Assembly: GCF_000177635.2 (NCBI RefSeq)
Contig: NC_014836.1
Span: 2,836,001-2,900,000, forward strand
Reading direction: 5' to 3'
Origin: Desulfurispirillum indicum S5
Lineage (GTDB): Bacteria > Chrysiogenota > Chrysiogenetes > Chrysiogenales > Chrysiogenaceae
DNA: 64,000 bases
Part shown: piece by piece, positions 1 to 64,000 of the stretch
Position numbering within the stretch: the stretch's first letter is position 1
Layout: each line of letters opens with the position of its first letter
The notes under the pieces: generated by a model
Seen by the model: only the letters and a program-made list of their open reading frames with translations
Database searches by the model: none
What the model was told of the DNA's origin: nothing
Translations under genes and position numbers: made by a program

Positions 1-1290
1 CATCTTGGTCTGCTGAATCAGCAGGCGCTCCTGCTCCATACACCTGCGGGTCTCTTCGGCAACCCGTTCTTCCAGCTCGCAGTTCATGCGCCGAAGCTGC
101 CCATGGTACGTATCAATCTGCTGCCCCATGGCACCAAACAGATCACGGATACGCCGGTTGGTGAAAATGGCCAGCAGGGTTGCTGCGGAGATGATGAGGA
201 GAACCACGGCTCCGATGGTCATGATATTGAGCCAGGTGCGCTTCCACAGGTCGGCTTCCCGGTAGGCGATGAACTGCTCAATGTCGGTGAGGTAGGCCCC
301 CGTGCCGATTTTCCAGTCCCAGTCGGGAATCAGGCGCACAAAAGAGAGATGTGGCATATCACGGCCCAGGGATTTTTCGTGCCACACATAGGAGAGAAAG
401 CCTCCCTCCGGGTTTTCCCGGGCGACCCGCAACTGCTCCTGCAGAATTTTGGTACCCTGGGCATCTTCCAGCTCCCATGAGTAACGGGGTGGATCCTGCA
501 GCTCGCCGTTCATGAGGATGGCATGGCCATCCACGGTATCAATAAAGATATAGTTGTCACCGTAGCGCAGCTCGGCCAGGGTCAGGAGGATCTCCTGCTG
601 CAGCTCATCGCGGAAGCGATCCAGGAACTCAGCACTGCCGATATACCAGTCCCAGAGCCCGAGATCGCGGACATAGCTGATCTGGGCATGGAAAGTTTCC
701 GGGTCTTCTGGTTTAAAGAAGGCATCCACATTAAAACCTGAGCCCTCTTCCCGGGCAGTCCTGGCCTGCTGACGCACCACATAGTTTCCGCTGGGGTCAG
801 TAATATCGGCCAGGCTCTGCCCTTCCTGGCCGGGATTGCGGGGCAGCAGCACCGACTGCAGATCGTACCGGTTGATCCAGATATAGGAGTCACCCTCCCG
901 CCAGCTCATGGCGCGCAGGGCTTCCACGATCATCTGCTGCAGCTCCTCGTCACTGATGGTGCCGTGGTAGCGCTGATAAAGCGCATGGGCAACCGTGTAC
1001 GCCTGATCCACCCGCTCGCGAACCGTTTCTCCCAGACGCGCCTGGGCCTGCTCCCGGTGCTTGCTGATCACCTGCACCGCGTTATCCACCCGCTCCTGCA
1101 GCATGGACTGCTGGCTTTCCATATGGGACTGGCGAATCCAGTGTTTCTCTTCCTCAAAACGGCTGTAGGTTTCCCGCAGAAAAAGGGTGGAAGAGAGGAT
1201 GGCTACCAGCAGCAGGCTTACGAGAGAGAAAAGCAGAATCCAGCGACGAATGGAGTGCTCGGTACGGCGAAAATCAAGGGATTCCGGCAT
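1..1290 (-). CDS. Cache-domain sensor histidine kinase (C-terminus outside window)
   Basis: The reading frame opens at an ATG ending at 1290 on the minus strand and runs without a stop to the window edge (430 codons), so the kinase core is not visible. Seen: a membrane segment at about residues 17-40, a periplasmic region of about 300 residues built of two similar halves (each ending in a WDWYIG or WDWKIG motif, as in tandem small Cache domains), a second membrane segment near 352-376, then a coiled coil that ends in QQTKM. In this window that last motif precedes MAAMGEM..AHQW in another kinase (46693-48198), so a kinase of the same class is inferred. It probably senses a small periplasmic ligand. 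It lies 40 bp downstream of the lipoprotein gene, on the same strand. A chemoreceptor is less likely given the QTKM junction. Confidence 0.8.
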   Translation of the reverse strand, partial: MPESLDFRRTEHSIRRWILLFSLVSLLLVAILSSTLFLRETYSRFEEEKHWIRQSHMESQQSMLQERVDNAVQVISKHREQAQARLGETVRERVDQAYTVAHALYQRYHGTISDEELQQMIVEALRAMSWREGDSYIWINRYDLQSVLLPRNPGQEGQSLADITDPSGNYVVRQQARTAREEGSGFNVDAFFKPEDPETFHAQISYVRDLGLWDWYIGSAEFLDRFRDELQQEILLTLAELRYGDNYIFIDTVDGHAILMNGELQDPPRYSWELEDAQGTKILQEQLRVARENPEGGFLSYVWHEKSLGRDMPHLSFVRLIPDWDWKIGTGAYLTDIEQFIAYREADLWKRTWLNIMTIGAVVLLIISAATLLAIFTNRRIRDLFGAMGQQIDTYHGQLRRMNCELEERVAEETRRCMEQERLLIQQTKM

Positions 1291-1330
1291 GGAAGAGTCT
1301 CATTTCTTTTTCCGGGAGCTCTTTCCGCGA

Positions 1331-1963
1331 TCAGGGAACGCGGAAAATCAGCTCATCCGATGGTGGTGAAACGGTGAAACGGTCAAGACGCAGATAGACC
1401 CGATACCGGTAGGTGCGACCCCGCACCACCCGCTCGTCGCGGTACTGGCTCTGGCTGGTGGTGGCAATGCGCTCATAGGCCCGCTCTTCGCTGGAGCGCA
1501 TGATTTCAAAAACACCCTGTTCGGGAGCGTTGATATTCAGCAGAACGGCTCCCCCATGCCAGACAGCTTCCATCCGGGGCGCGGCGGGCAGGGCGCGGAA
1601 ATCCACATTCAGCACCGCCGAGGACAGGCGCTCACTGGAGCGAACCCCGGCGCAACCGTAGCGGTAGCTGTCACCAGGGATCACGTCAGTATCCAGGTGG
1701 GCAAAACTGACCTTCTCGTGGCGCAGGATAACGTGGTCAGGCCCATAGACACTCTGCCCCTGAGGACGTCGCGCCCGCACCAGGCCGGTTTCACCGCGAA
1801 AAAAAGGAGGGAACTTGCAGGTAACCAACACGCCTTCGCCAGTATTCACCGCTTCTATAACCACATCGGCGGTCTCTTCTTCCAGGATGATGGGTGTCTT
1901 CACCCCGCAGCCCGCCAGGGCGACGAGGAGGAGCAGAAACAGGACGCCATAAACAGATTTCAT
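1331..1963 (-). CDS. predicted lipoprotein with fibronectin-III-like folds
   Basis: 210 residues. I place the start at the ATG ending at 1963, preceded by CAGGAGATACCT; an upstream in-frame start would put 51 non-signal residues first. The N-terminus is a type II signal peptide with lipobox LAGC (Cys about residue 19), so the mature protein should be lipid-anchored. The remainder is beta-rich, with a C-terminal GRTYRYRVYLR stretch like fibronectin type III repeats. Similar small lipoproteins lie beside argH in other delta-type genomes (from memory). Function is unknown. It starts 13 bp after the serine hydrolase gene and is probably co-transcribed with it and argH. Confidence 0.75.
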   Translation of the reverse strand: MKSVYGVLFLLLLVALAGCGVKTPIILEEETADVVIEAVNTGEGVLVTCKFPPFFRGETGLVRARRPQGQSVYGPDHVILRHEKVSFAHLDTDVIPGDSYRYGCAGVRSSERLSSAVLNVDFRALPAAPRMEAVWHGGAVLLNINAPEQGVFEIMRSSEERAYERIATTSQSQYRDERVVRGRTYRYRVYLRLDRFTVSPPSDELIFRVP

Positions 1964-1976
1964 AGGTATCTCCTGG

Positions 1977-3086
1977 TTATTCAAGGGCTCGCAGGAGCCT
2001 GGGAAGAAAGCGAAAGGGCAGGGGCGCGGCCGCAACCTGATCCACCGTGCCACAGAGAAACAGCTGCTTTTCCGGGCAGAAAAAGAGCCACGAGCCACTG
2101 GCACCCGTATGTCCAATCACCGCAGGAACCGGCTTGAAAGGCGTCAGAATCCGGGGAACCTGAAAGCGCATCATACCGGCTCCATACTGAATTGGCCAGC
2201 CGGGAAGCTGCAGCGACGCCAGATCCCGTGGCACACCGAAGGAGTTCCAGCGCTGCATCTGCCTCAGGGATAATTCATCGCTCAGCAGCTGTCCTTGCGT
2301 CAGGCCCCGCAGAAAATCCAGCTGATCCCTGGCGGTGCTGTACAGATCGCGAAAGGAGGCCATCAGGCGAGGGATGCGCAGGGGCGTGGCACCAGCCCAC
2401 ACCGTGGCCGGCATCGGCTCGTGGCCACCCGCCGGATCACAGAGAACCGTATTTTCCAGGCCCAGGGGCTCCAGGATGAGATTGCGCAGCACCTGGCCAA
2501 AGGGCATTTCCAGCCGGTGCTCCAGAACGCCGATGAGAAGCTGGAAGTTGGTATCGGAATAACGGACTCTGGGCTTTGCCTTCCCCGGGGACTGGGGCGG
2601 AAAGTGAGCCTCCAGCTCGCTGCGGACATACTCCAGCATCTGCGCAAGATCAATGGAACGGTCACTTTCCGCTGCAATGCCCTCCAGCAGGCTGCTTCTG
2701 CCACGGGGGCGATCCACAATCCAGTCGGGCAGTCCGGAGGTGTGGCTCAGCAGGTGCTGCAGCGTCAGTTCGCCGGTAAAGTCCATGCCGCGATAGTGGT
2801 GCAGCTGGCCAATCAGGGAGTGGGGCAGGTGAGCGCAGAGAAGGTCGCCGGTGCTGAGCACCCCCTGTTCCTGAAGTTTCAGGAGGGCAGCCGCAATATA
2901 CAGTTTGGTGATGCTGGCAATGAAGTACGGAGTCTGCGCCCCCATGGGCGTACCATCAGGCTGGGCGCTGCCCGCCACCCCAATCCAGCTCAGCTGGCCA
3001 TCGACGCTTTCAACGCCCAGGACAGCGTGCTTCACCAGGCGTTCCGCTGCCAGCTGCTGCAGGGCCTCTTCCAGAATCGCACTCAC
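1977..3086 (-). CDS. serine hydrolase of the beta-lactamase (class C-like) family
   Basis: 369 residues. Family motifs are visible: SITK at residues 58-61 (the SxxK nucleophile/base pair), YSDTN near residue 175 (YxN-like) and a C-terminal GHTGASGSW box (HxG). There is no signal peptide or membrane segment, so a cytoplasmic esterase or peptidase-like role is more likely than antibiotic resistance; members of this family include D-aminopeptidases, esterases and many uncharacterised proteins. It follows argH by 19 bp on the minus strand, so it is probably in the same transcript. The substrate cannot be told from sequence. Confidence 0.8.
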   Translation of the reverse strand: MSAILEEALQQLAAERLVKHAVLGVESVDGQLSWIGVAGSAQPDGTPMGAQTPYFIASITKLYIAAALLKLQEQGVLSTGDLLCAHLPHSLIGQLHHYRGMDFTGELTLQHLLSHTSGLPDWIVDRPRGRSSLLEGIAAESDRSIDLAQMLEYVRSELEAHFPPQSPGKAKPRVRYSDTNFQLLIGVLEHRLEMPFGQVLRNLILEPLGLENTVLCDPAGGHEPMPATVWAGATPLRIPRLMASFRDLYSTARDQLDFLRGLTQGQLLSDELSLRQMQRWNSFGVPRDLASLQLPGWPIQYGAGMMRFQVPRILTPFKPVPAVIGHTGASGSWLFFCPEKQLFLCGTVDQVAAAPLPFRFLPRLLRALE

Positions 3087-3105
3087 GCCGCCAGCTCCCC
3101 GTTAC

Positions 3106-4500
3106 TCAGGCGAATTCGGGGCGGCTGCGGATAGCTTCGAGCTGGACCTTCACCTGTTCAGGCGCCGTTCCTCCATAGGATCTGCGGCTCTGGACACTCT
3201 TTTCCACGGTGATGAACTGGTAGATGTCCTCGCCGATGGAGGGGTGGAAGCCCTGCATGGTGGCCAGGTCCACCTCTGGCAGGTCGATCTGATGTTTCTC
3301 GCAGTGGGCCACCATTTTACCCACCACTTCATGGGCATCGCGGAAGGGCAGGCCGCCGCGCACCAGGTAGTCGGCCAGGTCAGTGGCGGTGGAGAAGCCC
3401 AGTCCGGCCACGGCGCGCATGCGCTCGGCGTTGAAGGCGGCGGTGCAAATCATGTCGGCGTAGATGCGCAGGGAGCCCACCACGGTGTCAATGGTATCGA
3501 ACAGGGGTTCCTTGTCCTCCTGCATATCCTTGTTGTAGGCCAGGGGCAGGCCCTTCATCACCGTCAGCAGGCTGATGAGGTTGCCGTAGACCCGCCCGGT
3601 CTTGCCCCGCACCAGTTCGCTCACGTCGGGGTTGCGCTTCTGGGGCATGATGCTGGAGCCGGTACAGTAGCCATCGGAAAGGCGCAGGAAGCGGAATTCC
3701 GAGGAACTCCACAGGATGAATTCTTCGGAGAGGCGCGACAGGTGCATCATCACCAGGGACGCGGCACTGCAGATTTCGATAAAGGCATCGCGATCGCTGA
3801 CCGTGTCCAGGCTGTTGCGGCTGACACCGTCAAAGCCCAGTTCGCGGGCCACGTACTGGCGGTCGATGTCAAAGGTGGTTCCCGCCAGGGCTCCCGCGCC
3901 CAGGGGCAGCACGTTGACCCGTTGATATATCTCGCTGAAGCGCTGGGCATCGCGATCGAACATTTCAAAGTAGGCCAGCAGGTGGTGGGCCAGCACAATG
4001 GGCTGGGCCGTCTGCAGGTGGGTGTAGCCGGGCATAATGGTTTCGGTGTGCTGGCTGGCCTGCTCCACCAGGGCGCGCTGCAGATTGCGCACAAGCTCAA
4101 TGATCTGCTTCACCGCGTCGCGGGCGTAGAGGCGACTGTCCAGAGCCACCTGGTCGTTACGGCTGCGGGCCGTGTGCAGCTTGCCGCCCACGGGGCCGAT
4201 CTTTTCAATCAGGCGCTTTTCGATGTTCATGTGCACATCTTCCAGGCTGACCAGAAACTCGAAATCTCCGTGTTCGATATCGTGCAGGATACTCTCCAGC
4301 CCCGTGATGATCATGTCGCGCTCCACCTCGTGCAGGATGCCCTGCTTCGTCAGCATACGGCAGTGGGCAATGGAACCGATGATATCGTAACGGTAGAGCT
4401 TCTGGTCGTAGCTGACGCTGGCGGTAAACTCCTCGGTGAATTTTTCCATGGGCTTTTCGAAGCGGCCACCCCAGAGCTTTTTGTCATCCTGCTTATTCAC
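3106..4500 (-). CDS. argH: argininosuccinate lyase
   Basis: 464 residues, the usual length. Cleaves argininosuccinate to arginine and fumarate, the last step of arginine synthesis, as a cytoplasmic homotetramer. Seen: the fumarase/aspartase-superfamily signature [11 protein letters not shown] at residues 281-291 (flexible catalytic-serine loop), TARSRND at 110-116 and GYTHLQ at 158-163. The frame is open a further 78 codons upstream, but the GTG ending at 4500 gives the canonical start ([14 protein letters not shown]) and has GCGAGG in front. It is first in a minus-strand run with the hydrolase and lipoprotein and is divergent from the lone receiver gene. Confidence 0.96.
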
Positions 4501-4833
4501 GGAAACCTCGCTTGTATGATGATGTGAATCGCGATAAGAAAGCATTTTACCGGAAAATACCCCGATGCGGAACACCTGCAGGATCCGGTAAACTGTTGCG
4601 GGCAAGGATACCAAAACCTCCTGACAGAAGCAAAAAAGAGTTCGTCCGACAGGTCTGGAAAAAAACCGGAAAAAACGCGCTTCTTCGTGGCCTTCTGGTT
4701 CCAGGTTCAAGGAAGTGCTTGAAGTTTTTCTCAACTGATATGATAATCGGGTTTACAATGCCGCAAAGCAGTTTACAAATCGCAACCATATGCGCCGTTC
4801 TCTGGGCATTACAACACCGCAAGGAAAGACACC
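4501..4833. other. divergent intergenic region argH / receiver gene
   Basis: No credible gene in these 333 bases. It must hold the promoters for argH (leftward) and the receiver gene (rightward). A fair sigma70-type match for the rightward gene is listed separately; I see no convincing ARG box or riboswitch for argH. Confidence 0.5.
4719..4746 (+). promoter_or_regulatory. candidate sigma70 promoter of the lone receiver gene
   Basis: TTGAAG at 4719-4724 and TGATAA at 4741-4746 are separated by 16 bp and lie about 90 bp before the ATG at 4834. The surrounding sequence is AT-richer than average. Pattern match only. Confidence 0.35.
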
Positions 4834-5235
4834 ATGTCCACTACCGATACCACCAGAAGCCTGGCAGATATCAGCATACTCTACGTGGAAGACGATCTGC
4901 TGACCCTGCGCTCCATCGGGCGCATGATGGGAAGACGGGTGCGTGAAGTGCGCCTTGCGGCCAATGGTCTGGAAGCCCTGGAGGCTTTCGCCGACCATCC
5001 GGCGGATATTGTGGTCACCGATATTGAAATGCCCGGCCTGGGCGGCCTGGGCCTGATTGAAAAGTTGCGCCATGAACATGATTTCCGCAATCCCATTGTA
5101 GTGCTGACCGCCTACAAGAGTGATCAGTACCAGAGTGATCTGGCTGACCTGCATCTGTACAAGCCCATCAACACCCAGGAACTTTTTGCCTCCATCGAGG
5201 CACTGGTACCGAAAATCCAGTGTAGCCATTCATAG
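4834..5235 (+). CDS. single-domain response regulator (receiver only)
   Basis: 133 residues, essentially one CheY-like receiver: acidic pair in YVEDD, phospho-acceptor Asp in VVTDIEMPG, the Thr of VVLTAY and the Lys of YKPI. There is no output domain, so it should act by protein contact or as a phosphorelay intermediate. RBS AAGGAAAG lies 6-8 bp before the ATG. It is monocistronic: argH diverges upstream and a long family A repeat with a terminator-like hairpin starts 15 bp after its stop. The partner kinase is unknown; the kinase cluster at 5.7-11.5 kb is the nearest candidate. Confidence 0.88.
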   Translation: MSTTDTTRSLADISILYVEDDLLTLRSIGRMMGRRVREVRLAANGLEALEAFADHPADIVVTDIEMPGLGGLGLIEKLRHEHDFRNPIVVLTAYKSDQYQSDLADLHLYKPINTQELFASIEALVPKIQCSHS

Positions 5236-5250
5236 ACAGAGAAGACATTG

Positions 5251-5690
5251 TCCTTTTTGACCGCGCAAAAAGGACTCAAAAACGCGCCCCCCGAACGCCC
5301 GTTTTTCCGGTTCGTTACTCGCCTGTCCTGGAGATCCGGCAGCAGGCTGCTCAAAGAGCCCCCATCTGCTGCGTTGCCGGGCATCGCTCGTCACTGCGAC
5401 GTACAGGGAGTACGCCTCGCTCCTCGCTTTGCCCGCGCCTTGCACCTGGGCCTCTTTGCGTTGCCTGACCCCTGCATCCCTGCAGTGCTGCCGGACCACC
5501 TGCTTCCTGCAGGTGTCCCGTTCGGGTCTTGCCTGCATAACGCTATGGACCCGCAGGGTTGCCGCCACGAGGGCGGCAACCGCAAACCAAAAGCCAGGGA
5601 AGGCGGTTGTTTGCGGTCCCCAGTTCCAGGCACCACTTTGGGCGGGTCCAAAGTGGCACAAGAAACTCGTATACCTGGTGCAGGATAAGA
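5251..5690 (+). repeat. family A dispersed repeat, long copy 1
   Basis: A non-coding 440-bp unit shared with 12022-12480, 27930-28360 (reversed) and 52240-52840. It opens with a hairpin (TCCTTTTTG at 5251-5259 pairing with CAAAAAGGA at 5266-5274), then a GC-rich block containing CGTCACTGCGACGTACAGGG, a hairpin GGTTGCCGCC/GGGCGGCAACC, and closes with CCACTTTGG/CCAAAGTGG at about 5635-5656 followed by an AAGAAAC box. Short open frames inside it are spurious: they shift frame between copies. The first hairpin could also end transcription of the receiver gene. Confidence 0.85.
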
Positions 5691-5731
5691 TCAAGTGACG
5701 CAGTCTGTGCAGAACTACTTCCCTGAACCCG

Positions 5732-8284
5732 TTACGCTTCTTCAAACTCCACGACCACGTATCCACCGCTGTCGTGGGTATTCCCAAGGCGCACTGAGCC
5801 ACTCAGCTGCTCGGACAGGGTGTGGATCAGCTCCATTCCCAGGCTGCCCTGCCCCTGCAGCAGAAATCCGGCGGGGAATCCCACGCCATCATCCTGCACT
5901 TCCAGCAGATAGCGGCCCCCGGACTGGGGTTGCAGCCTGATGAAAAGGACTCCCTTTTCCCGATCCGCAAAAGCGTGCTTCAGGGCATTGGAAATGAGTT
6001 CGTTGAGGATGAGTCCCAGGGGAATAGCCGTGTTGATGCTGAAGGTGACATCGGCGACATCCACCTCCAGGCTGATCGCCTGGGCATTGGCCTTGTAAGT
6101 GCGGAAGAGATTCTGGCACAGGGTTCTGACGTAGCCGGCAAAGTCGATGCGCGCCAGGGTGTCCGACTGGTACAGCTTTTCGTGGATCAGGGCCATGGAG
6201 CGGATGCGGCTCTGGCACTCTTCCAGAACTTCCACCACGCGGGCGTCATCGGAGCTGTGCAGGGACTGCAGGTTTAACAGGCTTGAGACGATCTGCATAT
6301 TGTTCTTCACCCGGTGGTGAATCTCCTTGAGCAGCATCTCCTTCTCCTTGAGGGAAGCCAGGGTATTGTCGCGCAGCTGCTTCTGCTCCGTGATATCCCG
6401 CACGCTGGCCAGTATGACGTCTCGCTCGTCCAGGGATATCTTGCGCAGGATCACATCCACATAGAAGCTACTTCCATCATGGGGCCGCCGGGCGTGCCAT
6501 TCAAAACGCCTGACCTCGCCCTGAACCACCTGCTGCCACATCGTTGGCAGCAGGGTGAAATCGTTATCGGGGGCAGAGTAGTCCCTGGCAATGTCAAAGC
6601 TGAGTGCTTCTTCGGCGCTGACCCCGTACATCCGCAGCATGTTCTCGTTGACTTCGAGAATCTGGCCATTCACATCGTGAATGAAAATGGCGTCGTTCAT
6701 GTTCTCGAGAATCGTCTTCTTGGCCAGCAGCTCCCGCCGGCGCTGGCGTGCGAACTTCTCCTGGGTCAGATCACGCACAAAGACGAGAAAGAGTTCCTGG
6801 TCACCATACTGCATATTCTGTACCCGCACCTCGCCGGGAAAAACCACGCCATCGCGGGTGCAGTTTTCCACTTCCTGGGTAAAGTAACCCTTGTTGCGCA
6901 CTGCCAGCAGGCGCTTACGGGTATTTTCCGGGTTAAACTGGCGATCCACATGCCACAGGCGCACGTCCCTGCGCAGTTCTTCAACGGTGTAGCCATAAAG
7001 CTCCGAAGCAGCGCGATTGGCATAGACAAACTCACCTTCGATGGAGTGGATGAGTACTGCCTCGACGCTGTTGTCCAGGGTGAAGGAGAGCTGTTCCAGC
7101 TGCTGGCGCAGCTGCTCGCGTTCGGTGATATCGCGGGCCACGCCGATCAGACCAATCATCTGGCCATGCTCGTCGCAGTATGGTGTTTTCAGGGTATCCA
7201 TCATGGCGCGACGACCATCGGGATAGGTCACCCAATCGTCATGGCGGCGAGCCTGCCCATGCTCCAGCATCACCCGATCCTGACGGTGAAATTCGGCGGC
7301 AAGTTCCTGCTCAAACAGGTCGTAATCGGTCTTGCCCACAACTTCTGCGCGCTTCGCGCCCACCAGTTGCTCAAAGGCCCGGTTGCAGCCAAGGTAACTG
7401 CCGTCACCATCCTTGATGAAGATAATATCCGGTATAGAGTCCAGCAGCGACTCCAGCAGCGCCTTCTGGGTCGTGATTTCCTGCTGGGCACGATTGCGTT
7501 CCGTGACGTCGGTGAGTACTCCCACGATGCCGGTGAAATCATCTTCATGAACTTCGATGCGGGACTTGGTGAACACCACATCGGCCCAGCTGCCATCGCC
7601 GCGCTGTATCTGCATTTCGCAGCTGAGCGTCTGATCTTTGCCTGCCAGCAGGCGCTGGTCGTGATCTTCACAGGTCTTGCACCATTTAGCCGCGATAACC
7701 TCCCGGCAGGTTTTGCCCAGGAGCTCCGGCATGGTGCGTCCCACCAGCTCTTCAAAGGCAGGATTCACCTCCAGATAACAACCATCGGCATCTTTCAGGA
7801 AGAGGGGCAGGGGAATGGTCTCCATGAGCTGGCGGTTGAACTCAAGCTCGCGGCGCAGCCGGGTATTGGCCTGGCGCAGCTGCCGCTCCTTTTCAATCAG
7901 ACGCAGGTACATGCGGACCTTGTTGAGCAGCTGTTGGTTATCCAGCGGCTTGGTGAGGTAGTCCACGGCGCCGACATCGAAACCCTGGCGCACAAACTCT
8001 TCACTTTTATAGAACGCGGTGAGAAAGATAATGGGCACATCCATGGCCTGGGGGAGCACTTTGATATGCTGCGCCAGCTCAAAGCCGTTCATGACGGGCA
8101 TCTGAATATCCAGCAGAATCAGGTCAACAGGCTCGCGCCCCAGGATTTCCAGCGCCTCCTGTCCAGAGGATGCATTGATGACACGGCACTGGGGCAGCTG
8201 CTCCAGCAAAGCCTGCAGGCTGAAAAGATTAAAGCTGTTATCATCAACACTCAGAAGCGTATAGCCGGCTTGCGGTGGTGCCAT
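5732..8284 (-). CDS. receiver / 4xPAS / HisKA_2-type sensor histidine kinase
   Basis: 850 residues; the ATG ending at 8284 has a strong AGGAGG in front (the frame stays open another 76 codons). Order: N-terminal receiver (about 8-125, phospho-acceptor in LILLDIQMP), four PAS/PAC modules (about 150-275, 280-400, 410-530, 535-650), a HisKA_2 dimerisation domain with EIHHRVKNNMQIVSSLL (about 670), and a HATPase_c domain. No membrane segment, so a soluble kinase that takes phosphate or a signal through its receiver. PAS1 has a WCKTCEDH motif (CxxC), possibly a redox or metal site. It follows the dCache_3-like kinase by 64 bp and probably belongs to that operon. Family A repeat lies just after its stop. 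Confidence 0.9.
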   Translation of the reverse strand: MAPPQAGYTLLSVDDNSFNLFSLQALLEQLPQCRVINASSGQEALEILGREPVDLILLDIQMPVMNGFELAQHIKVLPQAMDVPIIFLTAFYKSEEFVRQGFDVGAVDYLTKPLDNQQLLNKVRMYLRLIEKERQLRQANTRLRRELEFNRQLMETIPLPLFLKDADGCYLEVNPAFEELVGRTMPELLGKTCREVIAAKWCKTCEDHDQRLLAGKDQTLSCEMQIQRGDGSWADVVFTKSRIEVHEDDFTGIVGVLTDVTERNRAQQEITTQKALLESLLDSIPDIIFIKDGDGSYLGCNRAFEQLVGAKRAEVVGKTDYDLFEQELAAEFHRQDRVMLEHGQARRHDDWVTYPDGRRAMMDTLKTPYCDEHGQMIGLIGVARDITEREQLRQQLEQLSFTLDNSVEAVLIHSIEGEFVYANRAASELYGYTVEELRRDVRLWHVDRQFNPENTRKRLLAVRNKGYFTQEVENCTRDGVVFPGEVRVQNMQYGDQELFLVFVRDLTQEKFARQRRRELLAKKTILENMNDAIFIHDVNGQILEVNENMLRMYGVSAEEALSFDIARDYSAPDNDFTLLPTMWQQVVQGEVRRFEWHARRPHDGSSFYVDVILRKISLDERDVILASVRDITEQKQLRDNTLASLKEKEMLLKEIHHRVKNNMQIVSSLLNLQSLHSSDDARVVEVLEECQSRIRSMALIHEKLYQSDTLARIDFAGYVRTLCQNLFRTYKANAQAISLEVDVADVTFSINTAIPLGLILNELISNALKHAFADREKGVLFIRLQPQSGGRYLLEVQDDGVGFPAGFLLQGQGSLGMELIHTLSEQLSGSVRLGNTHDSGGYVVVEFEEA

Positions 8285-8348
8285 GGTTTTCCTCCTGGCT
8301 ATGGGTACGTTTTCCTTGAGCAGAGTGCCATTGTTGCTGCCAATCTCT

Positions 8349-10241
8349 TCAGTCGGGCAGCGTGCTTTCCTGGGGCAGCAGCAGCTCAAAACAGCTGCCC
8401 TTGCCCATTTCACTGCTCTGCAGAGTGAGTGTGCCTCCCAGCAGTACTGCCAGGTTACGACTGATGGCCAGACCGAGGCCAGTGCCTTTGAATTCGCGGC
8501 TGATACTGCCATCGGCCTGGGTAAAGGCTTCGAAAATGACTTGCCGCTTCGCCTGTTCGATACCGATTCCCGTATCGCAGACGGTGAAGCTCAGCGGCAG
8601 ATCAGCCCGTCCGCTGGGTTGTATGCGCAGGCTCACGTGGCCCGCACGGGTAAACTTCAGTCCGTTGACGATGAGGTTCTGCAGAATCTGCAGCAGTCGC
8701 TTGCTGTCGGTGATCATGGAACCTTGCCACTGATCTTCCACCACGAGCTCCAACCCCTTCTCACTGGCTTCATAGTGATACTTGCTGCGCAGAAAATCCA
8801 CCAGAAAACTGGTGTGCAGAGGCTCCAGGTGAAGTTCCACCCGCCCCGATTCAAGGCGGGAGAAATCCAGAACCTCGTCGATCATGGTCAAAAGCTCCTT
8901 GCCGCAGATGTGGATCACCTTGAACTTCTCCACTTCCTCCGGGCGAAACTCCGCTTCACTGCGCATCAGCAGCGAAGAGAGCAGCAAAATAGAGTTCAGG
9001 GGCGTGCGCAGTTCATGGGACATATTAGCCAGGAACTCCGATTTGTAGTAATTGCTGCGCTCAAGCTCGATGGTTTTCTGTACAAGTTCATCCTGAGCCC
9101 GCTCCAGGGTGCGATTCTTGCTCTCCAGATCCCGGGCCTGCTGCTCGCGCTGCTCCTCCAGGACGATTTTCTGCTGCAGCTGCTGCTCCAGCGTCAGGCG
9201 GTGGCGAATGCGCAGAATCACAAAGATAACCGCCAGTGTCGTCACCACTCCCAGGCCGGTGAACGCCAGCCAGAAAGAACGCTTGATCTGACCAATGACA
9301 GGAGCCTTCCGGTAGACCACCAGGTGGGCGATGGTCGTGTCGGCAAAGTCCCTGACGGGCAGCGCGAGCACCTGGTAGTTATGCTCCTGCCAGCGCAGCA
9401 CTGTCGCGCCGGGTTCGGGACCCATCAGGACAGAGCAGTCAAAGGAGCGCTGCTTTGCCAGGGCCCGCTCCAGGTCAGCCAGCTGCCCCCTTTCATCGGG
9501 GGAGGTCAGCGCGCTTTCGATAACAAACTCCGGGCACATCAGGCTTTCACCATAGTTGCGCCGAAAATCCGACGCCGAGACACGGGCTTTCACCGCTGCA
9601 CGAGGAACGAGGAAGTGATAGGAGGAGGAGGACAAGGTCGAGGAAAACTCCCGGGACAGACTGGCGGAGGAACTCGCCACCTCAACGGAGCCCACATGCA
9701 CCCCCTGGTGAAAAAGGGGGAACAGAAAACGCAGCCCCGTGGTCATCTGACCACCTTCAAATCCGCTGAGAGCCACGGGCTTTTCAACCATGGCGGCAAT
9801 CATGGCACGGCTGTGCTGCTGGTTATCCCCGAAGGCATGGGGCGCGTGCATGCGCAGTACCACGGTTCCGTCTCTGTCATGGAAGTAGAGGTGATCAAAG
9901 CCCATCCGCTGCAATGAACGATATATGCTTTGCGCTTCACTGGCCAGTTCCCGACGCACGGCTTCCGCCAGGCGCTCACCTCGGGAGTGCTCCCACAGCA
10001 GCTGCTGGATGCGGGGAATATTGAAAGCGGTTTCGTAGCTGAATGAGGCTATGGCATGGCGCAGATCAATGGTGTGCTGGAAAAGCTGGCGGGTCTCCGC
10101 GATGGCATTTTCGTTCTGAAGAGTTATTCTTGAGTGGGACTGGTGGACAAGGAAGGGCAGCAGGCAGAAAAATATCAGGACAATGGCAAGCAGGGGGAAG
10201 TGAATACAGGTGAAGTCCTTCATTGACCAGCGCTGCTTCAT
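8349..10241 (-). CDS. membrane sensor histidine kinase with dCache_3-like periplasmic domain
   Basis: 630 residues. TM1 at about 14-33, periplasmic sensor of about 270 residues, TM2 near 310-335, a long coiled coil (EQLQQKIVLEEQREQQ...), HisKA with ANMSHELRTPLNS, and HATPase_c with GTGLGLAISR. The periplasmic part (HDRDGTVVLRMHAP ... FEGG ... VGSVEVASS) resembles the double-Cache family dCache_3. The start ATG overlaps the stop of the diguanylate cyclase gene (ATGA), implying translational coupling; an internal ATG six codons later is possible. There is no fused receiver, so its target is probably one of the two receivers encoded on either side. Confidence 0.9.
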   Translation of the reverse strand: MKQRWSMKDFTCIHFPLLAIVLIFFCLLPFLVHQSHSRITLQNENAIAETRQLFQHTIDLRHAIASFSYETAFNIPRIQQLLWEHSRGERLAEAVRRELASEAQSIYRSLQRMGFDHLYFHDRDGTVVLRMHAPHAFGDNQQHSRAMIAAMVEKPVALSGFEGGQMTTGLRFLFPLFHQGVHVGSVEVASSSASLSREFSSTLSSSSYHFLVPRAAVKARVSASDFRRNYGESLMCPEFVIESALTSPDERGQLADLERALAKQRSFDCSVLMGPEPGATVLRWQEHNYQVLALPVRDFADTTIAHLVVYRKAPVIGQIKRSFWLAFTGLGVVTTLAVIFVILRIRHRLTLEQQLQQKIVLEEQREQQARDLESKNRTLERAQDELVQKTIELERSNYYKSEFLANMSHELRTPLNSILLLSSLLMRSEAEFRPEEVEKFKVIHICGKELLTMIDEVLDFSRLESGRVELHLEPLHTSFLVDFLRSKYHYEASEKGLELVVEDQWQGSMITDSKRLLQILQNLIVNGLKFTRAGHVSLRIQPSGRADLPLSFTVCDTGIGIEQAKRQVIFEAFTQADGSISREFKGTGLGLAISRNLAVLLGGTLTLQSSEMGKGSCFELLLPQESTLPD

Positions 10242-11509
10242 GGACCCGTTTCACGGGCTTCTTCCGAGCTGAGCCCATGAACCTCCACCCGGTTGCGCCC
10301 CTTGTTTTTCGCCAGATAGAGCGCGTCGTCGGCCCTCTTGATGAAGGTATGCAGCTCATCGTCCGACACAAACTCCGTCACACCAAGGCTGATGGTCACC
10401 GTCCCCACCGCCGCGAACTCGCTGCGTTCGATCAGACGGCGGATGCGCTGGGCAAGATGGCCACCCTGGCGGGCGTTGGTTTCCGTCGCCAGCACCAGGA
10501 ACTCTTCGCCCCCCCAGCGTACCAGGTAATCGCTGGGCCTCAGGCTGCCCCGGACCAGCGCTGCCAGAGTGCGCAGCACATCATCGCCCACATTGTGCCC
10601 ATGGGTATCATTCACCTGCTTGAAGTGATCGATATCAAAGAGTACCGCCGCCAGAGGCTGCCGGTAGCGTCGTGCCCGCTCGGTCTCCACCCGAAAAATA
10701 TCCTCGAACTTGCGGCGGTTGTAGCAACCCGTCAGCATATCCGTGGTGGCAAATATCTCCATCTGCATCTGCAGCTGCTTGAGTTCGTTGACATCCATGG
10801 CCGTGCCGATACCGGAGCAGCGATCCCGCAGCACCACCGTGTTGGTGGCAAGCTCCAGCCAGCGCTCATCCTGATCCCTGGAGGTGATCCGAATGGTCTT
10901 CTGCATCTTGGCCGCCACATCGCAGTTATGCATGGACTCGGCGATATAGCGGAATTCGTTGCACAGAAGCTGGGAGAAGGGAATCTGCTCCAGCTCATCG
11001 GCGCTGTAACCGGTAATCTTCAAAAACTCCGGATTGGCATAGACAAAGCGATCGTTCTCCACAATAAAGATGCCGGCAACCGAGTTCTCCGCCAGGACGC
11101 GAAACAGCTCTTCGCTTTCGCGCAGACGCTTTTCCACATCGTGACTGTGCAGGGCCATTTCGATATTGGAGTGAATTTCGCGGTCGTCAAAGGGCTTGAT
11201 GATATACCCGAAGGGTTTGGTGATTTTGGCCCGCTCCAGAGTCTGTTTGTCGGCATGGGAAGTGAGGAAGACCACGGGAACATGGAAGCGCTGGCGGATG
11301 ATTTCCGCTGCTTCAATACCATCCATGTCGCCCTTGAGCACGATATCCATCAGCACCAGATGGGGGGAGAGATCCTCGACCGCCTTGACAGCTTCTTCGC
11401 CATAGGCGCATATTCCGGCCACATCATAACCAAGGTTCTTCAGGGTGCTTTTGATATCCAGTGCTACAATACTCTCGTCTTCGACGATGAGAACGCGTGT
11501 CTGTTGCAT
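10238..11509 (-). CDS. receiver-PAS-GGDEF diguanylate cyclase
   Basis: 423 residues. Receiver at about 1-120 (acceptor in LVLMDIVLKG, conserved KPF), PAS at about 130-245, GGDEF at about 255-420 with active site RWGGEEF and an inhibitory RxxD site (RPSD) five residues before it, so product feedback by c-di-GMP is likely. It should make c-di-GMP under control of phosphorylation. I start at the ATG ending at 11509 (MQQTRVLIVEDE); no clear RBS precedes it. It is first of a three-gene signalling set on the minus strand, overlapping the next gene by 4 bp. Confidence 0.92.
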   Translation of the reverse strand: MQQTRVLIVEDESIVALDIKSTLKNLGYDVAGICAYGEEAVKAVEDLSPHLVLMDIVLKGDMDGIEAAEIIRQRFHVPVVFLTSHADKQTLERAKITKPFGYIIKPFDDREIHSNIEMALHSHDVEKRLRESEELFRVLAENSVAGIFIVENDRFVYANPEFLKITGYSADELEQIPFSQLLCNEFRYIAESMHNCDVAAKMQKTIRITSRDQDERWLELATNTVVLRDRCSGIGTAMDVNELKQLQMQMEIFATTDMLTGCYNRRKFEDIFRVETERARRYRQPLAAVLFDIDHFKQVNDTHGHNVGDDVLRTLAALVRGSLRPSDYLVRWGGEEFLVLATETNARQGGHLAQRIRRLIERSEFAAVGTVTISLGVTEFVSDDELHTFIKRADDALYLAKNKGRNRVEVHGLSSEEARETGP

Positions 11510-12595
11510 AGGGAGTGTTCCTGTTACGGGAGCCGGATTCTTTCGATCAGTTAAGTATAGCAAACCTGTCAAGGCTTTTTTGCAAACTCGCTGACTATAG
11601 CATATTGTTTTATTGTGCGAAAATTCTTTTGTTCTATTCTGTCACCTCCCCTGCCAGCGGTACAAATCCCCCGCTGAATTACATCGCGTTTTCCATATCA
11701 CAAGGATATAGTTGACGATTTTCTTTGCCTCACTCCAGTGCGTGAGCTGAAAAGGGCAGTACGGGAGATCGTTTCCCAGCCGCTTTGGGCGAGTCAAAAG
11801 TGGCAAAACACTTCGATGATATCTGGCGATGCCCATTGTGAATGTGAATTTCTGGAGTTACATCCGCGATTCATACGTATTAAGTTGGAATTACTTACAT
11901 CTCAACTTTCGCGCCTCTTGACTTTGGAGTAAAGCGTTAGATAATTGTCATTTGCCACGAGCAAATCGCTTCCGTTTTCCCTGCTTGACTCATTCAGCAT
12001 CCAGGCTATGCCGTACATTGCCCTTTTTTGGTGCGGCCAAAAAAGGACCAAAAAAACCGCCCCCCGAACGCCCGTTTTTCCGGATCGTTTGCTCGCCTGT
12101 TCTGGAGATCCGGCAGCAGGCTGCCCAAAGAGGCCCATCTGCTGCGTTGCCGGGCATCGCTCGTCACTGCGACGTACAGGGAGTACGTCTCACTCCTCAC
12201 CTTGCTTGCGCCTTGCACCTGAGAACTTTTCAATTGCCTGCATAACGCGATGGACCCGCAGGGTTGCCGCCACGAGGGCGGCAACCGCAAACCAAAAGCC
12301 ATGGAGGGCGGTTGTTTGCGGTCCCCAGTTCCAGGCAAGCGGACGGCTGAAAAGGACAGCACTGGGGGCCGCTTCCCAGCCACTTTTTGCGGGAAAAAAG
12401 TGGCAAAAGAAACTCGTATATATGGTGAGGATAATGTCAAGCGACGCAGTCTGTGTAGAACCATTTCGGCCATTGCAGCATGACATCAGGGTCAGCGCTG
12501 ACAACCTGCCGTTTCGGGGATGCGAAACTTCAGTTACATGTTAATTTTTTTACGCTATTATACCAGGCACCTGAAGAGAATCAGAGGTTCATGAC
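11510..12595. other. long gene-free region with repeats
   Basis: About 1.1 kb without a credible gene. 11550-11960 is AT-rich and holds a partial family A end (CCGCTTTGG..CAAAAGTGG near 11780) that looks like a decayed repeat. 12022-12480 is a full family A copy. The leftward promoter of the cyclase operon and the rightward promoter of the methyltransferase must lie at the two ends; I could not place them with confidence. Confidence 0.6.
12022..12480 (+). repeat. family A dispersed repeat, long copy 2
   Basis: Same order of blocks as the copy at 5251. The opening hairpin is CCTTTTTTGG (12022-12031) / CCAAAAAAGG (12037-12046), the core contains GTCACTGCGACGTACAGGG, then GGTTGCCGCC/GGGCGGCAACC, and the closing hairpin near 12378 is CCACTTTTT/AAAAAAGTGG followed by CAAAAGAAAC. 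Stem sequences differ from other copies but stay paired. Confidence 0.85.
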
Positions 12596-13546
12596 ATGAG
12601 TTACAGCAGCCCCCTGCCCGCGGAGTTTCTGCAACGCCTGACCGCCATCGTACCCCCATCCTGGTACGAACAGGTCTTTGCCACCTTTCACCAGCACCGA
12701 ACCTGCTCCTTTCGGGTGAATACGCTGCGCAGTTCCACGGCGGACGCGCTGGCAGAGCTCTCAGCCCTGGACATCAGTGCCAGCCCGGTTCCCTGGTGCG
12801 CGGAAGCTTTTGTGGTGCCCCACGGGCAGCGCTCCCTGCTGAGTACTTCCGCTGCTTTTTCTGAGGGCCGTATCTATATACAGAATCTCTCCAGCATGGC
12901 ACCCGTACTGCTCCTGAATCCCCGGCCCGGCGAACAGGTGCTCGATCTGGCGGCCGCCCCCGGTGGCAAGACCCTGCACCTGGCGGCTCTGATGGAAAAC
13001 CGCGGCTGGATATCCGCTGTGGAGGCGGTCAAGGACCGCTTCTTTCGCCTGAAGGCCAATGTGGAAGCCTTTGGGGCTTCCATCGTACACACCTATCTGC
13101 GCGACGGGCGCACTGTGGGCCTGGCCTGTCCAGAGCACTTTGACCGGGTGTTGCTGGACGCGCCCTGCTCTTCGGAGGCCCGTTTTCACGCCGACAATCC
13201 TGCCAGCTGGCAGTTCTGGAGCCCCGCGAAAATCCGTGAGGCGGCCCGCAAACAGAAGCCCCTGCTCTTTTCGGCCTGGCAGTCTCTCAAGCCAGGGGGA
13301 ACCATGGTCTACTGCACCTGCTCCTTCGCGCCTGAAGAAAACGAAGCCATGGTGGCGGCGCTGCTGAAAAAATATGGTGACGCGGTGGATATTCTACCGC
13401 TGGAGCTGCCCTTCGCCAACACCATACCCGGCCTGACCCACTGGCTGGGCAAGGAGTTCGACCCGCGCCTGGAAAGAACCAGGCGCATTCTGCCCGACGC
13501 GTTCATGGATAGCTTTTACCTGGCTCACCTGCGCAAGGTGCCGTGA
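12596..13546 (+). CDS. RNA cytosine-C5 methyltransferase (NOL1/NOP2/Sun family)
   Basis: 316 residues. SAM-binding motif I LDLAAAPGGKT, motif IV DAPCSSEARF with a catalytic-type Cys, and the second Cys in YCTCSFAPEENE are all present, as expected of RsmB/RsmF-type enzymes that methylate cytosine C5 in rRNA or tRNA. It lacks the C-terminal PUA-like extension of RsmF and the NusB-like N-terminus of RsmB, so the target cannot be assigned. RBS AGAGG precedes the ATG. The stop overlaps the start of the patatin gene (TGATG), so the two are translationally coupled. Confidence 0.9.
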   Translation: MSYSSPLPAEFLQRLTAIVPPSWYEQVFATFHQHRTCSFRVNTLRSSTADALAELSALDISASPVPWCAEAFVVPHGQRSLLSTSAAFSEGRIYIQNLSSMAPVLLLNPRPGEQVLDLAAAPGGKTLHLAALMENRGWISAVEAVKDRFFRLKANVEAFGASIVHTYLRDGRTVGLACPEHFDRVLLDAPCSSEARFHADNPASWQFWSPAKIREAARKQKPLLFSAWQSLKPGGTMVYCTCSFAPEENEAMVAALLKKYGDAVDILPLELPFANTIPGLTHWLGKEFDPRLERTRRILPDAFMDSFYLAHLRKVP

Positions 13547-15753
13547 TGAAATACCTGCGAAGCACCCTTTTGCCCCTTTGTCTGCTGGTCGCCACGGCCA
13601 TGTCCGGCTCAGCCCAGGAGTCGCCCCGCGTCGCCCTGGTGCTCAGCGGCGGCGGAGCCAAGGGCATCGCCCATGTGGGAGTGCTGCAGTTTCTGGAGGA
13701 GATGCGCGTTCCCGTGCACTGCATCGCGGGAACCAGCATGGGAGCGCTGGTGGGAGGTGCCTACGCCAGCGGCTTTTCGGTACAGAAGCTGGAAGAAGCC
13801 ATCAGCAGCGCCGACTGGGAGCGTCTCTTTTCCAGTACGCCCCACCGCTCCTTCATTCCCTTCCACCAGAAGCAGGAAGACTGGCTCAACTTTTTCGACT
13901 TCACCATCAACATGCAGGGTACGCGCATCTACCCCGTTGCCGGATTGATCAACACCCACAATCTGCACTTTTTCTTCCGGGAGCTGACGGGATTCCAGCC
14001 AGTGATGGACTTTGACCAGATGCCCATCCCCTTCCGGGCCATCGGCACCGACCTGGAAAGCGGCGAAGCCGTCACCATGAGCAGGGGTGATCTCTCCACA
14101 GCCCTGCTGGCCAGCATGAGCGTCCCCGGCGTCTTTCCTCCCGTATACCATGAAGGTCGCCTGCTCTTCGACGGCGCCCTGGTCAACAATCTGCCCATCG
14201 CAGTGGCCCTTCGGGACTGCAAGCCCGACCTCATCATCGCCGTCAACATCAGCCCCGATACCGATACCGGCGCCCGGGCGGATGAGCCTGCTTCCATCCT
14301 GACAGTGGCCCAGCGCATCACCAAAATCCCCGTCCAGTACAATGTGCGCCATGGACTGCAGGAACTGCGCCCCTACGACCTCCTCATCAGCCCCAGAGTC
14401 GGCAGCTATTCGGCCAGCGATTTCACCCCCGTACGCCCCCTGATCGCCGAAGGCTACCGGGCCGCTGCCCTGCTCTACGACCAGCTGCGGCCCCTCAGCC
14501 TCAGCCCGGGCGAATACGACCAGTGGTATCGCGAGCACCGTACTCCCCTGGCCCACTCGCTGTCTATCCGCACGATCAGCCTGCCTGAGCTGACCCGCGT
14601 CAATCCCGACGTGCTGCAGCGACGCCTGCGGCTCGACCCGCAGCAGGCCTTTGACCAGTCCACCCTCCACGCCAGCCTGAACCGCATCTACGCCAGCGGA
14701 GACTTTGAGCGTCTGGATTACCACCTGAGCGAGGAGCCCGGCAACGGCACCCACGTTATCATCAGCGCCACGGAGAGGCCCGGTGGCGATTTTCTGCGCT
14801 TTGGCATGGAGCTTTACACTGACTCTGAAGGTGACTCCCGCTTCACCGCCCTGGCAAGCTATCGCAAAACCTGGCTGAACGGCCTTGGCGCCCAGTGGCG
14901 CAATATCTTCAAGATCGGCCACGAGCGGCAGCTGTACAGCGAGTTCAACCAGCCCCTCTTCCTGGGCAGCGAGCTCTTCCTCGCCCCCCACATCAGCTAT
15001 CACAGCCAGCCTCATCAGGTGTATCAGCAGGAGCAGCCCATTGCCCGTTACAACGTCAGCCACTATGGCACCGGCCTGGAAATCGGCACCCATGTGGGGC
15101 GCTGGGGTGAAGGGCGCCTGGGCATCGTGCGCCGCTTCCACAGGGCCACCGTCCTGGTGGGGGATTCCGCCCTGCCCGAGGACGAGCAGTGGCAGACCGG
15201 CTATACCGCCAGCATCACCTATGACCAGATGGATAATCCCACCTTTCCCACCCAGGGCAGTGCCTTTGCCCTTGACTGGTACGCGACCCTGGACAACCCC
15301 GACAGCCAGACCTCCTACCGGCGCGTTGAAGGCCGCGCTGCCCACGCCCTGAGCTGGGGCAGAAACAGTGTCGTACTCTCGTTCCGGGGCGGCAGTGGAC
15401 TGGACACCGATATACCCTATTTCGACCAGTTCCGCCTGGGAGGGTTCTTCAACCTGAGCGCCTATCGCGGCGAAGAACTGGTGGGCGAGCGAGTGGCCCT
15501 GGCACAACTGATGGCCTTTCGCCACACGGGCAGCCTGCCCGTGCTGGGCAAAGCCTACAGCGGAGTGCTGCTGGAAACCGGCAACGTGTGGGATGAACCG
15601 GACTTCTCCCACGACAACCTGCGCCACAGCCCGTGGTCAGCCAGCCTCTTCACCGCCCTGGACACTGGGCTCGGCCCCCTCTACCTCTCCCTGGCCCATG
15701 GCAGTGAGGGCCGGGGCGCAGCCTACCTCTTCCTGGGAATCCCCTATTACTGA
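13546..15753 (+). CDS. patatin-like phospholipase with POTRA and outer-membrane beta-barrel (type Vd, PlpD-like)
   Basis: 735 residues. Signal peptide about 1-23, then a patatin domain with oxyanion loop GGGAKG (35-40), nucleophile Ser64 in GTSMG and catalytic Asp209 in FDGA. A POTRA-like segment (about 340-420, NPDVLQRRLRLDPQQAFDQ...) leads into a C-terminal 16-strand-type Omp85 barrel ending in an aromatic residue (GIPYY). This is the PlpD architecture, where the barrel exports or displays the lipase. The frame also opens with a GTG one codon earlier; ATG at 13546 is preferred. It shares a transcript with the methyltransferase and precedes uvrB by about 85 bp. Confidence 0.92.
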   Translation: MKYLRSTLLPLCLLVATAMSGSAQESPRVALVLSGGGAKGIAHVGVLQFLEEMRVPVHCIAGTSMGALVGGAYASGFSVQKLEEAISSADWERLFSSTPHRSFIPFHQKQEDWLNFFDFTINMQGTRIYPVAGLINTHNLHFFFRELTGFQPVMDFDQMPIPFRAIGTDLESGEAVTMSRGDLSTALLASMSVPGVFPPVYHEGRLLFDGALVNNLPIAVALRDCKPDLIIAVNISPDTDTGARADEPASILTVAQRITKIPVQYNVRHGLQELRPYDLLISPRVGSYSASDFTPVRPLIAEGYRAAALLYDQLRPLSLSPGEYDQWYREHRTPLAHSLSIRTISLPELTRVNPDVLQRRLRLDPQQAFDQSTLHASLNRIYASGDFERLDYHLSEEPGNGTHVIISATERPGGDFLRFGMELYTDSEGDSRFTALASYRKTWLNGLGAQWRNIFKIGHERQLYSEFNQPLFLGSELFLAPHISYHSQPHQVYQQEQPIARYNVSHYGTGLEIGTHVGRWGEGRLGIVRRFHRATVLVGDSALPEDEQWQTGYTASITYDQMDNPTFPTQGSAFALDWYATLDNPDSQTSYRRVEGRAAHALSWGRNSVVLSFRGGSGLDTDIPYFDQFRLGGFFNLSAYRGEELVGERVALAQLMAFRHTGSLPVLGKAYSGVLLETGNVWDEPDFSHDNLRHSPWSASLFTALDTGLGPLYLSLAHGSEGRGAAYLFLGIPYY

Positions 15754-15837
15754 GCCGGTAATCCGGACAGATGAAAGTGGAGACCGCGTCCCGCACCTGC
15801 TATACTGCAGAGAAACTTCAGCCAGAGGGTGTTTTCC

Positions 15838-17820
<1,983 letters not shown>

Positions 17821-17902
17821 GGAGCCTGGAAAGGCAAGGGACGTGGAACCGCGTTTGGAGAACCCAAAGGCATTCTGAACCACGAATGAACCCGAATATA
17901 CA

Positions 17903-18070
17903 CGAATGGGGGAAATTTCACGCAAAGACTGTGGGGAGGGGAAACCGGAAGAGCTTAACCACGGAAATCACGGAAGACACGGAAGTTACCGCGAATAGAC
18001 GCGAATAAACGCGAATGGAAAGGCAGGATCTCACGCCCGTTCGCTGCGCTCACTCAAGTCGCGAAGACGC
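17903..18070 (+). repeat. left arm of perfect 168-bp inverted repeat
   Basis: Base-by-base comparison shows this segment to be the exact reverse complement of 23039-23206. Similarity continues imperfectly outward to about 17878. The content is family B repeat (ACCACGGAAATCACGG, CGCGAATAGACGCGAATAAA). Together the arms enclose 5 kb of AT-rich cassette DNA. Confidence 0.97.
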
Positions 18071-18183
18071 AGAGGAAAATACAAGGTTAACTGATTTGGC
18101 TGCCCATCTTCTTTGCGTTCTCAGCGGCTTTGCGAGAGGAGATTGTCTTTTCTGAAAAGAGAATTTTAAAGAAAGTGTCTTTC

Positions 18184-18266
18184 AATACCTCAAAATACGC
18201 AGGCAATTGAAAAATGCTCAGGTGCAAGGCGTGCAACACCACAGATGAGGGTTTTTCAGCAGCCTG
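18184..18266 (-). repeat. family A repeat, short copy
   Basis: About 83 bp running from GCAATTGAAAAATGCTCAGG to CAGATGAGGGTTTTTCAGCA, i.e. the two imperfectly inverted ends of family A with most of the middle missing. Nearly the same sequence lies at 35110-35188. Confidence 0.8.
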
Positions 18267-18649
18267 TAAAGGCAGGTTTCTCGCGGAGCACGCAGGGACG
18301 CGGTGAAAAGGCAAGGAGAGATTGAACCACGAAAAACACGAAAGGCACGAAAAAAGAGGAAAAGATATGCATCTCGCCAAGGCGCAAAGTCGCCAAGGGA
18401 AAACAAATGAATAAATTCCCCATTTACGAGCTATGCAATAAATTGTATTTTCGCGTAACGTTTGTTGTGTTACCATGCAAGTTGAACCTGGCGTCAGGCT
18501 TGGAATGATACGGTTTTGCAAGTTGCATATCTGACGGATAAACTTGTACAAATGCAACACTATACAGAAAGTTGTCGTTTCTGCAAGGGTTGCAGTCTGA
18601 GTTTCAGGATAGGAGTTTTTATGTGTCAATTTGGACGTTTTTTCAAAAA

Positions 18650-18688
18650 GTGCATAACGTCAGTTTTGACGCCTAAATGTAGTTAGCT
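18650..18688 (+). promoter_or_regulatory. attI-like integron attachment site
   Basis: GACGCCTAAATGTAGTTAGC (about 18667-18687) aligns well with the end of the class 1 attI site as I remember it (CGCCCTAAAACAAAGTTAGGC), with the core GTTAGCT at 18682-18688. Its position directly before the first cassette gene, and the attC sites after it, support the reading. No integrase gene adjoins it. It could instead be a decayed attC of a lost cassette. Confidence 0.45.
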
Positions 18689-18703
18689 CTTAGGAAAACA
18701 ACG

Positions 18704-19441
18704 ATGCACGATAGAATTCCAACGGCCTTTATTTCGTTCGCCGCTACGGAGCTGACAAATAACGGTCTGTCTGGCCCAAAACTAGTAGAGATAACATCGG
18801 CCTACGCCGCTGATTTTTCGGTCGATATCCCGCATGCTAGATACCCTTTTGATGCACCAAACAAACGGACAGCACTTCTTGATAACTTGCTAAAATTTTC
18901 TCCTAAGCAGCAATATCAAATAATTCGTGAGCTGTGTGATCGACTGAATGCAAACGGGGATATAGCTCAGCTTGTCACTCTAAAGACCAAGTTATTCAGA
19001 GAATACCGAGACTTTGCAGATCAAGATAATCTTACGGCTATCCACGAGACCCAAATCATTGAGGCGAGACACTGGTTAGCCGACTATCCAGATGCAAAGA
19101 AGCTTTTTGATGAAGCGCTTGAAAAACATAGCCATGGTGTTTTTCAGCGTAATACTTTGGATGATCTGAGGCTGGCTCTTGAAATTCTTGTCCGCCAAAT
19201 ATTTGGAAATCACAAAACCCTAGAGAATCAGATTTCAACTATCGGTCAGTACGTAAAAGATCGGGGTGGCTCGCCACAGTTAGCAAATATGTTTGAGAAG
19301 CTTGTGGATTACTACACAAAATATCAGAACACCTATATTAAGCATGACGATGCAGTCATTACAGCTGAGATTGAATTTGTATTCGAGCTAACCAGCTCGT
19401 TTGTTAAACACTTTTTGAGGATTAGAAGTGCTAAGAGCTAA
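18704..19441 (+). CDS. cassette gene 1: unrecognised protein, possibly Abi/HEPN-like
   Basis: 245 residues, soluble, no signal peptide. I do not recognise the family firmly. The last third (residues 150-240: LEILVRQIF.., then NMFEKLVDYYTKYQNTYIKHDD and a final amphipathic helix) resembles the C-terminal helical region of abortive-infection proteins and HEPN-type folds; a YxN...KHD motif is visible. The N-terminal 90 residues are also helical. AT-rich, unlike its flanks. RBS TAGGA precedes the ATG; the TAA stop lies inside attC 1, as is typical of integron cassettes. A defence or stress role is inferred only from the neighbours. Confidence 0.75.
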   Translation: MHDRIPTAFISFAATELTNNGLSGPKLVEITSAYAADFSVDIPHARYPFDAPNKRTALLDNLLKFSPKQQYQIIRELCDRLNANGDIAQLVTLKTKLFREYRDFADQDNLTAIHETQIIEARHWLADYPDAKKLFDEALEKHSHGVFQRNTLDDLRLALEILVRQIFGNHKTLENQISTIGQYVKDRGGSPQLANMFEKLVDYYTKYQNTYIKHDDAVITAEIEFVFELTSSFVKHFLRIRSAKS

Positions 19442-19519
19442 CAAAGCCAAGCACTGCGACGGCTTTTCCGTTGCGGCTTCGCCTTCACTGCAAAGCCGCG
19501 CGTGTTGGCGGCGTTAGAA
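19437..19519 (+). other. attC site 1 (integron cassette recombination site)
   Basis: About 80 nt of imperfect palindrome. The R boxes are TAAC at the left and GTTAGAA at 19513-19519. The L boxes GCCAA/TTGGC pair, an extra G stands before the paired CAC/GTG, and extra T and A interrupt the inner stem GCG-CGGCTTT/AAAGCCGCGC. This box order with unpaired bases on one strand is the defining attC architecture. The upstream gene's stop codon sits in the left R box. Confidence 0.93.
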
Positions 19520-19536
19520 ATCTTGGGGAGTAATCT

Positions 19537-20322
19537 ATGACTGTGAACTCGTACCTCGTCAATTTAGCGAGTGATTTGGTGCTGTCTAGTACAGAAAAAT
19601 CAAATATTACAACATCTATCAATACGCTATCATCGCGGCTTGAGGCATATTTTGGCGGCGGTATAAATGAAAAGTTTCAATTCGGATCAAGTTGTCGAGG
19701 TACGATTCTGCCGAGAAAGGCTGATAAAAAATCGGATATAGATTACATGGTTATTTTTGATACCTCTGATGGTCAAAAAAAGCCACAAACGTACCTAGAT
19801 AGACTCAGGCGGTTTGCTGAGAATAAGTACTCACGATCAGAAATATCTCAATCTAGCCCCACAATAGTATTATCACTAAATCATATAAGGTTTGAGCTTG
19901 TACCTGCTGTGTATAGCTATGGATATCTAATTCCATCGCCAAGGTCCTCATGGGAAGAATGGATGTCAACAGACCCCACTTCTGCGAACCGGCAGATATC
20001 GGATAAAAACACCGCTGAGAACAATAAAATTAAACCTTTGGTTAGGTTGGTAAAATATTGGAACGCTACGCAAGGGTACCCGTTCGCTTCTTATGATTTA
20101 GAAAAATACATCGTCAACCAGAGTTACTGGTTCTGCACATCTTTAAAAGACTATTTTTACGATTTTTGGCAAAATTTTAGCTGCACCTACGATACTCCGC
20201 AATATATCAAGGATAAAGTAGAGCGTGCAAAAAATTATGCGACGAAAGCAAAGCAATATGAAGCCGATGACATGCCAGTATCGGCTGAAATCGAAATCAA
20301 AAAGATCGTTCCAATACTATGA
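19537..20322 (+). CDS. CD-NTase (cGAS/DncV-like nucleotidyltransferase) of a CBASS-like module
   Basis: 261 residues. Pol-beta-type nucleotidyltransferase signature: G50-S51-S52 with T56 (GSSCRGT), catalytic D67 and D69 in KSDIDYMV, third acidic residue E120 in RFELVPA. A helical second half follows (LVRLVKYWNATQG...). The family makes cyclic di- or trinucleotide second messengers on phage infection. It is shorter than DncV or most CdnE enzymes, so the helical lid domain is compact. RBS GGGGAG; start 24 bp after attC 1, so it is first in its cassette. It overlaps the membrane effector by 4 bp (ATGA). The product nucleotide cannot be predicted. Confidence 0.9.
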   Translation: MTVNSYLVNLASDLVLSSTEKSNITTSINTLSSRLEAYFGGGINEKFQFGSSCRGTILPRKADKKSDIDYMVIFDTSDGQKKPQTYLDRLRRFAENKYSRSEISQSSPTIVLSLNHIRFELVPAVYSYGYLIPSPRSSWEEWMSTDPTSANRQISDKNTAENNKIKPLVRLVKYWNATQGYPFASYDLEKYIVNQSYWFCTSLKDYFYDFWQNFSCTYDTPQYIKDKVERAKNYATKAKQYEADDMPVSAEIEIKKIVPIL

Positions 20323-21104
20323 CTGACGAAAAAGACGAAAGGGTTGATGAGGTATCTCGCTATTATCGTTCAGCGGGGAGGCTAGAGTTTATTGTGGCAG
20401 GTCTTTTCTGGATTAACGCCCTGCTTTCTTTGATTATTCTATTCTCTGAGGATATTCCTGTCCTATGGCAGAAATCATTACCGATATTATTTATTTTGAC
20501 AGTGCTTTTTCAGTTCGTCGCCTCGCAAGTAAATCGATTTTATCTAATCCCGAGAGCGGAACAGTTGAGAAGAAAGCAAATGCTTTCAGATTCTTTTGGC
20601 ACTCCGCTATCTCATGATAAAACGGCACTATACTATAATAACATGTATGCTCCTTCTATAAAGCGTCTAGGTGCAAACACTATGGAAAATGCATTTTTTA
20701 GCTCTGAAGTGGCTGGAAAAATGCTTATCACCAAACGGGCGCGGGTGCTTGTATATATTGCTTGTTGGATTTTTCTGTTTTCGTTACGAGGTATAGATTT
20801 AAATGTTATGATGTGGATAACGCAAATTATTTTTTCGGGCGAAATTGTTGCTCAGTGGCTTAGCTTGGAGGCCCTTAGAGTTCGCCAAGAACGAACATAT
20901 GAGAGACTGCATAACTACTTTTTACATAAGATCGGTGGCGACTCTGCGAAAGAGATTGCCACAATTCTGGATGCTTTCGTAGCTTATGAAACCGCCAAAT
21001 CGTCGTCTTCCTGCCTTCTTTCATCTAAAGTATTTCACAAACTAAATCCATCACTGACAAAAAAATGGGAGCAAATCCGCAATGATCTGGGTATGGATTT
21101 CTAA
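20319..21104 (+). CDS. four-TM membrane effector of the CBASS-like module (S-4TM type)
   Basis: 261 residues. Four hydrophobic segments at about 22-42, 53-72, 141-157 and 161-181, with a conserved-looking cytoplasmic loop (YYNNMYAPSIKRLGANTMEN, residues 105-124) and a C-terminal soluble tail. This matches the SMODS-associated 4TM (S-4TM) putative pore-forming effectors that are coupled to CD-NTases; the expected role is to open the inner membrane when the nucleotide is made, stopping phage by cell death or arrest. Its ATG overlaps the CD-NTase stop. No ancillary Cap2/Cap3 genes, so this would be a minimal two-gene system. The TAA stop lies in attC 2. Confidence 0.85.
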   Translation: MTDEKDERVDEVSRYYRSAGRLEFIVAGLFWINALLSLIILFSEDIPVLWQKSLPILFILTVLFQFVASQVNRFYLIPRAEQLRRKQMLSDSFGTPLSHDKTALYYNNMYAPSIKRLGANTMENAFFSSEVAGKMLITKRARVLVYIACWIFLFSLRGIDLNVMMWITQIIFSGEIVAQWLSLEALRVRQERTYERLHNYFLHKIGGDSAKEIATILDAFVAYETAKSSSSCLLSSKVFHKLNPSLTKKWEQIRNDLGMDF

Positions 21105-21182
21105 CAATCGCAGTCACGGCGACGCCCATTACATTGCGCCTTCGGCTCCATTTCAAGGGCGCGCGTGCTGCGGGCGTTACAA
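21101..21182 (+). other. attC site 2 (integron cassette recombination site)
   Basis: Same layout as attC 1: R boxes TAAC at 21102-21105 and GTTACAA at 21176-21182, L boxes CGCAG/CTGCG, an extra T before CAC/GTG, then an inner stem GCG-CGCCC/GGGCGCGC with extra G and A. The unpaired bases fall at the same places as in attC 1, which makes chance very unlikely. The effector gene stop codon is inside it. Confidence 0.93.
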
Positions 21183-21202
21183 ATTTTCGGATCTAAGGAG
21201 AA

Positions 21203-22528
21203 ATGGTATTGGGACAGGTAAGAGCGGAAGTTAATGATGGGTTGCTTTTCGATCATCCCGAACATAGGGATTTCTTAATTCCTTTCTTAAATGGATTTTT
21301 TGTTACTTGGGGGCGACGGCGAAGGGAGTATAATACAGAACTGTTCGTCTATTTCCTTTCTCCTGAGGATCACTTCAAAGAATCATATGGATTTGAAAAT
21401 GAGGTTCTATTGGTCTATGCCCCGTATGATCGTATGGAGCCTAGGACCTTTCAGGCGGTGGAACAAATTCTTGCAACATCGCCAGCTAAAGGAAGGGTAG
21501 AAACCCTAAGCTATTTCCTTATTACCGATGTCGAAGATATAGAGGAATGGATGGAGTCATATATATCTTCGCGGCAAGAATCACGGGTAGTTATCCCGTT
21601 TCACAGAGAATTGTTAGTTCGCGCAAAACAAAGCGGTGACGATTGGTTTGTAAGGAACTCACTCGACAAACATTTCTTCGGGAGGGATCTTTTTAACTAT
21701 TCATTACCTCTTATAGACGATGCCTACTTTTTTGGTCGTCAAAACCTCTTAATGGATTATTATGACTCAATAAAGCAAAGTGAAAACCGGGCTATCTTTG
21801 GATTAAGAAAAACTGGTAAAACCTCATTTTTATATAAGCTAAAAAGGCTTTGCGAGAGTGAAAGATCAGCTTTTGTATTTTACTATGATTGCAAGGTTCC
21901 TCATATACGAAAATCAAAATGGAATGAGTTTTTGTGCGACATAGCCAATGATATTGCCATAAAATCTGGTATAACAATTGAAGACGATTACAGTGAGCGT
22001 AGCGCATCAAGAGATTTTGAAAAATTAATTAGGAATGTCTATGAGTACGGAGAAAAAATCGTCTTAATGCTTGATGAGATAGAATATGTATCATTCGTCT
22101 CACCGAAAAACAGGCATTGGGCTGATGACTACATAGACTTCTGGCAAACGATGTGGTCCTGTGATGGGCGAAAAACTCAATCTTTCGAAGAAATATTCTT
22201 GGCAGGAGCAAACGAGTTATGCATGTTGCTTGAATCCGCCATGGAAGAACTTGGAGATAACCCAGGGATCACGGAAGAAATACGGGCGGCGGTAGCCGCG
22301 TTCCCAGAGGTTCTGGGGGAGCAGTACAAAGAGATTGGGCAGCAGTTGGATGCAGAGCCGGAGATATCCGTGAAGAATTTTGATCAAGTCACAGGCTTAG
22401 GGCCGAAAGTCTTGAAAAATATAAAACCACCGGGAGTTCTGCTAAAGATCTGGGATCTAGTCCAAGAGCGGCTAGCGGTTGAGGAAATTGAGTTTGATGT
22501 TCTTTGGCTTGAAGCCTTTCCCGTTTGA
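21203..22528 (+). CDS. cassette gene 3: truncated, chimeric P-loop ATPase
   Basis: 441 codons. Residues 1-180 are an unrecognised N-terminal region; then FGRQNLLM leads to Walker A GLRKTGKTS (200-208) and Walker B VLMLDEIEYV (about 287-296), as in STAND/archaeal-type ATPases of defence islands. At about residue 326 (22181) the AT-rich ATPase stops and a GC-richer, unrelated sequence with different codon use follows, so the C-terminal half of the ATPase appears lost and replaced. The start may be the ATG at 21203 or a TTG at 21209, which sits better relative to AAGGAG. No attC was found after it. Probably non-functional as an ATPase effector. Confidence 0.6.
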   Translation: MVLGQVRAEVNDGLLFDHPEHRDFLIPFLNGFFVTWGRRRREYNTELFVYFLSPEDHFKESYGFENEVLLVYAPYDRMEPRTFQAVEQILATSPAKGRVETLSYFLITDVEDIEEWMESYISSRQESRVVIPFHRELLVRAKQSGDDWFVRNSLDKHFFGRDLFNYSLPLIDDAYFFGRQNLLMDYYDSIKQSENRAIFGLRKTGKTSFLYKLKRLCESERSAFVFYYDCKVPHIRKSKWNEFLCDIANDIAIKSGITIEDDYSERSASRDFEKLIRNVYEYGEKIVLMLDEIEYVSFVSPKNRHWADDYIDFWQTMWSCDGRKTQSFEEIFLAGANELCMLLESAMEELGDNPGITEEIRAAVAAFPEVLGEQYKEIGQQLDAEPEISVKNFDQVTGLGPKVLKNIKPPGVLLKIWDLVQERLAVEEIEFDVLWLEAFPV

Positions 22529-22793
22529 GGCTGATGCTGGCCGCGAGAGAACACCGCTTGAGAAGGTCAACGGGATTTACCATCAGCTCAACTATATTGG
22601 CTACTATCGGGACTCAAAAATGAGCCGAGAGCGGCGATTCCGTGCATCTTTCAGTGATATGACGCATGCCGGGTTGGCGACATTCTGCCATCTGATGATT
22701 TCCAGGGACACTGATCTCGTGATGAAGGCTGCAGCCGCGTATGAATATTTGGGGTTAGGCACACGTATATTGCACTACGAAGCTAATGATTAG
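22497..22793 (+). pseudogene. 3' fragment of an unknown gene, probably frameshifted from the tail of the preceding frame
   Basis: 98 codons in the +1 frame relative to the end of the previous ORF. The two frames overlap at FDVLWLEAFPV (old frame) and FGLKPFPFEADAGRERT (new frame), and the new frame reads on naturally to LHYEAND at 22793, suggesting that 22182-22793 was once one gene and that a 1-nt shift split it near 22520. No RBS precedes the internal ATG at 22497. I do not recognise the family. Confidence 0.4.
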
Positions 22794-22906
22794 TTCAACC
22801 CGACAAGCTTCTCCGCGCGCTCCGGACCTAGCGGATTAAATGACACTTCAAGACACCCACAGTGCCTTTGACGCGCCAGCTTCGTGATGGCAGGGGCAAT
22901 TCTACC

Positions 22907-23005
22907 TCCCCCATTCGCGTATATTTGTGTTCATTCGTGGTGGAAACTGCTTTTCCCCCTGCCTTTCTTTGCGCCTTTGTGGGCTTTGTGTGAAAATCTC
23001 TTCGT
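22907..23005 (-). repeat. family B direct repeat, copy 1
   Basis: Runs from CCCCCATTCGCGTATATTTG to GGGCTTTGTGTGAAAATCTC. It matches 23196-23293 with about ten differences. The spacing of the copies is about 288 bp, with the right inverted-repeat arm in between. Confidence 0.85.
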
Positions 23006-23038
23006 TTTTGAGCAGTCGCTCGTTGCTGCTTTTCCCTG

Positions 23039-23206
23039 GCGTCTTCGCGACTTGAGTGAGCGCAGCGAACGGGCGTGAGATCCTGCCTTTCCATTCGCGT
23101 TTATTCGCGTCTATTCGCGGTAACTTCCGTGTCTTCCGTGATTTCCGTGGTTAAGCTCTTCCGGTTTCCCCTCCCCACAGTCTTTGCGTGAAATTTCCCC
23201 CATTCG
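23039..23206 (-). repeat. right arm of perfect 168-bp inverted repeat
   Basis: Exact reverse complement of 17903-18070 over all 168 positions. Its outer end overlaps the second family B direct repeat by about 10 bp. It faces katG, while the left arm faces uvrB. Confidence 0.97.
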
Positions 23207-23293
23207 CGTTTATTCCCGTTCATTCGCGGTGGAAACTGCTTTTACCCCTGCCTTTCTTTGCGCCTTTGCGGGCTTTGTGTGAGAATTTCTTTA
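23196..23293 (-). repeat. family B direct repeat, copy 2
   Basis: Second copy of the 98-bp unit at 22907-23005, with CGGTGGAAACTGCTTTTACC in its middle. Confidence 0.85.
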
Positions 23294-23321
23294 TCTGTGA
23301 ACGGTCTGCGGAAATAATTAT

Positions 23322-23350
23322 GCCCCCTGTACCACAAAGGCACAGGGGGC
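23322..23350 (-). terminator. Rho-independent terminator of katG
   Basis: GCCCCCTGT / ACAGGGGGC, a perfect 9-bp stem with an 11-nt loop, lies 31 bp after the katG stop. In the minus direction it is followed by a weak A/T-rich tract (ATAATTATTTCC). Confidence 0.75.
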
Positions 23351-23381
23351 AATCATCATTGAGGTTTCTGGGGGTCGTCAG

Positions 23382-25589
<2,208 letters not shown>

Positions 25590-25621
25590 TCAAAGTGGGT
25601 TCAGAAACGTTACAGCCAATG

Positions 25622-25644
25622 TTGCAATGCCGGTGAAATTGCAA
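25622..25644. promoter_or_regulatory. operator-like inverted repeat upstream of katG
   Basis: TTGCAAT (25622-25628) and ATTGCAA (25638-25644) are perfect 7-bp inverted arms with a 9-bp spacer, about 45 bp before the katG start. A second AT-rich imperfect palindrome (TAATATCTTTTTATTA, about 25680-25695) lies further upstream and is closer to the PerR box type. Either could be the target of the neighbouring Fur-family protein. Confidence 0.4.
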
Positions 25645-25750
25645 TCGGTAAAATCAAAATACCACAGCCCGAAAAGCAATAATATCTTTTTATTAAGAAA
25701 AATTCCTATCGATGGCCTGCATACAATCTCAGTCAATACGGCAAAGTGTC

Positions 25751-26194
25751 CTATTCGGCAGTTCCCAGGCACTTTTCACAGGTGCCATAGACCACGACAC
25801 TCTTCTTTTCAACCCGGCCCCAGCTTTGCAACTGTTCGGGCAGCGTCAGTTGATCAATGTCGTTCCATTCAAAATCCATAATTTCGCGGCACTTATGGCA
25901 GATCAGGTGGTGATGGCGGCCATGGGCTATTTCAAAGCGGGCCTGGGATTCCGCTGTCTCAACCCTGTTCACCAGCTCGTACTGAACAAAGGTGGCCAGC
26001 GTCCGGTAGATGGTATCCAGGGAGAGGGTCGGCATCTTTTTAATCAGGCGCTGGTGGAGCTGTTCAGCGCTGGGGTGATCCATTGACTGGGCCAGTTCCC
26101 TGAATATCTCAAGGCGCTGGGGCGTCAGACGCAGCCCCCTTTTGCGACACTCCTCGTGAAATACTTCCAGTTGGTGTTTTAATGATGCTTTCAC
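25751..26194 (-). CDS. Fur-family repressor, PerR-like
   Basis: 147 residues from a GTG ending at 26194, which has GGGGGG four bases upstream; an ATG six codons earlier (26212) is the alternative. Winged-helix N-terminus (GLRLTPQRLEIFRELA, TLSLDTIYRTLATF), metal-site His cluster HGRHHHLIC, and two CxxC motifs (CHKC, CEKC) for structural zinc. The position just before katG points to PerR-type peroxide sensing rather than iron control. It probably represses katG and itself. Confidence 0.88.
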   Translation of the reverse strand: MKASLKHQLEVFHEECRKRGLRLTPQRLEIFRELAQSMDHPSAEQLHQRLIKKMPTLSLDTIYRTLATFVQYELVNRVETAESQARFEIAHGRHHHLICHKCREIMDFEWNDIDQLTLPEQLQSWGRVEKKSVVVYGTCEKCLGTAE

Positions 26195-26333
26195 TTTTCC
26201 CCCCTGGACCATTTTCTCAGCCTGCCAGGAATATATCCTGATTAGTGTACGCCTTGCCCGCAAAAAGTCAATGTTGCCGAACCCTTAGCAGGCGTGTTTT
26301 GAAGCATTTCAGTAAGCTTTTAGGCAACCGGCC

Positions 26334-27707
26334 TCAGGGTATTGCCGCAAATTTCGCGTACATGCGAATGATCGCCTCGGTGCCCTTCCAGGCGGTGGGC
26401 AGGTGGAAGTTTTCGTTGGGGGAGTGGGCGCGGGAGCCGGGCAGGGCAAAACCGATCAGCAGGGTGTCAAGCCCCAGCAGATCGCGCAGCTCCGCCACTA
26501 TGGGTATGGAGCCACCATTGCGGATAAAGAGGGGCTCCCGGCCAAAGGTTTCCTTCAGCGCGTCAGCCGCAACTTCCATGAACGGGTTTTCCACGGAGGT
26601 GTGAAAGGGCTTGCCACCGGCCAGTTTATTGACTTTGATGGTTACGGACGAAGGCGCCTGGCTGGCGAAGTAATCGGCCACCATATCGGTGATGGCCACC
26701 GGATCCTGATCGGGCACCAGGCGCATGGATATCTTGGCAAATGCTTTGGCGGGCAGCACTGTTTTGGCGCCGGGGCCGGTATAGCCCCCCCAGATGCCGT
26801 TGACTTCCACGGTGGGCCGGCTCCACACCCGCTCCAGCACGGTGCGGTCGTGCTCGCCCCACAGGGCCTTCACGCCCACGCCCGCCTTGTATTTTTCCTC
26901 GTCGTAGGGAATCCTGGCCAGCAGCTCCCGCTCCCGGTCGGTGATTTCGCGCACCTGATCGTAGTAGCCGGGAATGCGGATATGGCCGTTTTCATTTTTA
27001 ATGGAAGCGATAATGCGCGCCAGGATTTCCGCCGGATTGGCCACGGCGCCACCAAAGCCCCCCGAGTGCAGATCGCGGTCGGGGCCGGTGCACTCCACTT
27101 CCATATAGGCCAGGCCGCGCAGGCCAAAGGTGATGCTGGGGGTATCCCGGTCCCACATGGCGGTGTCAGAGACCACCATGATATCCGCTTCAAAGCGCTT
27201 GCCGTGTTCCTTCAGAAACGTCGGCAGGTTTTCGCTGGCAATCTCTTCTTCGCCCTCTATGAGGAACTTCACGTTGACTGGCAGGCTCCCCGATGTCTTC
27301 AGCATGGCCTGGATGGCTTTGATGTGCATGAAGACCTGTCCTTTGTCGTCGGTGGCTCCCCGGGCCACAATGGTGTCGTCCTTGATGTGGGGTTCAAAGG
27401 GGCCGGTTTCCCACAGCTCCAGTGGATCGGCGGGCTGCACGTCATAGTGGCCATAGATCAGCACGGTTGGCGCTCCCGGCGCGTGGAGCCACTGCCCCGT
27501 CACCAGCGGATGCCCTCTGGTGGGCAGAATCTCCACCTGCTCCATGCCCGCCTCGGTCAGCAGCCTGGCGGTATACTCGGCACAGCGCACCATCTCGTCC
27601 GCGCACTGGGGATCACTGGACACCGAGGGGATGGTCAGCCAGTGGGTAAGTTCTTCTATATGAACACTGCGATGCTGCGTCAGGTATCTGCAGGCCTCTT
27701 CAAACAT
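26334..27707 (-). CDS. M20-family metallo-dipeptidase
   Basis: 457 residues. Di-zinc peptidase motifs in order: GHYDVQPAD (first metal His and catalytic Asp), ARGATDDKGQ (bridging Asp), EGEEEI (catalytic Glu and metal Glu), a lid/dimerisation insert with DLHSGGFGG, and a C-terminal His in LIGFALPGSRAHSPNENF. This fits the CNDP/PepV-like branch of M20 that cuts dipeptides with broad specificity. No signal peptide. It stands alone, 139 bp upstream of and on the same strand as the Fur-family gene; a gene-free repeat region lies upstream. Confidence 0.93.
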   Translation of the reverse strand: MFEEACRYLTQHRSVHIEELTHWLTIPSVSSDPQCADEMVRCAEYTARLLTEAGMEQVEILPTRGHPLVTGQWLHAPGAPTVLIYGHYDVQPADPLELWETGPFEPHIKDDTIVARGATDDKGQVFMHIKAIQAMLKTSGSLPVNVKFLIEGEEEIASENLPTFLKEHGKRFEADIMVVSDTAMWDRDTPSITFGLRGLAYMEVECTGPDRDLHSGGFGGAVANPAEILARIIASIKNENGHIRIPGYYDQVREITDRERELLARIPYDEEKYKAGVGVKALWGEHDRTVLERVWSRPTVEVNGIWGGYTGPGAKTVLPAKAFAKISMRLVPDQDPVAITDMVADYFASQAPSSVTIKVNKLAGGKPFHTSVENPFMEVAADALKETFGREPLFIRNGGSIPIVAELRDLLGLDTLLIGFALPGSRAHSPNENFHLPTAWKGTEAIIRMYAKFAAIP

Positions 27708-27929
27708 GGCACGCCTCCCGGAATCGAAATTTCCTCCAGTCTATCACAGGGACGGGGGAGCGCATAGCGCCGCAACCTCCCCGTGGGAGTTGACGCCCTC
27801 TGCCCTGAGCTCTTTGCCTATGTGCCCGTTGTGCAACTGGAAACTCTTGGCAAAATGGCGAAAAGTGATTACCATACCGGTTTCCCTTTTCCGCACGTAC
27901 AGGTGCCAAAAGAGGGAGAAGAAACCAGT

Positions 27930-28360
27930 TGTTGAAAAATCTCCTGCGGGCAACGCCGCAGATGCGAGCTTTTCAGCAGCCTGACAGTCGGCGCGTCCTG
28001 GCTGGGCCAGCCCACGGGGGAGAGACAGAAACAGGCCGTTCCCCCCTGAGCCCGTCCGGTGAATGCGACGCCTGGCTGGCAAGACCCGAAGGGACACTCA
28101 CAGGAAGTGAGTGGTCCGGCAGCACTGCAGGGAGGCAGGGGTCAGGCAACGCAAAGAGGCCCAGGTGCAAGGCGCGGGCAAAGCGAGGAGGGAGGCGTAC
28201 TCCCTGTACGTCGCAGTGACGAGCGATGCCCCGCAACACAGCAGATGGGGCTCTTTGAGCAGCCTGCTGTCGGATCTCCAGAACAGGCGAGCAATAAGCC
28301 GGAAAAACGGGCGTTCGGGGGGCGCGTTTTTGTGCCCTTTTTGGGCGGTCAAAAAGGGCA
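27930..28360 (-). repeat. family A dispersed repeat, long copy 3 (reversed)
   Basis: Reverse orientation relative to 5251-5690. In plus-strand reading it starts with GTTGAAAAATCTCCTGCGG, contains TCCCTGTACGTCGCAGTGAC, and ends with the hairpin TGCCCTTTTT (28333-28342) / AAAAAGGGCA (28351-28360). The second module seen in copies 1 and 2 (GGTTGCCGCC hairpin) is missing. Confidence 0.8.
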
Positions 28361-28514
28361 ATATCCGGAAACGAAAAGTGAAATACCAGATGAACCAAGC
28401 ATCTGCAATCAGCACTGCTTCCGCGCGGCAAACATCAGTAAAATAATGCCTTAAGCTAAGACGACCAGATGCGAAACTTCAGTTATTAACTGATCATTGA
28501 AAAACCAGAAAGCA

Positions 28515-28640
28515 GCAAGCAATTGAAAAATGCTCAGGTGCAAGGCGCGGGCAAAGCGAGGAGCGAAGCGTACCCCCTGTACGTCGCAGTGACGAGTGAT
28601 GACCGGCAACGCCGCAGATGAGTGTTTTTCAGCAGCTTGC
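28515..28640 (-). repeat. family A repeat, 125-bp copy in front of uvrA
   Basis: From GCAATTGAAAAATGCTCAGG to GATGAGTGTTTTTCAGCAGC, with the CTGTACGTCGCAGTGACGAG core between. The ends are imperfect inverted repeats (TGAAAAA..CTCA). The uvrA RBS AAAGGAGA begins at 28641, right after the repeat, so the uvrA leader is built from it. Confidence 0.85.
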
Positions 28641-28654
28641 AAAGGAGATATACC

Positions 28655-31480
28655 GTGGCCAAAGATACCATCGTCATCAAAGGTGCCCGTGAGCACAACC
28701 TGAAGAATATCAATCTGGAAATTCCCCGCGACAAGCTGGTGGTCATCACCGGGGTCAGTGGCAGTGGCAAGTCCACCCTGGCCTTTGATACGATTTTTGC
28801 CGAAGGGCAGCGCCGCTATGTGGAGTCGCTGTCCGCCTACGCCCGTCAGTTCCTGGAGCAGATGGACAAGCCCGATGTGGATGCCATCGAGGGCCTGAGC
28901 CCCGCCATCAGCATTGAGCAGAAGAGCATCACCCGCAATCCCCGCTCCACGGTGGCGACCATCACCGAGATCTATGACTACCTGCGCCTGCTTTACGCCC
29001 GCGCCGGCACACCCCACTGCCACGAGTGCGGCAAGCCCCTGGTTTCCCAGACGGTACAGCAGATGGTGGATGCCATCTGCCAGCGGGAGGCGGGCAGCCG
29101 CCTGATGATCATGGCGCCGGTGGTGCGGAGCCGCAAAGGGGAGTACAAAAAGCTCTTCGAAGACCTGAAGAAGAAGGGCTTTGCCCGCGTGCGCCTGGAT
29201 GGCGAGGTGCTGGATATGGACAGCGCCATGGCGGTGAAGCTGGACAAGAACACCAAGCACAGCATTGATATTGTGGTGGACCGCATCTCCGTCAAGGAGG
29301 GCATCGAGCGGCGCGTCACCGACAGCGTGGAGACGGCCCTGCAGTACAGCGAAGGGCTGCTGCTGGTGGCCGACCGCGAAGGCAACGAAGTGCTCATGAG
29401 CGAAACCGCCGCCTGCCACGATTGCGGCGTCAGCATGCCCGAGCTGGAGCCGCGCCTGTTCTCCTTCAACGCTCCCGAAGGGGCCTGCCCCAACTGCAGC
29501 GGCCTGGGCGCTTCCCTGGAGCTGGACGCCAACCTCATCGTCCCCAACCCCTCCCTCTCCATTGCCGAAGGGGCCATCGCCCCCTGGGCCCACAAGAGCT
29601 CCACCCGCTTCTGGGAAACGCTGCAGATGGTAGCCGAACGCTATGATATCGACCTGAACAAGCCCTGGTCCGCCTTGACGGAGGGGCAGCACAATATCCT
29701 GCTCTACGGTACCCAGGAAAAGGTACCCCAGCCCTCGGCGGGCAAGTTCCGCAAGATCGTGGAAGCGCGCTTTACCGGCGTTATCGGCTATCTGCAGAAC
29801 CTGTTTGCCGAAACCACCGTCTCCTACATCAAGGACTATGTGCAGCGCTTCATGCGCGAAAAACCCTGCCCCGCCTGCAACGGCGAACGCCTGAACAAGC
29901 AGGTGCTCAGCGTGCTGATCAATGGGCAGAATATCTCCCGCTTCACCGCCATGAATATCGGCACCGCCCTGCAGTTCGCCACTTCCATCCACTTCGATGA
30001 CCACCGCCAGGTCATCGCCCAGCGCATCCTGCGGGAAATCTGCGAACGCCTGAGCTTCCTCAACGACGTGGGCCTGGACTACCTGGAACTCAGCCGCAAG
30101 GGCAGCACCCTCTCCGGTGGCGAAGCTCAACGCATCCGCCTGGCCACCCAGATCGGCTCCAAACTCATGGGTGTGCTCTACATTCTGGATGAACCCAGCA
30201 TCGGCCTGCACCAGCGCGATAACGACAAACTCATCGCCACCCTCAAGAGCCTGCGGGACAACGGCAACACCGTCATCGTGGTGGAACACGACGAGGACAC
30301 CATCATGCAGTCGGACTTCGTGGTGGACATGGGCCCCTTCGCCGGACGCAAAGGGGGCGAAGTGGTGGTGGCCGGCACCCCCGCCCAGGTTATGGCCTGT
30401 GAAGCCAGCCTGACCGGCAGCTACCTCAGCGGCCGCGAAACCATACAGGTTCCCGCCCGCAGGCGCTCCGGCAAGGAATATGTGGAACTGCAAGGCGCAG
30501 CGGGCAACAACCTGCAGAGTGTGGACGTGCGCATTCCCCTGGAAACCTTCACCCTCGTCACCGGCGTCAGCGGCAGCGGCAAATCCACCCTGATCATCGA
30601 CACCCTGCTGCCCGCCCTGGCATCCACCCTGCGCACCGAAGACGCCGGTGGCGGCAGCCCCTACCGCAGCATCCAGGTCACCAGCCCCAAAATCAAAAAA
30701 GTCATCGCCATCGACCAGACCCCCATCGGACGCACCCCACGCTCCAACCCCGCCACCTACACCGGCGTGTTCACCCATATCCGCGACCTCTTCGCCAGCG
30801 CCCCCGAAGCCAAAAAACGCGGCTACAAAGCCGGACGCTTCTCCTTCAACGTCAAAGGCGGACGCTGCGAAGCCTGCCAGGGCGACGGCACCATCAAAAT
30901 CGAAATGCACTTCCTGCCCGATCTCTACGTCACCTGCGAAACCTGCAAAGGCAAACGCTTCAACCGCGACACCCTGGACATCACCTACAAGGGCAAAAGC
31001 ATCGCCGACATGCTGGACATGACCGTCAATATGGCCGCCGAATTCTTCGAGAACATCCCCAAGATCCAGCAGAAACTGCAGACCATCAGGGACGTGGGCC
31101 TCGGCTATATCAAGCTCGGCCAGGCCGCCACCACCCTCTCCGGCGGAGAGGCTCAGCGCGTGAAACTCTCCAAGGAACTCAGCCGCAAAAACTCCGGCGA
31201 CACCATCTACATCCTGGATGAACCCACCACCGGCCTGCACTTCCACGACATCCGCCAGCTCATCGAAGTGCTCAACCGCCTGGTGGACGCCGGCAACACC
31301 GTCATTGTCATCGAACACAACCTGGACATGATCAAGTGCGCCGACCACATCGTCGACCTGGGCCCCGAAGGTGGCAACCGGGGCGGCCAGATACTCTTCA
31401 GCGGAACGCCGGAAGGACTGTGCGATATCGAAGCCTCCTATACCGGGCATTACCTGCGCAAGCTGCTGGCGAAAGATTGA
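28655..31480 (+). CDS. uvrA: excinuclease ABC subunit A
   Basis: 941 residues, normal length. Damage-recognition ATPase of nucleotide excision repair. Two ABC modules with Walker [10 protein letters not shown] (33-41 and again near 640), two ABC signatures (LSGGEAQR), the UvrB-interaction insert, and Zn sites ([15 protein letters not shown] and [14 protein letters not shown]). A GTG at 28655 with AAAGGAG 8-9 bp upstream is the start; the frame is open 11 codons further into the repeat. The wobble composition shifts to C-ending, GAA and AAA codons in the second half. A strong terminator follows. Confidence 0.97.
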
Positions 31481-31540
31481 CGCAATCTTTCAGTAAGAGA
31501 AGAAGCGGGTTCCACACAAAGCCCCCAAAGGCACCAAGGA

Positions 31541-31577
31541 AACAGCCCACGGTATACTCCGTGGGCTGTTTGTTTTT
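31541..31577 (+). terminator. Rho-independent terminator of uvrA
   Basis: AACAGCCCACGG / CCGTGGGCTGTT, a perfect 12-bp stem with a 6-nt loop, followed by TGTTTTTGG, 60 bp after the uvrA stop. Confidence 0.9.
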
Positions 31578-31644
31578 GGCAGGCTGCTGAAAGCCCTATC
31601 TGCATGGGAGCAGCACAGTAATGAGCAATGGGACGGCCCTCTAC

Positions 31645-31713
31645 TATACAATTAGACGAAGCCATGATATACAATTAGACGACTACAAATCATGCAATTG
31701 GACTGACAATGAT
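31645..31713 (+). repeat. three 23-bp iterons before the DUF4143 ATPase gene
   Basis: Copies start at 31645 (TATACAATTAGACGA), 31668 (TATACAATTAGACGA) and 31691 (CATGCAATTGGACTGA), exactly 23 bp apart. The third runs into the start codon at 31709. The conserved core is 13-15 bp and the remainder of each unit differs. The layout suggests an operator or an origin-like binding array, most simply autoregulation of the adjacent gene. Confidence 0.75.
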
Positions 31714-32968
31714 GAAAACTACTGTCAATCCTGAATACATCCCCCGACACCTTGCGACCAAGCTGCAAGAGGCCCTGACAGATACTCCGGTTGTTTGCCT
31801 GCTGGGACCTCGCCAGTGTGGAAAGTCTACCTTGGTCCGTCACCTGGAGCCAGACCGAACTTACATCAACCTGGATGATCGCAACTACCTGGAGGTAGCT
31901 CGGCGCGACCCAGAGGGTTTTATCGACAATTTACCCGAGAGGGTTGCCATAGACGAAATTCAGCGCGCTCCAGAACTTACCTTGGCAATCAAGCGCAGTG
32001 TCGACGCCAAACGCCATCCGGGACGTTTTCTGCTAACGGGCTCAGCCAACCTGCTGCAATTGCCACGACTGGCGGATTCGCTGGCAGGACGTATGGAATG
32101 CCTTTACCTGCACCCGCTGACTGAGGCGGAAAAGCAGCACTCGCCTGGCCGTTTTCTTGATCTGTGGCTGGAGAAAAAGCTGGATACCAGCTTGCCAGCC
32201 AGTGGCACTTCCCGCGCAAGCGAGCTGCCTGGGCGCCTGGTGGCGGGTGGCTACCCTGAAGCATTTTTCCGTCAGCCCGTACGGGCGCGAAGCTGGCAAC
32301 AGCAATATCTGCACTCGATAATCGAACGGGATATTCATGATATCGCCACTATCCGTGGAGCGATTGATGTGCAACGCTTGCTGGAATACCTCAGCCACCA
32401 GACAGCTTCGCTTATGAATATCGCAGCCATAGCCAATGCGCTTGGGTATGCACGCCCAACAATTGAGCGTTATCTGGGAGTACTGGAAAAGCTCTTCCTG
32501 ATCCGCCAGTTACCAGCCTGGCACAGTAATCGCGGCAAGCGCCTCGTGAAGACACCAAAGATACATATTTGTGATAGCGGTCTGGCAGCAACTCTTTCCA
32601 ACTTGCGGGCGGAGCAGTGGATTCCACAGCGCAAGCGCTTCGGTCACTTGCTGGAATCATTTGTGGTGCAACAAATTATAGCTATGGGTGGCTGGTGCGA
32701 AAAGGATTTGCGTTTTCACTACTACCGTGACAAGGACCAGGTAGAGGTTGATCTCATCATTGAGGCAGATGGCACCGTGTGGGGCATTGAAGTAAAGGCT
32801 GCCGCTACCCTGGAAGCGCGTGATGGCCGTGGGCTTATGCGCCTGGCGGATGTGGCTGGCACTTCATTCCACGGCGGCCTGATTCTCTACGATGGCGATG
32901 CGGTTCTCCCGATTGAGCCGAAACGCCATATCTTTGCCGTACCTTTTGGCAAACTGTGGGAGCTGTAG
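31709..32968 (+). CDS. AAA_14/DUF4143 family ATPase
   Basis: 419 residues. Walker A GPRQCGKST at 33-41, Walker B region RVAIDEIQRAPEL, sensor LLTGSANLL, then the DUF4143 C-terminal domain (winged helix around NALGYARPTIERYLGVLEKL and a nuclease-like fold DQVEVDLIIE..GIEVKA, which has a D-E-K pattern like PD-(D/E)xK enzymes). These ATPases are widespread, mobile and of unknown role. No good RBS is seen and the start abuts the iterons. GC content is intermediate, so acquisition is likely but not recent. The downstream neighbour is an orphan antitoxin. Confidence 0.88.
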   Translation: MMKTTVNPEYIPRHLATKLQEALTDTPVVCLLGPRQCGKSTLVRHLEPDRTYINLDDRNYLEVARRDPEGFIDNLPERVAIDEIQRAPELTLAIKRSVDAKRHPGRFLLTGSANLLQLPRLADSLAGRMECLYLHPLTEAEKQHSPGRFLDLWLEKKLDTSLPASGTSRASELPGRLVAGGYPEAFFRQPVRARSWQQQYLHSIIERDIHDIATIRGAIDVQRLLEYLSHQTASLMNIAAIANALGYARPTIERYLGVLEKLFLIRQLPAWHSNRGKRLVKTPKIHICDSGLAATLSNLRAEQWIPQRKRFGHLLESFVVQQIIAMGGWCEKDLRFHYYRDKDQVEVDLIIEADGTVWGIEVKAAATLEARDGRGLMRLADVAGTSFHGGLILYDGDAVLPIEPKRHIFAVPFGKLWEL

Positions 32969-32989
32969 TTTTCGTAACTCTTCACAGTG

Positions 32990-33110
32990 GAACCGCAAGA
33001 GAAAAAGCGGGTTTAACGCAAAGGCCTCAAAGGCACTAACAAGGCAGTGTTTCTCGCCCGTTCGCCACTCTCACTTGAGACGCGGGGCACGCGGAGGAAA
33101 GACAAGGGAA
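32990..33110 (+). repeat. family B repeat remnant
   Basis: GGTTTAACGCAAAGGCCTCA, CTCGCCCGTTCGCCACTCTC and related stretches are degenerate versions of the inverted-repeat arm sequences at 17.9 and 23.1 kb. Confidence 0.55.
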
Positions 33111-33200
33111 ATGTACCTGGCAACCCTGCACCGTTACAGGTTGACAATCTTCGGAGGAGGCATACCCTATGAATATTATTCACCGCAAGAGGTATTCCAG

Positions 33201-33473
33201 ATGAATCTCCAGGAACTTATAGCTGAAGCACTCCACCTCTCCATGGAAGAGCGGGCACACCTGATTCAGCAACTCGTACTGAGTATGGAATCTCCCTCGG
33301 AAGACGAACTGAAAGCCGAGTGGATAAAGGAAGCCCACCGCAAAGCCAACGAACTTACCCACCTTCGCGAGCAGCTGCAAGTCGGCATCAACCAACTTGA
33401 CCAGGGGCTGGGAACTACAATCAATTCGCACGAAGAGCTGGATGAATTATTCGTTACAATCAAAGGGGCATAG
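33201..33473 (+). CDS. putative addiction-module antitoxin (orphan)
   Basis: 90 residues from an ATG at 33201 with AAGAGG upstream; the frame is open further back but without family resemblance. The N-terminal half (ALHLSMEERAHLIQQLVLSM) matches the small unstable antitoxin family of RelE/ParE-type modules (PF09720-like, from memory). The C-terminal half (LREQLQVGINQLDQGLG) is more like ParD antitoxins that wrap their toxin. No toxin gene follows: the next gene is the SIR2-like protein 110 bp on. Either the toxin is lost or the pair is unconventional. Confidence 0.7.
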   Translation: MNLQELIAEALHLSMEERAHLIQQLVLSMESPSEDELKAEWIKEAHRKANELTHLREQLQVGINQLDQGLGTTINSHEELDELFVTIKGA

Positions 33474-33589
33474 ACTTACCTCAACGCCGCAAACGCAGAA
33501 GTGTGAGATTTGATGTGCCTTCATGCGAATAATTCACATACAACGCAAAGCGCAAACAATCAATTAAACCAGCAAAAAGGAGATTGAAC

Positions 33590-34785
33590 ATGACATGTTA
33601 TGTTGTTGGTGCTGGTGCTTCAAAGAGTTATGAAAAATCGCCAACAGGCTTATTAATGCCTCTTGCAAAAGAGTTTTTTCAAACATTTTCAAAACTGAAA
33701 ATATCAGAAAATAACCATGTGCTCGTTGGACATATATTGCACTATCTTAAAGAGTTTCACGGGTTAAGTTATTCAGAATTTTCTTGCTTTGAAAGAGACA
33801 TTGAAGAGCTACATTCGGAAGTAGAAAGCAGACTTAACGAAGCACTTATTAGTGGGGATCATGCTACTCGAATCCAGCTGTTATCTGTTTATAATCAACT
33901 GACATTTTTATTCACATCTGTTATTAACGAAATTCAAAACGGAAATCCATCTACATCGCATATAAATTTTATCGAAAACTTAATGCCACAAGATTCGATA
34001 ATAACATTCAACTGGGATACGTTAATTGATCGTGCGCTACTTATAAGTGGCAAATGGCACTGCGATACTGGGTATATATGTGAGCCAAGTGGCATATATA
34101 GAGACGGATGGCAGAACTCTGACCCAAGCAAAACATCACAAATTAGACTTATAAAACTTCATGGGTCAAGCAATTGGCTCACATCATATGTAGTCTTTGA
34201 TGAAAATGAAGAAATTTCTTTTTCGCATGACGGCGCTGCTGATTCCTTTTTCGTCTACGAGTCTACAACCAAGCCCTACCCGTGCTACGATGGCAGATAT
34301 ATACCAGGATATGTAGATTTTTCTTACGGTTACTACCCACCAAATTTGCCAGCCAATTCTAAATTTACTCGCGAAGGTTTTATCGAAATGCGAGTAGTTC
34401 CTAAACCACCTTTTGCGCCGAATGGAAGTAATAATAGATCAGATTGACTTCCATGCCGCTTATCATTCCACCAGTAAAACATAAGCAATACAACATGTAT
34501 GGCGAATTGTTTAATCAATTGTGGCGTAATGCCGAGATGGAGTTGGCATCAGCAGATAAAATCGCAATTCTTGGTTACTCGTTTCCTGCAACCGATGTCA
34601 GAGCGACATCTTTATTTATCAATGCGTTTATGCGGCGAGAGTCTATACCAGAAATTGTAATAGTAAACCCATATCCTGATCAGATTTACTCAAAATTTAA
34701 ATATGAGTTTGGTGTCCCAAGTTATAAAATTAACACGATCAAGGAGTGCATGACGGAGGATTTTGACTTCCAAAAGCTATTTTAA
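33590..34785 (+). pseudogene. SIR2-like NAD-binding protein, frameshifted
   Basis: The first frame (33590-34447, AAGGAG seven bases before the ATG) carries GAGAS (7-11), the N141-x-D143 motif in TFNWDTLID and H191 in KLHGSSNW, the NAD-binding/hydrolase signature of SIR2-like defence proteins. It stops at 34445, while the next frame (34438-34785) continues the fold with IIPPVKHKQYN and AILGYSFPATD, the usual C-terminal SIR2-like motifs. The frames overlap for only about 10 bases, so a one-base shift near 34440 is the simplest reading. AT-rich, clearly foreign relative to ffh and uvrA. No RBS for the second part. A sequencing error or programmed frameshift is possible. Confidence 0.75.
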
Positions 34786-34982
34786 CACTGGTTTACAGCA
34801 ATAGACCATGCAAGATAATTTGCAGTGTGCATCACCCCATCATATCTTGGGCAAATTGCCCTTATTGCACGTAAAAACCTTGAGAACACAAGTGTGAAAG
34901 CAGCCTTTTCCACCCATCACAATTTCCGGCTGAGTATCTCCACCCAACCATCCTTCCCTTGACCATGCAATCACAACCACTT

Positions 34983-35023
34983 GACAGGGCAGGGGCTCCT
35001 CAGTATACTGCCCTGTCGTTTTG
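34983..35023 (+). terminator. terminator-like hairpin upstream of ffh
   Basis: GACAGGGCAG (34983-34992) pairs with CTGCCCTGTC (35008-35017) over 10 bp; GTTTTG follows. It lies about 200 bp after the SIR2-like frame, so it may end that transcript and insulate the ffh operon. Confidence 0.55.
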
Positions 35024-35109
35024 CTGTCTGCGCTGAGAAAGTGGGGCATTCCCCTTCTTCCCAAATGCGCGGCAGGTGGTTTTCACAGCTTGCAGAAATA
35101 CTTCAAAAT

Positions 35110-35188
35110 ACGCAGGCAATTGAAAAATGCTCAGGTGCAATGCACGCGACGGCGAGCAACGCCGCAGATGAGGGTTTTTCAGCAGCCG
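35110..35188 (-). repeat. family A repeat, short copy before ffh
   Basis: From CAGGCAATTGAAAAATGCTC to GATGAGGGTTTTTCAGCAGC, about 80 bp, nearly identical at both ends to the copy at 18184-18266. It lies within the ffh leader. Confidence 0.85.
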
Positions 35189-35205
35189 GTTAAGGATAGA
35201 AGCCC

Positions 35206-36594
35206 ATGTTCTCCCAACTCCAGAACTCCTTCCAGAAAGTCTTCAAGGACCTGCGCGGGCAGGGGAAGATCAGCGAAGCCAACATTCAGGAGGCCCTGCG
35301 CGAGGTGCGGGTTGCCCTGCTGGATGCCGATGTCAACATCAAGGTGGTGCGGCAGTTCATTGCGCAGGTGAAGGAGAAGGCGCTTGGGCAGGAGGTTCTG
35401 CAGAGTCTGACTCCTGGTCAGCAGTTCATCAAGATTGTTGATGCGGAGCTGACGGAGCTGATGGGGCAGACCCATACAAAGCTGCATCTTTCCAGCACTC
35501 CACCCACGGTGGTGATGATGTGCGGTTTGCAGGGCAGCGGGAAGACGACGACGGCTGGCAAGCTGGCGGCTTCGTTCAAGAAGCAGGGCCGCAAGGTTAT
35601 GCTGGCGGGTGCCGATATTTACCGTCCGGCGGCGGTGGAGCAGATTCGCGCCCTGGCGGAGCAGGTGGGTGTGGATGTGTACGCCCCCGGCACGGATATT
35701 TCGCCGGTGGAGATTTGCGCCCAGGCCAGAAAGCTGGCCATGGGAAAACAGATTGATTTACTGATTCTGGATACGGCGGGGCGTCTGCATATTGATGATG
35801 CCCTGATGGAAGAGCTGGTGCAGATCAAGGCCAGCGCCCGCCCTGACGAGATTCTCTTCGTGGCCGATGCCATGACGGGTCAGGAGGCGGTCAATGTGGC
35901 CCAGTCCTTTGATGAACGCCTGGATCTTTCCGGTGTCATCCTGACGAAAATGGACAGTGACGCCCGTGGCGGTGCGGCCCTTTCCATCCGCGCGCTGCTT
36001 GGCAAGCCCATCAAGTACATTGGTGGCGGCGAGAAGATGGATGCCCTGGAGCCTTTCCACCCCGACCGGGTGGCTTCGCGCATTCTGGGCATGGGGGACA
36101 TGCTCACCCTGATCGAGAAGGCTGAGAGTGTCTACGACGAAAAGACGGCCAAGAACCTGGAACGCAAGATCCGCGGCAATGAATTCAGCATGCAGGATTT
36201 CAAGGACCAGCTTTTGCAGATAAAGAAGATGGGGTCACTGGGCTCCATTATGAAGATGATTCCCGGTATGAGCTCAAAAATGGGCGATATGGATATAGAC
36301 GACTCCCAGTACAAGCCGGTGGTGGCGATTATTGATTCCATGACGCCCCAGGAGCGTGAGAAGCCGGAGATCATCAACGCCAACCGCCGACGCCGCATCG
36401 CCAAGGGTTCGGGACGCACAGTGCAGGAGGTCAACCGCCTGCTGAAGCAGTTCCAGGACATGCGCAAGATGATGAAGCAGTTCTCGGGCGCGGGGGGCAA
36501 GAACAAGAAGCAGCAGCAGGCCATGATGCGCCAGCTGCAGGCCCGTATGCCCAAGGGGGCTATGGGCGGGAAGATGCCTTTCGGGCGTCGTTAG
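35206..36594 (+). CDS. ffh: signal recognition particle protein Ffh (SRP54)
   Basis: 462 residues. With 4.5S RNA it binds signal sequences of nascent membrane proteins and delivers them to FtsY. N domain with ALLDADVN, G domain with P-loop GLQGSGKTTT (107-116), DTAGR and TKMDSDARGG, then a methionine-rich M domain (MKMIPGMSSKMGDM, and the C-terminal MMKQ..MMRQ stretch) for signal and RNA binding. The RBS AAGGAT precedes the ATG. It heads the ribosomal cluster rpsP to rplS. Confidence 0.97.
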   Translation: MFSQLQNSFQKVFKDLRGQGKISEANIQEALREVRVALLDADVNIKVVRQFIAQVKEKALGQEVLQSLTPGQQFIKIVDAELTELMGQTHTKLHLSSTPPTVVMMCGLQGSGKTTTAGKLAASFKKQGRKVMLAGADIYRPAAVEQIRALAEQVGVDVYAPGTDISPVEICAQARKLAMGKQIDLLILDTAGRLHIDDALMEELVQIKASARPDEILFVADAMTGQEAVNVAQSFDERLDLSGVILTKMDSDARGGAALSIRALLGKPIKYIGGGEKMDALEPFHPDRVASRILGMGDMLTLIEKAESVYDEKTAKNLERKIRGNEFSMQDFKDQLLQIKKMGSLGSIMKMIPGMSSKMGDMDIDDSQYKPVVAIIDSMTPQEREKPEIINANRRRRIAKGSGRTVQEVNRLLKQFQDMRKMMKQFSGAGGKNKKQQQAMMRQLQARMPKGAMGGKMPFGRR

Positions 36595-36632
36595 CAGGCT
36601 GCGCAAACGCACTCACCTGGCGCATACCGGGA

Positions 36633-36705
36633 GAGCAGCCTGTTGAAAAATGTTCAGCTGCAAGGCGTCCACATCCTGCAGATGGGCGTTTTTCAGCAAA
36701 CTCAC
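36633..36705 (-). repeat. family A repeat, minimal copy before rpsP
   Basis: GCAGCCTGTTGAAAAATGTT to GATGGGCGTTTTTCAGCA, about 70 bp: only the two inverted ends remain. It fills the ffh-rpsP gap, and the whole can fold as one hairpin in mRNA. Confidence 0.75.
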
Positions 36706-36749
36706 TTTGGATAAATTTTTTATCATAAAAACTTTTTTTGGAGGTCACA

Positions 36750-37037
36750 TTGGCTGTCAAGATCAGACTCAAACGCCTGGGATCCAAAAAGCGACCCTTC
36801 TACCGAATCGTCGCCATGGACTCCCGCACCCCACGGGATGGACAATCCCTCGAAATCATCGGTACCTACAACCCCATCAAAGAGCCAGCCGAACTGCAAA
36901 TTAACGAAGAAAAGGCTCTTTACTGGCTGGGTGTGGGTGCTGAACCCAGTGACACCGCGCGCAATCTGCTCTCCAAGCAGGGTGTCATGCAGAAATTCCA
37001 CGAGCTGAAGCTGGAGAAAAAGAAGAAGTCTGAGTAA
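36750..37037 (+). CDS. rpsP: 30S ribosomal protein S16
   Basis: 95 residues. N-terminus [19 protein letters not shown] is the S16 signature; binds 16S rRNA early in 30S assembly. The start is a TTG at 36750 placed 7 bp after GGAGG, while the track-like upstream TTG at 36738 would put the RBS inside the gene. TTG starts on a ribosomal gene usually lower expression and may balance it here. Followed 35 bp later by khpA. Confidence 0.96.
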
Positions 37038-37072
37038 CGCTTCTCTCAACGAGGCAAAAGAGGTCCGAAGTC

Positions 37073-37303
37073 ATGAAAGAGTTAATCGAATATATTGTCA
37101 AATCCATTGTTGATCATCCCGATGAAGTGGAAATAACGGAAACGGAAGCGGAGAAGACGACCATTATCGAACTGAAAGTGGCTTCAGACGACCTGGGGAA
37201 AGTCATCGGCAAACAAGGACGCATGGCAAAAGCGCTGCGCACCATCGTCAGTGCCTCTGCCAGTAAAGATGGAAGACGGCTGATCCTTGAAATCATCGAG
37301 TGA
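37073..37303 (+). CDS. khpA: KH-domain RNA-binding protein KhpA
   Basis: 76 residues, one KH fold with the GxxG loop in VIGKQGRMAKALR. The family (YlqC/KhpA) lies between rpsP and rimM in many bacteria and pairs with KhpB/Jag in RNA binding and cell-elongation control. The stop overlaps nothing: rimM starts one base later at ATG 37305. Confidence 0.93.
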   Translation: MKELIEYIVKSIVDHPDEVEITETEAEKTTIIELKVASDDLGKVIGKQGRMAKALRTIVSASASKDGRRLILEIIE

Positions 37304-37304
37304 A

Positions 37305-37805
37305 ATGCTGTCCATCGCCCGCATCACCAAAACCCGTGGCCTGCGGGGCGAGCTGCAACTGTTCAGCCTTTTCAATGAGCCTGGGCGCTTTGAAGGCCTG
37401 AAGCATCTCCATATCGGAGGGGTCAGGTTTGCCGTAAGCCGTCTGCGTATTGCGGACAGCCAGCGGCTGGTGGTCAGCCTGAAGGGTGTGGACACCATCG
37501 AACAGGCGGAAGAGCTGGTGGGGCAGGATGCCTGCCTGCCGGTCGATGAGATACCCCGTTACGAAGACGAATACTTCGATTTTGAACTGCAGAAGCTTCG
37601 CGTCATCAATGATGACGGCGAAGAACTTGGATCCTTAACACAGATTATTCACACGGGCGCCAAAGACGTGTACGAAATCCTCTCTCCCGGGGGCAAGCGG
37701 TGGATGATTCCGGCCAACCATGAATTCATCCCCGAAATCAACCTGGAGGAGGGCTACATGCTGGTGCGACCCATACCCGGAATGATGGACGAAGATGCGC
37801 TTTGA
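37305..37805 (+). CDS. rimM: ribosome maturation factor RimM
   Basis: 166 residues, normal length. N-terminal RimM beta-barrel (IARITKTRGLRGELQLF) and PRC-barrel C-terminus (YFDFELQKLRVINDDGEELG). Helps assemble the 30S head and binds S19. The frame is open six codons upstream (TTG), but the ATG at 37305 gives the canonical MLSIARI start. Its end overlaps trmD by 11 bp. Confidence 0.94.
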   Translation: MLSIARITKTRGLRGELQLFSLFNEPGRFEGLKHLHIGGVRFAVSRLRIADSQRLVVSLKGVDTIEQAEELVGQDACLPVDEIPRYEDEYFDFELQKLRVINDDGEELGSLTQIIHTGAKDVYEILSPGGKRWMIPANHEFIPEINLEEGYMLVRPIPGMMDEDAL

Positions 37806-39105
37806 TATCATAACCCTCTTTCCCGAAATGGTTCAGAGCTGTTTTGCCGAAGGTGTTGTGGGTCGGGCGCTGCAGCGGGGTGATATCGCCCTGAAGTGCG
37901 TGAACCCGCGCGATTTCACCAGCGATGTGCACCGTACCGTTGACGACACCCTCTACGGTGGCGGCAGCGGCATGCTGATGAAGGCCGAACCCTTGGCCAG
38001 CGCTGTTTCAGCAGTGGAGCGCGCCAGTCGCAGCCGGGTCATCTACCTTTCGCCCCAGGGCCAGCCCCTGAATCAGGCCAAGGTACGTGAACTGGCAGAG
38101 CTGGAGCAGCTCATCCTGGTGTGCGGACGCTACGAAGGCGTTGATCAGCGTTTTATCGACCACTATGTGGACGAGGAAATCTCCATCGGTGACTATGTCA
38201 TCAGTGGGGGCGAGCTGGCCGCCAGCGTAGTGATCGACAGCGTGGCCCGCTGCATTCCCGGTGTTATCGGCCAGGTGCAGAGCGTTACAGAAGACTCCTT
38301 CTTTGAAGGTCTGCTGGACGCGCCCCACTACACCCGGCCCGCCGAATTTGAGGCTGAGGCTGTTCCCGCTGTCCTCAGCGGCGGACACCATGAGCACATC
38401 GAGCAGTGGCGCGAGGAGCAATCCCTGCGCCGCACCTGGCACAAACGCCCCGATCTGCTGGAAAAAACCGTACTTTCCACCCGCCAGCGCACCATGCTGC
38501 GGAAGATCATGCGGGAGGACTGGCAGCAGCGCGGCATGCCCGGCGCCAATGTGAGCATCGCCCTGATTCACTATCCGGTGTACAACAAGCGCCATGAAGT
38601 CATCACCACTTCGGTGACCAACATGGACCTGCACGATATCTCCCGCACCGTGCGCACCTTTGAACTGACCAACTACTTTGTGGTGACGCCAGTCAAAAGC
38701 CAGCACGAACTGATGGGACGTATCACGCGCCACTGGACCGAGGGCTACGGCTCCACCTACAACCCCGATCGCAAGGAAGCTTTCGATCGTATGCAGTTTG
38801 TCCACAGCCTGGAGGATGTGCGCGAGCACTTCCGCAAGCGCGGGCAGCGGCTGGTGATTACCGCCACCAGCGCCAACCCCAAGTGGACCAACACCACCTA
38901 CCCCCATCTGTCACGCATGATGGATCAGGATCGCGAAACCCAGCACCTGATCCTCTTCGGCACCGGCTGGGGACTGACAGACGAAATCATGGAAGCAGCC
39001 GACTACGTGCTGCCCCCCATAGATGGCAATGGTGAATACAATCACCTTTCCGTAAGAAGTGCCGCCGCCATCACCCTTGACCGGGTGTTCCGGCGCTACC
39101 CGTAA
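37795..39105 (+). CDS. trmD: TrmD tRNA (guanine37-N1)-methyltransferase fused to a second SPOUT-type RNA methyltransferase
   Basis: 436 residues, against about 240-250 for ordinary TrmD. Residues 1-245 are a full TrmD: FDIITLFPEM, LVCGRYEGVDQR, GDYVISGGELA (trefoil knot) and the C-terminal helical tRNA-binding part. From about 250 (NVSIALIHYPVYNKRHEVIT) to the end runs a second SAM-binding domain like PF09936 (uncharacterised SPOUT RNA methyltransferases), with LILFGTGWGLTDE and HLSVRSAAAITLDR as knot motifs. In other anaerobes the second part is a separate gene next to trmD (from memory), so this is a fusion. ATG overlaps the rimM stop. Confidence 0.93.
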   Translation: MRFDIITLFPEMVQSCFAEGVVGRALQRGDIALKCVNPRDFTSDVHRTVDDTLYGGGSGMLMKAEPLASAVSAVERASRSRVIYLSPQGQPLNQAKVRELAELEQLILVCGRYEGVDQRFIDHYVDEEISIGDYVISGGELAASVVIDSVARCIPGVIGQVQSVTEDSFFEGLLDAPHYTRPAEFEAEAVPAVLSGGHHEHIEQWREEQSLRRTWHKRPDLLEKTVLSTRQRTMLRKIMREDWQQRGMPGANVSIALIHYPVYNKRHEVITTSVTNMDLHDISRTVRTFELTNYFVVTPVKSQHELMGRITRHWTEGYGSTYNPDRKEAFDRMQFVHSLEDVREHFRKRGQRLVITATSANPKWTNTTYPHLSRMMDQDRETQHLILFGTGWGLTDEIMEAADYVLPPIDGNGEYNHLSVRSAAAITLDRVFRRYP

Positions 39106-39135
39106 CCACGTACTCTTCATGTTTGGAGGAAAATA

Positions 39136-39489
39136 ATGAATCCTGTACAGATGATTGAACAGGAACAGGTACAAGAAGTACCCCAGTTCAAAGCCGGCGA
39201 TACCGTCAAAGTTCACTACAAAGTCATAGAAGGCAATAAAGAGCGCGTTCAGGTATTTGAAGGCGTGGTACTGCGCCTGAAAAAAGGTGGCATCCCTACC
39301 TTTACCGTGCGCAAAGTCTCCTTTGGCGTTGGCGTGGAGCGTATCTTCCCCCTCTACTCGCCCAAAATTGCCAAACTGGAAGTGACCAAGATCGGTCGCG
39401 TGCGCCAGGGCCGCATCTACTACCTGCGCAACCTGCGCGGCAAAGCTGCCCGTATCAAAGAGCAGATGAACTACAACCGTCCCAAGTAA
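39136..39489 (+). CDS. rplS: 50S ribosomal protein L19
   Basis: 117 residues. [31 protein letters not shown] and [20 protein letters not shown] are L19 motifs; the protein sits at the 30S-50S interface. GGAGG lies 7 bp before the ATG. It is last of the ffh-rplS cluster and is followed by a strong terminator. Confidence 0.97.
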
Positions 39490-39503
39490 TTCCTGCGGAC
39501 GCG

Positions 39504-39537
39504 AAAAAAGGGAGGCAAATTGCCTCCCTTTTTTTAT
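39504..39537. terminator. bidirectional terminator of rplS and the UPF0251 gene
   Basis: AAAAAAGGGAGGCAA / TTGCCTCCCTTTTTTT is a 15-bp perfect stem with U tracts in both directions, between convergent genes. Confidence 0.92.
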
Positions 39538-39855
39538 TTACAATTCCGTTTGTGCATCCGGCGAAGGCGCAGTACCTTCCACACAGAGGGCCACGCCTTC
39601 CACCAGTCCCAGGGCTACTTTTCGCCGAGCCGAAACCAGCAGGCGCTGCACGGTTCCACGGGATACGCCCATACGCTCACCCGCCTCCTCCTGGGTCAGG
39701 CCCAGACCATCACACAGATAGAGTGACTCCAGTTCATCGTGGGCAATGCGCTCGTGACGCAGCTGCCTGCCGGGAATACCCGCAGGCTTAAAAACCCGCT
39801 CCACCGTATCGGGGAATGGGCAACTGCAGTGGCGCGGCTTACGTGAACGCGGCAC
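39538..39855 (-). CDS. UPF0251/DUF134 helix-turn-helix protein
   Basis: 105 residues; GTG start in TGAGTG right after the NifX-like gene. MPRSRKPR at the N-terminus and a sigma70-region-4-like HTH (GLTQEEAGERMGVSRGTVQRLLVSARRK) define the family, whose members are small DNA-binding regulators often paired with Fe-Mo-cofactor-like proteins in anaerobes. It probably binds the 41-bp palindrome upstream of its own operon (inference). Confidence 0.9.
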   Translation of the reverse strand: MPRSRKPRHCSCPFPDTVERVFKPAGIPGRQLRHERIAHDELESLYLCDGLGLTQEEAGERMGVSRGTVQRLLVSARRKVALGLVEGVALCVEGTAPSPDAQTEL

Positions 39856-40257
39856 TCAGTGGTTCCCACAGCAGGAGTGTCCCCCCGATCCGTGGCCGTG
39901 ACCATGGGAAGAGCAGGAGCCCTCCAGCTTCATTTCAGGCAGGGCGTTCTCCCGCAGCATCTGCATGTTTTCCGCCACGGTTTTCCCCAGCGCCTGATAG
40001 ACCCGGATGCCTGCGCGACGCAGCTGATTCAGCGCTCCTGCACCTATACCTCCAGCCACCACCGCCTCAGGGCGCATTTCACCAAGGGCTTTCAGGGGTT
40101 GACACTGACTGGCCTGATGGTTCAGGTCTCCGTTGCTGAGCTCCCGCACAGCACCCGTATCCATGTCCGCCAGGACAAACAGTGGTGCAGAGCCAAAGTG
40201 GTCAAAGACAATACTCTCCAGGCCAAGATTCTGAACAATGGGAAAACAGACATTCAT
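39856..40257 (-). CDS. NifX/NifB-C-like dinitrogenase iron-molybdenum cofactor family protein
   Basis: 133 residues. The small RNase-H-like domain (FDHFGSAPLFVLAD, VVAGGIGAGALNQLRRAGIRVY) of the NifX/NafY/MTH1175 family, which bind Fe-S or Fe-Mo clusters. The C-terminal tail is His/Cys/Gly rich (SSHGHGHGSGG and HSCCGNH), a probable extra metal site. No nif genes are nearby, so a general metal-cluster carrier is more likely than nitrogenase assembly. GGAGG lies 7 bp before the ATG; first gene of a pair with UPF0251. Confidence 0.9.
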   Translation of the reverse strand: MNVCFPIVQNLGLESIVFDHFGSAPLFVLADMDTGAVRELSNGDLNHQASQCQPLKALGEMRPEAVVAGGIGAGALNQLRRAGIRVYQALGKTVAENMQMLRENALPEMKLEGSCSSHGHGHGSGGHSCCGNH

Positions 40258-40267
40258 AGGTCACCCT

Positions 40268-40308
40268 CCGGGAGATATTTTGTGCATATGCACAGAATAT
40301 CTCCCCGG
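40268..40308. promoter_or_regulatory. 41-bp near-perfect palindrome upstream of the NifX-like/UPF0251 operon
   Basis: Left half CCGGGAGATATTTTGTGCAT and the reverse complement of the right half CCGGGGAGATATTCTGTGCA(T) agree except for one mismatch and one extra base; the centre is GTGCATATGCAC. It begins 11 bp before the NifX-like start and touches its RBS. A dyad this long near a start is likely an operator, with the UPF0251 protein as candidate binder. A terminator is unlikely as no U tract follows. Confidence 0.75.
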
Positions 40309-40439
40309 AAGACGTTGCTGTCAAGAAGAAAATCCGACGCCTGCCACAAAGAAAAAGAGGCATGTGCCGCTTTTTTTTTGTATTCTGTTGCCACGCCTGT
40401 CATGAAACAGTGCGCTGAACTGCTTTTCGGGAGTAATCC

Positions 40440-41045
40440 ATGGGAATTCTCTTCTACCTTGCGCTGGCCTATATCCTCTGTTCTATTCCCTTTGGCCTTG
40501 TCTTTGTCTACCTGGTCAAAGGCGAAGATATCCGAAAGTTCGGCAGCGGCAATATCGGCGCCACCAATGTCTTCCGCTTCGGCGGGGCACCGGTGGGCAT
40601 CCTGACCCTCTTTTTCGATGCCCTTAAGGGCTACCTCCCCGTGGTCCTCGTCATGAAGGCCTACCCCGAGCAGCCGCTGTACCATGTAATGGTTGCCATT
40701 GTCGGCATTCTCGGCCACTCCTACAGCATATTCCTCAAATTTCGCGGTGGCAAAGGGGTTGCCACCGGCCTTGGCGTCTGCCTGGCCCTGCTGCCCCTGC
40801 AGGTGGCTCTGGCGGCCGTGGTGTTTGCCGCCCTCTTCCTCACCAGTGGTTATGTCAGCCTGGGTTCCGTGGGAGCGGCGCTGAGCCTGCCCCTCATCAG
40901 CCTGCTGACGGGAGTGCCCGGCCTGTACCTGCTGTTTACCATAGCAGCGGCCGCCCTGGTGATCATCCGCCACCAGGAAAATATCCGCCGCCTGCTGCTG
41001 GGAACGGAAACAAAGATTCTGTGGAACAAAGACAGGGAAAAGTAA
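40440..41045 (+). CDS. plsY: glycerol-3-phosphate acyltransferase PlsY
   Basis: 201 residues. Polytopic inner-membrane enzyme that transfers acyl from acyl-phosphate to glycerol-3-phosphate, starting phospholipid synthesis. Motifs: FGSGNIGATNVFRFGG, FLKFRGGKGVATGLG (glycine loops facing the cytoplasm) and IIRHQENIRRLLLGTE at the C-terminus. Five membrane segments are visible. GGGAG lies before the ATG. Alone on the plus strand, divergent from the NifX-like operon and convergent with the DUF3108 gene. Confidence 0.95.
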   Translation: MGILFYLALAYILCSIPFGLVFVYLVKGEDIRKFGSGNIGATNVFRFGGAPVGILTLFFDALKGYLPVVLVMKAYPEQPLYHVMVAIVGILGHSYSIFLKFRGGKGVATGLGVCLALLPLQVALAAVVFAALFLTSGYVSLGSVGAALSLPLISLLTGVPGLYLLFTIAAAALVIIRHQENIRRLLLGTETKILWNKDREK

Positions 41046-41062
41046 CTGAATGAATGCGCTGC

Positions 41063-41821
41063 CTACTCGGGCAGCACAATGCGCTGCAGAAGATCCATAT
41101 CGCCTTTGAGTGAACTGATGGTCACCGTGGCGCTGCCCACAGCCACGCTGATGCGCATGCGCACCAGCAGCCCGGTCTCTTCATCAATCCAGAACCGCCA
41201 GCTGCCCTGGGGCGAAAGAGCCCCATCCTCATCTTCAGCCTTGGGGGTGATATCCAGGCGTCGGGTGCGGAAGGTCTGGCCGGCGGCTTCAATGGTATCC
41301 CTGCCCCGATAGCGAAATTCCACACTGCCGGTTTCACCGCCGAAAAACAGGGGCAGCTCACCCCGCTCTTGCCGAGTCAGTTGCAGGGAGAGGCTCAGAG
41401 AGTAGGGGTCGTGGAAGCCTGACTCCTCAAAGGTACCCACGTTATTGCTGCGTACACGGCCATCGCTGTGGTAGCGCACGATGGCGTAGTCAATACCCTC
41501 GTCATGAAAGGTATAGTCGTGAACACGTGTTCCACGCCGGTTGGACTGCTGCTGGGTGTAGACAAGCGGCTTGAGTGGGTGGATTGCAAGCACCGACTGG
41601 CTGCGCTCTTCAAAGCGGCGCACCGAGTCCACCAGGCCAGTGGTGCGGGCAAAGGACTCCACTTCAAGCCGATCATCTGCCGCCAGGCGATAGGTGATGC
41701 AGGTTTCACCGACGCGGAAGATATAAAAGGCGTTGTAACAGGCCTCCAGAGATGAGGAAAAAGCCTCGGACGCCAGCGCGCAAACCACAATGACGCTCAG
41801 CCAGATACTCTTTAATCTCAC
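41063..41821 (-). CDS. secreted DUF3108-family protein
   Basis: 252 residues from a GTG ending at 41821; the perfect AGGAGG six bases upstream decides against the in-frame ATG at 41836, which would lie on the RBS. A signal peptide (about 1-25, LKSIWLSVIVVCALASEAFS) is followed by a beta-rich domain with repeated strands (YRLAADDRLEVESFARTTGL.., WRFWIDEETGLLVRMRI) typical of DUF3108, a lipoprotein-carrier-like fold in the periplasm. Function unknown. It begins 17 bp after dnaE and is probably co-transcribed. Confidence 0.85.
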   Translation of the reverse strand: MRLKSIWLSVIVVCALASEAFSSSLEACYNAFYIFRVGETCITYRLAADDRLEVESFARTTGLVDSVRRFEERSQSVLAIHPLKPLVYTQQQSNRRGTRVHDYTFHDEGIDYAIVRYHSDGRVRSNNVGTFEESGFHDPYSLSLSLQLTRQERGELPLFFGGETGSVEFRYRGRDTIEAAGQTFRTRRLDITPKAEDEDGALSPQGSWRFWIDEETGLLVRMRISVAVGSATVTISSLKGDMDLLQRIVLPE

Positions 41822-41837
41822 TTTTTCCCTCCTCATA

Positions 41838-44800
41838 TTACGCGCTATGACAGCGCAGGACATCGTGGCCGAAACGCTCCCCGAGGGCACGCACCATGCT
41901 GGCATCGGGGCGGACCTTCACGCCGGTGCGGATAACGGCTTCGTACTGTTGGGGGGTGAATATTTTAACAAAGAAGGATCTATCCCCAGGGAAGCTTTTT
42001 ACCAGAGCTTCCAGCTCTGTGAGTAACTCTGTGGAAAACTCCAGGCGGTTGATGTTGAATTCAACGGCACTTACACAATTGCCCAGCGCCTCGTCTACAC
42101 TATAAATGCTTTCTGTAATTATGGTTACACTGTCATCCTTTGGCTCGGTTTTCCCTTCAATGATCAGAATACTATCGACACTGAGTTGTGAATAAAACTG
42201 TTCATAAGTTTTTGGAAATATTGGTATTTCGAGCTTTGCCGTCTGATCCTCCACCACGATGATAGCCATTTTTTTCCCTGCCTTGGTGGTTTTGGGCTGC
42301 AGGGAAGAGAGGACCCCCGCAATGCGCACCCTGCCCTTTTTCTGGGCTTCCAGCACCGACGCAATGGGAGTGGTGTAGCCTTCCAGAACCGACTGGAAGG
42401 GCTCAAGGGGATGTCCGCTGACAAAAAAGCCCAGGCACTCCTTTTCAAAGGCAACCCGCGTGGTGGTATTCCAGTCTTCCACATCGGGATACTCCTCATG
42501 GTGGCTCAGGTCGTCGGAACTGTCATCCTGGGCCTCCATCTCAAAGAGCGAGATCTGCCCAGCCTCGCGATCTTTCTGGATGGTCTGCCCCAGGGAGAAG
42601 GCGTGGTCCAGCGCGCCGATCAGCTGACGGCGATTGGCGTGTACGGAATCGAAGGCACCACACTTGATGAGGTTTTCCACCACCCTTTTGTTCACACTGC
42701 GCAGATCCACCCGCTCGGTGAAGTCATAGAGGGAGGTGAAGGGCCCATTCTCCTGGCGCTCCTGCAGAATAGCCTCCACCGCTTTGGAGCCAACGTTCTT
42801 GATGGCGGTCAGGCCGAAGATGATGCTGCGGCCATCTTCGTCCACGGTGAAGGAGTGGCCGGAGAGGTTGATATGGGGTGGGTGCACCTCAAGCCCCATG
42901 CTCTTGCACTCGTTGATGAACTGCACCACCTTGTCAGTGTTATCCATCTCGCAGGAGAGCAGGGCCGCCATCAGCTCTGATGGGTAGTGGGCCTTCAGGT
43001 AAGCTGTCTGGTAGGCCACCAGGGCGTAGGCCGCCGAGTGAGACTTGTTGAAGCCGTAGCCGGCAAAATAAGCCATCAAATCAAAGACCTGCTCGGCCTT
43101 CTTCAGGTCAAAGCCCATGGCCTTGGCACCGGGAACCTTGTCACCATCGCCGTGGAGGAAGATTTCCTTCTGCTTGACCATCTCCTCTTCCTTCTTCTTG
43201 CCCATGGCGCGGCGCAGCAGGTCGGCAGCTCCCAGGGAGTAGCCGCCGATGGTGCGGGCAATCTGCATGACCTGCTCCTGGTAGACGATAACTCCGTAGG
43301 TGTCTTTAAGGATGGGCTCCAGTTCGGGAAACAGGTATAAAATCTCGGAACGACCCTGTTTGCGATCCACGAAGTCATCCACCATGCCTGAACCCAAAGG
43401 ACCAGGACGGTAGAGGGCCAGCACGGCCACGATATCCTCGAAGTTTGAAGGCTTGAGTTTGGTCAGCAGGCTGCGCATGCCCCCCGATTCCAGCTGGAAT
43501 ATCCCGGCTGACTTGCCGGAGCACAGCAGGTCATAGGTGGGCTGATCGTCCATGGCAATGGCGCTGATATCAAATTTGGCGGGCAGCTTCTGGGTCTGCT
43601 GCACAAAGCGGCAGGCTTCGTCAATGACCGTCAGGGTCTTCAGGCCCAGAAAGTCAAACTTCACCAGCCCGATATCTTCGGCCTTGTCCTTGTCGAACTG
43701 GCAGACCGGCTCGCCTTCAGGGCCACGGGAGAGGGGCGCGTAGGTGTAAATTGGCTCATCGGTGATGACAATCCCGGCGGCGTGCATGCCCGCCTGGCGG
43801 AAGAGGCCCTCCAGGGCCAGGGAGTACTTCAGCAGGTTCTCCCCGTGGGGCATGGCGGCTGCCGCCTCCTTGAGCTTGGGCTCCATGGAGATGGCCTCAT
43901 CCAGGGTAATGCCCAGCTTGTTCGGCACCAGCTTGGACAGCTTGTCACCGTCACTGTAGGGCAACCCCATGACCCGGCACACATCCCGCAACACCCCCTT
44001 GGCCTGCAGGGAAGCGTAGGTGACAATCTGGCAGACGTTCTGGTCGCCATACTTTTTGCGCACATAGTCGATGACTTCGCCCCGGCGGTTCATGCAGAAG
44101 TCGATATCGATATCGGGCATGGAGACGCGCTCAGGGTTCAGAAAGCGCTCGAAGAGCAGGTTATAGGGGATGGGATCGATGTCGGTGATCTTGAGGGCGT
44201 AGGCCACCAGGCTGCCGGCAGCGGAACCCCGGCCCGGCCCCACGGGAATATCCTGATCCTTGCCCCACTGAATAAAGTCGGCCACGATGAGGAAGTAGCC
44301 GGGAAAACCCATGCTGTTGATAACATCCAGTTCAATTTCCAGGCGCTCTTCATAGGCCGGGCGATCGTAGGTCAGCCCCAGGCGGTCAAACTGGGCAAAG
44401 CGCTCCAGCAGGCCCTTGCGGGAGACTTCGCCAATATAGCTCTCCAGGGTATGCTCGGCGGGAATATCATACTTGGGCAGATAGACCTTGCCCATCTCCA
44501 GCTGCACATTGCAGCGCTCGGCGATTTTCACCGTATTGGCAATGGCGTCCTTGATATGGCCGAAGTCCTTGTGCATGGTCTCGGGGGATTTGAAATAGAG
44601 CTGGTCGCTGTCAAAGCGGAAACGCTTTTCATCGTCAAAGTTGCTCTGGGTCTGGATACACAGCAGGATATCGTGGGCCTTGGCGTCTTCGCGGTTGAGG
44701 TAGTGGCAGTCGTTGGTGGCCACCATGGGGATGCCCGTCTCCTCCGCAAGGGCGATCAGCTGACGATTGACGGCCCGCTGGTCATCCATGCCGTTTTCCT

Positions 44801-45329
44801 GCAGCTCCAGGAAGAAGTTGCCTTCACCGAAGATCTCCAGGTACTCCAGGGCACTGCGACGGGCGCCCTCCGTGTCCCCGGCCAGCAGCTGGTTGGGCAC
44901 CTCGCCCCCCAGGCAGGCCGAGAGGGCAATAATACCCTCCGAACACTCCCGCAGCAGTTCCTTGTCGATACGCGGCTTATAGTAGAAGCCCTCCAGGTAA
45001 CCCTGGGAGACCATATAGATGAGATTGCGATAGCCCGTCATATTTTCGGCCAGCAGCACCAGGTGGTAGGCCCCTTCGTAGACCCCTTCGGCGTTGCGCT
45101 TCTCGCGCATGCTGCCGGGAGAAACATAGACCTCGCACCCCAGAATCGGCTTGATACCAGCCTTGGTACACTGCTTATAGAAATCCACCGCGCCAAACAT
45201 ATTGCCGTGGTCGGTCATGGCCACCGCGGGCATGCCGTATTCCTTGGCCTTCTTTACCAGCTCGGGAATTTTGATGGCTCCGTCAAGGAGGGAGTACATG
45301 GTGTGCAAATGCAAATGGACAAAAGACAT
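41838..45329 (-). CDS. dnaE: DNA polymerase III subunit alpha
   Basis: 1163 residues, standard for DnaE. The replicative polymerase. PHP domain at the N-terminus (HLHLHTMYSLLDGA, MTDHGNMFGA), catalytic aspartates in SMPDIDIDFCM, fingers with GPGRGSAAGSLVAYAL, beta-clamp and OB-fold domain (RVRIAGVLSSLQPKTTKAG) near the C-terminus. The start is the ATG ending at 45329 with TGGAGC in front; ten further upstream codons are open but not conserved. It leads a minus-strand pair with the DUF3108 gene. Confidence 0.97.
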   Translation of the reverse strand: MSFVHLHLHTMYSLLDGAIKIPELVKKAKEYGMPAVAMTDHGNMFGAVDFYKQCTKAGIKPILGCEVYVSPGSMREKRNAEGVYEGAYHLVLLAENMTGYRNLIYMVSQGYLEGFYYKPRIDKELLRECSEGIIALSACLGGEVPNQLLAGDTEGARRSALEYLEIFGEGNFFLELQENGMDDQRAVNRQLIALAEETGIPMVATNDCHYLNREDAKAHDILLCIQTQSNFDDEKRFRFDSDQLYFKSPETMHKDFGHIKDAIANTVKIAERCNVQLEMGKVYLPKYDIPAEHTLESYIGEVSRKGLLERFAQFDRLGLTYDRPAYEERLEIELDVINSMGFPGYFLIVADFIQWGKDQDIPVGPGRGSAAGSLVAYALKITDIDPIPYNLLFERFLNPERVSMPDIDIDFCMNRRGEVIDYVRKKYGDQNVCQIVTYASLQAKGVLRDVCRVMGLPYSDGDKLSKLVPNKLGITLDEAISMEPKLKEAAAAMPHGENLLKYSLALEGLFRQAGMHAAGIVITDEPIYTYAPLSRGPEGEPVCQFDKDKAEDIGLVKFDFLGLKTLTVIDEACRFVQQTQKLPAKFDISAIAMDDQPTYDLLCSGKSAGIFQLESGGMRSLLTKLKPSNFEDIVAVLALYRPGPLGSGMVDDFVDRKQGRSEILYLFPELEPILKDTYGVIVYQEQVMQIARTIGGYSLGAADLLRRAMGKKKEEEMVKQKEIFLHGDGDKVPGAKAMGFDLKKAEQVFDLMAYFAGYGFNKSHSAAYALVAYQTAYLKAHYPSELMAALLSCEMDNTDKVVQFINECKSMGLEVHPPHINLSGHSFTVDEDGRSIIFGLTAIKNVGSKAVEAILQERQENGPFTSLYDFTERVDLRSVNKRVVENLIKCGAFDSVHANRRQLIGALDHAFSLGQTIQKDREAGQISLFEMEAQDDSSDDLSHHEEYPDVEDWNTTTRVAFEKECLGFFVSGHPLEPFQSVLEGYTTPIASVLEAQKKGRVRIAGVLSSLQPKTTKAGKKMAIIVVEDQTAKLEIPIFPKTYEQFYSQLSVDSILIIEGKTEPKDDSVTIITESIYSVDEALGNCVSAVEFNINRLEFSTELLTELEALVKSFPGDRSFFVKIFTPQQYEAVIRTGVKVRPDASMVRALGERFGHDVLRCHSA

Positions 45330-45446
45330 AAGCTGCTCCAGGAGAAGTCCGCACCGCAAGGATATGCGCCTTGCGGGAAAGGATACTATACCACAGCAAA
45401 GACCGGATTGACATGATGGATCAGCAGGGGGAAAGCTGCCCGCTTC

Positions 45447-46565
45447 TCAGCCTTGCAGGCGCTCAGCGACATCTTCAAAGCCGGGATCTTCCGCCAGTAT
45501 CCGGGAGAATTCCTCGCGGGCGCGGGCCTTTTCTCCCATGAGTTCGTATACCAGTGCCCGCTCATAGCGCAGCGAGCGCAGCACGATTTCACTGCGATCC
45601 TTGCGGCGGCGCAGTGCCGCGGTCAGGGTATCCCGAGCCTCTGCCAGCTGCCCCAGCCTCTGCAGGGCTCGTGCCTTGTAAAGCATCAGTACACTGTGAA
45701 CGGAGCTCTCATTCTCCACATTTTCGCAAAGATCCACCACTTCCTGCCAGGCGGCCGGATCCGTAGGCCTTCGCACACACTTGCGGGCGGCAATACCGTC
45801 GGATTCCACCATCTCCCAGACGGTCGACTCCTCCGGAATCGTCTCCAGCATAATCTCCACCAGGGATACCCGCACCACCACGTCGTCTGGGTTGAGCTTC
45901 AGAAGGGTCTGCAGACACGCCTGGGCCGCGTCATACTGCTGCAGCTCCTGGTGTGCCTCGGCCAGCGCCAGCAGCACGCCGCGACGCGACGGGGTGATAT
46001 GAGCCGTCACTTCCTCTGTAATGGAGAGATCAAAACGCAGATTCAACCGGTACTTCTCGAAAAGCTGCCCCAGGAGGTGATGCTGCTCTTCAACCCTGGT
46101 AAGCGTCTGCACCGCGTCCTGGAAACGGCTGCTCTTGAGCTGGCAGAATCCCGCCATAAAAGCATTATCAGCAGCATTGCGGCCTCGCTCGAAAGCATGG
46201 AGGGCCTCCAGAAAGTTTCCCTCCACAAAATGCCGCAACCCGTTGATAAAGGCGATTTCCCTGGCTGGGGTAACGAGGCGCCGAAAGAAACCCAGGTGCA
46301 GGGTCTGCTGCACCACGCTGGGATCACAGACGGTCTCCCGCGACGGTGCCACCGCTGAGCTGTTGCGGCGGGAGAGCTGTGCCCAGGACTCATGGTCCGT
46401 ATAGTAGAGGCCGCTCCCTGGCAAACCCAGTGTTGTACGCACACCGCGATGCCCCACCGTCATTCGGGCACCGCGGGGCCCCAGAGATATGGAGCCACCG
46501 GATTTGCTGAGATTGAGGGAAATGCCCGGAGCCAACCTGATGCGACGGAAAAAACGAAAAGACAT
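45447..46565 (-). CDS. DUF4236 / TPR protein
   Basis: 372 residues. The N-terminal 55 residues (FRFFRRIRLAPGISLNLSKS, SLGPRGARMTVGHRGVRTTL) are a DUF4236 domain; the rest is helical with TPR-like repeats (HAFERGRNAADNAFMAGF, LLALAEAHQELQQYDAAQAC, ALVYELMGEKARAREEFSRI). DUF4236 proteins are small, conserved and of unknown role; fused repeats suggest scaffolding. It stands alone between dnaE and the sensor kinase. Confidence 0.85.
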   Translation of the reverse strand: MSFRFFRRIRLAPGISLNLSKSGGSISLGPRGARMTVGHRGVRTTLGLPGSGLYYTDHESWAQLSRRNSSAVAPSRETVCDPSVVQQTLHLGFFRRLVTPAREIAFINGLRHFVEGNFLEALHAFERGRNAADNAFMAGFCQLKSSRFQDAVQTLTRVEEQHHLLGQLFEKYRLNLRFDLSITEEVTAHITPSRRGVLLALAEAHQELQQYDAAQACLQTLLKLNPDDVVVRVSLVEIMLETIPEESTVWEMVESDGIAARKCVRRPTDPAAWQEVVDLCENVENESSVHSVLMLYKARALQRLGQLAEARDTLTAALRRRKDRSEIVLRSLRYERALVYELMGEKARAREEFSRILAEDPGFEDVAERLQG

Positions 46566-46692
46566 GAGAACTCTCTCAGGGTAGGTATTTCGTATGCTTA
46601 CGGAATTTTAGCCAGCAAACACGCTTGTTGCAAGCAATAAGTTCCAAAATGGCAATGACTCTCGCTGGAGTCACAGGTAAGCGGGAAAGCGT

Positions 46693-48198
46693 TCAGGGAT
46701 TGCGCAGCTCGATGCGGAAAAAAGCGCCGCGCTCCCAGTTTCCAGGGGTGATGGAACCGCCGAAGTGATCCTCGATGATCGTCTTGCAGAGGGAGAGCCC
46801 GATACCCGTTCCCGCCTGCTTGGTGGTGAAGTAGGGGGTAAAGAGTTTGTCCATGATATGGGGAGGGATGCCACCCGCGTTATCACGGATGGTGACGGCG
46901 TAGCGATTGCCGTTCAAGGGTTCAATCTCGACACCGATTGTGAAGGGTTCGCGCACCTCTGCCCTGCCTTCACGCTCCATAAAGGCGTCCTTGGCATTGT
47001 TAAAGAGGCTCAGGATCACCTGCTTAAACTCGTTGGGATAGCCGATGATCTTTGCCGCGCTGGCCTGCTCGGCATCCTGATACACCACCTTGATGTTGCT
47101 GGTGCGCAGCTGCTCCCCGAGAATAGCGTCCACTTCACGCACCGCCTTGAGCAGGGAAAAGGAGACTTTCTGCTTATCGGGATCAAAGAAATTCTTGAAA
47201 TCGTCAACGGTACCCACCATGAAGCTGACCTGCTGCAGGGTCTTCTCAATGGCGTCTTCAAGGGCCTGGGGCTCAAGGGTGCTGTTGCGACTGATGTCGC
47301 GCAGGTTCTGCATGAGAAAGGCGATGATGTTCAAGGGCTGTTTCCACTGGTGGGCAATGGCCTGAATCATCTCGCCCATGGCCGCCATCTTGGAAGTCTG
47401 CACCAGCAGGCGCTGCTGGTTCAGGCGCTTGTCCGTCTCCTCCCGTACACGTTTTTCCAGGTTTTGATTCAGTTCCCGCAGCTGCGCTTCCACCCGTTTG
47501 TAATTGGTGACATCACGACCGATGACCAGCTCACCCTGATCGTCAATGGGCAGCCGGCTGACATCAAAGCTGATGGCCCCTTCGGGGCGCTGGAGCGTCA
47601 CGGATTCATGGTTTCCCTGGATGCGCAGCGGCAGGGGGATCTCACCAAAGAGTTCCTGGTCGCTTTTCCCACGGAATCCCGCAGGGAGCTCAAGCAGATC
47701 CACAGCTGAGCGGTTGGCCTCCTGCCAGCGGTCTTCGCGATCACGGAAGCAGACAAAATCGGGCAACGCGTCAATCAGCGTGCGCAGGCGACGATCACTG
47801 TTACGCAGCAGGCGCTCACGGTGCTCCGCCGCGCTCACGTCAACCACCTGCACCGCCACAAAGAGCTCCTGTTGCTGGTCCCGGATCGGCGCAATACAGA
47901 TCTGCTGCTGAATACGGGTTTCGCTGAGTCGCATCTGGTTTGAGGCGTACAGAGGCAAAGGCGCCTTGTTGAGAGAGTGGGAGAGCAGCGAGGAGTGGCC
48001 GCGCAACGCGTCCTCCAGCGCCAGGGAAAAGCGGCCGTTGACCGGCTCGACGAAAATATCCCCCAACGTTTTGCCCAGAGCTGCTGATCCACTGATTCCA
48101 GAAAACTGCGCCATCCACCGGTTCCAGAAGACAACTGTCCGATCCTTGTTCAGGACAAACAGGCCAATCATGAGGTTGTGGAGAACGGACTCGTGCAT
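46693..48198 (-). CDS. soluble PAS sensor histidine kinase
   Basis: 501 residues, no membrane segment. Two PAS domains (about 5-120 and 130-240), a coiled coil, then a HisKA-like helix MAAMGEMIQAIAHQWKQPLN (the HQW(K/R)QPL class) and HATPase_c with NAGGIPPHIMDKLF and GTGIGLSLCKTII. It senses a cytoplasmic signal through PAS. RBS AGGAAAA. It is last of a three-gene minus-strand set with a receiver protein and a CheC-type phosphatase, its likely partners. Confidence 0.9.
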   Translation of the reverse strand: MHESVLHNLMIGLFVLNKDRTVVFWNRWMAQFSGISGSAALGKTLGDIFVEPVNGRFSLALEDALRGHSSLLSHSLNKAPLPLYASNQMRLSETRIQQQICIAPIRDQQQELFVAVQVVDVSAAEHRERLLRNSDRRLRTLIDALPDFVCFRDREDRWQEANRSAVDLLELPAGFRGKSDQELFGEIPLPLRIQGNHESVTLQRPEGAISFDVSRLPIDDQGELVIGRDVTNYKRVEAQLRELNQNLEKRVREETDKRLNQQRLLVQTSKMAAMGEMIQAIAHQWKQPLNIIAFLMQNLRDISRNSTLEPQALEDAIEKTLQQVSFMVGTVDDFKNFFDPDKQKVSFSLLKAVREVDAILGEQLRTSNIKVVYQDAEQASAAKIIGYPNEFKQVILSLFNNAKDAFMEREGRAEVREPFTIGVEIEPLNGNRYAVTIRDNAGGIPPHIMDKLFTPYFTTKQAGTGIGLSLCKTIIEDHFGGSITPGNWERGAFFRIELRNP

Positions 48199-48230
48199 GG
48201 GGCGTTTTTCCTGTAGAGAATAGAGTATGC

Positions 48231-48863
48231 TTACCTGTTGTGAATAAAGTGATCAACCTGCGCGATAAAGTCATCAAACGATGGGGCATCCAACATGAAC
48301 GCCACATGCCCGTGAATGGATTTCGATTCCAGCTTGAAGTCAATCAGCAACATGAGCACGACATCGTCTTCATGTTGACCATCTGATGGAGTGACATCCA
48401 GCTGGAGGATGTTGGAGAAGCTTCCGGCATGAAAGACGGGAAGCGAGCTGGTGAATTCTCCCCTGAACAGCGACGCAATGGCGCTGATACAGGCATTGAG
48501 AATAATATTGCCAATTTCCGTCATCGCTTCCTGCTCCATCTCCGACATCTGCTCGTGGGGCATGGTGTCTCCCACCATCAGCCGCACCAGCTCGAGACTT
48601 TTATCCTCGGGAAAGAGCAGAACCGTATCCGCATTGAAAATGCCCTGAAAGTGCTGCACGACTCCGCAGACATTGCGCACAGACTCCTTATTGAGGTACT
48701 GGGAAAGTTCACGACGGGAAAAGAAATACACCGATGGCACCGAGAGGATAACCTCTTCGTTCACCATGGAACTCATGACCGCAGCAGCCTGGCCGATACC
48801 GATGTTGAAAATTTCCACAATGGCATCGTGCTGCAAAGGTGTCAGACGCGGAGGGTGTGCCAT
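48231..48863 (-). CDS. CheC-like phosphatase of a response regulator
   Basis: 210 residues. Both CheC catalytic helices are present: AIVEIFNIGIGQAA (Glu and Asn) and AMTEIGNIILNACISAIA (Glu and Asn). CheC-type proteins remove phosphate from CheY-like receivers. It lies 5 bp after the receiver gene, so its substrate is probably that receiver rather than a chemotaxis CheY; no other chemotaxis gene is in view. Confidence 0.88.
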   Translation of the reverse strand: MAHPPRLTPLQHDAIVEIFNIGIGQAAAVMSSMVNEEVILSVPSVYFFSRRELSQYLNKESVRNVCGVVQHFQGIFNADTVLLFPEDKSLELVRLMVGDTMPHEQMSEMEQEAMTEIGNIILNACISAIASLFRGEFTSSLPVFHAGSFSNILQLDVTPSDGQHEDDVVLMLLIDFKLESKSIHGHVAFMLDAPSFDDFIAQVDHFIHNR

Positions 48864-48868
48864 AAGAG

Positions 48869-49234
48869 CTACTCCAGGTAGGTCAGAACCTGAGCCATAC
48901 TTTCAGGGGTTATGGGTTTTTTGACAAAACCGATATCCAGGGAGTGCGCCCGCTGGGACATGCTCTCCTGCACATTGGCAGTCAGCAGAATCAGGCGCGC
49001 CTGGCACCCGGCCTGACGCAGCTTTTCCACCAGCTCGATACCATTCATTCCCGGCATATTATAGTCAATGGTAATCAGGTCAAAGTCGGAAGTGGCCGCC
49101 TTGGCCAGAGCGTCCTCGCCATGGGCCGCCTTCTCCACCATCCAATCAGGGTGCTTCTCAAGGATCAGATTTTCTATCAGCGCCTGGGAAAAGCGGCTGT
49201 CGTCGACAATCAGTATGCTCCTGAGCTCAGCCAT
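48869..49234 (-). CDS. single-domain response regulator
   Basis: 121 residues. CheY-like: acidic pair in IVDDSRFSQ, acceptor Asp in LITIDYNMPGMNG, Thr in LILLTAN and Lys in FVKKPI. The start is the ATG ending at 49234 with GAAGGGG upstream (14 in-frame codons before it are not family-like). It is first in the operon with CheC-like phosphatase and PAS kinase, a closed receiver-phosphatase-kinase circuit. Confidence 0.9.
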   Translation of the reverse strand: MAELRSILIVDDSRFSQALIENLILEKHPDWMVEKAAHGEDALAKAATSDFDLITIDYNMPGMNGIELVEKLRQAGCQARLILLTANVQESMSQRAHSLDIGFVKKPITPESMAQVLTYLE

Positions 49235-49408
49235 GGGAACCCCTTCAATCTGAAGTACTTCATTAACCAGACACAATTTTACAAAAAATCATCATAGATA
49301 AATGCCGCGCAACAAGCAACCAAAATAGGGAAAGTACCAATCCCAGAATGAATTCATTCCTTGGGCGAATAGGTATCGTTACACTGCTGATTCAGTGACG
49401 AATACTCC

Positions 49409-50218
49409 TCACAGCTCGGTATCACGACCGAAGACCGCATGGATAACCTCGCGGGCCGTCTCTTCCACCGATTTATTTGTCGTATTGACAATATGCCACT
49501 GCCGATTGCGCCGACACAGCTCATGGACAAATTCCACTTCCTCAAAAATATCCGCCAGATTGGTGTACGTGCTCTGGGCCCGATAGTGCCGCAAACGCTT
49601 GCTGCGCACTTTCTGCAGGACATCCGGGTCCATGATCAGACAGACAATGCGGTTCTGATCCACTTCAAAGAGCTTCTCAGACAGGGGAACCTGGGGAATC
49701 AGCGGAATATTCAGCACCTTGTGGCCATGCTGGGCCAGCACAAAGGACGTCGGCGTCTTGGAAGTGCGGGAAAGGCCCAGCAACACGATATCCGCCTTAT
49801 CCAGGCCATCGAGATTCTTTCCATCATCGTGGGCCAGAGTATATTCCATGGCTTCAATACGCCGGAAATACCGGTCGTCCACTTTGCGGAAGATATTGGG
49901 ATTCTCCAGGGGAGCGCTCTCCATGTACTGGCTCAGCATATCCAGCGATGGACCAATAATATCCAGAAATGGCAGGGAGTGTTCCCGGCAGTAAGCCGCA
50001 GCAAACTCGCGCAGATCCTTCTTTACCACGGTACAGGCCACGAGCACCTGCTCGCTGCGCGCCTCTTCCAGAAGCTGCAGCATCTTCTGCTGACTGTCGA
50101 TCTTGGCATTCACCGTCAGCACCGTCTTATGCTTTTCATCAAACTGGGCCAGCGCCGCCTTGATCAGGTTGATCGCACTCTGCCCCGTTCCATCGGATAC
50201 GATATAGATGCGCTTCAT
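49409..50218 (-). CDS. PPDK / PEP synthase regulatory protein (DUF299 family)
   Basis: 269 residues. A bifunctional ADP-dependent kinase and Pi-dependent pyrophosphorylase that switches pyruvate,phosphate dikinase or PEP synthase off and on by a Thr phosphorylation. Motifs: IVSDGTGQSA at the N-terminus and the P-loop GLSRTSKTP near the middle, DPDVLQKVRSKRL after it. The start is the ATG ending at 50218 (MKRIYIVSDGTG). Its target enzyme is not in the window. A monocistronic gene on the minus strand. Confidence 0.93.
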   Translation of the reverse strand: MKRIYIVSDGTGQSAINLIKAALAQFDEKHKTVLTVNAKIDSQQKMLQLLEEARSEQVLVACTVVKKDLREFAAAYCREHSLPFLDIIGPSLDMLSQYMESAPLENPNIFRKVDDRYFRRIEAMEYTLAHDDGKNLDGLDKADIVLLGLSRTSKTPTSFVLAQHGHKVLNIPLIPQVPLSEKLFEVDQNRIVCLIMDPDVLQKVRSKRLRHYRAQSTYTNLADIFEEVEFVHELCRRNRQWHIVNTTNKSVEETAREVIHAVFGRDTEL

Positions 50219-50284
50219 ATTCCCTCGCACAGACAATTTCCCTGAGTATACACGGATAGGAACATCGCTTACAGCGGAAAGTTG

Positions 50285-50345
50285 CAGAAGCCACGGAAGT
50301 TATCGCAAATGAACGCCAATAGACGTGAATGGGAAATGGCCACGC
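50285..50345 (+). repeat. family B repeat remnant
   Basis: GCCACGGAAGTTATCGCAAA and CCAATAGACGTGAATGGGAA recall the inverted-repeat arm sequence at 17.98 kb in decayed form; ATTCATTCGCGGTGCGC near 50430 is another piece. They lie between phoR and the PPDK regulator. Confidence 0.5.
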
Positions 50346-50452
50346 GTGGACAGTGGATCGTCTTTTATTGTGTGAAGCAGCCGTTTCAACAGCGCAGTAA
50401 CCGCCTTTTTATCCCATCTATTGTGCATTCATTCGCGGTGCGCTCTTGCCCA

Positions 50453-52183
50453 TCACAAAATCTCAGACCTCTTCTCCCGCTTTTCCACCAACCTGACGGT
50501 AAAAATATTGCCATGTTGCCGACTTTCGCTGATATCCACGCGCCCGCCATAGGCGTGCACGATATGCTTGACGATGGAAAGGCCGACTCCCGTGCCGCTC
50601 TTGGCCCGATTGCGGGACTGGGACACGGTATAGAAGCGCTCAAAGATGCGTTCGCGTTCTTTGGCGGGAATGGCCGGACCTTCGTCCTCCACTTCCAGCA
50701 CCAGATGGGGCGGTTTCTGATGGACGCGCACATGAATCGTGCTTCCCGAGGAATACTTCATGGCGTTATCAATGAGATTGGAGAGGATGCTGAGAACATG
50801 CTCGTAGGTGCACCATACCTGCATGCCTCCTGGCACGTCATAGTGGATAACCTTGCTGGTAATGGTGGCGAAGCGCTCCCGTAGGGTCAGGATGACGTCT
50901 TCCATCAGCAGGGGTTCATCTATGGCGAACTCCTGCCCGGTTTGCTCCAGGCGGTTGAGCTGCAGCACATCTTCAATCAGGGCACTGAGGGAGTGAGAGC
51001 TTTTGTAAATAATGCGCAGAAAGCGCTCACGCCTTTCGGTGGGCAGATCGGGGTCGCTGAGCAGGGTTTCGGCGTAGCCCATGATCATGGTGATGGGCGT
51101 ACGCAGTTCATGGGAGATATTCCCCACCAGTTCTGTCTTGTAGCGTTCGTACTTGTCTTCCTCGGTGACATCGAAGAAGGCGATGAGCTTCTCCTTGGCC
51201 AGTACCCGCAGATTCACCTCGTACACCCGGTCGCGGAAGCGGCGCTTGTCCCACAGGTTATTCTCTTCTGACTCCAGGATCTCCCGCAGAAAGCTGATGA
51301 CCTGGAAGTCCTGGATGTCCCCCAGAAGGTTGCTGCCCACGTGGAATTCAACTCCCAGGAACTCCTGGGACTTGGGGTTGGAGTGCAGGATGGTGTTGTC
51401 CCGATCCACCAGGATAATTCCCTCCTCAAGGATACCAAAGATATTCTCAAGCTTCTCCTGCTCTTCGCGCAGGCGCTCCTGCTTGGCGATCATGGCGTGG
51501 TAGATGCGGGCGATGAGGTGGGAAATCTTGGCCATGGTAGGGTCGCGGAAGTGGGGAAAGTGGATGGAGCTGCGCCCCGATTCCACCGCCTCGGCGATAT
51601 AGCTCAGGCGCTGGATGGGCAAAGAGATTTTCCGAGCCAGATAGGCGGAAACCAGCGCCGTGGCGGCCAGCAGCATCAGCAGGAAGATCAGGCTGCGCTC
51701 GCGGGCATCCTGCTCCAGACGGGTGATATAGGTGGTGGGGTAGGAGATGCGCAGAATACGGCCATCCTCCAGGGGCTTGGCGTAGTAAACCATCTCCTTG
51801 TGGATGGTGGTGCTGATACGCGTGAAATAACTCTCCCCCAGTTCCAGGGCGTCCAGCACCTCGGGGCGCTGGCTGTGGTTGGCAATCTGCTCCATCTGAG
51901 CTGCTGCCACATGGGAGTCGTAGGTAACGCTTCCATCGGTATGAATAAGCGTAATGCGCAGGCTGGTGGTGCGAGCCATGGCGCGCAGGCGGTCGTGAAA
52001 TTCCCGGTTGTACTCCTGGGGTATTTCCAGAGCCGCCATGATAGCCCACTTGGTCTTCATCTCTTCCATGAGGTTCTTGCGGGCACCATCCATCACGATG
52101 CCGTTGGCTATGTACACCAGCGGCAGAATGGCCAGGGCCATGGGAATGGCGATGATGAGGAATACACGTGCGAATGAGCTCAT
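50453..52183 (-). CDS. phoR: phosphate regulon sensor histidine kinase PhoR
   Basis: 576 residues. TM1 about 5-28, a periplasmic sensor of about 130 residues (longer than in E. coli PhoR), TM2 about 165-187, HAMP-like linker, PAS (ILEEGIILVDRDNTILHS), HisKA with NISHELRTPITMIMGY, and HATPase_c with GTGVGLSIVKHIV. It phosphorylates PhoB when phosphate is scarce, under PstSCAB-PhoU control. It is last of the phosphate cluster, separated from phoB by a 650-bp stretch of family A repeat, so it may need its own promoter. Confidence 0.9.
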   Translation of the reverse strand: MSSFARVFLIIAIPMALAILPLVYIANGIVMDGARKNLMEEMKTKWAIMAALEIPQEYNREFHDRLRAMARTTSLRITLIHTDGSVTYDSHVAAAQMEQIANHSQRPEVLDALELGESYFTRISTTIHKEMVYYAKPLEDGRILRISYPTTYITRLEQDARERSLIFLLMLLAATALVSAYLARKISLPIQRLSYIAEAVESGRSSIHFPHFRDPTMAKISHLIARIYHAMIAKQERLREEQEKLENIFGILEEGIILVDRDNTILHSNPKSQEFLGVEFHVGSNLLGDIQDFQVISFLREILESEENNLWDKRRFRDRVYEVNLRVLAKEKLIAFFDVTEEDKYERYKTELVGNISHELRTPITMIMGYAETLLSDPDLPTERRERFLRIIYKSSHSLSALIEDVLQLNRLEQTGQEFAIDEPLLMEDVILTLRERFATITSKVIHYDVPGGMQVWCTYEHVLSILSNLIDNAMKYSSGSTIHVRVHQKPPHLVLEVEDEGPAIPAKERERIFERFYTVSQSRNRAKSGTGVGLSIVKHIVHAYGGRVDISESRQHGNIFTVRLVEKREKRSEIL

Positions 52184-52831
52184 GGTGAGTAACTTTCCTA
52201 CCTAAGGTCAGGTTCATTTTTCGATGCATAGAATATTATGTACTTTTTACCCTGGCGCACCAAAAAGTACACAAAAACGCGCCCCCCAACGCCCGTTTTT
52301 CCGGATCGTTTGCTCACCTGTTCTGGAGATCCGGCAGCAGGCTGCTCAAAGAGGCCCATCTGCTGCGTTGCCCGTCATCGCTCGTCACTGCGACGTACAG
52401 GGAGTAGATTCGCGGGTACGCTTGGTTGAGCGTGAAGCTACCGAATCGGTTTTCTGTTGCACGGCATATTTTGTTTCTTTGCTCCTTTTGACTCGCCAAA
52501 AGGAGCGCAAAAGCGACCCCCAGTGTTGTCCTTTTCAGCCGCCCGCTTGCCTGGAACTGGGGACCGCAAACAACCGCCATCCATGGCTTTTGGTTTGCGG
52601 TTGCCGCCATCGTGGCGTCAACCCTGCGGGTCTACCGCGTTCCAGTCAGCGCGTCCTGGCTGGGACAACACACGGGGGAGAGGCAGAAGAAGTCAGTTCC
52701 CTCCAGTGAACATGCAGGCAATTGAAAAACCTACAGGTGCAAGGCGCCCGCAAAGCAAGGAGTGAAGCGTACTCCCTCGTTGCAGTGACGAGCGATGACG
52801 GGCAACGCCGCAGATGGGGGGCGGCAGCCTG
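52184..52831. other. gene-free repeat region between phoB and phoR
   Basis: 650 bases; no credible gene. Almost entirely family A repeat (52240-52831). The gap splits phoB from phoR, which are usually adjacent. Confidence 0.7.
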
Positions 52832-52840
52832 CTAGAGATC
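52240..52840 (+). repeat. family A dispersed repeat, long copy 4 (rearranged)
   Basis: First module in plus orientation: hairpin GTACTTTTT (52240-52248) / AAAAAGTAC (52262-52270), then CGTCACTGCGACGTACAGGG. The second module is inverted relative to copies 1 and 2: CTCCTTTTG/CAAAAGGAG at 52482-52505 and GGGGACCGCAAACAACCGCC. A further short copy in minus orientation (GCAATTGAAAAACC to GCAGATGGGG) reaches to 52830 and abuts or slightly overlaps the phoB stop. Confidence 0.8.
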
Positions 52841-53506
52841 CATTCCGTAGCCGACCTTGGGGATGGAGCGGATCATCTTGCCTTTGTCCCCCAGTTTCTT
52901 GCGCAAAGAGGATATATGGGCGTCCACAGTACGGGTGTATACTTCGGAGTCATATCCCCAGATGGAGCTGAGCAGCTGATTGCGGTGGAAGACCTTTTTG
53001 GGGCGCTTGAGGAACAGATGCAGCAGCTCGAATTCCTTCATGGTCAGCACCACTTCATTCCCATCCACATAGGCTTTGTGGGTCTCCATATCAATGGAGA
53101 TGCTGCCGTAGGCGACGGTGCGGTTATCATGGTGCAAGGCCCGGCGCAGCACTGCGTCCACCTTGGCCTTGAGGACTTTCATGCTGAAGGGCTTGGTGAT
53201 GTAGTCGTCTGCTCCCAGGCTCAGGCCCGTGACAATATCCTGCTCGCCGCTCTTGGCGGAGATGATGATGACCGGGATTTCGCTGCGTTCCACCGAGTTC
53301 TTGAGGATGCGCAGAAATTCAAGGCCACTGAGCCCCGGCAGCATCAGATCCAGCAGAATCAGATCCACCTCGATATCTTCCAGCATCATCAGGGCGTCAT
53401 TGGCGTTGTCCACCGACTCCACCTGAAACTGGCCGTCGCGCACCAGGTTGTATTCCACCAGCTCCCTGAGTTCTTCCTGGTCCTCAATCAGCAGAATCCG
53501 GTTCAT
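52832..53506 (-). CDS. phoB: phosphate regulon response regulator PhoB
   Basis: 224 residues. Receiver domain (IEDQEELREL, acceptor in LILLDLMLPGLSG, ISAKSG, YITKPFS) and an OmpR-type winged-helix output (LTMKEFELLHLFLKRPKKVF, RTVDAHISSLRKKLGDKGKM). Start at the ATG ending at 53506 (MNRILLIEDQ). It overlaps the preceding phoU by about 23 bp, tying it to the pst operon. Expected to bind the Pho-box-like repeat before pstS. Confidence 0.94.
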   Translation of the reverse strand: MNRILLIEDQEELRELVEYNLVRDGQFQVESVDNANDALMMLEDIEVDLILLDLMLPGLSGLEFLRILKNSVERSEIPVIIISAKSGEQDIVTGLSLGADDYITKPFSMKVLKAKVDAVLRRALHHDNRTVAYGSISIDMETHKAYVDGNEVVLTMKEFELLHLFLKRPKKVFHRNQLLSSIWGYDSEVYTRTVDAHISSLRKKLGDKGKMIRSIPKVGYGMDL

Positions 53507-54182
53507 GGCTGTTATCCTTTCCATTCTGGACAAATTTGCGATGGCGGATGACCTTCCCCGTTTCCATGAAGTACACCTGCTCGGCAATATTGCTGGCGTG
53601 GTCGCCGATGCGCTCAATGCGGCGGGTGATGAAGATCAGCCAGATGACCGGTTGCGTCTTGCGCACATCCTCCAGAATATACGTCAGCAGCTCCCGCACG
53701 ATCTGGGCCTGAAATTCATCCACGGCGTCATCGCGCTGGATGACCTCCAGGGCCTTGTCCGTATCGCGGTGGAAGTAGCAGTCGATGGCGCCGCGCAGCA
53801 TGTCGGCTGCCGCTTCTCCCATGCGGGGAATGTCGATATAGGGCTTGACCTGGGGAACCTGGTTGAGGTGAATCACCTCGCGACAGATGGAGGTGCAGTG
53901 GTCGGCAATGCGCTCCAGGTCGTTGATGATGCGCGAGACGGTCAGAATATGGCGCAGGTCCTTGGCTTTTGGCTCGTAGAGGGCCATGATTTTCATGCAG
54001 ATATCATCAATGGTGATATCCAGATTATTGATCTGATCGTCCGAGTCCAGCACCTGCTGGGCCAGCACGGAATCCCGTGTGACCAGCGCCTTGATGGCAT
54101 TCTCTATCATACTGACCGTATGGGTACTCATGTCTGCAATCAGGGACTTGAGGGTGAGGAAGGCATCGTCACGGTTTTTCAT
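53484..54182 (-). CDS. phoU: PhoU-type phosphate signalling protein (second copy)
   Basis: 232 residues, two three-helix PhoU repeats with metal-binding motifs (ERIADHCTSICREV, ERIGDHASNIAEQV). Links Pst transporter state to PhoR and keeps the regulon off when phosphate is ample. It overlaps the upstream PhoU by 14 bp and the downstream phoB by 23 bp, so strongly coupled. It differs clearly in sequence from the other PhoU, so the two are not a recent duplication. Confidence 0.92.
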   Translation of the reverse strand: MKNRDDAFLTLKSLIADMSTHTVSMIENAIKALVTRDSVLAQQVLDSDDQINNLDITIDDICMKIMALYEPKAKDLRHILTVSRIINDLERIADHCTSICREVIHLNQVPQVKPYIDIPRMGEAAADMLRGAIDCYFHRDTDKALEVIQRDDAVDEFQAQIVRELLTYILEDVRKTQPVIWLIFITRRIERIGDHASNIAEQVYFMETGKVIRHRKFVQNGKDNSHEPDSAD

Positions 54183-54921
54183 GGGAGTCGCTCTTGCTTT
54201 GCTGTTTTGACAGTTCTTTCTCGATCTTCTTCAGGCTTTTATGCCGTACATCCATGCCCTTGGCAAGGTAAATTACATATTCTGCTATGTTTTCGGCGTG
54301 GTCGCCAATACGTTCCAGGGCTCGCAGAATCCAGATGATATTGAGGGTCTGGGAGATGCAGCGCGGATCTTCCATCATATGCATGACCAGTGAGCGCATG
54401 GCCCGCTTGTACTCCGCGTCCACATCCTTGTCCTGGTGCATGACCCGCAGCGCCGTGTCCGCATCAAAGTCGCTGAAGGCCAACAGGGCCGTGTCCAGCA
54501 TGGAGAGTACCAGATCTGCCAGCTGGCGCACTTCCGAGTAGCCCACCACCGGACGCCCCTCTTCCATCAGGGAGAGGGCGCGGCGGGCCACCTTGGCCGC
54601 CTCGTCGCCAATACGTTCCAGATCGCGGCTGGAGCGCGCCACAGCCAGAATCAGCCGCAGGTCGGAAGCTGCTGGCTGGCGTCGCACGATGATCTCGGTA
54701 CACTCATTGTCGATAGCCACTTCCATGGCGTCCACTTCCCGGTCATTGGCATTGACCGTTTCCGCCAGTTCACGGTTCTCCTCCAGCAACGCCTGCACCG
54801 CACTTTTCAGCTGGGTGCGGGCCAGGTTCCCCATGTCCAGAAGGCCATTGATGATATTGTCCAGGCTTTCGTTAAACTGCTTGGAAATATGGGTGCGATG
54901 GATATTTTTGTCGATATTCAT
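54169..54921 (-). CDS. phoU: PhoU-type phosphate signalling protein (first copy)
   Basis: 250 residues, PhoU repeats with RDLERIGDEAAKVARR and LERIGDHAENIAEYVI. The C-terminus is charged (KKIEKELSKQQSKSDSHEKP). It follows pstB by 73 bp. Which of the two PhoU proteins performs the classical PhoR-inhibiting role cannot be told from sequence. Confidence 0.92.
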   Translation of the reverse strand: MNIDKNIHRTHISKQFNESLDNIINGLLDMGNLARTQLKSAVQALLEENRELAETVNANDREVDAMEVAIDNECTEIIVRRQPAASDLRLILAVARSSRDLERIGDEAAKVARRALSLMEEGRPVVGYSEVRQLADLVLSMLDTALLAFSDFDADTALRVMHQDKDVDAEYKRAMRSLVMHMMEDPRCISQTLNIIWILRALERIGDHAENIAEYVIYLAKGMDVRHKSLKKIEKELSKQQSKSDSHEKP

Positions 54922-54994
54922 GGGTCATACCCCTTCATAAGTCAGTAAGAGATGGCAGGGAGCGAGGAAAGATGCCGCTCAGGAAGCAGCCCGA

Positions 54995-55840
54995 CTATCC
55001 GTAACGTCCGGTAATATAATCCTCAGTCTGCTTCTTCTTGGGATTGGTGAACAGGGCGGCGGTGTTGCCGAACTCCACCAGCTCTCCCATGTGCAGAAAG
55101 GCCGTATAGTAGGACACGCGGGCCGCCTGCTGCATGTTGTGGGTAACGATGACAATGGTATAGTCGTTACGCAGCTCGTAGATCAGCTCCTCGATTTTGG
55201 CCGTGGAGATGGGATCCAGGGCCGAAGCCGGCTCATCCAGCAGAATCACCTCGGGCTGAATGGCAATGGCGCGGGCAATAACCAGGCGCTGCTGCTGACC
55301 ACCGGAGAGGCCGAAGGCGTTCTCCTTGAGGCGATCTTTCACCTCATCCCACAGGGCGGCACGCTTGAGGGACTGCTCCACCACCTCGTCCAGCTGGGAG
55401 CGGTTACGCACTCCCTGCAGGCGCAGGCCATAGGCGATGTTTTCATAAATGGACTTTGGGAAAGGGTTGGGCTTCTGGAACACCATGCCCACCTTGCGGC
55501 GCAGCTCCACCACGTCCACCTTCTTGTCGTGAATATCCTGCCCCTCCAGCAGAATCTGCCCTTCGATGCGACAGATATCAATAAGGTCGTTCATGCGATT
55601 GAAGCAGCGCAGCAGAGTGGACTTTCCGCAGCCACTGGGGCCGATGAACGCCGTCACCCGGTAACGGGGAATCTGCAGGTTAATGTTTTTCAGAGCCTGA
55701 TCGCTGCCGTAGAAGAGGTTGAGGTCCTTCACCTCGAAGGAGATCTTTTCGTCCTTGAGGTTGGTGGCATCAGCGGGCTTGCCGGCGAAGAAGTCGGCTC
55801 CAATGCCACTGTGGGTAAAGTTTTTATCTTTTTCCGTCAT
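54995..55840 (-). CDS. pstB: phosphate ABC transporter ATP-binding protein PstB
   Basis: 281 residues. Walker [10 protein letters not shown], signature [14 protein letters not shown], Walker [13 protein letters not shown], switch His in [10 protein letters not shown]. The N-terminal extension of about 28 residues ([20 protein letters not shown]) is typical of the long gammaproteobacterial-style PstB. Drives phosphate import with PstC and PstA. A family B repeat separates it from pstA by 230 bp. Confidence 0.95.
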
Positions 55841-55929
55841 GGTATCCGTCCTTTATTCAGAGTTCTGATAAAACATCAGGAGAGTGACATTCGTTGTGAA
55901 TCAAGGGTTTTTTCCAGCAGTCAAAACCA

Positions 55930-56045
55930 TGACTCACGCCCGTTCGCTCCGCTCACTCAAGCCGCAAAGTCGCAAAGAAAGATCTTGACCTGCATTTTCC
56001 GCCTTGGCGTCTTTGCGGCTTGGCGAGAGGCAGTGCCTTTCCTGT
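55930..56045 (-). repeat. family B repeat between pstA and pstB
   Basis: CTCACGCCCGTTCGCTCCGC, CACTCAAGCCGCAAAGTCGC and TTTGCGGCTTGGCGAGAGGC are close to the inner ends of the 168-bp arms. It interrupts the pst operon without breaking a gene. Confidence 0.65.
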
Positions 56046-56072
56046 TTTGACAAGGCACTTGCCAGCGCCGGG

Positions 56073-57740
56073 CTAGTCGCTGTCACTGCGATACTTCTCC
56101 CGCAGATGATTCCGTATGGCAATGGCCGTCAGGTTCAGCACCACGATGATCAGCACCAGGGTCAGGGCCGTGGCGTACACCAGGGGCCGAGCCGCTTCCA
56201 CGTTAGGGCTCTGGAAGCCCACATCGTAGATATGGAAGCCCAGGTGCATGAACTTGCGCTCCAGGTGAACATAGGGGAAGTTCCCGTCAATGGGCAGGTT
56301 GGGGGCCAGTTTGACCACGCCCACCAGCATCAGGGGAGCCACTTCTCCGGCGGCGCGGGCCACGGCCAGAATCAGCCCCGTCATCATGGCAGGGGCCGAA
56401 AGGGGGACAATGACCTTCCACAGGGTCTCCGACTTGGTGGCCCCCAGAGCCAGGCTGCCATTGCGGATGGTGCTGGGGATGCGGGTCAGACCCTCTTCGG
56501 TGGAGACAATCACCACCGGCAGGGTCAGCAGGGCCAGGGTCAGAGAGGCCCAGATCAGACCCGGCGTACCAAAGGTGGGCGCGGGCAGAGCCTCGGGGTA
56601 GAAGAGACGGTCGATATTGCCCCCCAGGAAGTAGACGAAGAAGCCCAGGCCAAAGACGCCAAAGACGATGGACGGCACCCCGGCCAGGTTGTTCACGGCG
56701 ATGCGGATGGTACGCACGATGGGTCCCTGCTTAGCGTATTCGCGCAGGTAGATAGCAGCCAGCACGCCCAGGGGCGTGACCACGATGGACATGACGATAA
56801 CCATCATGACCGTACCAAATATGGCGGGCAGAATGCCTCCTTCGGTGTTGGCCTCGCGGGGATATCCGGTGACAAAGTCTTTGAACTCGGCAGCATAGTG
56901 ACCCATTTTCTGGAACACACCCATGGCGTTGGGGCGATAGGCCCGCACGATGTGGGCCAGGGGAATCTCCAATTCACTGCCATCCATGACCAGGGCGGTG
57001 ATGCTGTCCCGGGCGGCCTGCTGGCGCAGGGCCATCAGATCGCGGTGGAGGACGCTGTACTCGTCATCCAGGCTGGTAAGCTGGGCATCCAGCTCGGCCA
57101 GGCGCGTGGAAATTTCCTCTGGCGTAAAGCGCTCCTTCTGCAGCACCAGGCGGCGCTGGTCCAGGCGCACCTGCTCGATGCGGAAGTTGATGCTGCCGAT
57201 GTCGTAGCGCTCCAGGTGGTTCATCTGAGCTGCCAGGGCCAGGCTGCGCTTGAGGCGTTCCTGCAGTTCGCCCCAGGCTTCTTCACCGGAAGCAACGATC
57301 TCACCGCGCTCCTTCACGTTGATCAGACGACCATAGAAGTTGCCCCACTCCATGCGCTCCAGCACCATCAGGTCCTTGGGGATCTGCCAGTCCTTGATAC
57401 GAAAATCCAGATACCACAGGAAATCGCGCCCGGTCAGATCCCGGTTGCCCTGCTTGAACAGGTGACGCTCCACCAGATCCAGCTCCTCGGGGACATAGTG
57501 GCCCGCTTCGCGTATGCGGGTGGCCGTCTGGGTCTCGGAGCGGCTCAGTTCGCCGATAACCTGTACAATGCCCTGGTCGGGGTGGTCGTAGGTGATTTCA
57601 TAGACCGTGGCGGGCCAGAAGTGAGAGAGACCGCGCACGGCGATCAGTCCCAACAGCCCCAGCACCATCACCAGGCTGATGGTGACGGCTCCGGCGTTCA
57701 GCCAGATCCAGGGGGTTCCCGAATTAAACCATTTTCTCAT
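56073..57740 (-). CDS. pstA: phosphate ABC transporter permease PstA (long form with DUF3333)
   Basis: 555 residues against about 290 in E. coli. TM1 about 17-38, then a periplasmic insert of about 220 residues (DUF3333-like, with coiled-coil ERLKRSLALAAQMNHLER), then the usual six-TM permease core with the EAA-type loop (NGSLALGATKSETLWKVIVP). Marine gammaproteobacteria have the same long form (from memory). Pairs with PstC. Confidence 0.93.
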   Translation of the reverse strand: MRKWFNSGTPWIWLNAGAVTISLVMVLGLLGLIAVRGLSHFWPATVYEITYDHPDQGIVQVIGELSRSETQTATRIREAGHYVPEELDLVERHLFKQGNRDLTGRDFLWYLDFRIKDWQIPKDLMVLERMEWGNFYGRLINVKERGEIVASGEEAWGELQERLKRSLALAAQMNHLERYDIGSINFRIEQVRLDQRRLVLQKERFTPEEISTRLAELDAQLTSLDDEYSVLHRDLMALRQQAARDSITALVMDGSELEIPLAHIVRAYRPNAMGVFQKMGHYAAEFKDFVTGYPREANTEGGILPAIFGTVMMVIVMSIVVTPLGVLAAIYLREYAKQGPIVRTIRIAVNNLAGVPSIVFGVFGLGFFVYFLGGNIDRLFYPEALPAPTFGTPGLIWASLTLALLTLPVVIVSTEEGLTRIPSTIRNGSLALGATKSETLWKVIVPLSAPAMMTGLILAVARAAGEVAPLMLVGVVKLAPNLPIDGNFPYVHLERKFMHLGFHIYDVGFQSPNVEAARPLVYATALTLVLIIVVLNLTAIAIRNHLREKYRSDSD

Positions 57741-57800
57741 ATTCTCACCTGCCGCAGGCTGCTGCCTGCCTCTGTAGAGTTATTCATTTCCATGCTCCTG

Positions 57801-60077
57801 TTACAGCGAAGCATAACGCTTCCGCAGCCGCTGCCTTACCAGCTCCGCGATGGTGTTCACCACAAACGTCAGGGCAAAGAGCACCAGGGCCGACAGGTAG
57901 AGGATGCGGTAGTGGGTGCTGCCCACGGCCGTCTCCGCCATTTCCACCGCGATATTGGCTGACAGGGTACGCATGCCTTCAAAGATATTGAAGTTGACCA
58001 CCGGACTGTTGCCCGTGGCCATGAGCACGATCATGGTCTCACCCACGGCACGACCCAGGCCGATCATGATGGCCGAGAAGATGCCGGGGCTGGCGGTCAG
58101 CAGAACCACTTTGGTCACGGTCTGCCAGGGGGTGGCCCCCAGGGCCAGGGAACCCTGGGTCAGGTGCTTGGGCACGGTGAAGATGGCGTCCTCGGCAATG
58201 GAGAAGATGGTGGGGATGACGGCAAAGCCCATGGCAATGCCTACCACCAGGGCGTTGCGCTGGTCATAGGTGATGCCATTTTCCGTGAACCACTGACGCA
58301 TGCTGCCATCGAAGAACCATATCTCGATAAAGGGGCTGGCGGTGACACAGGCCCAGCCGATTACCAGGATCACAGGGATCAGCAGGGCACTCTCCCAGCC
58401 ATCGGGCACGATGTGCATGAGACGGGGGCGGACCTTGGTCCACAGATAGGCAAAGGCGATCATACCCAGGGGCATCAGCAGCAGGACGCTGAACACCGAG
58501 GGCAGGTTGTTTTCCACAAAGGGTGCCAGCCACAAACCGGCCAGGAAGCCGAGAATAACGGTGGGCAGGGCTTCCATGATCTCAATGATGGGCTTGACCA
58601 GCCCGCGCATCTTGGGACTCATGAAGTAGGCGGTATAGATGGCGCCCATCACCGCCAGGGGAACCGCAAAAAGCATGGCGTAGAAGGCCGCCTTGATGGT
58701 TCCCACGGTCATGGGCACCAGGCTGAACTTGGACTCAAATTCGTCGGTGGCCGATGAGGACTGCCAGACAAAATCAGCTTCGCTGCGCCCTTCGTACATG
58801 ACCTTTTCCCACAGGGCCGCCCAGGAAACCTGAGGATGGGGGTTGCGCAGCTCGTAAAAACGCAGCTGGTTGCGGTCATCGGCGGCAATGAAGCCGTTGT
58901 TGCGGGGTGCCAGACCCATGGCCTGCACCGGATTCCCATCAAAGATTTTCTCCGCCAGCAGGGTGCGGGACGAGGTGCCATAGTGCACTTTTATCACTCC
59001 GCTGGCATCGCCGGTGACAAATCCCTTGCGGGCATGCTCCGCCGTAATGGCAGTAATGGGGGCGCTGTGGGAGTCAAATTCCCGGATATGGGTCAGGTTG
59101 CGGATGTTTTCCTCGTCGCGCATCAGAAACCACTGGGCCACGCTGCCATCGCTGCTGCCCACCACTATGGACACGGTGCCCAACAGAAAAGCGAGAGAGC
59201 TGATGGTCTGCCCCTCGGCCACCACGCGAGTGCTGTTGACCAGGTGGGCGCTGGAGGGGGTGCTGATGTCATAGTAATGGACATGGCCACGGTCATCGGC
59301 CACGTACATGGCCTGCATCATATTATCAAGGAGAATACGCTGAATGGTACTTCCGGGGTTTTCCAGTTCATAGGCTGTGCGGGTCACCGTCACCGCTCCC
59401 GTCATAAAGTGGGTCTGGGTACCGTAGACCACCAGCAGCAGGCGGCCATCAGCCGTGGAACCCGCCACAATGTAGCCCCGCGGCCCGCGCTGAATGGCCA
59501 GAGCCTCCAGGGGTTGCCCCTGGGCATCCACCACTACCGCCTCTTCCCCCAGCACATATTCCAGCTTGGGGGTGACCAGGCGCACATCATCGGGGTAGGA
59601 AAGGTCGTAGGCGTGGCTCACCACCAGCGCCTTGCCATTATCCAGACCAAAGGCCACCAGACCGGTGCGCTCCTCGGCATGGGCAAAGCTGGTGACCTGT
59701 TCCCCGGCGCCAAAGGAGACCTGTTCATCCAGGAGAGTCCGACCTTCGTAGGGTTCAAAAAACAGCACCCGGCCGGAGCGATCAAAACTCACCCCCACTT
59801 CCAGATAACGGTCCACCGATGTGAGCAGCACTTCCGCGCCACTTGTGGCTGCCACACTGTGCTGGGCCTTGAACTCCATAGTCGCCGGCCGGAAGATGGG
59901 CAGAACCTCGATAAACAGAAAAATAAAAATCAGAGCCAGAGCTCCGATAACGCTGAAGCCACCAAAGGCGACCCCGTACTTGGTGCCGTGGTCCTTGAAG
60001 CCGCGCCACTTACGCAACTTCTCCCGCCGCTCGGGACTGGGCAGAATAGATGACCCGTTGGCTGTTCGTGTTGTCAT
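57801..60077 (-). CDS. pstC: phosphate ABC transporter permease PstC (long form with propeller-like insert)
   Basis: 758 residues against about 320 in E. coli. TM1 at 38-60; residues about 70-445 form a beta-rich WD40/propeller-like domain (repeats such as ERTGLVAFGLDNGKALVVSH, YVADDRGHVHYYDI, VVGSSDGSVAQWFL) that should lie in the periplasm; then six TM helices with the EAA-type loop (QGSLALGATPWQTVTKVVL). The insert could contact PstS or sense phosphate. This long form occurs with long PstA. It follows pstS after a 126-bp gap holding a strong hairpin. Confidence 0.92.
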   Translation of the reverse strand: MTTRTANGSSILPSPERREKLRKWRGFKDHGTKYGVAFGGFSVIGALALIFIFLFIEVLPIFRPATMEFKAQHSVAATSGAEVLLTSVDRYLEVGVSFDRSGRVLFFEPYEGRTLLDEQVSFGAGEQVTSFAHAEERTGLVAFGLDNGKALVVSHAYDLSYPDDVRLVTPKLEYVLGEEAVVVDAQGQPLEALAIQRGPRGYIVAGSTADGRLLLVVYGTQTHFMTGAVTVTRTAYELENPGSTIQRILLDNMMQAMYVADDRGHVHYYDISTPSSAHLVNSTRVVAEGQTISSLAFLLGTVSIVVGSSDGSVAQWFLMRDEENIRNLTHIREFDSHSAPITAITAEHARKGFVTGDASGVIKVHYGTSSRTLLAEKIFDGNPVQAMGLAPRNNGFIAADDRNQLRFYELRNPHPQVSWAALWEKVMYEGRSEADFVWQSSSATDEFESKFSLVPMTVGTIKAAFYAMLFAVPLAVMGAIYTAYFMSPKMRGLVKPIIEIMEALPTVILGFLAGLWLAPFVENNLPSVFSVLLLMPLGMIAFAYLWTKVRPRLMHIVPDGWESALLIPVILVIGWACVTASPFIEIWFFDGSMRQWFTENGITYDQRNALVVGIAMGFAVIPTIFSIAEDAIFTVPKHLTQGSLALGATPWQTVTKVVLLTASPGIFSAIMIGLGRAVGETMIVLMATGNSPVVNFNIFEGMRTLSANIAVEMAETAVGSTHYRILYLSALVLFALTFVVNTIAELVRQRLRKRYASL

Positions 60078-60149
60078 GGAAGGTTACTCCCTCAACCAGT
60101 TCTATATTTGCAAGGAGAAAAACAAGGTGCCTGCCCCTCACGCACCACA

Positions 60150-60175
60150 AGCCGTTGCGGTCTCCCGCAACGGCT
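60150..60175 (-). promoter_or_regulatory. intercistronic hairpin between pstS and pstC
   Basis: AGCCGTTGCGG / CCGCAACGGCT is an 11-bp perfect stem with a 4-nt loop, 29 bp after the pstS stop. No U tract follows in the minus direction, so it more likely protects the pstS mRNA 3' end or weakens read-through than ends transcription. Such hairpins keep binding protein in excess of permease. Confidence 0.65.
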
Positions 60176-60203
60176 CTGGGGGGGCAAGAGACGTCAGACG
60201 CTA

Positions 60204-61184
60204 TCAGTCAAGGCCAAGATCTTTGCGGATTTTGCCAGCCACTGACTCGGGCAGGGGCACAAAGCCATCGCGGTTTACCACGTCCTGACCCTGCTTGGAG
60301 AGAACCATCTTCAGGAACTCACGCTCCATGGGAGGCAGGGGACGGTTGGGGTGCTTGTTTACAGCCAGGTACAGGTAGCGGGCCAAGGGGTAATCGCCGC
60401 TGGCAGCATTCTCGGCAGTGGCTTCAGCAAATTTTCCGCCATGCTCACGGGCAAGGGGAACCACGCGTACACCGGAAGTGCGGTAGCCAATACCGGAGTA
60501 GCCAATGCCATTCAGGGACTCAGTGACACCCTGAACAACAGAAGAGGAGCCAGGCTGCTCGTTGATGCTGTCCTTGAAGTCACCATCACACATGGCGTGC
60601 TGACGGAAGAAGCCATAGGTACCGGAAACGGCGTTACGGCTGTACAGGGTGATGTCACGGTTGGCCCAGGCACCGGTCAGGCCAACCTGGCCCCAGCGGT
60701 TGATGTCATTGCCCAGTCCGCAGCGACGGGTGGAAGAGAAAATGGCGTCAATCTGGGGAATAGACAGGCCCTGGATGGGGTTGTCCTTGTTGACAAACAC
60801 CGCAACCATGTCGATGGCCACAGGTACCAGTACGGGGGGATATCCATGACGCTGCTCAAAGGCTGCCTTTTCCGTGTCGCGCATGCCACGGCTCATGGGA
60901 CCGAAGTTGGAAGTTCCCTCTGTCAGAGCAGGAGGAGCGGTGGAAGTACCGGCACCCTGAATCTGGATGTTAACGTTGGGGTAGAAGCCCTGGAACTCCT
61001 CAGCCCACAGAGTCATCAGATTGTTGAGGGTGTCGGAACCAATACTGGACAGGTTACCGGAAACACCACGGGTTTCCTTGTAGGTAGGAAGCTTGGGATC
61101 GACATCTGCTGTGGCGGTGACGGCCAGTACGCTTGCCGATACCAGCAGGGTGGCCAGTCCTTTCATTACGCCTTTGACTTTCAT
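60204..61184 (-). CDS. pstS: periplasmic phosphate-binding protein PstS
   Basis: 326 residues. Signal peptide about 1-26 ([20 protein letters not shown]). Phosphate-site loops: [13 protein letters not shown] near the N-terminus, [19 protein letters not shown], and [15 protein letters not shown] in the second lobe. Delivers phosphate to PstCA. AAGGAG lies 7 bp before the ATG. First gene of the regulon, 90 bp behind the Pho-box-like repeat. Confidence 0.95.
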
Positions 61185-61273
61185 GCATCTTCTCCTTGCG
61201 TTTTTTCCATGCGTTTGTGCAATTAAAACTGCAGAGAGGATACGATCCCGGTGTCATGGAACTATCAGCGGAA

Positions 61274-61290
61274 TGTAAAAAAAATGTAAA
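61274..61290 (-). promoter_or_regulatory. Pho-box-like direct repeat before pstS
   Basis: On the minus strand TTTACA-TTTTT-TTTACA, two direct repeats 11 bp apart, one helical turn, as in PhoB/PhoP boxes. It lies about 90 bp upstream of the pstS start, and the phoB gene is in the same cluster. A TATCCT-like -10 follows at a plausible distance. Confidence 0.6.
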
Positions 61291-61419
61291 ACCTGAAAAC
61301 AGAGGGGAAGATGGTCGCAAAGGCAACGCAGGTGCGGATGAATGAAACTTCAGTAGTGCGTTAAGAGCGAGCGGGCAAACCGGTTGAGCCATAAACAGGG
61401 AAATAGTCTGCACAAAAAG

Positions 61420-61448
61420 TTGCAATTTGTATCGCGCAATGGTTATTA
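61420..61448 (+). promoter_or_regulatory. candidate sigma70 promoter of the 7TM-DISM kinase
   Basis: TTGCAA (61420-61425) and TTATTA (61443-61448) with an exact 17-bp spacer, about 90 bp before the GTG start. Pattern match only. Confidence 0.4.
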
Positions 61449-61534
61449 TTTTTAACTGTAGCTGATTTGCCATTTACTGATGGAGGACGCTGACATGTGG
61501 CAAAACCCGCTTGCCGGAAAAGTATTGGTGAGCC

Positions 61535-63481
61535 GTGCTTAACCACAGGCACTGGCGCGTACGCCTGCTGGCGGCTCTGGGCACTTCCCTGCTGCTGTGG
61601 CTCTCTGCAGCCAATGGGCAGATGGTTGCCTTTGATGCTGCCAACCGTGACCTGACCCCATCCCTCCTGTCCCATATCGAATATCTGCCCGATCCCCAAC
61701 ACATTCATACCTACGCCTCAGCCAGGGAGAGCCAGGAGTGGCTTCCCCTGGAACGCAGCAATCTTGGCTATCTGAGTTATCCCATCTGGACGCGCCTGAA
61801 CATTACCAACTCCCACCCCAGGGCGCAGGAACTGGTGCTATATAACCAGCGTCCATTCGTCAACCATATTGATGTGTTTGTGGAGGCAGAGCATGGTTTT
61901 GAGTTCCGTAGAAACCTGGGTTACTTCTCTGATCAGCGGAACCAGCATCAGGCCAGTCAGTTTGGCCACCTGCTGCTTTCTGTTGAGCCGGGCCAGACCT
62001 ATACCCTGCTGACCCGCCTGGAAACGCGGGGAGCCATTGAGACTGACTGGCGGGTGGCTTCCCCGGCGGACTACTCCCGCGAGCAGGTGATTGAGCTGTT
62101 CAAGTGGGGCCTGTACTTTGGCCTGCTGGCGGCTTTGGCGATATACAGCCTGATGAGTGGACTAATGATGCGACGCGGCAGTATCCTGTTCTATCTGGGC
62201 TACTGCTTTTGTGCCTTTGGGTTTATGATGGGCTACAGCGGGGTTGCGCGCATTATTTCCCTGGGGATACCGGCACCGATCTGGTTTTACAGCAACTGGC
62301 TGATGGGCCTTGGATCAATTCTCTTTTTGCTGCTGCTTTGCATTTACTTCCTGGAAACCCGTCGCACCATGCCCACGATGGACAAGTGCATAAAACTTAT
62401 GGCGATACTGACGAGCCTGGCGATCCTTCTATTTGTGGCAGCACCCTGGTACCCGTGGATATACGCCAGCCAGAACATCATAATGCAGCCACTACTGCTT
62501 CTTAGCTATGCGGGTTTAGTGGCAGCGGGCGTGCTGGCTGTCAGGCGAGGAGTCAGCGGTGGCTGGTTCTTCCTGATGGGGCAGGTGCTCTTTATTGTCC
62601 TCCTGGCCGGTATTATCTTCCTGGCCCAATACGGCCTGATCAGTAACCTTAAGCTGGTGTTCTGGTCCATACCCGTTGGTCAGACCCTGTTGGTCACCAT
62701 GCTCTCCCTGGCCATTGCCAAGCAGGCCCGTGACCAGCACCGTGAGCACGAAATGCAGCGCCAGCTTCTGGTGGAACAGTCCCGTTTTGCAAGCGTGGGA
62801 CGCTCAGTGGGGATGGTGGCCCACCAGTGGCGCTCGCCCCTGGCACGCATAGGCGCGTTGGTGAGTGAACTGGAGGTATACCAGGAAGCAAAGGGTGAAT
62901 CCACCTCCCATGATCAGCGCATCAATCAGGTGCTTGAGTACATGCACCAGTGCCTGGCCACCATGGGCGGAACCATTGAAGACTTCCGCAGCTTTTATTC
63001 CGCCAATACAAACTGTGAGGCCTTTTTCCCCCACACCATGATCAAGCATGTGCTGGCAATCCTTCATGAAAGACTGTTACAGCAGGGCGTTGATGTCCAC
63101 TACACCTTTCCGGACAAGCCATGCCAGGTCGTAAGCCACCCCACAGCACTGGTCCATGCCACCATGGTGCTGATGGAGAACGCCCTGGATACCTTTCAGC
63201 TGCGTCGGGTAGACGAGCCTCGCATCCAGGTGACCCTCAGGTGCGCCAATGGGCGGGTTGCCTTGTCTGTTGCCGATAATGGCGGCGGGATCGCTTCCCA
63301 CTTACAGGGGAAAATATTCGAGCCCTCTGTAAGCGGCAAAACAGACGGAATGGGGATTGGGCTCTATATCGCCCGCATGCTGGTGCAGGAGCGACTGAAG
63401 GGAACGATCAGCGTCGAAAACCGTAACGGTGGCGCGTGCTTCCACATAGAATTCCCCGCTTCGTCAGGTGACGAAGGGTGA
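61535..63481 (+). CDS. 7TM-DISM sensor histidine kinase
   Basis: 648 residues from a GTG. Signal-peptide-like N-terminus (LLAALGTSLLLWLSAANGQM), extracytoplasmic jelly-roll 7TMR-DISMED2-type domain (about 40-175, SNLGYLSYPIWTRLNITNSH), seven membrane helices (about 185-400), then a kinase with SVGRSVGMVAHQWRSPLARI (HQWRxPL class) and HATPase_c with NGGGIASHLQGKIFEP and GMGIGLYIARML. Probably binds a carbohydrate-like or other small ligand outside. The usual ATG start is absent; GTG is the only near start with the signal peptide intact. Orphan: no receiver nearby. Confidence 0.9.
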   Translation: MLNHRHWRVRLLAALGTSLLLWLSAANGQMVAFDAANRDLTPSLLSHIEYLPDPQHIHTYASARESQEWLPLERSNLGYLSYPIWTRLNITNSHPRAQELVLYNQRPFVNHIDVFVEAEHGFEFRRNLGYFSDQRNQHQASQFGHLLLSVEPGQTYTLLTRLETRGAIETDWRVASPADYSREQVIELFKWGLYFGLLAALAIYSLMSGLMMRRGSILFYLGYCFCAFGFMMGYSGVARIISLGIPAPIWFYSNWLMGLGSILFLLLLCIYFLETRRTMPTMDKCIKLMAILTSLAILLFVAAPWYPWIYASQNIIMQPLLLLSYAGLVAAGVLAVRRGVSGGWFFLMGQVLFIVLLAGIIFLAQYGLISNLKLVFWSIPVGQTLLVTMLSLAIAKQARDQHREHEMQRQLLVEQSRFASVGRSVGMVAHQWRSPLARIGALVSELEVYQEAKGESTSHDQRINQVLEYMHQCLATMGGTIEDFRSFYSANTNCEAFFPHTMIKHVLAILHERLLQQGVDVHYTFPDKPCQVVSHPTALVHATMVLMENALDTFQLRRVDEPRIQVTLRCANGRVALSVADNGGGIASHLQGKIFEPSVSGKTDGMGIGLYIARMLVQERLKGTISVENRNGGACFHIEFPASSGDEG

Positions 63482-63498
63482 CTCCTGCTAGCAGGCTG

Positions 63499-64000
63499 CT
63501 AGAAGTCGAGGAAAATGCTCCCCCCCACCCGCACCTGAATGCGGCTGCTGCCAGATTCCATGGCCGGCGGCGCGATGGACATGGTGCTCACCTCCGCGCT
63601 GCTGCGCTGCAGGAACATATCGCGGGGAGGCTCCTGGCTGTAACTGTTCACGTGCAGCTGACCCAGGCGATAGCTCCTGGCCCCCAGTTCCTTGCGAATC
63701 AGCTCCGCCTGCTGGCGAAACTTCTGCAACGCCTGACGGGTCAACGCATCGCTTTGCCGGTCATGTAACTGAGGTGAGGGAGAAAATACCACGGAAGTCA
63801 CCGCCAGCCTCTCCTGCAGGCGCGCAATGGCCTGCTGCATCTGAACGATATTTGTGGAGCGCAGCTCCACCTCCTGCTGCACCTGCCAGATGATCGGTTC
63901 GCGGCCCCGCTGTTCAGCACTCTGGGGCAGGGGAGTGGTGCGGTAGCCACGGTGGCGGCTCTTGACATCAGCAAAGGAGCCCAGCTGACGCTGCATCCAC
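63499..64000 (-). CDS. SIMPL-domain protein (DUF541), N-terminus outside window
   Basis: The frame is open to the window edge; 166 codons to the stop at 63499 are visible. Features: LRSTNIVQMQQAIARLQER, AVTSVVFSPSPQLHDRQSDA, ALQKFRQQAELIRKELGARS and a C-terminal VRVGGSIFLDF strand, as in SIMPL/YggE proteins, periplasmic oligomeric-ring proteins linked to oxidative-stress protection. Signal peptide not visible. Convergent with the 7TM-DISM kinase, 17 bp apart. Confidence 0.8.
   Translation of the reverse strand, partial: WMQRQLGSFADVKSRHRGYRTTPLPQSAEQRGREPIIWQVQQEVELRSTNIVQMQQAIARLQERLAVTSVVFSPSPQLHDRQSDALTRQALQKFRQQAELIRKELGARSYRLGQLHVNSYSQEPPRDMFLQRSSAEVSTMSIAPPAMESGSSRIQVRVGGSIFLDF

Follow-up and report, generated by a model that had tools for sequence, protein, structure and literature searches.

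Does the long palindrome in front of a NifX-like/DUF134 operon of Desulfurispirillum indicum S5 serve as the operator of the DUF134 (UPF0251) protein encoded by the second gene of that operon? The question is addressed here for a window of 64,000 nucleotides (contig NC_014836.1, positions 2,836,001 to 2,900,000), the first nucleotide of which is position 1. The comparisons reported below make it likely that the dyad is this operator, with no binding or expression data available.

Palindrome and predicted promoter of the NifX-like/DUF134 operon

The palindrome spans 36 bp and consists of two 18-nt arms, GGGAGATATTTTGTGCAT (40270-40287) and ATGCACAGAATATCTCCC (40288-40305), with no spacer and a single mismatched pair (94% complementary). 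Allowing one bulged C joins the outer CC/GG pairs by eye and extends the structure to 41 bp. The original prediction, made from sequence alone, described a 41-bp palindrome with 20-bp halves, one mismatch and one bulge that touches the ribosome-binding site of the first gene. Both claims held: the palindrome is 36 bp long without the bulge, this form abuts GGAGGG, and the 41-bp form overlaps it by two bases. The composition-based chance expectation for a 36-mer with at most one mismatched pair is 6.5e-5 per 64 kb and 0.003 per genome, and 40270-40305 is the sole 36-mer with two or fewer mismatched pairs in the whole window.

In the genome (one contig, 2,928,377 bases), the 26-bp core occurs once even when 3 mismatches are tolerated. 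A search for the 14-bp core with a tolerance of 1 mismatch gave one further match, with 1 mismatch, inside a long open reading frame (C1:1357993); by our estimate about one such match is expected by chance. The window operon thus carries the only exact site TGTGCATATGCACA in the genome. A dispersed repeat was rejected on the basis of the single-copy core, so that one result named in advance as refuting the original prediction, a common dispersed repeat in this genome, does not hold. More generally, the explanation that the dyad is palindromic by chance, or is a repeat of the mobile or dispersed kind, is all but excluded: no point supporting it was found, and it is opposed by the low expectation per window, the single copy, and the conservation elsewhere described below.

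Features of the NifX-like/DUF134 operon and of its upstream region
Feature	Position	Strand	Basis or remark
NifX-like gene, PF02579 (Nitro_FeMo-Co), 133 aa, His/Cys-rich C-terminal tail	39856..40257	-	Profile; candidate sensor or partner
DUF134/UPF0251 gene, PF02001, 105 aa, GTG start, sigma region 4-like helix-turn-helix	39538..39855	-	Candidate autorepressor
DUF134 recognition helix VSRGTVQRLLVSARRKV, residues 64-80	39616..39666	-
Ribosome-binding site GGAGGG of the first gene	40264..40269	-	By eye
-35 TTGACA of the predicted operon promoter	40319..40324	-
-10 GATATT, 17 nt after the -35, within the 36-bp palindrome	40296..40301	-
Predicted transcription start, ~7 nt past the -10, beside the dyad centre	40289	-	Inference from the predicted promoter
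Conserved core operator TGTGCATATGCACA, perfect 14-bp palindrome	40281..40294	.	Conservation and helix-type comparison
Full palindrome	40270..40305 (41 bp: 40268-40308)	.	Arm pairing

Profile searches identified the first gene product as NifX-like (PF02579, 58.2 bits; cut-off, 26.3) and the second, encoded with zero gap after it on the minus strand, as a clear member of the DUF134 family (PF02001, 57.3 bits; cut-off, 27) that also matches Sigma70_r4 (35.5 bits; cut-off, 24.1). These scores bear out the prediction of a NifX-like gene followed by a UPF0251 gene with a sigma4-like helix-turn-helix. A single DUF134 match was found in the genome by profile search. The predicted structure of the DUF134 protein (mean pLDDT of 78, 94 to 96 over residues 41 to 80) is a helix-turn-helix, and its best Foldseek matches in the PDB were sigma region 4, including 1ku7 on -35 DNA, and the DNA-binding domain of DeoR. 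All E-values of this search were weak (best, 0.097; none below 0.001). The 105-residue protein had no profile match to sigma region 2; a sigma factor proper was rejected for DUF134 because this region is the one for -10 recognition and core binding. Likewise, the NifX-like gene was rejected as a true NifX of nitrogen-fixation clusters, since its neighbours are the DUF134 gene and a PF02660 gene, not nif cofactor genes.

Several observations were made around the operon. A second PF02579 gene of this genome (L325, C1:302147) follows a 468-residue open reading frame that is NifN/E-like by eye, and no exact dyad was found there. A second imperfect palindrome, with 3 mismatched pairs, occupies 40346-40381, in the interval that separates the NifX-like gene from the divergent PF02660 (plsY-type) gene. 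A single 436-residue open reading frame at 37795-39105 fuses a TrmD-type tRNA (guanine-1) methyltransferase to Methyltrn_RNA_4. Between the DUF134 gene and the preceding plus-strand gene (117 aa), which we take to be rplS-like by eye, GGGAGGCAAATTGCCTCCC is followed by a T run (~39510-39536); judged by eye, this is probably a terminator serving both strands.

The dyad overlaps the predicted promoter of the operon encoding DUF134, a promoter identified by consensus only. This promoter is of the sigma70 type and scores 10/12, and shuffles of the region yield 0.4 promoter-like sites. The same dyad, with 0 or 1 mismatch, was found at the same promoter position in seven NifX-like/DUF134 operons of the sampled deltaproteobacterial group (L200, L203, L210, L215, L216, L218, and L221), the NifX-like gene being recognized by profile in all seven. 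In each, the -35 is TTGACA or TTGACT and is separated by 17 nt from a -10 that starts 5 bp before the core. Absence of the dyad at orthologous operons, the other result that would have refuted the prediction, is therefore not observed. Among bacterial loci with the SRG type of recognition helix (see below) and a site, 13 of 14 have a -35/-10 pair scoring at least 9/12 with the -10 starting 3 to 7 bp before the site; the set includes the window and L323, and the miss is L033. Each of the 13 promoters has a -35 with 5 or 6 consensus matches. Random anchors in the same regions pass this test at 6.8%.

The inner 14 to 18 bp of the palindrome are kept in the orthologous operons, and the outer arms GGGAGATATT/AATATCTCCC are not. 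These outer arms (40270-40279 and 40296-40305) lengthen the palindrome well past the conserved core; the -10 falls within one of them, the other borders on the ribosome-binding site, and their role is unexplained.

In the phylum of the window, exact TGTGCATATGCACA sites occur in 3 of 50 genomes (G000, G007, and G037), each beside an SRG DUF134 gene and, for G007 and G037, directly before it. Neither DUF134 nor an exact site was found in the two sister genera; judged by eye, the PF02579 genes there are of the nif-cluster type and therefore cannot serve to test the orthologous operon. The T variant TGTGCTTATGCACA occurs four times in two genomes of the phylum (G011 and G021), away from DUF134 and NifX-like genes, and two of these occurrences lie at the start of duplicated lipoprotein-like open reading frames.

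The promoter geometry bears on two alternative explanations. First, the palindrome could act as RNA, by forming a hairpin that hides the ribosome-binding site or as a terminator-like or processing signal. In favour of this, the 36-bp palindrome lies right next to the ribosome-binding site, and a transcript of its full length would be able to fold into a long hairpin. Against it, the predicted start lies at the dyad centre, leaving only half of the palindrome transcribed; no terminator-like site was scored in 40100-40600; and what is conserved in the orthologues is the 14-bp core with its placement behind the -10, not the long stem (the RNA was not folded). We regard this possibility as very remote. 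Second, DUF134 bound to the dyad could activate transcription, or recruit RNA polymerase in the manner of a sigma factor, instead of repressing. The sigma region 4 fold favours this alternative, and sigma region 4 can contact RNA polymerase. However, in 13 of the 14 bacterial cases the operator begins at the -10 and extends over the predicted start, which is the geometry of a repressor; a -35 with 5 or 6 matches implies a promoter that should need little help; and DUF134 has no region 2 match. Activation is thus considered unlikely. Operator function for the dyad, with repression as the likely action because the dyad covers the -10 end and the predicted start, remains the preferred reading.

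The site covaries with the recognition helix of DUF134

Thirty-two loci were first gathered purely by protein similarity to the DUF134 protein of the window. Many have a match to TTGTGCATATGCACAA just upstream of the DUF134 gene or operon, the matches coming from deltaproteobacterial, Archaeoglobi, Bathyarchaeota, and Asgard-type records. The comparison was extended to 233 DUF134 loci (own phylum, 32-locus set, and three further phyla), each typed by its recognition helix. When each of the 64 palindromic hexamers was tried as the core, CATATG flanked by arms with 5 or more of the 6 positions paired was found in 27/233 loci, compared to a Markov expectation of 0.2 (60 runs; maximum, 1) and 3 in the downstream control. 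The next best core, TATATA, reached 12/233.

Overall, the family matches typed were 32/54 for the own phylum, 85/98 for the Desulfobacterota-type sample, 55/121 for the Halobacteriota-type sample, 70/139 for the Bacillota-type sample, and 68/80, plus one duplicate, for the Thermoproteota-type sample. One DUF134 protein, the best scoring, was counted per locus. The counts leave out L032 and L270 (duplicates of L001 and L049) and the loci fetched as pattern or PF02579 matches (L065-L076, L247-L253, and L324-L331). L323, which was chosen for its site, enters the counts based on 80 SRG loci and on 14 promoters and is excluded from the 39/79, fresh-set, and cluster counts below; the window itself (L001) is included in the 39/79.

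The TGTG-arm site TGTGCWTAWGCACA was searched with up to 2 mismatches from -600 to +20 of each of 341 loci, the downstream region serving as a control. It was present upstream in 39/79 loci with SRG helices and downstream in 3/79. In a separate count, its frequencies with other helices were 0/26 for SRN, 0/3 for SRS/SRT, and 5/193 for the remainder (downstream, 4/193). For TGTG arms with a CAW core, the summed rows for non-SRG loci of the 341-locus set gave 6/262 upstream and 4/262 downstream. With at most 1 mismatch and the site allowed anywhere in the locus, the counts were 34/80 upstream and 0/80 downstream for SRG loci and 0/262 upstream and 1/262 downstream for non-SRG loci. With motif and thresholds fixed beforehand, a fresh set of 68 archaeal loci from the phylum of genome G066 had the site in 15/34 SRG versus 0/34 non-SRG loci (Fisher P = 8e-6; downstream, 2 and 0).

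A different site accompanies the 26 SRN helices, which came from the fresh archaeal loci and depart from the SRG..W type in the third residue of the motif. The motif TGTGATATATCACA lies upstream in 24/26 SRN loci and downstream in 0/26; elsewhere it was found in 1/80 SRG, 1/3 SRS/SRT, and 0/193 other loci. Comparison of SRN loci to the rest, the lone SRS/SRT match being left out, gave 24/26 versus 1/276 (P = 4e-32). This motif was noticed in the same loci as those counted, so the test is not independent.

Relatedness was considered at three levels. Clustering at 70% identity left the TGTG site in 22/47 SRG clusters versus 6/126 for the rest, and the SRN site TGTGATATATCACA in 8/9 SRN clusters. 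The 13 bacterial and 26 archaeal SRG proteins with a site share a mean of 45% (34 to 59%) of the domain. In a quick tree, the SRN group and two SRS/SRT members form a clade (support, 0.94), and the SRG types are split over several clades, some of them weakly supported. The loci that show the covariation are kin by descent, and the fresh archaeal set shares its phylum with several archaea of the 32-locus set. Together, these comparisons show that the site covaries with the DUF134 recognition helix and that the same site is found in bacteria and archaea.

A further observation concerns SRN-type archaeal loci, several of which (L267, L281, L285, L289, L297, L298, L304, L306, L313, and L314) have two dyads 40 to 45 or 28 to 29 bp apart, as if two dimers adjoined.

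The covariation bears on a third alternative, namely, that the dyad serves as operator for a different regulator, under whose control DUF134 operons happen to be. No binding data contradict this view, palindromic operators adjacent to a gene can serve distant regulators, and sites are also found before other cluster-carrier genes (see below), as those of a third regulator would be. Against it, the site changes with the type of DUF134 helix, including the G/N switch, and the same site accompanies SRG DUF134 in both bacteria and archaea. A third protein would need to track DUF134 through both domains and to change in step with it, which we consider highly improbable. We therefore retain DUF134 itself as the probable ligand of the dyad.

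Other helix classes and genes behind exact sites

With the same thresholds (up to 2 mismatches, -600 to +20, 341 loci), motifs were counted for the other helix classes. SRxTFGR helices had TATRAG arms in 23/42 loci (downstream, 0) and the overlapping patterns TATGAA and TATTRG in 11/42 (0) and 14/42 (0). SRQTFGN helices had TATTRG arms in 5/7 (0) and TATRAG arms in 4/7 (0). TTTTGT arms were found in 9/24 ARTT loci (0), and TATGAA arms were found in 8/20 SQxT (0) and 8/40 SRPTF[QFHY]R (0) loci. Weak signals were TATGAA in 6/26 SRPTF[STV]R loci (downstream, 2) and TTTACA in 4/38 SR[KR]xxW loci (downstream, 2). None of the three TAT-type arms was found in SRG loci, and no own motif was found for the 8 SRPTVTR loci. 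Among 40 fresh Bacillota loci, the preassigned motif was present in just 2/11 ARTT and 2/18 SRPTF[QFHY]R loci. A one-pass palindrome search over all helix classes gave noisy output. Helix-to-site assignments outside SRG and SRN are thus weaker, because the class motifs overlap and the Bacillota set gave little support. Separately, TTGACATATG was observed in some Bacillota DUF134 loci (L340, L351, and L370, with an ARTT helix, and L367, with SRTT), and two of these four have TTGACATATGTCAA, in which two inverted -35 hexamers have a CATATG core in common.

No site was found within 600 bp in 40 of the 79 SRG loci, and most Bacillota loci likewise lack a nearby site. In the archaeal SRGTLWR subclass, just 1/14 has a site. 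Part of the SRG loci without a near site is explained by cases such as L042, in which the site lies at -846, before the operon.

Other cases emerged from the genes that follow exact sites. In the whole genomes of the 32-locus set, TGTGCWTATGCACA occurs exactly at 12 sites in 11 genomes, and the pattern read backwards occurs at 1 site. Seven of the 12 precede a DUF134 domain by 3 to 138 bp, one of these (in G067) fronting a second DUF134 with an SRG helix (Pfam). Three lie before DUF5320/NifX-like genes, namely, operons in G060 and G070 (by profile; G070 also by Pfam) and a DUF5320-like open reading frame in G057 (by eye). The remaining two are both in G062, one before an Mrp-type iron-transfer ATPase (PF10609, 312.7 bits) and the other before a pair of MinD-type ATPases with Fer4 (ferredoxin) domains. 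No site lies within 600 bp of the SRG DUF134 genes of G057, G060, G062, and G070 (L040, L043, L045, and L053). Since in these genomes the exact sites are at carrier genes and none is at DUF134, some of the missing near sites are accounted for, and the regulator seems to act on carriers encoded elsewhere. As inferred from the genes behind the sites, the regulator probably has the wider role of governing the supply of metal-sulphur cluster carriers.

The site was also seen before short Trp/Gly-rich archaeal genes of the DUF5320 type (L067 by Pfam; L042, L066, and L071 by eye). DUF5320 is a family without known function that may belong to the same system.

Proposed mechanism and relation to known systems

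Computation showed the site and where it lies relative to the predicted promoter, that it is conserved in bacteria and archaea and covaries with the helix, and which genes follow it. Dimer binding and repression by DUF134 are inferred. In the proposed mechanism, each subunit of a DUF134 dimer would place its recognition helix (SRGTVQR) on one of the two TGTGCAT half-sites, which are separated by roughly one helical turn. The TGTGC and GCACA half-sites are ~10 bp apart, centre to centre, from which we infer that the dimer could reach both from one face. The operator begins at the -10 end and covers the predicted start point, and a bound dimer would thereby block RNA polymerase. The NifX-like/DUF134 operon would then be repressed by its own DUF134 protein, i.e., negatively autoregulated. 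The original prediction that the dyad is a natural candidate for a UPF0251 operator is thus supported by comparison only; binding, the direction of regulation, and a response to Fe-S or Mo are at most inferred.

The nature of the signal is speculative. A NifX-like domain is encoded within the locus in 93/233 DUF134 loci and in the same open reading frame in 15, three of these fusions being confirmed by Pfam. The NifX-like protein, which is fused to DUF134 in other species, may report the state of a metal-sulphur cofactor, although its sensing role and the ligand are no more than possibilities. At least two cysteines are present near the N terminus in 22 of 27 bacterial SRG DUF134 proteins (by eye). 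A metal-sulphur signal for DUF134 is plausible because of the MrpORP-type domain, the His/Cys tail of the NifX-like protein, the N-terminal cysteines of DUF134, and the carrier genes, but this remains a guess.

MrpORP belongs to the orange-protein (ORP) system of Desulfovibrio, and its Di-Nase domain is reported to bind a [3Fe-4S] cluster (PMC6345978, the main text of which contains no word beginning with DUF). The NifX-like protein of the window matches positions 275 to 351 of the MrpORP model, and an Mrp-type ATPase is found behind the operator in one archaeon. The window protein is not MrpORP, since it lacks the P-loop domain and scores 23.9 bits for NF041136 against a cut-off of 450. Unlike the sigma70-type promoter predicted in the window, orp operons are described in the literature as sigma54 controlled.

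Profile and fold indicate that DUF134 has the same helix-turn-helix as sigma-70 region 4 (e.g., 1ku7), and the SR of SRGTVQR would correspond in position to the TR of the sigma motif TRERIRQ. In contrast to sigma-70 region 4, DUF134 is a stand-alone protein of 105 residues without a region 2 match, and it is proposed to bind a palindrome as a dimer, not a single -35. The DNA-binding domain of DeoR, known in complex with operator DNA (7bhy and 8r7y), is also among the best fold and profile matches. DeoR is a repressor with a separate effector domain. It is much longer than DUF134 (the 8r7y chain has 318 residues), and the match is confined to the helix-turn-helix.

In the open-access literature searched, we found no functional paper on DUF134/UPF0251 and no described function or target, in agreement with the claim that UPF0251 has no known target. 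DUF134 is mentioned in PMC7565180 without a function, the word also occurs in PMC8347963, UPF0251 appears in a mutation table of PMC5886521, and COG1342, which we take to be the same family, is named in a halovirus paper. The window protein being a clear member of this family, what is new here is the proposed target site and the relation of helix to site.

The family is widespread. At an E-value of at most 0.001, DUF134 was found in 75/197, 97/148, 107/149, and 77/200 genomes of the four sampled phyla, which we take to be Desulfobacterota, Halobacteriota, Bacillota, and Thermoproteota, respectively. A concrete operator makes this widespread family, for which no published function was found, a testable regulator, and the natural G/N switch in helix and site lends itself to swapping specificities by experiment. 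Judging from the genes behind the site, what is controlled are the equally obscure NifX-like proteins and related cluster carriers. Archaea are not known to have sigma factors, and the proposed operator would be a case of the sigma-region-4 fold reading palindromes in them.

A bolder reading can be formulated, which as a whole we lean slightly against. DUF134 would be a stand-alone sigma-region-4 repressor family common to Bacteria and Archaea, reading palindromes of the form arm-CATATG-arm through a compact helix code. The third residue of SRxT, G or N, would decide between a CAT/ATG and an ATA/TAT core, respectively, with the TGTG arms unchanged, and other helix types would read TATGAA, TATRAG, TATTRG, or TTTTGT arms. 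The regulon would consist of metal-sulphur cluster carriers (NifX-like, DUF5320, Mrp-type, and ferredoxin-MinD ATPases), with NifX-like domains, separate or fused, acting as the cofactor sensor. If this reading were true, DUF134 would be a regulator of cofactor status working with two quite different transcription machineries.
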